From IMG/VR virus record IMGVR_UViG_3300035145_002528, positions 1-24,718 of that record: a DNA stretch of 24,718 nucleotides, one strand, 5' to 3'. Below, piece after piece: positions 1 to 24,718 of this stretch. This DNA is from a virus. Both the position numbers and the translations under genes were made by a program. The stretch's first letter is position 1. The number at the start of each line of letters is the position of its first letter. Below the pieces are notes generated by a model. It saw only the letters and a list, made by a program, of their open reading frames with translations, had not been told where the DNA came from and searched no databases.

Positions 1-1993
1 GTTTAGGTCGACCAGGAACATATTCAATATATGATAAATCATAGAATTGGTCTTTTTGGTTTGAAACCAATTTAAAACTGTTTGTAAAGTCATTACCAGA
101 AGCATCTTTAATTTCAACAATTTCAAATACATCTGGGAATCCTAAATTATATTGTGTATTACTTGGAGTAGCATTACCGGTATAATTTGTTTTAATCCAA
201 CATGTGCGTTCTGTTTTATTATATGCATCAACTCCACCTACACTTCCAATTAATCTTCTGTTATGATAAACATAAACTGGATTTTGTGCAGCAGAGTCAA
301 TAGTGAAATCCATTTGAGAATTATTATTTGACTTTGTTAAACTATTTACGCCCCATTGAACGCCGTTACCAGCAATGACTAAAATATCATCTTGCTGACA
401 ATCAAAATCTTCACCAGGATTTGCTGTAAGTGATATTGAACCAGATGAATGGTTAACTTGAGCTCTTTGTCTAACAGGAACTAATGTGTCTGTTAATTCA
501 AATGTACCTAATATGCTTGAGTCAAATATTAAAGGCTTTTTAGTTACTTCTTTCAGTTTATTACCAACTGAAATATAACCATTACCATCAGATACTCTAT
601 CTAAATTTGAAATACTTCCACTTAACTGAATCCCTGCTAAGTATAATCTTGTTGGTGTAAGGTTAATAGCTATTGCTTCACCTATTTTTACATTACTTGA
701 GTCTTGTAAATCAACAGAAGTCCAGTCAATATCAACACGACCACTGTAACCAGTCACATCAACATAGTGACCATATTGTGTTCCGATACTTTGATTATTA
801 ACTAATTCTGTATTTTGAATTTGGTCAATTTTAATACTTCTTTCGCCAGAATTTTCTACGCGGAATCCTTTAACGTATGCAACACCTTGTCCAACAAGTG
901 CAAAAACTTCATTATTTGCTGAACCTTCTGGTACTCTGTCATCGCTTGAAATTGGGAATTGTTCTAATACATAGTTACCTGACTCTTCGTATGTTCTTCG
1001 AGCCATTTCTTCACCAAGGATATTATATTGAGAAACATCTCTTAATCCAACAGCGTTACCATTTTGATAACGAATAAGTGAGAAGAAATCAGAATCTTCT
1101 TTTGCTTCTGTAGGTGTTTTAACAATTAATGTTGGTGTTAGTTTTAATCTATCAGCACCAGGTGCGTTTTCGTTTTTAGAGCCGTATGCATTGTCGAATA
1201 ATGAGTCGTCTTGTAATGCATTGATTTTTGCTTCTGTAATTTGGAAACCAACTGATTTGTCTGCAGGAATATCGGAATAGTTTTCAACAATTAGTGTTTG
1301 TTCTGCTGCAAATATAAAATGACCTTTTTGGAAAATAACACCAGGTGACATTTGAATACCAAATGCTTTACCGACATTTTCGCTACCCGTTGCAACTTTT
1401 ACATTAGAATCTAAATCGAATGCAATAGTTTGTTGAGCTCCTTGGAAATTTTGTGTACCACGCTTGTATTTTTCTAACGTGATTGTAAATGATTCACCAG
1501 CTGTAAACTGTGTATATGCTGTATTTGGGTCTGCAGGAGCAATATATTTAATCCAGAATGTACTTGGTGATTCTGTATTGTTTGTACCTTTTTTACCTTT
1601 AATAATTTGAGCACGTAATCCAGTAATTGAGCCTTGCATAATATAAACATAATCGACTTCAATATCATCAGTACCTGGTTGTTCTATAACTACTCTACTT
1701 TCATATTCTTCTGGGTTGAAAGTAGTTGCGCCTGGCGCTGTCGGAGTCTGCGTAAATAATTTTACATATCTTAAATCTTCGTAGTTATTAAAAGTACATC
1801 CTTTAACGATACTACCTTCTTTAAAGATATTGTCACCAAATTGCTCGATTTGGTTTTGCAGAATGCTTTGTAACTGTGTTAGCTCACGAGCTTGAACCGC
1901 AAATCCCGGCTTGAACAAAATACGATTGAACTGCTTATCTTGGTCGTAATCGTCAAAATAAGGCGATTGATTGAGATTTGTGTTAATAGGCAT
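1..1993 (-). CDS. DUF4815-type virion structural protein (3' end outside window)
   Basis: The frame is open from an ATG at 1993 to the left edge, giving 664 codons with no stop, so the C-terminus lies outside the window. The N-terminus begins MPINTNLNQSPYFDDYDQD and continues with FKPGFAVQARELTQLQSIL at about residues 30-50. This is the signature of the DUF4815 proteins of marine T4-like phages. These are virion-associated, probably peripheral baseplate or fibre-attachment proteins; the exact role is not established. The rest is beta-rich, with alternating short hydrophobic strands and no membrane segment. The start is preceded by AAGGAAAT about 8 bases upstream, and gp8 ends only 13 bases before it, so the gene belongs to the same operon. 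The family call is recognition of the N-terminal motif; the function is inferred from context. Confidence 0.8.
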   Translation of the reverse strand, partial: MPINTNLNQSPYFDDYDQDKQFNRILFKPGFAVQARELTQLQSILQNQIEQFGDNIFKEGSIVKGCTFNNYEDLRYVKLFTQTPTAPGATTFNPEEYESRVVIEQPGTDDIEVDYVYIMQGSITGLRAQIIKGKKGTNNTESPSTFWIKYIAPADPNTAYTQFTAGESFTITLEKYKRGTQNFQGAQQTIAFDLDSNVKVATGSENVGKAFGIQMSPGVIFQKGHFIFAAEQTLIVENYSDIPADKSVGFQITEAKINALQDDSLFDNAYGSKNENAPGADRLKLTPTLIVKTPTEAKEDSDFFSLIRYQNGNAVGLRDVSQYNILGEEMARRTYEESGNYVLEQFPISSDDRVPEGSANNEVFALVGQGVAYVKGFRVENSGERSIKIDQIQNTELVNNQSIGTQYGHYVDVTGYSGRVDIDWTSVDLQDSSNVKIGEAIAINLTPTRLYLAGIQLSGSISNLDRVSDGNGYISVGNKLKEVTKKPLIFDSSILGTFELTDTLVPVRQRAQVNHSSGSISLTANPGEDFDCQQDDILVIAGNGVQWGVNSLTKSNNNSQMDFTIDSAAQNPVYVYHNRRLIGSVGGVDAYNKTERTCWIKTNYTGNATPSNTQYNLGFPDVFEIVEIKDASGNDFTNSFKLVSNQKDQFYDLSYIEYVPGRPK

Positions 1994-2006
1994 TTATATT
2001 ATTTCC

Positions 2007-3710
2007 TTAAAATTCCAGTACAAACTTAAATTCCTCACGCGATAGGTCCGTTCTAGCTAGTGGGAAGAAGTTTTCCATAAAGTAAACTTCGCCAGTTTTC
2101 TGCATATAATCTGACAGCGTAACATTAGAGGTTACCGGACTATTTATATTGAGTGTCTGGCCAGTTTCATTCCTAAATGGTAAAGTTAAATCTAATGGTA
2201 CATCGTTTGTTGTGTTTTCGTGTAGTGTTGAACCAGTTGAAACATCATTTGTATATGGTCCCAAATATTCAGCAAGATAAATTGTATTTGCTGATGAGTC
2301 AACTTCATGTACTTTTGCACTAAATACTGTTTCGTTGCTACTATTGACTTGAATAATTGTGCTATTTGCAGTTACTTTATCGTAATCGTCTGTAACTACA
2401 GCAATACGGTTATCGAATACATCGGGTACGGGAGCTGTATTTGCTTGACCACTTCTCCAATTACGAGAATTTACAGTGTCAAATTCAGGCGATCGCACAA
2501 TACCTACACCACCGTAAGTATTTACATCACCAATTTTTGTGTTATCATCTGCTGTAATATATCCATAAAAACTAAAGTGTTTACATCTTAATTCATCAAT
2601 TAAATTAAATCCATGGCCACCAGGTGGAGATAAACGAGGTCGGATTAATGCACGAACATCAGTTGTCGTATTATCTTCTGGTAAAAATTGATTAGCTCCT
2701 GGGTCAACAATAGATGCAATAGCGTTTGTATATCCGCTTCCTTCATCTAAAACTGTGATACTTGTAATTTGATTATTTACAATGTTAGGTATTGCTACGG
2801 CTCCAGTACCATCACCAATAATATCTAATCTTGGAATAATTTTAAAATTAGCATTACTTGCAACACCTGCTAAATTTGGAGTTGGAACTCCAGTTAAATA
2901 TTCTGCACCTACTCTAATTTCAGCATTACCTGTAGTTTCATTATAGCTATAATATGTAATTTTAAATAAGCGTGAAACACCATTACCTGGATTTGTTGTG
3001 TACATATATTGTCCAGTAAAGTAATTCGTTATTGGACTCCAGTCTGGTGACGATGTAAATGGTGTAACAAGAATAACACCCGATGAATAAGGAGTTGCAA
3101 TTATTCCACCCGTATATGTTTCGTATCCGAAGTTGTCATCTGGGTTTGTTACAACAATATCTGAAACTGTGCTTGCTGTATTTGCTGTTGGATTATTAGG
3201 AGTTGGTGTTGGTGTAATTGGAACATAACCAATTGCATTATAAGCATCAAATTCTAACGTGGATATAACATACATATATTTCCAAACATATCCATCAGCT
3301 GTAATATAAATTTGGTTTGTATTTGTTACATCATAGTTTGGAGGTGTTGATGCTGCTCCACCATTGTTGTTATTCAAACATTTAAATACTCGGTAATCAC
3401 CAGTATCATTATCGTTTGGACCTACAACAGCGTAAAATCTTTGGTCTGCTAAATTTACTGTATCATCATATTCAGTATATACTTGACCAACCTGCCAAGG
3501 ATAATATTTAATCATAAAATGAATATCAGCAGGTGCAATCTTTTTACCGAATAATGATCGCTCTAAAAATCCAGTTTTAGAAGCTTGAGCATCTTCTGGT
3601 GAAAAAGTATCGATGCCAGAAACGAAAACGTAATAATCATTATTCGCAAGGTCGTCAATGAACAACCTTGTCACATCTGTTTTAAAACTATTGCTTAATA
3701 TTTCTGCCAT
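2007..3710 (-). CDS. 8: Baseplate wedge subunit gp8
   Basis: The product is 567 residues, a T4 gp8-like baseplate wedge protein. In T4, gp8 joins the gp7-gp10-gp6 wedge and helps hold the baseplate together. The N-terminus (FKTDVTRLFIDDLANNDYYVFVSG) leads into a region where each phage gp8 describes a position and a time of contact. Family features recognisable from T4 gp8 are the YRVFKCLNNN segment near residue 105, DGYVWKYMYVI near residue 140, and the C-terminal GEVYFMENFFP...EEFKFVLEF, which parallels the GEMIYMENRPP...INILFTF end of T4 gp8. It is much longer than T4 gp8 (334 residues); the extra length lies in the middle (about residues 160-480) and may be an added surface domain. A NATAAATA-type late promoter lies just upstream. 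Confidence 0.82.
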   Translation of the reverse strand: MAEILSNSFKTDVTRLFIDDLANNDYYVFVSGIDTFSPEDAQASKTGFLERSLFGKKIAPADIHFMIKYYPWQVGQVYTEYDDTVNLADQRFYAVVGPNDNDTGDYRVFKCLNNNNGGAASTPPNYDVTNTNQIYITADGYVWKYMYVISTLEFDAYNAIGYVPITPTPTPNNPTANTASTVSDIVVTNPDDNFGYETYTGGIIATPYSSGVILVTPFTSSPDWSPITNYFTGQYMYTTNPGNGVSRLFKITYYSYNETTGNAEIRVGAEYLTGVPTPNLAGVASNANFKIIPRLDIIGDGTGAVAIPNIVNNQITSITVLDEGSGYTNAIASIVDPGANQFLPEDNTTTDVRALIRPRLSPPGGHGFNLIDELRCKHFSFYGYITADDNTKIGDVNTYGGVGIVRSPEFDTVNSRNWRSGQANTAPVPDVFDNRIAVVTDDYDKVTANSTIIQVNSSNETVFSAKVHEVDSSANTIYLAEYLGPYTNDVSTGSTLHENTTNDVPLDLTLPFRNETGQTLNINSPVTSNVTLSDYMQKTGEVYFMENFFPLARTDLSREEFKFVLEF

Positions 3711-3737
3711 TTTCTATTTGACTCTAACCGTTTTTAT

Positions 3738-3745
3738 TATTTATT
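3738..3745 (-). promoter_or_regulatory. Late-promoter-like motif upstream of gp8
   Basis: On the minus strand the sequence reads AATAAATA, matching the NATAAATA late promoter known from T4-like marine phages (T4 consensus TATAAATA). It lies in the 42-base gap between the protease and gp8 genes, 28 bases before the gp8 ATG, leaving a leader of about 20 bases. The motif is short and AT-rich, so chance occurrence is possible. Confidence 0.45.
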
Positions 3746-3752
3746 ACCAGCC

Positions 3753-6023
3753 TCAGGATGTAAATGAAACCTTTTGTCTAGGCCATGCTTTACCTGAAGT
3801 TGGTCTTCGTTTAAATGTTGTTTGTTCTGAACCACCAGCAATATATTTACCGGTTCCCATACGTACACCCCATGGAATATGTACTCTTAAAGCTGGTGTT
3901 CCATATAATTCTGTTAAATCAGCTCCACCATTTTGATAATCGTTATCAGAAATACGATTAACATTACTTGATGAATATAATTTAGATGATGCTACATTTC
4001 CTGCTGGATAAATTGCTGGAGGATTATTTTTACTTCCTGCAACATTAGAAAAATCAATTCCTTCCATACCTTCACCAATTAAATTTTCTTTTGCTGATTG
4101 TACCATTATCTCTTTGAGTTTAGCAATACTTGGATATACTCCTCGTTCAGTAAAGTAATGTTCTAAAAATACTGATGCGCAACCAGCTGCAACTGGTGCA
4201 GCACAACTTGTTCCACTAAAATATCCCCATTTACCATCTTGGAAAGTAGTTGTAGGATATGATGTCCAAGTATAAGCGCCATAAGCAGCAAAATCAATCA
4301 TTGGACCACGACTACTATAATCGTCCATTAATCTATTAACATCGTCTTGTTGACATGCTGCAATCGTGAATTGATTATCTCCACCCTCTGCTTCAATTCT
4401 AAGTGGATAGTATGTTGCTTGAGCGCCTTGCGTTGAATTAGTAAATTGATTTCTGCCTTCACTATCTAAAGTATTTGTTACATAACTTACACCGCTGTCT
4501 ACTCTTACTGTAGTATTAAATCTTGGGTCTGTTGGACTTACAGCAACATGAGCATTATTACCTGCGCTTTTAAAGTGATAAATTCCATTATAACTATTGA
4601 ATTGGCTCATTACTGTATCAAATGTAGAATAACGAGTTTGGTCTGGTATAGAAATCATCCATTTATCAGTGCTGTCTGCTGGGTCTTGGATAACTCTTGG
4701 AATAATTAAGTTATCTGCAAATGCTCTAAAATCGCCTTGCCAAGAGTTTGTGTCTTTTACACATGAAATAGTACCAGTCATGCTTGGATGGAAATCACAA
4801 ACATAATCATATGTTGTTGAGGCATCAGGCATTGTAAATGTAACTGTGCTTGTTCCCTGTCCAGTAACTCCTGCAACATTACTACCACCTTGTCTGATAT
4901 ACAATGGATGTCCGCCAGAAGCTTGGTTATCAATAATCACAGTATCGCCTGGATTACAAGTAATTGCTCTATTATTAACGCCGTTGCTTGCTCCAGTTCC
5001 TTCGTAAATTCTATCTTCACCAGTAACTACGTATGCACTTGAACCTGAAGCAGTCATTGTAATATTCCAAGTTGCTGCTTGGACATCACCACGATTTATT
5101 GTTGTTGAATTACCATCTTCGTCATAAGCTACAATTTGATTAATGTCATCGATGATATAAAATTTTTCGTGGTCAACACCAGAATATCCCCATGCTCCAG
5201 TTACGACTGTTGCATTACGAACACCTGTTACTGAATTTACTGCTTTAGAAATATGCCATGAAAGTGCAGCGTAATATGCATTAGTTACACCATCACTTAG
5301 ATACATAACTCTTAATGAAGATTTTTTACCCCAACCACAATGTTTACCACCTGCTGCACTTAATACTCCAATCGCATGAGATGAAAACCAGTCTGAACTA
5401 GGATTTGTAACTTGGTTATTACGAGCTGAAGTTAATGCTCCACTAACTATTGACCAATCCATAGGAACAAATCTCGAAGTATTAACATCATCAATTTCTG
5501 AAAAGTCTGGATGGTCTTCGTGACCAGCATTACCCGATGCAGGAGTACCTGCTTCAATAGCAATAATATCTACATATTCACCAAGAAAATTACTTTTAAC
5601 TGTTTCGTTCATATTGAAATCGTTAAAATAACCCATTGGAGGATTACCATTTCCTGCAGCTGCAGCGTCAAACTCACTAGAAAAATACATATTCATACCA
5701 GTATAGTTTGCGCCATCATCTAAACTAGGAGAAGATGGTGTATATCTTGTTAAATATTGAACTGTACCAGAAGATGGAAGTTCATATCTTGGAGTTGATG
5801 ATGGATATGATACTAAATCAATAACTGGTCTTTCAGGTCCACATTCAATAACTTTATCGCTTTCATTTAATTGAGCTGCTTCTTCATCAGTCAATCTCAT
5901 ACAAATAATAGCATCCCACAGGTCAAAGTTATTGACCACTTCCATACCAGCTGCTTCATTTGCTAAGAATAAAGCTTCGTCTGTTCCTGGTTGAAGGATT
6001 ACGTTATGAATGCGTTTAGCCAT
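3753..6023 (-). CDS. Subtilisin-like (S8) protease with inserted cupredoxin domain
   Basis: The product is 756 residues. Residues about 5-65 resemble an I9-type propeptide (LTDEEAAQLNESDKVIE). The S8 fold follows. H216 sits in SSHAIGV, the oxyanion asparagine N489 in SAGNN, and the serine S606 in GTSCAAP. The position normally held by the catalytic aspartate reads IAIEAG, so E157 appears to replace it. Between the S1-pocket strand (about residue 275) and N489, residues about 314-422 form a cupredoxin-like domain. It has candidate type 1 copper ligands H362, C409, H412 and M415, with the C-x2-H-x2-M spacing of amicyanin. The gene lies in the baseplate operon between a fibre gene and gp8, with a 3-base gap to the fibre gene. 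It is probably virion-bound and may cleave host surface or phage proteins; the substrate is unknown. The S8 assignment is firm, the copper binding is inferred. Confidence 0.85.
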   Translation of the reverse strand: MAKRIHNVILQPGTDEALFLANEAAGMEVVNNFDLWDAIICMRLTDEEAAQLNESDKVIECGPERPVIDLVSYPSSTPRYELPSSGTVQYLTRYTPSSPSLDDGANYTGMNMYFSSEFDAAAAGNGNPPMGYFNDFNMNETVKSNFLGEYVDIIAIEAGTPASGNAGHEDHPDFSEIDDVNTSRFVPMDWSIVSGALTSARNNQVTNPSSDWFSSHAIGVLSAAGGKHCGWGKKSSLRVMYLSDGVTNAYYAALSWHISKAVNSVTGVRNATVVTGAWGYSGVDHEKFYIIDDINQIVAYDEDGNSTTINRGDVQAATWNITMTASGSSAYVVTGEDRIYEGTGASNGVNNRAITCNPGDTVIIDNQASGGHPLYIRQGGSNVAGVTGQGTSTVTFTMPDASTTYDYVCDFHPSMTGTISCVKDTNSWQGDFRAFADNLIIPRVIQDPADSTDKWMISIPDQTRYSTFDTVMSQFNSYNGIYHFKSAGNNAHVAVSPTDPRFNTTVRVDSGVSYVTNTLDSEGRNQFTNSTQGAQATYYPLRIEAEGGDNQFTIAACQQDDVNRLMDDYSSRGPMIDFAAYGAYTWTSYPTTTFQDGKWGYFSGTSCAAPVAAGCASVFLEHYFTERGVYPSIAKLKEIMVQSAKENLIGEGMEGIDFSNVAGSKNNPPAIYPAGNVASSKLYSSSNVNRISDNDYQNGGADLTELYGTPALRVHIPWGVRMGTGKYIAGGSEQTTFKRRPTSGKAWPRQKVSFTS

Positions 6024-6026
6024 TTA

Positions 6027-7472
6027 TTAGCTCTCTAATTTTAATGCGTCAATAGTGACTGTAACTGTTCCTGCACTTCCTGAATTATTTTGAATTGCTA
6101 CTGGAACTTCAGTTTCTGAATTATCTAACCAACCCATAATTGATGGTGTTATTTTAAATGTTGTTGTACCTGAAGCTGTTGCAATAAATTCTGCAATAAC
6201 ACCAGAACCATCCGATGGGTCTGTTCCTTGTGTTCTACCTGCGTCTGCTGTTCTTGATGCTGTGTCGGAATATATTCTAACCCAACACTGTTTGTCTACT
6301 GTAACTTTTTGTAAAGCGAATGATTTACCTAATGTAGCGTATTCAACTGAACCTGAAGCTCCATCTGCAATTGAACTGGTCGTTTCTGCTTCTGATACAC
6401 GAGATGCTCCACTACCACCGCCGCCTGCTGCAGCCCATTGATAATCTGAACCACTCCATTGTAAGAACTGATTAGAAGATGCGCCTGAAACATTTAAGTG
6501 AGTATCAACATCAGAATTTGTATATGTATTTCCTGGTGCTGCAACACTTAGTACGCCGTTTGAAGCTGTAATATTGGTACCTGCAATTGCTGCAACAAAA
6601 TCAGTAATGGTATCTTTCTTTGAAGCATTAGAATCATTAGCATCAATAAATCCAATACTATCTGCTGCTACATCAAGTGTTCCACCTGTTAAACTGTTGA
6701 GGTCTGTACCACCGCCTCCACCGCCACCAGTAGAATTAATGGTAATACTATCAGCGTTAGCATCAGTCGTAATAGTGATATTAGAACCAGCTACTAGAGT
6801 AAGTGTGTCTGTTGCGGTATCAGCTACAACATTAGTTTGACCTGCAACTGCAATTGTTCCAAATGTATTAGCAGAAGAACCACCGCCACTTGGTAATGCA
6901 GTCCACTGATAATCTGAACCATCCCATTGTAGTACTTCGTTACTTCCTGCACCTGAAACATTAAGGTGAGCATCTACATCTGTATCAGCGTAAGAACCTC
7001 CTCCGCCACCGCCACCTTGAGCTACCCAAGTATATGTACCATCAGCATTTGTCTTTAAAACATAATCAGATGTTTCTGAGTTGGTAACATTATTAGCATA
7101 AACATAAGGAGCAAGAGGGTCTGTATAATTTGTAATTGTACCACCAGAAGTATCTGCTAGAAGCTTTCTCCATGAACCGTGTGCGTAGTATAGAGCACCA
7201 GTATCATGAGCATGGCCAACTGCTCCGTGATAAGTGCTTGGACTATTAGCGGTTAGGTTTGCAAATGTATCATAATAAAATGTTACTTTGTGAGGTTTTC
7301 CGTATAAATCTAAATTCCCATTGGAATCAAATATATTGGTAAGTGTTGATGCATTACCATAACTGAAATATATTTCGTTGAAATTGTCGTTTACTTTGTC
7401 GAACGCATTACGTAAGGGGTCACCTGACCCATCATTCGCTGATGCTCCGATATTAATTACTTGCTTGGCCAC
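6027..7472 (-). CDS. Tail fibre or baseplate-attached fibre protein
   Basis: The product is 481 residues. The N-terminus (INIGASANDGSGDPLRNAF followed by NDNFNEIY) is the attachment motif common to fibre and structural proteins of marine T4-like phages. Two seven-glycine runs at residues 153-159 and 249-255 and another Gly-rich linker near 350 separate domains. A unit of about 35 residues (DVDAHLNVSGAGSN...LQWDGSDYQW) occurs at 161-195 and again at 316-350. The C-terminal 125 residues form a separate beta-rich domain without obvious glycan-binding or protease motifs. The start is GTG at 7472 rather than ATG, supported by an AAGGAG site about 8 bases upstream. Its place between gp7 and the protease suggests a short baseplate fibre; the receptor is unknown. 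Confidence 0.72.
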   Translation of the reverse strand: MAKQVINIGASANDGSGDPLRNAFDKVNDNFNEIYFSYGNASTLTNIFDSNGNLDLYGKPHKVTFYYDTFANLTANSPSTYHGAVGHAHDTGALYYAHGSWRKLLADTSGGTITNYTDPLAPYVYANNVTNSETSDYVLKTNADGTYTWVAQGGGGGGGSYADTDVDAHLNVSGAGSNEVLQWDGSDYQWTALPSGGGSSANTFGTIAVAGQTNVVADTATDTLTLVAGSNITITTDANADSITINSTGGGGGGGTDLNSLTGGTLDVAADSIGFIDANDSNASKKDTITDFVAAIAGTNITASNGVLSVAAPGNTYTNSDVDTHLNVSGASSNQFLQWSGSDYQWAAAGGGGSGASRVSEAETTSSIADGASGSVEYATLGKSFALQKVTVDKQCWVRIYSDTASRTADAGRTQGTDPSDGSGVIAEFIATASGTTTFKITPSIMGWLDNSETEVPVAIQNNSGSAGTVTVTIDALKLES

Positions 7473-7501
7473 AGCAGAATCTCCTTAAATTTATATTTAA
7501 A

Positions 7502-7509
7502 TATTTATT
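7502..7509 (-). promoter_or_regulatory. Late-promoter-like motif upstream of fibre gene
   Basis: The minus strand reads AATAAATA overlapping the end of the gp7-like gene, 30 bases before the GTG start of the fibre gene. It matches NATAAATA, and initiation about 7 bases downstream would leave the AAGGAG ribosome site intact. The evidence is the motif and its position only. Confidence 0.35.
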
Positions 7510-9835
7510 ATACCGGCTCATGGTCGGCGGTGACATAAGTACTATCAACTGTAAAGTTTGTAACTGATGCTTCAAGTGTAGCTGTATTTGCTAAATCAAG
7601 TACGCTTCCACTTCCGTCGTCATTAAAGAGCCTAATAAATCTTGCTTTTGTACCGGATGGAATGTCGGCTTTATAAATGAAATCACCGAACATTTTTGAA
7701 CCAGCCAAATGTACATTTTCTTTTAGTAGTTTTTCGTATTGACTTTTATCAAGAGTTGATTTAATTTGATATGAATACTCTTGATAGAAATCACTGTCTT
7801 GTATTCTCATACCTGAACTATAATAACTATCGATCGCTGCACTATTTGCAGGTTCAGCTACATAACCGTCAATATGAGATGAGAAATCTTTCCAATATCC
7901 TTTGTTTTTACCTTGTTCGTTTGCTTGAATAATACCTGATGCTAATACTAATGTTTCATCGTTCGGGTCAATTAGGTCAGCAGTATCTCCGTCAACGTAT
8001 GAGAAACCCGAATTGGTAATTGAAACGTCTTTTATATATCCAACTTCAAATTCAACTCGTCCATTAATAATAGCATTATCACCATATACACGACTTGAGT
8101 AATCAGTACCTACTCCAATTATATTAAATACATCATTATTAACTTGTCTGATTATATCATTTGAACCAGAAAATCCATCCCACGAATTTGGTGTAACATA
8201 AAGTAAACCTTGAACTGAATCTATTGAATTAATTACAGCAGTTTTAGTTGTACCTTGTTCTAAAAGTGTTTCACCAACATTAAATACAGCAGCATCTCCA
8301 ACTGTTGCTAATCGAATTAACTGACCGCGTTTTTGGAATTTTGCAATAAGGTCATCTTTAGCTCTTGCGAAAACATCAAAGTTATAACCAGTTCCTGGAT
8401 TAAAGTTTTCAAATATTTGTATTTTACCTATGTCAATACCTGAAATATCGAATGCTTGATTTAATGGTGTACTTAAAGTAACTGGACTTGCAGTACCAGA
8501 CATAGGTGCAGTTGCTTCATAATCAGCTGCATTAAGTTGTGTTGTTAAATGTGGTTGAATTAAATCAGTAATTAAATTGACTGTTGTTACATCTGAAAGT
8601 ACAGCATAGACTTCAGTATTAGCGTCTTGTGTGCCTTCGGGATAAAGAGTACCAGGACATGTTTGATTTAAATCTGAAACACCAATTTCTATACCTGATA
8701 GTTTTAAATCAATATTTGGATTTCTATCTACTGTTGTAATCGTTCGAGCAGTTTGTGTTGTACCAAATACTTTAAATCCATCGTAACGACCACCGCCGTA
8801 ATCTATAAGGTTAGTAAACTTAACGCCAATATTATATGCGTTTTGTCCTACAACATAAGCTGCATTACCATCACTGTCAACTAATCTTTCGTATGGTTCA
8901 AATTGTACTTGATTTGATGAGTCTGTAAAAATAGATTGTTCTGAAATTAATAAAGATGTATTTGCAACTGTATATCCGTAACCACCATCTTCGTAATTTA
9001 ATCTTACAATCGAATCAGCAAAACTAGTAATATCAGTAACAATGGCTTCACCACCGTCACCTCTTGAAGATTTAACTTTAACTTGTTTACCAATATATTG
9101 GTCAGCAATTCTAGGTTGGTCTTCATCAACTGTAAATCCACTTAATGAGCCACCTACAACTCCAAAATCAATTTGTTCACCGTTGATATTTGTATAAATG
9201 TGGTCAAACTTATTAAATACACCATTTACGTTATCGATGTAAATAACGGGAGTGTAAATACCATTAATTAAAATAGAATTAATTTTTGTTACTGAAGCTT
9301 TTGCTTGTGTAACTGAACCTGTAATAACACGAGAAATTAAATCGGCATAAGTATATTGAACACCAGTAGAACTTGTAAATAAATTATCGTTAGGAAGCAT
9401 CTGAAGGAAATTACCAGTTTTCCATTCAGAGTTTGAAACCTTTAACATTTTATTAGAAGGATAAACTACTTCAATATCATATTCTTTATAAAATGTTGCG
9501 AAGAATAACTCGATACCAGCCTTGGTACCTTTTCTACGATAAAGGTCTAATATATTCTTAACAAGGAATGGTACGATACTTTCTTTTAATTCAAGGTCAG
9601 CTAAATATTTGTTTTTAAAGAAAATAAGTAAATCTTTAATTGTTGTATCGATATCTCTATATTCAAAAAATCTTCGTGATACATAAGTTGATTGATTGGA
9701 TGTTGTTTCCATCCATTTATAATAGTCACGAGCTAATTGAACCAGTTCTGGCCCATCTTCACGATAGATAGCAGGGAATTGCTGATTAATAAAAAAGCTT
9801 ATACTTTTTTCTATCTGTGAATAATCTTCAGCCAT
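7508..9835 (-). CDS. Baseplate wedge protein, gp7-like
   Basis: The product is 775 residues. Residues about 85-145 (LIFFKNKYLADLELKESI...RRKGTKAGIELFFATFYKEYDIEVV) resemble the helical segment near the C-terminal third of T4 gp7 (STKGIEASYKFLFKVLYNEE). Phages of this group carry a gene like this directly after gp6, and T4 gp7 is the gp6 partner in the wedge, so a gp7 role fits both sequence and place. It is shorter than T4 gp7 (1032 residues) and the shared segment lies near the N-terminus, followed by about 600 residues of beta-rich sequence, so the architecture differs. The ATG has AGGAAAA 6 to 8 bases upstream; the gap from gp6 is 12 bases. The gp7 label is an inference from a short similarity and synteny. 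Confidence 0.62.
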   Translation of the reverse strand: MAEDYSQIEKSISFFINQQFPAIYREDGPELVQLARDYYKWMETTSNQSTYVSRRFFEYRDIDTTIKDLLIFFKNKYLADLELKESIVPFLVKNILDLYRRKGTKAGIELFFATFYKEYDIEVVYPSNKMLKVSNSEWKTGNFLQMLPNDNLFTSSTGVQYTYADLISRVITGSVTQAKASVTKINSILINGIYTPVIYIDNVNGVFNKFDHIYTNINGEQIDFGVVGGSLSGFTVDEDQPRIADQYIGKQVKVKSSRGDGGEAIVTDITSFADSIVRLNYEDGGYGYTVANTSLLISEQSIFTDSSNQVQFEPYERLVDSDGNAAYVVGQNAYNIGVKFTNLIDYGGGRYDGFKVFGTTQTARTITTVDRNPNIDLKLSGIEIGVSDLNQTCPGTLYPEGTQDANTEVYAVLSDVTTVNLITDLIQPHLTTQLNAADYEATAPMSGTASPVTLSTPLNQAFDISGIDIGKIQIFENFNPGTGYNFDVFARAKDDLIAKFQKRGQLIRLATVGDAAVFNVGETLLEQGTTKTAVINSIDSVQGLLYVTPNSWDGFSGSNDIIRQVNNDVFNIIGVGTDYSSRVYGDNAIINGRVEFEVGYIKDVSITNSGFSYVDGDTADLIDPNDETLVLASGIIQANEQGKNKGYWKDFSSHIDGYVAEPANSAAIDSYYSSGMRIQDSDFYQEYSYQIKSTLDKSQYEKLLKENVHLAGSKMFGDFIYKADIPSGTKARFIRLFNDDGSGSVLDLANTATLEASVTNFTVDSTYVTADHEPV

Positions 9836-9847
9836 TATATTTTCCTA

Positions 9848-11731
9848 TTAATAACTGCTACTTGATGATGAACTACTTGTTCCGCTTAGTGAACCAATTG
9901 CAGATGACGATGCTGTCGTTCCGCTAGTTGGTTTTTCATCAAGTATCATATTGACTTGTACATCCTCGTCTCGTATAATGAATACACGACCTTGAGGTGC
10001 TTTATATTCAGAGCTCTTTGCTCTTACCATAATTTTAATTGCGCTGCCATCGAATGCTTCAACCTCTATAGTATTTAATTTAACTAAACCTGTTGAATAA
10101 TCTATTGTACCAGCAATTGGCTTATATACAACTGGGTTTGTAATATCATCAGTAACAAGCATTAAGTTTCCTAAACCATCGTCTTGTATATAAACACATG
10201 TTCCATCTACATCAAATGGTGTACTCTTAACAGCAGGTTTATATTCAGTAAATCCATTTGCTTCTCTAAACGGATATGGTTTAACTAACGCAGTTTGGAA
10301 ACTAAATATTGGTGTTTCTCTATTATTTAATTCTGGGCTCCAATCAATAATTGGCATGAATGATAAACCTGTACTTAATATTGCTGTATCAATTGCATCA
10401 ACCTGTGCAGCGAGTTTACTTCCTCTTAATTTTGTATTAAAATCTTCAAGCGTATTTTCTGAATAAGAATTAATTGTGCTTCTTACTAATGCTTCAAGTT
10501 CGTCTTTTGATTTTTCTGTAGTTTTATTAGTATAAACAATATCAGCAACAACATCTGCATATATAAATTTTGTTTGAACAAATATTGGTTCAATACCTAA
10601 CGGACTCTTTTCTGCTAAATAATTAATATAAGTATTTGCAAGTGTTGAACTGATTAATGTTGTTTCTGAATCTAAATAAACAGAAATTGCAACACGACCA
10701 AATTGAGGTGGGTCTAAATCTTCACCACCATAAGCACTTACTGCTGTAATCTCTGGGAATGCTTGTTGTAATAATACTTCGTAATCTTTTGTAGTTACTG
10801 CACGTTCTTGCACTGCTAAAGATTTAGGTGCGAAATATCGAATAGATTCCATACTCTCACGCTCTAATCCACCAGCTGCAGCTGAAATTGTTGTTACAGC
10901 AATTGTTGCACCGTCAATAAAGCTTGCGCTAAATTGGTCTGCACCGTTTGCTAATTCACCAGATGTAATACGATAACGTACTCTTACATCCTCAAACTCT
11001 TCTGGCTGTAAACCAAATTCGTTTTTACCGAAATATACTGCATATCTGTTATCTAAATATGGCTCTAAATAAAATACTTTATCATCAGGTTTAACACCAT
11101 AAATTGTATTAGCACGAGTAAATACGTTTCTATCTTCTGTTTCTTCTGCATCAACAAAGACAACAATAGAGTCTGTATCAACCTCGTCATTAGTTAACTG
11201 AACACGAAGAATACCATCAGCGTCTACAATAAATCCTTCTCTTTGGAATGATGCTAACATTGACCCTTCAAAAATTTCTACGTTATCTGCTACATAAACA
11301 TTAGGTGCAGTTCTTCGAGCAACATATGTTTGATTAGTTACAAAAGTAAATAAATCGCCTTGGTAATTTGCAGAAAAAGTAGTATAGGTTGGAATTGTAA
11401 TTGTGCTTTCTGTTGCATTTTCATCAGTAATTGATACTTGAACAACAGCCTTAGCAGATTTACGAGACCTTGGAATATAATTTAATTCTTTAGCATGAGA
11501 AACGATAGAGTTCTTTAGGACGGCCGAGTCTAAAAACATCTCATTCATTGTCATGTTTGTGTAGTAATTATTTTGGAAAGTATTAAATGCTAGTACATCA
11601 AGTAATGCACTCATATTTGAACCTTCAAAATTGTAATCTTTGAATTGAGTCTGCGTTTGCAGGTATGCTTTAAACTGACTTTTTATCGAATCAAAGTCAA
11701 GTTCTGTAATTGGAGTTTTTGGATTGGCCAT
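9848..11731 (-). CDS. 6: Baseplate wedge subunit gp6
   Basis: The product is 627 residues, close to T4 gp6 (660), which forms the continuous ring that links the six baseplate wedges. The N-terminus (LDFDSIKSQFKAYLQTQ...DYNFEGSNMSALLDVLAFNTF...NEMFLDSAVLKNSIVSHA) is the classical gp6/J-family start. A second family segment at about residues 305-345 (ERAVTTKDYEVLLQQAFPEI) belongs to the J-like core domain shared with P2 gpJ. The C-terminus ends in an unusual serine-rich tail. The gene follows gp25 with a single-base gap, and its ribosome site AAAGGAT lies inside the gp25 end, suggesting coupled translation. Confidence 0.92.
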   Translation of the reverse strand: MANPKTPITELDFDSIKSQFKAYLQTQTQFKDYNFEGSNMSALLDVLAFNTFQNNYYTNMTMNEMFLDSAVLKNSIVSHAKELNYIPRSRKSAKAVVQVSITDENATESTITIPTYTTFSANYQGDLFTFVTNQTYVARRTAPNVYVADNVEIFEGSMLASFQREGFIVDADGILRVQLTNDEVDTDSIVVFVDAEETEDRNVFTRANTIYGVKPDDKVFYLEPYLDNRYAVYFGKNEFGLQPEEFEDVRVRYRITSGELANGADQFSASFIDGATIAVTTISAAAGGLERESMESIRYFAPKSLAVQERAVTTKDYEVLLQQAFPEITAVSAYGGEDLDPPQFGRVAISVYLDSETTLISSTLANTYINYLAEKSPLGIEPIFVQTKFIYADVVADIVYTNKTTEKSKDELEALVRSTINSYSENTLEDFNTKLRGSKLAAQVDAIDTAILSTGLSFMPIIDWSPELNNRETPIFSFQTALVKPYPFREANGFTEYKPAVKSTPFDVDGTCVYIQDDGLGNLMLVTDDITNPVVYKPIAGTIDYSTGLVKLNTIEVEAFDGSAIKIMVRAKSSEYKAPQGRVFIIRDEDVQVNMILDEKPTSGTTASSSAIGSLSGTSSSSSSSSY

Positions 11732-11732
11732 C

Positions 11733-12149
11733 TTATCTTATCCTTTCTAATATTAAATCAAGTGTGATTGGTCTGTCAACATTCTTGATATAAAACTGTA
11801 TGAATACGTTAACTGTGTTATCGTCATAACTACTTGATGCTGTTACATTAATTAATTCAGCTCTTGTTTCATAAGTGTTTATTGTATCTCTACATCTTGA
11901 TTCTATAACCTTTAAAACACCAGGCGTAATATTTTCAAATAATAATCCTCGTACACCACCACCTATAAATGGTTGCATGAGTCTTTCGCCTGGGTCTGTT
12001 AAAATTAAATTTTTAATACTTTGTTTTACTGCGTCTTCATCTTTCAATAATGCAATATCTTTTGATATAGGACTAACTCTAAGGTCCTTATGAAAGTCAC
12101 TATATAAATTCGGTTTTTTACTTACCGGTGTTTTTGCAATTATTGTCAT
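11733..12149 (-). CDS. 25: Baseplate wedge subunit gp25
   Basis: The product is 138 residues, matching the T4 gp25 family (132 residues), the sheath-initiating wedge protein related to P2 gpW and T6SS TssE. The family core is visible as AVKQSIKNLILTDPGERLMQPFIGG at about residues 41-65, followed by GVRGLLFENITPG. The C-terminus VDRPITLDLILERIR is also typical. The ATG overlaps the stop codon of the preceding gene as ATGA, indicating translational coupling. No sign of truncation. Confidence 0.93.
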   Translation of the reverse strand: MTIIAKTPVSKKPNLYSDFHKDLRVSPISKDIALLKDEDAVKQSIKNLILTDPGERLMQPFIGGGVRGLLFENITPGVLKVIESRCRDTINTYETRAELINVTASSSYDDNTVNVFIQFYIKNVDRPITLDLILERIR

Positions 12150-13774
12150 CGTAGTATTTCTCTAATGTCTAAATGAATATGATTATCATATATAATTACG
12201 CCTTGGAAACCTGATTGTTTAGCATTTTTTGTAAATAATTCAGTCCAATCAGCAATTTCATTTAGTTTACCAACATTCCTTTCTGCATCTGATAAACTAT
12301 TAAATTTTGACTTAAAACTATCGTCTACCTTAATATCTATAACAAGTCCACTCAAGTGAGGATTATCATTTTCCTTTTTTAGTATTTCTTGGTTATATTG
12401 TTGGCTTACCCAACCATTAGTTATAATAAAGGTATTACCGTATATTTCTTGTAATCTCTTCAGATAAACTTTAACATCTAAATCTAAATGTGTATACGCT
12501 GGTAAACCAATACCTTTTTCTTCGTCGAATACATCACCCTCAAGTTTAAAAGTACCATCAGAACCTTTTATCACATTCATGCATGGAGGTAAGTTCTTAT
12601 AATCTTCAGCTGTGATTTCTTCAACATCAACAGTATCATATCCTGGAATGGTTTTTGCATTATTTCCTTCATTCCATAAAGTATTTAGGCTATTTATGTC
12701 GTTCTGCCTTTTTTCTCTTGAAAATCTTATCGCTCCGTTACGAATTGCTGTAGAAGTATTTTGATTTCCTATTGTTTGTAATCTCTTAATAACTCTTTGA
12801 TATCTGTTTCCGTAATCATCTAATGGATTCTTAATTTCATTAACAAGTGCTTCAACATTACTTGCAAGAGCACAAAAACGTGCAACCAAGAATTGCATTG
12901 TTGCTAAATCCATTTGCTCAAATAAACCAAAGGCGTAATCCATAAAACCTTTGAGTTTATTTTTCATTTTCTTTTGTTGTTCTTCTGTGAGCTCATTACA
13001 CATGCGCTCTTTACGAGTCATTATATACTTTGTATGAGATTTGTCAATACCTACAACTAAATCTCCTATTTGTTCCGAAATATTAAAGTTTTCAATTGCT
13101 GCCATTACCTTTTCATATATCTTAACAACAGAATCTATAATCTTTTCTTGGATTTCTTTCATTAATTTTTTGACGACTTTTTCTTCTAATATTTCAAGTG
13201 GATTCATACCTTCGTATTTACCAAGTAATGCTTGGAATTTAGCGTATGCTGCAAGAGCGTCATTTATGATTCCATCTATTTCGCCAATTAAATCATAAAA
13301 TGCATCTATTTGATTAAATAGATTATTCATACTATTACAGAAGCCACCTAAAATACTTTCGTAAATATCACCTTCGTAATATCTGTTTAAATTAGAAAGT
13401 AGCACATCTGGTGTTTGATTAATGAGACCGTTTGGTGTATAATTATAGGACTGCATAAAGTCAGCCATTTCAAGCTGTGTAACGTTTCCACGATTCCATC
13501 TATTATCTAAGAACGGATAATTTGTAGCATCATAATCTCGAAGTGAACCATTAACATAATCAACACTTTGGCCAAATGCATCACCAAATTTAGTAATCAT
13601 ATTTTTAATTGGATTATTATTTGTTTCTGCTACAATGTTATCTGCAAGTTCTTGAGCAAATACATCAATTTGATTTACTGTATATGTTCCATCGGGTTTT
13701 GTTGTAGGACCAATATTTGTTATCTGCTGATTGAGATATGTTTGACTTCTTCTGTCTACGCAACTACTAGCCAT
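12146..13774 (-). CDS. Baseplate-associated protein with C-terminal M15-type peptidase domain
   Basis: The product is 542 residues. Residues 1-400 are mostly helical, with long amphipathic segments (about 190-320), and I recognise no named domain there. The last 120 residues resemble the M15 DD-/LD-carboxypeptidase family. The motif NPHLSGLVID matches SxHxxGxAxD, giving candidate zinc ligands H473 and D480, and HIHLDIR at the end supplies H534 as the third ligand. The preceding segment YLKRLQEIYGNTFIITNGWVS is the usual M15 N-terminal helix and strand. Such enzymes cut peptide cross-links of peptidoglycan. The gene starts in a TAATG overlap with gp5 and ends in an ATGA overlap with gp25, so it is made with the hub proteins. 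A role in local cell wall opening is inferred; activity is untested. Confidence 0.72.
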   Translation of the reverse strand: MASSCVDRRSQTYLNQQITNIGPTTKPDGTYTVNQIDVFAQELADNIVAETNNNPIKNMITKFGDAFGQSVDYVNGSLRDYDATNYPFLDNRWNRGNVTQLEMADFMQSYNYTPNGLINQTPDVLLSNLNRYYEGDIYESILGGFCNSMNNLFNQIDAFYDLIGEIDGIINDALAAYAKFQALLGKYEGMNPLEILEEKVVKKLMKEIQEKIIDSVVKIYEKVMAAIENFNISEQIGDLVVGIDKSHTKYIMTRKERMCNELTEEQQKKMKNKLKGFMDYAFGLFEQMDLATMQFLVARFCALASNVEALVNEIKNPLDDYGNRYQRVIKRLQTIGNQNTSTAIRNGAIRFSREKRQNDINSLNTLWNEGNNAKTIPGYDTVDVEEITAEDYKNLPPCMNVIKGSDGTFKLEGDVFDEEKGIGLPAYTHLDLDVKVYLKRLQEIYGNTFIITNGWVSQQYNQEILKKENDNPHLSGLVIDIKVDDSFKSKFNSLSDAERNVGKLNEIADWTELFTKNAKQSGFQGVIIYDNHIHLDIREILR

Positions 13775-15468
13775 TATCCTTCACTCTCCATAGATTCAGT
13801 AAATCCTAATGCATAACCTAAAGCAAAATAACCGTTTGGTACTATTGAAACACCATGGCTTGCTGGTTGAGGCATTTGAATCCTAGGAATACCTAATCCA
13901 CCCTCTGGTAATATATTAATATCAAAACCTGTTAATGCAGCTAATGGCGATGTAAGTACTGTAGCAGCAAAACCTGGGCCATTTCCTTGAGGATACATAA
14001 CTCCAGAAATTACTCCTGGTACAGGACTTGGGACAAGTGAAGAAATACCTGGAGGATTAAGTACAGGTATAGTTACAGTTGGAGCTCCAATTCCTATTAA
14101 TCTACCAGGGCCTGGTTTACAAGGACTACCTGGTGAAGAACTGATAGGTAAAGGTGCTGCAAGAACTGCAGTGTTTACTGCTCCAAAATTACCAGCTCCT
14201 ACTGACGCTGTTGATGCTAATAGTGTAGCAGTATTTAAAGCAGTAGCATTGAAAACACCAGTAAAACTTCCTAATGCTGACGCAACATTAAATGTTGGTG
14301 AGGTAACACTAAATCCTCTTGATGTTTGTGAACCCGTACTTCCAGCTACTGGAGTTAATGATACAGGTGATGTTCCTAAAGCAGTATTAATAATACTTCC
14401 AACTGCATATATGTGAGTATCTGCAGCTGATGTTAAACGAATTGCTTTATTTGCGTAAGCACTAAATGTAAGCATTGCTGTATTTTTAATATGACCAGAA
14501 ACGTTATTGATTTGTTTTTCTGCTTCAATCTGTACTTCGTTTCTGCCAAATATTGTTACTCTATCTGCATTACCTTCGATTTTAGCAGAAGCACCACGCA
14601 TGAATAAGTGTCCACCAACATTATGATATGATTGACCACCGACTGTAACTTCGTTTTCACCATGAACGATACGCTTATAATTACCCATGATTTCTTCGGT
14701 CTTATTACCTTTAACATAAACATGAGAATTACCATTAATCGTTACAACTGAATGGCCTGAAGATTCGTGTCTTGTTCCAATATTAATTTCATAGCGATCG
14801 CTTTCTGCTCTTTCTTTAACAGTACCAATAGCATCTATTTCAACATATGCACCTGATGTATGATTTATAGTAATTCTTTCTGCACCAGGCGTATCGTCTA
14901 ATTCAATACTATGACCACCTGGTGTTTCTATAATTTTATTATGTGGATATCTTGTTGCATATGCAGGAGGTGGTTCGCTCCATGTTAAATTGCTATCTGC
15001 GATTTTTTGTCCTTGCACTGCTTTAGCATCTCTTACTCCAACATAAGTATTGTCTAAGTTTTCAACACGAAGCAATTTAGATTTTTGAACTTCACCAATA
15101 TCTTTTGGAGTAGTAAACATAGACATAAGAACTTTTGCAAATGGTGGGATATTTCCATAACCATCTTTGTCTGGGTCATTTTTATCTACATATTGACCTG
15201 GTATTAAACCTAATACTAATGGATGTTGACCATCAGCTCCATCTAAAAACATTCCAAATACAAATGAACCCATAGGTGGTGGAGTATGGTTAACATCGTA
15301 ATTACCTGATACACAAGTTGCCCATGGTAAATCTGTAGTAGGAACTTCTGTTTTAGTACCATGCGTACCAAATGCACGAACGCGCACACGGCCCATGCGT
15401 CCTTGGTCTAAAATATCTTCTACGACTCCGATGAAAAACATCGGATTTGTTATTCCTCTACCTGACAT
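13774..15468 (-). CDS. 5: Baseplate central spike/hub gp5, without lysozyme domain
   Basis: The product is 564 residues. Residues about 5-95 form the gp5/VgrG OB-fold domain (FFIGVVEDILDQGRMGRVRVRAFG, then LPWATCV and PPPMGSFVFGMFLDG). Residues about 165-345 are a beta-helix-like repeat with short alternating strands (HSIELDD, TINHTSGAYVEID, SGHSVVTINGNSHVYVKGN, YKRIVHGENEVTVGG), the trimeric puncturing needle. T4 gp5 carries a lysozyme between these parts; here there is no room for one and no lysozyme motif. The C-terminal about 200 residues are Ala-, Gly- and Pro-rich and of unknown role. AGGAAAC precedes the ATG by about 6 bases. Processing as in T4 gp5 is not expected without the lysozyme. 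Confidence 0.88.
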   Translation of the reverse strand: MSGRGITNPMFFIGVVEDILDQGRMGRVRVRAFGTHGTKTEVPTTDLPWATCVSGNYDVNHTPPPMGSFVFGMFLDGADGQHPLVLGLIPGQYVDKNDPDKDGYGNIPPFAKVLMSMFTTPKDIGEVQKSKLLRVENLDNTYVGVRDAKAVQGQKIADSNLTWSEPPPAYATRYPHNKIIETPGGHSIELDDTPGAERITINHTSGAYVEIDAIGTVKERAESDRYEINIGTRHESSGHSVVTINGNSHVYVKGNKTEEIMGNYKRIVHGENEVTVGGQSYHNVGGHLFMRGASAKIEGNADRVTIFGRNEVQIEAEKQINNVSGHIKNTAMLTFSAYANKAIRLTSAADTHIYAVGSIINTALGTSPVSLTPVAGSTGSQTSRGFSVTSPTFNVASALGSFTGVFNATALNTATLLASTASVGAGNFGAVNTAVLAAPLPISSSPGSPCKPGPGRLIGIGAPTVTIPVLNPPGISSLVPSPVPGVISGVMYPQGNGPGFAATVLTSPLAALTGFDINILPEGGLGIPRIQMPQPASHGVSIVPNGYFALGYALGFTESMESEG

Positions 15469-15485
15469 TATGTTTCCTATTCATA

Positions 15486-17000
15486 TTAAAAATCTAAGGG
15501 AAATTTATTATAGTAATCTTTATGCGCTTGACTACCCGGTACTAAATCTTCTGGATTAATTGTTTCCGAACGTTTACCATCATCATCACCAGCGTCTGAC
15601 CAATCATACTTAAACATCGTAATCACCGTTCTCAATATTCCATCTTCAACATCGTTATCTATTCCTGTAATTAAAAATCTACCACTGACTTGTTTATTAT
15701 CTTCTTTGTCACTCGAAATATTTTTTGATAATGTGTTAACTCTAATAATATCACCAGCTGCTATATCAAGTCTTCCCTCGGTAACACCAACTGAACCTGT
15801 AGCCATAGCGTGCATTCTATAGAATGTTCTTTGTGCAGCTAAATCTCTAAAATGTGTTTCTGATTTAAAAGCAGGCGAAGATGTATCTTCTTTATAATCT
15901 CTAATAATCATATATTGTTTAGCATTTTCACCATTAAAATTTTTCTCAATAAAAGCTTTTGAATGTATATCGTTTTTTATAGAAGCTTGATTACCTGTTG
16001 AATCCTTAAACTTAGGTATAAAATCATCTTTATAACTATAATGATAGCCACCATCTTTAAAATGAGTTGCTTTTTGTTTTAAAAGGTCAACTTCAATTAT
16101 TTTAATATTGTAAGCTCCGTTTTGCATTTGAGCACCTGTATCAACTCTTAATGGATTACCAAATTGTGATAACGACGTCATTTGTTCAAGTGCGTCTTTT
16201 GAATCTAAAGAAATAAATGCACCATAATGGAATTGTGGGCCACCATTTCTTTTTCCATATTCATATAACCATTCATCACTTACGAAATAAAAACCTCGAG
16301 GTGTTTCAAACCATCTAAATGATGAACCTGCATTTGGTTGTTGACCCCATGTTCTTCGAGCTATAAATTGTATTGCTTGTGCTGGTGATAAATCAGGTAT
16401 AGTTAACTGCATGGGATGTTCAGTTTTTTCTATATAAAGATAACGCCCTTTGTCAACCGAAGCATTAATTTTAAATGCTAATGTTCCTTCTGGTAATTGT
16501 TCACTATTTTTACCGGTTGGTTTATAGTCAGCTAAAAATTTTCCCTTGTGATAATATCTCATAAAGATATCTTTTACTATTGTGCTTGACGCTACGCCAT
16601 TATATGAAGTAATAAACGATCTTGTACTTGCGTCGTAACTAGTTTTAGTAACCCAATGTAATGTATATGTTAAACCTAATTGGTCAGTTCTAAAATCGAC
16701 ATCATCAATTTTGTATATGAAACATTTAAGTTCTATTTCTGTTTGAAGGTCGTAAGCTTTTAATTTTATATGTAATTCTTCTTCGCCTCTTAAAGGCATA
16801 TTTTCTAATAAACCAATACTATCGTAAACATCGATTTTACCAGATAAAGCAGAATTACCAATACTCTGCTTCATACTGAAAGATGTAATCATAGCAGAAA
16901 TATTTGGATTTTGTGTTGCACCAGCCTCTCCACCAAATGGTATAATTTCAGCTGATATTATTTCACATCTTGAAGGATTAAATGCGCCCTTTTGGTCCAT
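15486..17000 (-). CDS. Baseplate hub protein, gp27-like
   Basis: The product is 504 residues. The N-terminal segment (ISAMITSFSMKQSIGNSALSGK followed by IDVYDSIGLLENMPLRGEE) resembles the first tube-like domain of T4 gp27 (MRDSLYGRNEGMLQFYDS...DGNEIIQI), and the segment after it (CFIYKIDDVDFRTDQLG) resembles the paired domain. T4 gp27 forms the trimeric hub on which gp5 sits and adapts sixfold to threefold symmetry. The gene directly precedes gp5, the expected partner, with a 17-base gap. It is longer than T4 gp27 (391 residues). No enzyme motifs are seen. Assignment rests on weak similarity plus strong synteny. Confidence 0.7.
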   Translation of the reverse strand: MDQKGAFNPSRCEIISAEIIPFGGEAGATQNPNISAMITSFSMKQSIGNSALSGKIDVYDSIGLLENMPLRGEEELHIKLKAYDLQTEIELKCFIYKIDDVDFRTDQLGLTYTLHWVTKTSYDASTRSFITSYNGVASSTIVKDIFMRYYHKGKFLADYKPTGKNSEQLPEGTLAFKINASVDKGRYLYIEKTEHPMQLTIPDLSPAQAIQFIARRTWGQQPNAGSSFRWFETPRGFYFVSDEWLYEYGKRNGGPQFHYGAFISLDSKDALEQMTSLSQFGNPLRVDTGAQMQNGAYNIKIIEVDLLKQKATHFKDGGYHYSYKDDFIPKFKDSTGNQASIKNDIHSKAFIEKNFNGENAKQYMIIRDYKEDTSSPAFKSETHFRDLAAQRTFYRMHAMATGSVGVTEGRLDIAAGDIIRVNTLSKNISSDKEDNKQVSGRFLITGIDNDVEDGILRTVITMFKYDWSDAGDDDGKRSETINPEDLVPGSQAHKDYYNKFPLDF

Positions 17001-17002
17001 AA

Positions 17003-17260
17003 TTATTCACTCACTGCATTTCTAAATTCACGAGTTATTTGTGTTAAATAGCTACTATCAAATAAGTATATTTCCTTTTTATTATTATTTAATGCTTCTT
17101 CGTACTCATATATACGATAAGGTTCCCATTCTTCTGGAATAATTCTTTTAATAATAATTTTTTGCCCTTGTTCCGTTCTCATAATCACTCTATCTTCTCT
17201 ACGTAAATAGATTGTTCTAAACGATTCGGGTGCTAATAAAATTTCGTCTACTGCTGCCAT
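17003..17260 (-). CDS. Small conserved-position baseplate operon protein of unknown function
   Basis: The product is 85 residues, starts MAAVDEILLAPESFRTIYLR and ends REFRNAVSE. It is charged, with no signal peptide, membrane segment or cysteine; a beta strand pair is likely around IMRTEQGQKIIIKRIIPEEW. It sits in frame between gp53 and the gp27-like hub, with gaps of 3 and 2 bases, so it is clearly cotranslated with baseplate genes. I do not recognise the family. A small baseplate or assembly component is the natural guess from position alone. Confidence 0.75.
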   Translation of the reverse strand: MAAVDEILLAPESFRTIYLRREDRVIMRTEQGQKIIIKRIIPEEWEPYRIYEYEEALNNNKKEIYLFDSSYLTQITREFRNAVSE

Positions 17261-17263
17261 GTG

Positions 17264-17638
17264 TTATACCTTCTTCACATAATAAATGATGTTATCATCA
17301 TTGTTTGGGTCACGAGTCCAGTCAATAACATCTTCTCCAACTTCACCAGATTGTTCTGTATATTTTGCAACTAAATAATCATTGAATGTTTGTGGGTCCA
17401 TCGGCCACTCGTGATATGGGTCGATAATATTATTTGCCATATAAACCAACCAAACATAATCAACAGACCCATAATAGAATTGTGCGATATCTTCTGCACG
17501 TTCACCTTCTGAAACTGTATAAGGATAATACAAATATGGATTGTTACTTACAGCGCGTACAAAATTACTACGCCTAGAGATATCTCTTACTCTACGTCCT
17601 TCGTATTCGATTATTGGAAAGTTTTCAAAATATTTCAT
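17264..17638 (-). CDS. 53: Baseplate wedge subunit gp53
   Basis: The product is 124 residues; T4 gp53 is 196. The family signature is clear: MKYFENFPIIEYEG at the start, then YPYTVSEGERAEDIAQFYYG and VWLVYMANNIIDPYHEWPM at about residues 38-80. This part resembles a LysM-type domain. In T4, gp53 seals contacts between neighbouring wedges so that they close around the hub. The C-terminal part of T4 gp53 is missing, as is common in marine relatives. The ATG overlaps the stop of gp48 by 4 bases (ATGA), implying coupled translation. Confidence 0.9.
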   Translation of the reverse strand: MKYFENFPIIEYEGRRVRDISRRSNFVRAVSNNPYLYYPYTVSEGERAEDIAQFYYGSVDYVWLVYMANNIIDPYHEWPMDPQTFNDYLVAKYTEQSGEVGEDVIDWTRDPNNDDNIIYYVKKV

Positions 17639-18915
17639 GGGTCGATTGTTATCCCGTCTTGTCCAAAGACACTAGATTGGTCAAATGCAAGGCTACCACC
17701 AACATTAACTCTTGGTGCACTGCCACGATTTGCATTAGCTTGTGAACCACTTTGTGCTCCAGCTGCAGCACCATCATCGCGTTGTACAACAGGAGGTGAT
17801 ATATCTAATCCGTCATTTTCACCGTAATCTTGAGCAGTTTGAATTTGTAGTTCTGAGAATGTTATAGATAATGATACAGCTGCAGGTACACCACCTTTAA
17901 TAATTTCAGGCATTCCACCTGCTCCATAATCTACTGTAATGTTTTGTACCATACATCTTTTAAATCTTACAAATCTGCTTTCGTCAACACCCAATAAATT
18001 GAGTTCAACAATGTCTGGATAATTTAAAAATGCTCTCGCTAAACTTCCGCCACTATCAGCAGCTTCTGTTGTAGGTAAAGATTTTCTTTTAATAAGATTA
18101 ACAATATCAGTAATCATTTGTGTATCGTTTGCGTTACTTGGAAATAAGTCCCAGCTAAATGTAAAGTTACGCAAGTCAACGCCTGAGAATGATAAAGTTT
18201 CTTGTGGGTTAACAACACGTTCTCCAACAACACCCATAGATTTTGCTATTTCACCAGGAATAAAGTTTCGTGCTAAATACCCTGCCATTGCTGTTGCTTT
18301 GGTAACTTCAAACTCACTCATTTTTCCAGCTGCTGCCCGTATTCCGTTCATTATTGATGCAATAAATCCTTCTTGTCCTGCATTTTTTCCTGCTGCTTTA
18401 GCATAATCATAAACACCACTAACTACAGCTTCGGCTGAATTTTTCATATTTTCAAAGAATCCACCTAGACCACCGCCTTCATCAAATGAAGCAAGACCAC
18501 TTGCTATACGCTCATATAAGAAATCTCTTTCAAAACTTGCTACTCTAATTTGTGTAGAGTCTTGTAAAGTTCTTGGGAATGGAAGTTCTATAGCTGTAGT
18601 AGTTGAAATTTCTGGAGGACCACCAGGAGGCCCGTTATCAAGTAAGTTATAAGTATTAATTGCTGGAACAAAACCTAAATTTTTATTTTCTGTAGCGCCT
18701 GTTTGTACTAATTCACCTTTTTTATTCTTAGAATGTACAGCCTGAATTGCACTCACATAATTTTTATAATCGTAAGATTTAAACTGAAGTAATAAACCGT
18801 GAGGCATGGGTTTTGAAGGAAAACTAAGGTATGGACCTAAAGTTTTACCATTTCTTTTACCAGCCGAGGTAGAACTTCGTAGTTTTAGCAATTCTGGTCT
18901 AGTGGTTATAGCCAT
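17635..18915 (-). CDS. 48: Baseplate tail tube cap gp48
   Basis: The product is 426 residues, compared with 364 in T4 gp48. The C-terminal half carries the tube-domain signature: LRNFTFSWDLFPSNANDTQMI at about residues 245-265 parallels TKVFTWDLTPRSTEDLIAI of T4 gp48, and VQNITVDYG...AAVSLSITFSEL near residues 325-360 parallels the T4 C-terminus. gp48 caps the hub and starts the tail tube together with gp54. It is the first gene of the long minus-strand operon, with a perfect TATAAATA late promoter upstream. gp54 is a paralogous family, and its probable counterpart lies on the plus strand at 20144. Confidence 0.78.
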   Translation of the reverse strand: MAITTRPELLKLRSSTSAGKRNGKTLGPYLSFPSKPMPHGLLLQFKSYDYKNYVSAIQAVHSKNKKGELVQTGATENKNLGFVPAINTYNLLDNGPPGGPPEISTTTAIELPFPRTLQDSTQIRVASFERDFLYERIASGLASFDEGGGLGGFFENMKNSAEAVVSGVYDYAKAAGKNAGQEGFIASIMNGIRAAAGKMSEFEVTKATAMAGYLARNFIPGEIAKSMGVVGERVVNPQETLSFSGVDLRNFTFSWDLFPSNANDTQMITDIVNLIKRKSLPTTEAADSGGSLARAFLNYPDIVELNLLGVDESRFVRFKRCMVQNITVDYGAGGMPEIIKGGVPAAVSLSITFSELQIQTAQDYGENDGLDISPPVVQRDDGAAAGAQSGSQANANRGSAPRVNVGGSLAFDQSSVFGQDGITIDP

Positions 18916-18929
18916 TTTTATCTCTTTTT

Positions 18930-18937
18930 AATAAATA
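18930..18937 (+). promoter_or_regulatory. Late-promoter-like motif for the plus-strand operon
   Basis: The plus strand reads AATAAATA, 7 of 8 matches to the T4 late consensus and a full match to NATAAATA. It is 47 bases before the gp4 ATG and faces away from the minus-strand late promoter 20 bases to its right, so the two divergent transcripts would overlap by a few bases at their starts. Confidence 0.45.
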
Positions 18938-18956
18938 GTAATTGGACATTTTAGAT

Positions 18957-18964
18957 TATTTATA
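18957..18964 (-). promoter_or_regulatory. Late promoter for the minus-strand baseplate operon
   Basis: The minus strand reads TATAAATA, identical to the T4 late promoter consensus used by the gp55-type late sigma factor with the gp45 clamp. It is 42 bases before the gp48 ATG, so a leader of about 34 bases results. A match of all 8 bases at the head of a 19 kb operon makes this the best promoter of the late set. Confidence 0.65.
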
Positions 18965-18984
18965 CGGAGTTTGACAAATAGATT

Positions 18985-19446
18985 ATGGCATATAAAGGTA
19001 GATTTCGCCCATCAAACCCGCAGAAGTACAAAGGTGACCCAACTAAGATTATTTATAGGTCTTGGTGGGAACGAAATGTATTCTCTTGGCTTGATAAACA
19101 TAAGGATGTGATATGGTGGCAATCAGAAGAAGTCATTGTTCCGTATAGGTCACCAATAGATGGTAGAGTACACAGATACTTTCCTGATGTTATTGTCCAT
19201 AAATACGATGGAAATGGCAAGAAGTGTACTGTGATGATTGAAATTAAACCTCATAAACAAACAATACCGCCAAATCCAGCAAATAAAAATAAGACACCAA
19301 CAGGTCGAGTGTCAAGAAGATATCTTAACGAGGTTAAGAATTATGGAATTAATAGCGCAAAATGGAAAGCAGCTCGACAATACTGTGCAGACAGAGGTTG
19401 GCAATTTGTGATTATGACAGAAAAAGACGGAATAGCAGGTAAATAA
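18985..19446 (+). CDS. 4: Head completion nuclease-like protein gp4 (gp50)
   Basis: The product is 153 residues, almost the same as T4 gp4 (150). MAYKGRFRPSNPQKYKGDPTKI and YRSWWERNVFSWLDK match the T4 start (MAYSGKWVPKNISKYRGDPKKI, YRSNWEKFFFEWLDK). Candidate PD-(D/E)xK-type residues, as in the TnsA-like fold, are E29 (WWER), D68 (RYFPDVIV) and E86-x-K88 (IEIKPHK). In T4, gp4 is needed for completing filled heads so that tails can attach. It is the first gene of the plus-strand operon. A GGAG lies 15 bases before the ATG, farther than usual. The stop overlaps the next start as TAATG. Confidence 0.93.
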   Translation: MAYKGRFRPSNPQKYKGDPTKIIYRSWWERNVFSWLDKHKDVIWWQSEEVIVPYRSPIDGRVHRYFPDVIVHKYDGNGKKCTVMIEIKPHKQTIPPNPANKNKTPTGRVSRRYLNEVKNYGINSAKWKAARQYCADRGWQFVIMTEKDGIAGK

Positions 19447-20138
19447 TGGCGATTACAAATTACGCACTATTATTACGAGAAGCAAGAGACCAAGCACAAG
19501 GTAAAGTTCATCGTGGTACCACAATATTCAATGATATATTAGTTAAAGGTATTCGCGCAGGTGAGATGCCTGCTCGTTCTAAAGCAGCAAGAAGTTGGTA
19601 CAGAGACCAAGCACAAAAAATTAGCAGAACAGGTAGTGGAAGCTCTGGTGTATCTGGTGCTTCAATGATTGTAGATGGATTAAAAGACAAAGACCGTGTT
19701 GTTAGTATGATTGAACCTGGCATGATGTATACATTTGCTTACGACCCTAAGTATAAAGATACACTTCCATATTATGATAGATTCCCTTTGATTTTCCCAA
19801 TAAATAAAACTAAGGGTGGATTTATGGGAATTAACTTTCACTATTTACCACCTAGGATGCGTGCTCAATTAATGGATGCATTATATGGGATTACGAACAA
19901 TAAAAGATATGACGAGAGTACTAGGTTAGGTTTAAGTTACGATTTATTAAATAGCGCTTCTAAATTTAGATTTTTTAAACCAGCGTTAAAGCAATACCTA
20001 AACAAACAAATGAAATCTCGTTTTATTTACATTAACCCAACAGAATGGGATATTGCATTGTTCTTACCATTAGCACAATTTGAGAAAGCATCAAAACAGA
20101 AAGTTTACGCAGACAGCCGAAGAATGGTAACGAGGTAA
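19446..20138 (+). CDS. Conserved T4-type phage protein, possibly the DNA end protector gp2
   Basis: The product is 230 residues. A basic N-terminal half (about residues 12-75, rich in Arg and Lys) is followed by MMYTFAYDPKYKDTLPYYD, FPLIFPINKTKGGFMGINF and HYLPPRMRAQLMDAL, a block conserved in T4-like phages. A second basic stretch lies near the C-terminus. T4 gp2 protects packaged DNA ends from RecBCD and is encoded beside gene 4, which fits the position here, and the basic character fits DNA contact. I cannot confirm homology to gp2 from memory, so the name is tentative; a structural or packaging-end protein is the safe reading. The start overlaps the gp4 stop by one base. Confidence 0.6.
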   Translation: MAITNYALLLREARDQAQGKVHRGTTIFNDILVKGIRAGEMPARSKAARSWYRDQAQKISRTGSGSSGVSGASMIVDGLKDKDRVVSMIEPGMMYTFAYDPKYKDTLPYYDRFPLIFPINKTKGGFMGINFHYLPPRMRAQLMDALYGITNNKRYDESTRLGLSYDLLNSASKFRFFKPALKQYLNKQMKSRFIYINPTEWDIALFLPLAQFEKASKQKVYADSRRMVTR

Positions 20139-20143
20139 AATAA

Positions 20144-20992
20144 ATGTCATTTAGAATCAGTGATTTTAAAACAACGATGAGCCGATTTGGTGGTCCTGCC
20201 CGTCCTAATCTTTTTGAAGTTATTTTATTTAATGTAGAACCAAACTCTGATATGGACCCAAGGAGCATATCTTTCTTTTGTATTGCAGTAAACTTTCCAG
20301 GTATTACAGTTGAAAATGGACAGATGGTAAATGTTGCACAACTACCTACATCATTCCCATTACGAATGTCACCAGCACCACTTACTGCTACATTCTTGCT
20401 AGACAGTAATCATAACGTACTTTCATTTTTCCACAATTGGTTACAAAGAGTTATGAACTTTAGTACTAAGGGTGGAACATTTGGTGCAATTGATACATCA
20501 GATGGAGATGCATTTAAAGACGGACAACTTCCATACGAGCTCGGATACAAAGATGATTATGCTTGTCGTATGGTTATTAAACATTTTAGCACAGAATCTG
20601 AAACAAAAGAAGGTAGTAATTCTAAATATTATGAAACAGTTTTAGATAATGTTTATCCTTTTACAATAAGTGATGTTTCTTTAGATTGGTCCAGCAACGA
20701 CCAATATGCTACTGTAAGTGTAACATTTGCTTACGACCAAATACATTATTCATCAGACAGAATTGGAACACCCATACAAAGAAAAGGTGGTGGTTTACTC
20801 GATACACTTTCAGACCTTGCAAACTTTATTGATGTAACTAAACAAACAATAGGACAAGGTAAAATTACAAGTATTCAAGATGCTATTAACAGATTACAAC
20901 GAGTTAGAAGTTCATACGATAATCTTTCAGATTTCTTTGATGAACCTAAAGCATCGACAAAAACACAACCGGTTAAAGACCCTGGTACTTAA
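20144..20992 (+). CDS. Tail tube initiator, gp54-like (tube-fold protein)
   Basis: The product is 282 residues; T4 gp54 has 320. The segment PLTATFLLDSNHNVLSFFHNW (about residues 85-105) parallels DPLVISFRMDSEACNYRAMQDW of T4 gp54. VYPFTISDVSLDWSSNDQY and ATVSVTFAYDQIHY (about 180-215) parallel the ISVSAPELSYDGDNQ...FDVTFAY end of the T4 protein. This tube fold is shared with gp19 and gp48. gp54 caps gp48 and receives the first gp19 ring. The C-terminal about 60 residues are helical. A GAGG site lies 8 bases before the ATG. A gp19-like alternative is less likely because of the extra C-terminal region and placement with gp26 and gp29. Confidence 0.6.
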   Translation: MSFRISDFKTTMSRFGGPARPNLFEVILFNVEPNSDMDPRSISFFCIAVNFPGITVENGQMVNVAQLPTSFPLRMSPAPLTATFLLDSNHNVLSFFHNWLQRVMNFSTKGGTFGAIDTSDGDAFKDGQLPYELGYKDDYACRMVIKHFSTESETKEGSNSKYYETVLDNVYPFTISDVSLDWSSNDQYATVSVTFAYDQIHYSSDRIGTPIQRKGGGLLDTLSDLANFIDVTKQTIGQGKITSIQDAINRLQRVRSSYDNLSDFFDEPKASTKTQPVKDPGT

Positions 20993-21021
20993 AATATATT
21001 ATATGATAGGAGATTTATAGA

Positions 21022-21723
21022 ATGTCATTACCAAAAATTGATTTACCGTTAGGGGAATTAGTACTTCCTTCGACAGGTGAAAAAGTAAAATATAGGCCTT
21101 TTACTGTAAAAGAAGAAAAGATTCTTTTAGTAGGCCAACAAAGTGACGACCCAGAATTAGAAATATTGTCGTCCAAACAAGTTATTGATAATTGTTTAAT
21201 TGATAAAGATGTTGATGAACTTCCAATGTTTGATTTAGAGTACGTGTTACTTTATCTCAGAGCAAGAAGCGTTAACAACGTTATTAAATTTACAATTAAA
21301 GACCAAGATACTGATGAAGATGTTGAATTAGAGATGGACATTGATAATGTAGTATTAGAAAGAAAAGAAGGTCATACAAACGAAATAGAAATTAATGATG
21401 AATATAAGTTGTTTTTAAGATATCCAACTATTTCTGAATTTCAAAAATTAGTTTCTGCTGATAAAAATGACCCATTGCTTGATTATATTATGTTAGTATC
21501 TTGTTTAGATTATATTGCTTCTGAAGATGAAGTACATTATTTTAAAGAATATACTGAAGAACAAATTAATGAATTTATGGATAGTTTATCTGGCAGTGTT
21601 ATTAAATCAATTACAGAGTTTTTCTCAACAATGCCAAGATTAAAACATGAAATAAAATATACTAATAGTGAGGGTAATGAAAAAACGTTTGTCGTGGAGG
21701 GCATGCGAAGTTTTTTTACCTAA
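21022..21723 (+). CDS. 26: Baseplate hub/tail assembly protein gp26
   Basis: The product is 233 residues (T4 gp26 is 208). The N-terminus MSLPKIDLPLGELVLPSTGEK, then YRPFTVKEEKILLVGQQS, is the signature of the T4 baseplate protein family (gp26). The rest is acidic and helical, with DMDIDNV-like strands mid-protein. By position directly before the tape-measure gene it corresponds to the tail assembly chaperone of other long-tailed phages. A good AGGAG site lies 9 bases before the ATG. The last codons lie on a run of seven T with a stop two codons later, the layout of a -1 frameshift site; the shifted product would be 294 residues and include the gp51-like tail. Confidence 0.85.
   Translation: MSLPKIDLPLGELVLPSTGEKVKYRPFTVKEEKILLVGQQSDDPELEILSSKQVIDNCLIDKDVDELPMFDLEYVLLYLRARSVNNVIKFTIKDQDTDEDVELEMDIDNVVLERKEGHTNEIEINDEYKLFLRYPTISEFQKLVSADKNDPLLDYIMLVSCLDYIASEDEVHYFKEYTEEQINEFMDSLSGSVIKSITEFFSTMPRLKHEIKYTNSEGNEKTFVVEGMRSFFT
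21696..21717 (+). promoter_or_regulatory. Programmed -1 frameshift signal at the end of gp26
   Basis: The heptamer T TTT TTT occupies 21711-21717, with the zero-frame codons TTT TTT exactly in place for tandem slippage. A Shine-Dalgarno-like GGAGGG at 21696-21701 lies 9 bases upstream, close to the spacing that stimulates frameshifting in E. coli dnaX. The zero-frame stop follows at 21721. The minus-one frame stays open for 62 codons to a stop at 21903-21905. The GGAGGG has no suitably placed start codon in the minus-one frame, which argues that it acts on the ribosome rather than as an initiation site. Confidence 0.7.
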
Positions 21724-21905
21724 CGCTGAGTCACATTAATCTGCAAAATTATTATGACATAAATTTTGCAATGGCCCAGCATCACAAATGGAGTATAACG
21801 GACATTGAAAATATGATACCTTTTGAACGAGATATATATTTTCAATTATTAATTAACCATATTAGAGAACAAAACGAGAAAGCAGAACAAGCTAGAAACG
21901 GATAA
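21717..21905 (+). CDS. gp51-like tail assembly extension (minus-one frame of gp26)
   Basis: This is the 62-codon segment reached by the frameshift. It begins YLTLSHINLQNYYDINF and contains HHKWSITDIENMIPFERDI near its middle, the pattern seen in the C-terminal part of tail assembly chaperone fusions and in the small gp51-type proteins of T4-like phages. T4 gene 51 also directly follows gene 26. An internal ATG at 21771 could give a separate 44-residue product, but no ribosome site precedes it and the frame is already open and protein-like for 18 codons upstream, so fusion is preferred. It ends 5 bases before the tape-measure ATG. Confidence 0.68.
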   Translation, partial: YLTLSHINLQNYYDINFAMAQHHKWSITDIENMIPFERDIYFQLLINHIREQNEKAEQARNG

Positions 21906-21910
21906 AATAA

Positions 21911-23914
21911 ATGGCAGAACTATCTAAAGATACTCAAGCAATTATAGCACGCCTCAAACGAGAAGGCGAATTAAATCGTTTTGCATCTGAAAAATATTCT
22001 ATAAAGGAAGTACGTAACGACCTTTCTAAATTCCAAGGAACGTTTGATGCTATTCGCGAAGCTATATCTGGAGTTGCTCACAATACTGACGAACAATCCG
22101 AATATTATAAACAAAAAGCAGCTAGAGACCTCGAACTTGAAAATTTAACAGAAAAAGAAAAAGAAGAATATAAGAAAAATCAAGCTGATATGCTTAAGAG
22201 AGAACAAACTCTCGCAAAGAAAGACCTTGAAGATAAAGAAAAAGCAAGAAAAGAAAAAGAAAAAAATGATTTAAAAATATTTGGTAAAGATGGTATTTTA
22301 ATTCAAGGTATTAAAAAGGCATTTAAGTTTGCAATGTTTGCTGCTATTGCGTCTATTGGTTATTCGTTTATAACAGGATTTTTAGAAGGAGCCTTCCCAG
22401 AATATTTTGGTGAAAAAGGTAAATTAATAGATTTACCAAATACTGTATTTGATATATTTGAAAATATATCTGTAATATTCAAAAGTATCGATTACGACCA
22501 GTTAAAAGCAAATCTAGCATATATTTCAAGTCCAAAGTTTTTAGAAACCATGACATATGCTGTGGGTACTGTAGCTGCAGTCAAAGTAGCACAGCCTGTT
22601 GTTGAAACAGTAGGTGAAGTTATTACAACGGGTGCTTTAATTAAAGCTCTTACTCCTACTAAAAATGATGTTTCAACAGCAGGTGACCAAACTGGCAGCG
22701 GTGGTAAAAGCAGAAAATTGGGTGTTAGACTTGGTATAGCTGGTTTAATATTTGGTCTTGTTGAATTTGCACTACCAGCATTTACTAGAATGTTCCAAGA
22801 AGATAATGAGTTTACACCAGAAGGTCTTTCAAAAGTTCCTATACAACTTACAAACCCTGGCACAAATACCGCAGGTCAAATTGCATCTGCAGCTTCTCTC
22901 GGTGCTGTATTTGCTCTTGGTGGACCAGTAGCAGGTGTTATAGCTGGATTAGCTGCATTTATGGTTTTAAAAGCTGTAGATGCTGCTGAACATAATAAAA
23001 ATGCAGACCATTTTTCAAATGCTTATGAAGAAGTTTTAACTAACGAAAGTAGCGAAGTTGCTATTTTAAAAGGTAAACTAGCAAGAGCTGAACGGTTACG
23101 AGATACGTTAAAATTAACTGACGACCAAATGGAGCAACTAGACAATAATATTTTAGCTATAAAAGAAGCTATTGCAATAGCAGAAAAGAACGCAAAAGAA
23201 GCAGCATTAGCAGCTTATAAAGAAGATTTAGATAGATTTGATACAATTAAAAATAGGCGCGGTAGTTATATTGATGCTGATGGGAATTTTTCACCTGCTG
23301 TTATTGCAGCATTAGAAGCAGATTTAATCCAAATGTCTGGCGGCCATTATACACAAAAGTCACTTCAGATGGGTGTTGAAGCTTTAATTCGACAAAATTC
23401 AGACCCAAATTCTGCTAATTATAATAACGTATTTGAATTAATTGCTGAATTGCAAGAAAAAGACACTGCTGCACTTGCAACTATAGCAAACCAAATACGC
23501 AATCAAGCCGCTTCAGATGAAATGCTTAAAGCATTTTTAGGACCGGAGGCTGCAGCAACATTAAATTCTAAATTGCAGTTTAGAGGTGGAACCAAAGGGT
23601 TTAGAAATTTCGGCAATGGAACTATTGCAATGCTTCATGGAGAAGAAGCAATTATTCCTAGAGCAAGTTTAGAAGGTCAAATACTCGAAGGATTAAGAAG
23701 TGGTTCTACAATAGGAGCAATGACCGACAGAATTGCTATGGCTATGAGCTCAGGCGGTAGTAATGCACCTATAATTCTTAATAATGTCAATAATTCAACT
23801 AACCCAGTAACAGTTCAATCATCAACAGGTGGAGCAAGAGTAGCTAATACACGTATCACTGGCGGCATGGGCGGTGGTGGTAGTTACATTGACATGCCTG
23901 GTTTAGTCACATAA
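21911..23914 (+). CDS. 29: Tail tape measure / baseplate hub protein, gp29-like
   Basis: The product is 667 residues (T4 gp29 is 590). The N-terminal 125 residues are strongly charged and coiled-coil-like, dense in Lys and Glu at about 75-120. Three hydrophobic segments follow at about 136-160, 275-300 and 322-355, and a second charged helix at about 380-430. The C-terminus has the tape-measure ending NFGNGTIAMLHGEEAIIPRAS near residues 570-595, then a Gly- and Asn-rich tail. Tape measures set tail length inside the tube and may help DNA cross the membrane. Placement after the chaperone-type gp26/gp51 genes fits. The stop codon overlaps the A-run of the terminator that faces the other way. 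Confidence 0.82.
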   Translation: MAELSKDTQAIIARLKREGELNRFASEKYSIKEVRNDLSKFQGTFDAIREAISGVAHNTDEQSEYYKQKAARDLELENLTEKEKEEYKKNQADMLKREQTLAKKDLEDKEKARKEKEKNDLKIFGKDGILIQGIKKAFKFAMFAAIASIGYSFITGFLEGAFPEYFGEKGKLIDLPNTVFDIFENISVIFKSIDYDQLKANLAYISSPKFLETMTYAVGTVAAVKVAQPVVETVGEVITTGALIKALTPTKNDVSTAGDQTGSGGKSRKLGVRLGIAGLIFGLVEFALPAFTRMFQEDNEFTPEGLSKVPIQLTNPGTNTAGQIASAASLGAVFALGGPVAGVIAGLAAFMVLKAVDAAEHNKNADHFSNAYEEVLTNESSEVAILKGKLARAERLRDTLKLTDDQMEQLDNNILAIKEAIAIAEKNAKEAALAAYKEDLDRFDTIKNRRGSYIDADGNFSPAVIAALEADLIQMSGGHYTQKSLQMGVEALIRQNSDPNSANYNNVFELIAELQEKDTAALATIANQIRNQAASDEMLKAFLGPEAAATLNSKLQFRGGTKGFRNFGNGTIAMLHGEEAIIPRASLEGQILEGLRSGSTIGAMTDRIAMAMSSGGSNAPIILNNVNNSTNPVTVQSSTGGARVANTRITGGMGGGGSYIDMPGLVT

Positions 23915-24681
23915 AAAAAGAGGGCCGAAGCCCTCTCTGTCGAGAATCATTCCATATACACCAATCAAAGGTATGTCAATCATTCCCTGGATGTTAAACT
24001 TCTCACTCACAATCGTCATTTGTTCTTTGAGCCACTCTAGTGGGCCAGGTGACTAACCTGGTGTTTTAAATCATCTATAAACTTAAAATCTGGGGCGGTG
24101 GATTGTGTTAACGTAATTCGTTAAGTAGTGTAGAATTGTTAATCGTAATCCTGCCGCTACCCCGAGCTTAAAGCCTCTATTATTGAAACTCTTAAAAAAT
24201 CGTAGGTACGTCTCTCGGACTTACATGGTACTCGTTAATCCCAGTCTCGGTTGGTACCGAAGTACCATCTCTGCCTAAAGGGAATAAAGCCTGGACTGCC
24301 GTCCTGTGTTCCTCGGTTTCCTTGCGGGGAAGGTGAGGCTCTTCCTTTTCCATTGCGCCCCTTCCCTAGATTATTGTACTTCATCTTGTGTTTCCGCACT
24401 AGTTTGGGGACTTCTGTATCGAGCGTTTCTTCATACACGGAGACGCTTTCATACCCACTATATTGATTCGTTCTGACCCGTATAATTACGTACTTTCCAG
24501 TACTGGCCCTCTCATTACTCTGCCCGAATATATCTGTTACGATGGGATATACTCAACAGTTTCAGCTGCCAGTCGGGTTGTCCACCTATATATTAGAGCC
24601 TTCCGATTGATAAGATCTTCTATTCGACTCAGGTTATCCATTCACCGATTGTCTCTGTCGGTGGGGTGTTTCCCTCAATAT
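23912..24681 (-). ncRNA. Large structured non-coding RNA (about 770 nt), class unknown
   Basis: The stretch contains no convincing gene but is bounded by a perfect sigma70-type promoter and a perfect intrinsic terminator on the same strand. It is richer in G and C than the neighbouring genes (for example 35 of 60 bases at 24301-24360). Perfect short helices abound. CACCGA/TCGGTG is at 24643-24663. TGGTAC closes a UUCG loop with GTACCA at 24252-24267. GTACT closes a GGAA (GNRA) loop at 24490-24503. GGAC/GTCC is at 24293-24304, GGGAAGG/CCTTCCC at 24327-24366, TTAACG/CGTTAA at 24108-24124, and CCAGGT/ACCTGG at 24045-24061. A longer helix pairs 24092-24104 with 24147-24163 in three blocks (4, 3 and 5 pairs) around the TTAACG hairpin. 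Length, phage setting and ornate folding recall the GOLLD and ROOL classes, but I cannot match either from memory. tRNA, tmRNA and RNase P hallmarks were not seen. Confidence 0.78.
23913..23936 (-). terminator. Intrinsic terminator with C(UUCG)G loop, minus strand
   Basis: On the minus strand AGAGGGC pairs perfectly with GCCCTCT around a TTCG loop, and a run of T follows immediately (A run at 23913-23919 on the plus strand). This is a textbook intrinsic terminator for transcription coming from the right. On the plus strand the hairpin is followed by CTGTCG, not a T run, so it should not work well for the gp29 operon. Confidence 0.9.
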
Positions 24682-24687
24682 ATTATA

Positions 24688-24716
24688 ATTATATCAAGTT
24701 GTTTCGTTGTTGTCAA
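24688..24716 (-). promoter_or_regulatory. Consensus sigma70-type promoter of the ncRNA
   Basis: On the minus strand TTGACA (24711-24716) and TATAAT (24688-24693) are both exact consensus hexamers, separated by exactly 17 bases. Initiation is expected near 24681. A second TATAAT directly follows at 24682-24687. This differs from the NATAAATA late motifs of the structural operons, so the RNA should be made by the unmodified host polymerase, probably early or throughout infection. Confidence 0.85.
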
Positions 24717-24718
24717 CC

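Follow-up and report, generated by a model that had tools for sequence, protein, structure and literature searches.

The stretch of viral DNA analyzed here, referred to as the window, comprises all 24,718 nucleotides of IMG/VR record IMGVR_UViG_3300035145_002528. A gene encoding a protein of the T4 gp26 family lies directly 3′ of a tail tube-like gene, identified by both PHROG and Pfam profiles, and is overlapped at its end by a second reading frame in the −1 register. The short and C-terminal parts are termed G (TAC-N) and T (TAC-C), respectively, and the relevant features are as follows.

20144–20992, plus strand: tail tube-like gene, upstream context (PHROG 45 "tail tube", E 1.9e-34; Pfam Phage_TTP_2, E 9e-14)
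21022–21723, plus strand: G (TAC-N) gene, 233 residues, gp26-like (Pfam T4_baseplate PF12322, E 4e-53; PHROG 150, E 2.5e-57 over positions 5–233 of 282)
21696–21701, plus strand: Shine-Dalgarno-like GGAGGG, 9 nt (21702–21710) before the heptamer, read directly
21711–21717, plus strand: slippery heptamer T_TTT_TTT in exact −1 register, with the register checked and the run conserved in relatives
21721–21723, plus strand: zero-frame stop TAA ending the short product, 3 nt past the heptamer, read directly
21725–21733, plus strand: 5′ arm of a downstream stem, GCTGAGTCA, from pairing and covariation in 40 relatives
21772–21780, plus strand: 3′ arm of the same stem, TGGCCCAGC, on the same evidence, with a 38-nt loop between the arms
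21717–21905, plus strand: T (TAC-C) region in the −1 frame, 62 codons (21717–21902) and TAA (21903–21905) (PHROG 634 "baseplate hub assembly catalyst", E 5e-27; C-terminal end of PHROG 150, E 5e-5; codon-position pattern; scan for starts)
21911–23914, plus strand: next gene, 667 residues, presumed from its position to encode the tape measure

In the zero frame, the 3′ end of the G gene reads GAG GGC ATG CGA AGT TTT TTT ACC TAA. An earlier, sequence-only reading of this DNA had placed T TTT TTT in slippage register, GGAGGG 9 bases upstream, the zero-frame stop 3 bases beyond the heptamer and a −1 frame open for 62 codons, and each of these was confirmed by direct inspection. The 5-nt gap that it gave between the −1 frame stop and the next ATG (21911) was also correct; its naming of the following gene as the tape measure is a presumption from position, and Pfam and PHROG profile searches with the 667-residue product returned no family match. 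Translation through the heptamer would yield a predicted fusion of 232 + 62 = 294 residues (34.6 kDa), the short form being 27.1 kDa. The main genes of the window hold 41 in-frame XXXYYYZ heptamers in 7835 codons; the sole TTTTTTY among them is that at 21711–21717, and the anatomy of the site is far beyond chance expectation.

G scores 180.6 bits with the PF12322 profile, above its curated cut-off of 24.5. The −1 frame matched the "gp51" family PHROG 634 and also positions 240–277 of PHROG 150, the family whose preceding positions are matched by G; thus, a known family already holds both parts in one chain. An AlphaFold2 model, which covers G only, had a pLDDT of 88.9. Its best matches in the PDB by Z score were 3fgx (8.3) and 2ob9, the tail assembly chaperone of HK97 (7.4, residues 1–84, over 83 residues), with the next match at 5.5, and the Foldseek E value of 2.0 was not significant. 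A sequence-profile search of the PDB gave no match. On the basis of this model, the predicted fold of G leans towards the chaperone fold.

To this locus were added 80 near relatives from IMG/VR (59–81% identity to the window), 80 cyanophage-type loci, 16 isolates and nine further loci, from which a set of 122 non-redundant relatives (<85% identical) was derived. All 80 of the IMG/VR relatives have a −1 frame tail and, immediately ahead of the stop, six or seven consecutive T. The sequence-only reading had called for the junction to be aligned in related phages, and in the non-redundant set T_TTT_TT(T/C) was found in register in 118/122, with the frame offset kept. Counting the window, 78 of 81 near relatives have this heptamer 10 nt ahead of the stop, and three have G_TTT_TTT; of 80 cyanophage-type relatives, 78 also have it at 10 nt and two at 13 nt. 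The four exceptions in the non-redundant set are one G_TTT_TTT lineage and three Ackermannviridae, whose run is shorter and non-canonical. The G_TTT_TTT loci (L037, L047 and L049) form a single lineage within the window's group, and theirs is a weaker slippery site than T_TTT_TTT.

The codon that precedes the two Phe codons ends in T in 118/118 cases, as compared with 66.4 expected from codon usage, although the amino acid encoded may be S, N, D, T, A or G. The log10 probability of an all-T third base is about −30, a figure to be read with the sequences not being fully independent. Given that the third base is held across six amino acids, selection appears to act on the RNA rather than on the amino acid.

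The −1 layout with T_TTT_TT(T/C) extends over Kyanoviridae, Emdodecavirus, Menderavirus, Ionavirus and, within Straboviridae, VS2 and Aeh1. Among the isolates, the canonical run was present in 13/16, and the remaining three combine the −1 layout with another run. In the Ackermannviridae loci (L094, L095 and L098), G is likewise followed by T in the −1 frame and CTTTTT or CTTTTC replaces the canonical heptamer, such that slippage may work differently there. When used as queries for relatives, PhiW-14 and Kuja matched themselves only, and Aeh1 returned seven loci, itself included.

Comparison of the relatives shows that the −1 frame itself is under protein-coding selection. Mismatch rates at codon positions 1, 2 and 3 were 0.33, 0.21 and 0.47, and synonymous codon differences numbered 454 in the −1 frame versus 155 and 64 in the other two frames. 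The proposal that the locus is a programmed −1 frameshift pair of the G/GT type is thereby supported, insofar as heptamer, frame offset and −1 frame coding are all conserved among relatives.

Sequences that may assist slippage were sought on both sides of the heptamer. Among the near relatives, 40/40 carry a Shine-Dalgarno core word within the 18 nt that precede the slippery codons, as do 56/63 of the cyanophage-type loci. Compared with synonymous recodings, anti-Shine-Dalgarno pairing is modestly strengthened in both groups (mean z −1.4 and −1.2, respectively). This signal is in part a by-product of conserved Glu-Gly codons. Downstream, an RNA stem absent from the sequence-only reading begins 7 nt past the heptamer and consists of 9 bp closing the 38-nt loop. 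Across 40 relatives, 93.6% of cells in the alignment of this stem are paired, and pairing falls to 26–43% if the partner is shifted by 1–3 columns. Column pair 21/68 covaries via UA, AU, UG and GC, and the same stem was recovered unaided by RNAalifold. In the window, 8 of the 9 pairs are formed, with one A·C mismatch.

The stability of the downstream RNA was compared with that of 300 recodings that keep the T protein, with a stretch inside G as control. In the window's group the mean z was −3.9, with 40/40 values negative and −3.2 for the window itself; the corresponding means were −2.5 for the cyanophage type (61/63 negative) and −2.0 for the others, as against −0.3 to −0.6 for the control stretch. 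Single-sequence folds of many cyanophage-type loci gave compact hairpins at a similar distance, not the long-loop stem.

These data can be explained by the following model, which we regard as highly probable on sequence grounds: one gene would give short and long tail assembly chaperones through programmed −1 frameshifting on T_TTT_TTT. Most ribosomes would read 21022–21723 to produce the short form of 233 residues (G, TAC-N). A minority would be held between GGAGGG, paired with the ribosome, and the downstream RNA stem, would slip back one base on T_TTT_TTT and miss the TAA, and would add the 62 residues of the −1 frame to produce the 294-residue long form (GT, TAC-NC). By analogy with G and GT of lambda, the short form may coat the tape-measure protein and the tail of the long form may recruit tail-tube subunits. 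The three-part signal and its conservation, the coding in the −1 frame and the homologies are observed directly in the alignments and profile matches, and from them we infer the slippage itself, its efficiency and the chaperone function.

A different origin for the T product would be a separate small gene, as in the "gp51" entries of public cyanophage records, with its own start or with re-initiation at an overlapping stop. In 73/122 relatives, an ATG or GTG does occur between positions −13 and +18 relative to the stop, and in some it overlaps the stop, such that re-initiation there could add a separate T product. However, in the window a −1 frame start is first reached 50 nt beyond the stop, within the conserved core. 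Between the opening of the −1 frame and a point 18 nt beyond the stop, ATG, GTG and TTG are all absent from 45/122 relatives, and only 3/122 combine a −1 frame start with a Shine-Dalgarno word. The pattern that the sequence-only reading had set against frameshifting, namely unrelated frames, independent ribosome sites and no heptamer, is therefore not that of these phages. An independent start also leaves the invariant in-register heptamer and the stem unexplained; it was rejected for the window and is unlikely as a general mechanism, and overall we consider a separate T gene very improbable. Given the scarcity of starts and Shine-Dalgarno words, the separate small "gp51" genes of cyanophages are most likely partial; in many genomes of these phages they probably represent the latter half of a fusion. 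In S-CAM1 (L083, 2215–2398) the T region is unannotated, and in S-PM2, P-SSM2 and syn9 (L087, L088 and L089) it is annotated as a separate "gp51" gene; both the gap and the "gp51" calls are probable annotation errors.

Slippage could alternatively occur during transcription, with RNA polymerase producing a mixed mRNA pool on the T run, which in the window is seven T long. This is unlikely because most non-redundant relatives have six T only (TTTTTTC in 79/118, including every cyanophage-type locus); moreover, conservation tracks the codon register, and the Shine-Dalgarno-like element and stem lie at ribosomal spacing. We give transcriptional slippage even less credence than a separate gene. 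That the window is a metagenome contig raises the further prospect of a single gene broken by a sequencing or assembly error, but the layout recurs in the 80 other IMG/VR loci and in isolates, whether with the canonical run or, in three of them, with a different one. An error was rejected on this account, and its probability is negligible. Programmed ribosomal frameshifting is thus the favored reading of the locus.

The sequence-only reading had further suggested that T4 genes 26 and 51 derive from, or equal, such a pair. The homology stands; the equality does not. T4 genes 26 and 51 are divergently transcribed. T4 gp26 is a PF12322 protein (E 9e-64) consisting of G only, and gp51 matches PF12322 over residues 1–201 (E 4e-52) and continues in frame into a T tail; the two genes are paralogues. 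A frameshift pair would have 26 and 51 adjacent and co-directional, with T in the −1 frame of gene 26. No slippery run is present at the end of T4 gene 26, and the −1 frame there runs into gene 25, with no T frame behind. The notion that T4 gp51 equals the T tail is ruled out by its full G domain; it is the "gp51" annotated in cyanophages that consists of the T tail only. In RB43 (L099, 2501–3794) the T4-type pair stands in tandem, 51 then 26, on the same strand with an 8-nt overlap, whereas the T4 pair is divergent. T4 gp51 is needed for assembly and is absent from the particle (PMC3004832).

Searches of whole records found one PF12322 copy each in six frameshift phages (S-CAM1, phiM12, VS2, Aeh1, HTVC008M and PhiW-14) and two copies each in five T4-type phages (T4, Aeromonas 31, KARL-1, SFHK24 and RB43). 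In a tree, gp26 and gp51 form one group each and are jointly split from all frameshift G genes at 97/93, on long branches and with a union of gp51 only or gp26 only with VS2/Aeh1 not rejected. Given that VS2 and Aeh1, which like T4 belong to Straboviridae, keep the frameshift layout, the change to two genes probably took place within that family. In the T4 group, these two products are encoded by a pair of paralogues, gene 26 for the short form and gene 51 for the long form, which is fused in frame.

A 2022 study by Vladimirov, Gautam and Davidson reportedly deals in its abstract with T4 genes 26 and 51 by name, and with frameshifting in several further groups of T4-like phages. PMC12846349 cites that study (Virology 566:9–15) for poly-T signals of frameshifting in T4-like TAC-N genes, and PMC10885494 cites it for T4-like phages with one short and one fused long gene instead. 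As represented in these citing papers, both the frameshift arrangement in T4-like phages and its two-gene replacement in T4 are already published, and the earlier description of frameshifting at a gp26/gp51-like junction as little described has to be withdrawn. A 2016 review by Atkins and others describes the G-T frameshift as widely conserved "except T4", and U_UUU_UUU as a weaker slippery site than A_AAA_AAG in Escherichia coli (PMC5009743). Relative to the TAC-N/TAC-NC genes of the 2022 study, as far as they are described in the citing papers, the window provides a new uncultured member, a conserved downstream stem and synonymous-codon tests. The present analysis adds the covarying stem, the recoding tests, the contrast between one and two copies, and a broad sample. 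Of these, the conserved and putatively stimulatory stem is the main addition, and this RNA part may be hitherto undescribed.

As in lambda G/GT (Xu, Hendrix & Duda 2004), the predicted −1 shift falls close to the 3′ end of the gene for the short chaperone, immediately 5′ of the presumed tape measure, with a short major and a long minor form; unlike lambda, the window has the PF12322 family and another slippery run. In Vandenendeviridae and Andersonviridae, TAC-N also ends with a poly-T run that serves for a −1 frameshift, but these phages are not T4-like and their run, GTTTTT, is shorter (PMC12846349). T4 genes 26 and 51 share with the window a homologous G domain and, in gp51, the T tail, and differ from it in being two divergent paralogues.

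The value of these results lies in confirmation, wider sampling and cleaner annotation. Across a large sample from the environment, they confirm that T4-like phages other than those of the T4 group probably use the ancient G/GT frameshift, which makes T4 probably a derived exception in which recoding was swapped for gene duplication. The downstream stem is a candidate control of the short:long ratio. It is about an even call whether the frameshift signal is modular, with the heptamer kept across Kyanoviridae, Straboviridae and relatives, the stimulatory RNA rebuilt by lineage, and the signal dropped in the T4 group through gene duplication and in-frame fusion.

Two other genes of the window, both on the minus strand, were also noted. 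That at 3753–6023, within a T4-like baseplate/tail cluster, encodes a subtilase (Peptidase_S8, E 4e-10) with a putative cupredoxin-like insertion, judged by eye, at about residues 320–420. The product of 12146–13774 had no Pfam match, and its C-terminal part resembles, by eye, a VanY-like DD-peptidase.
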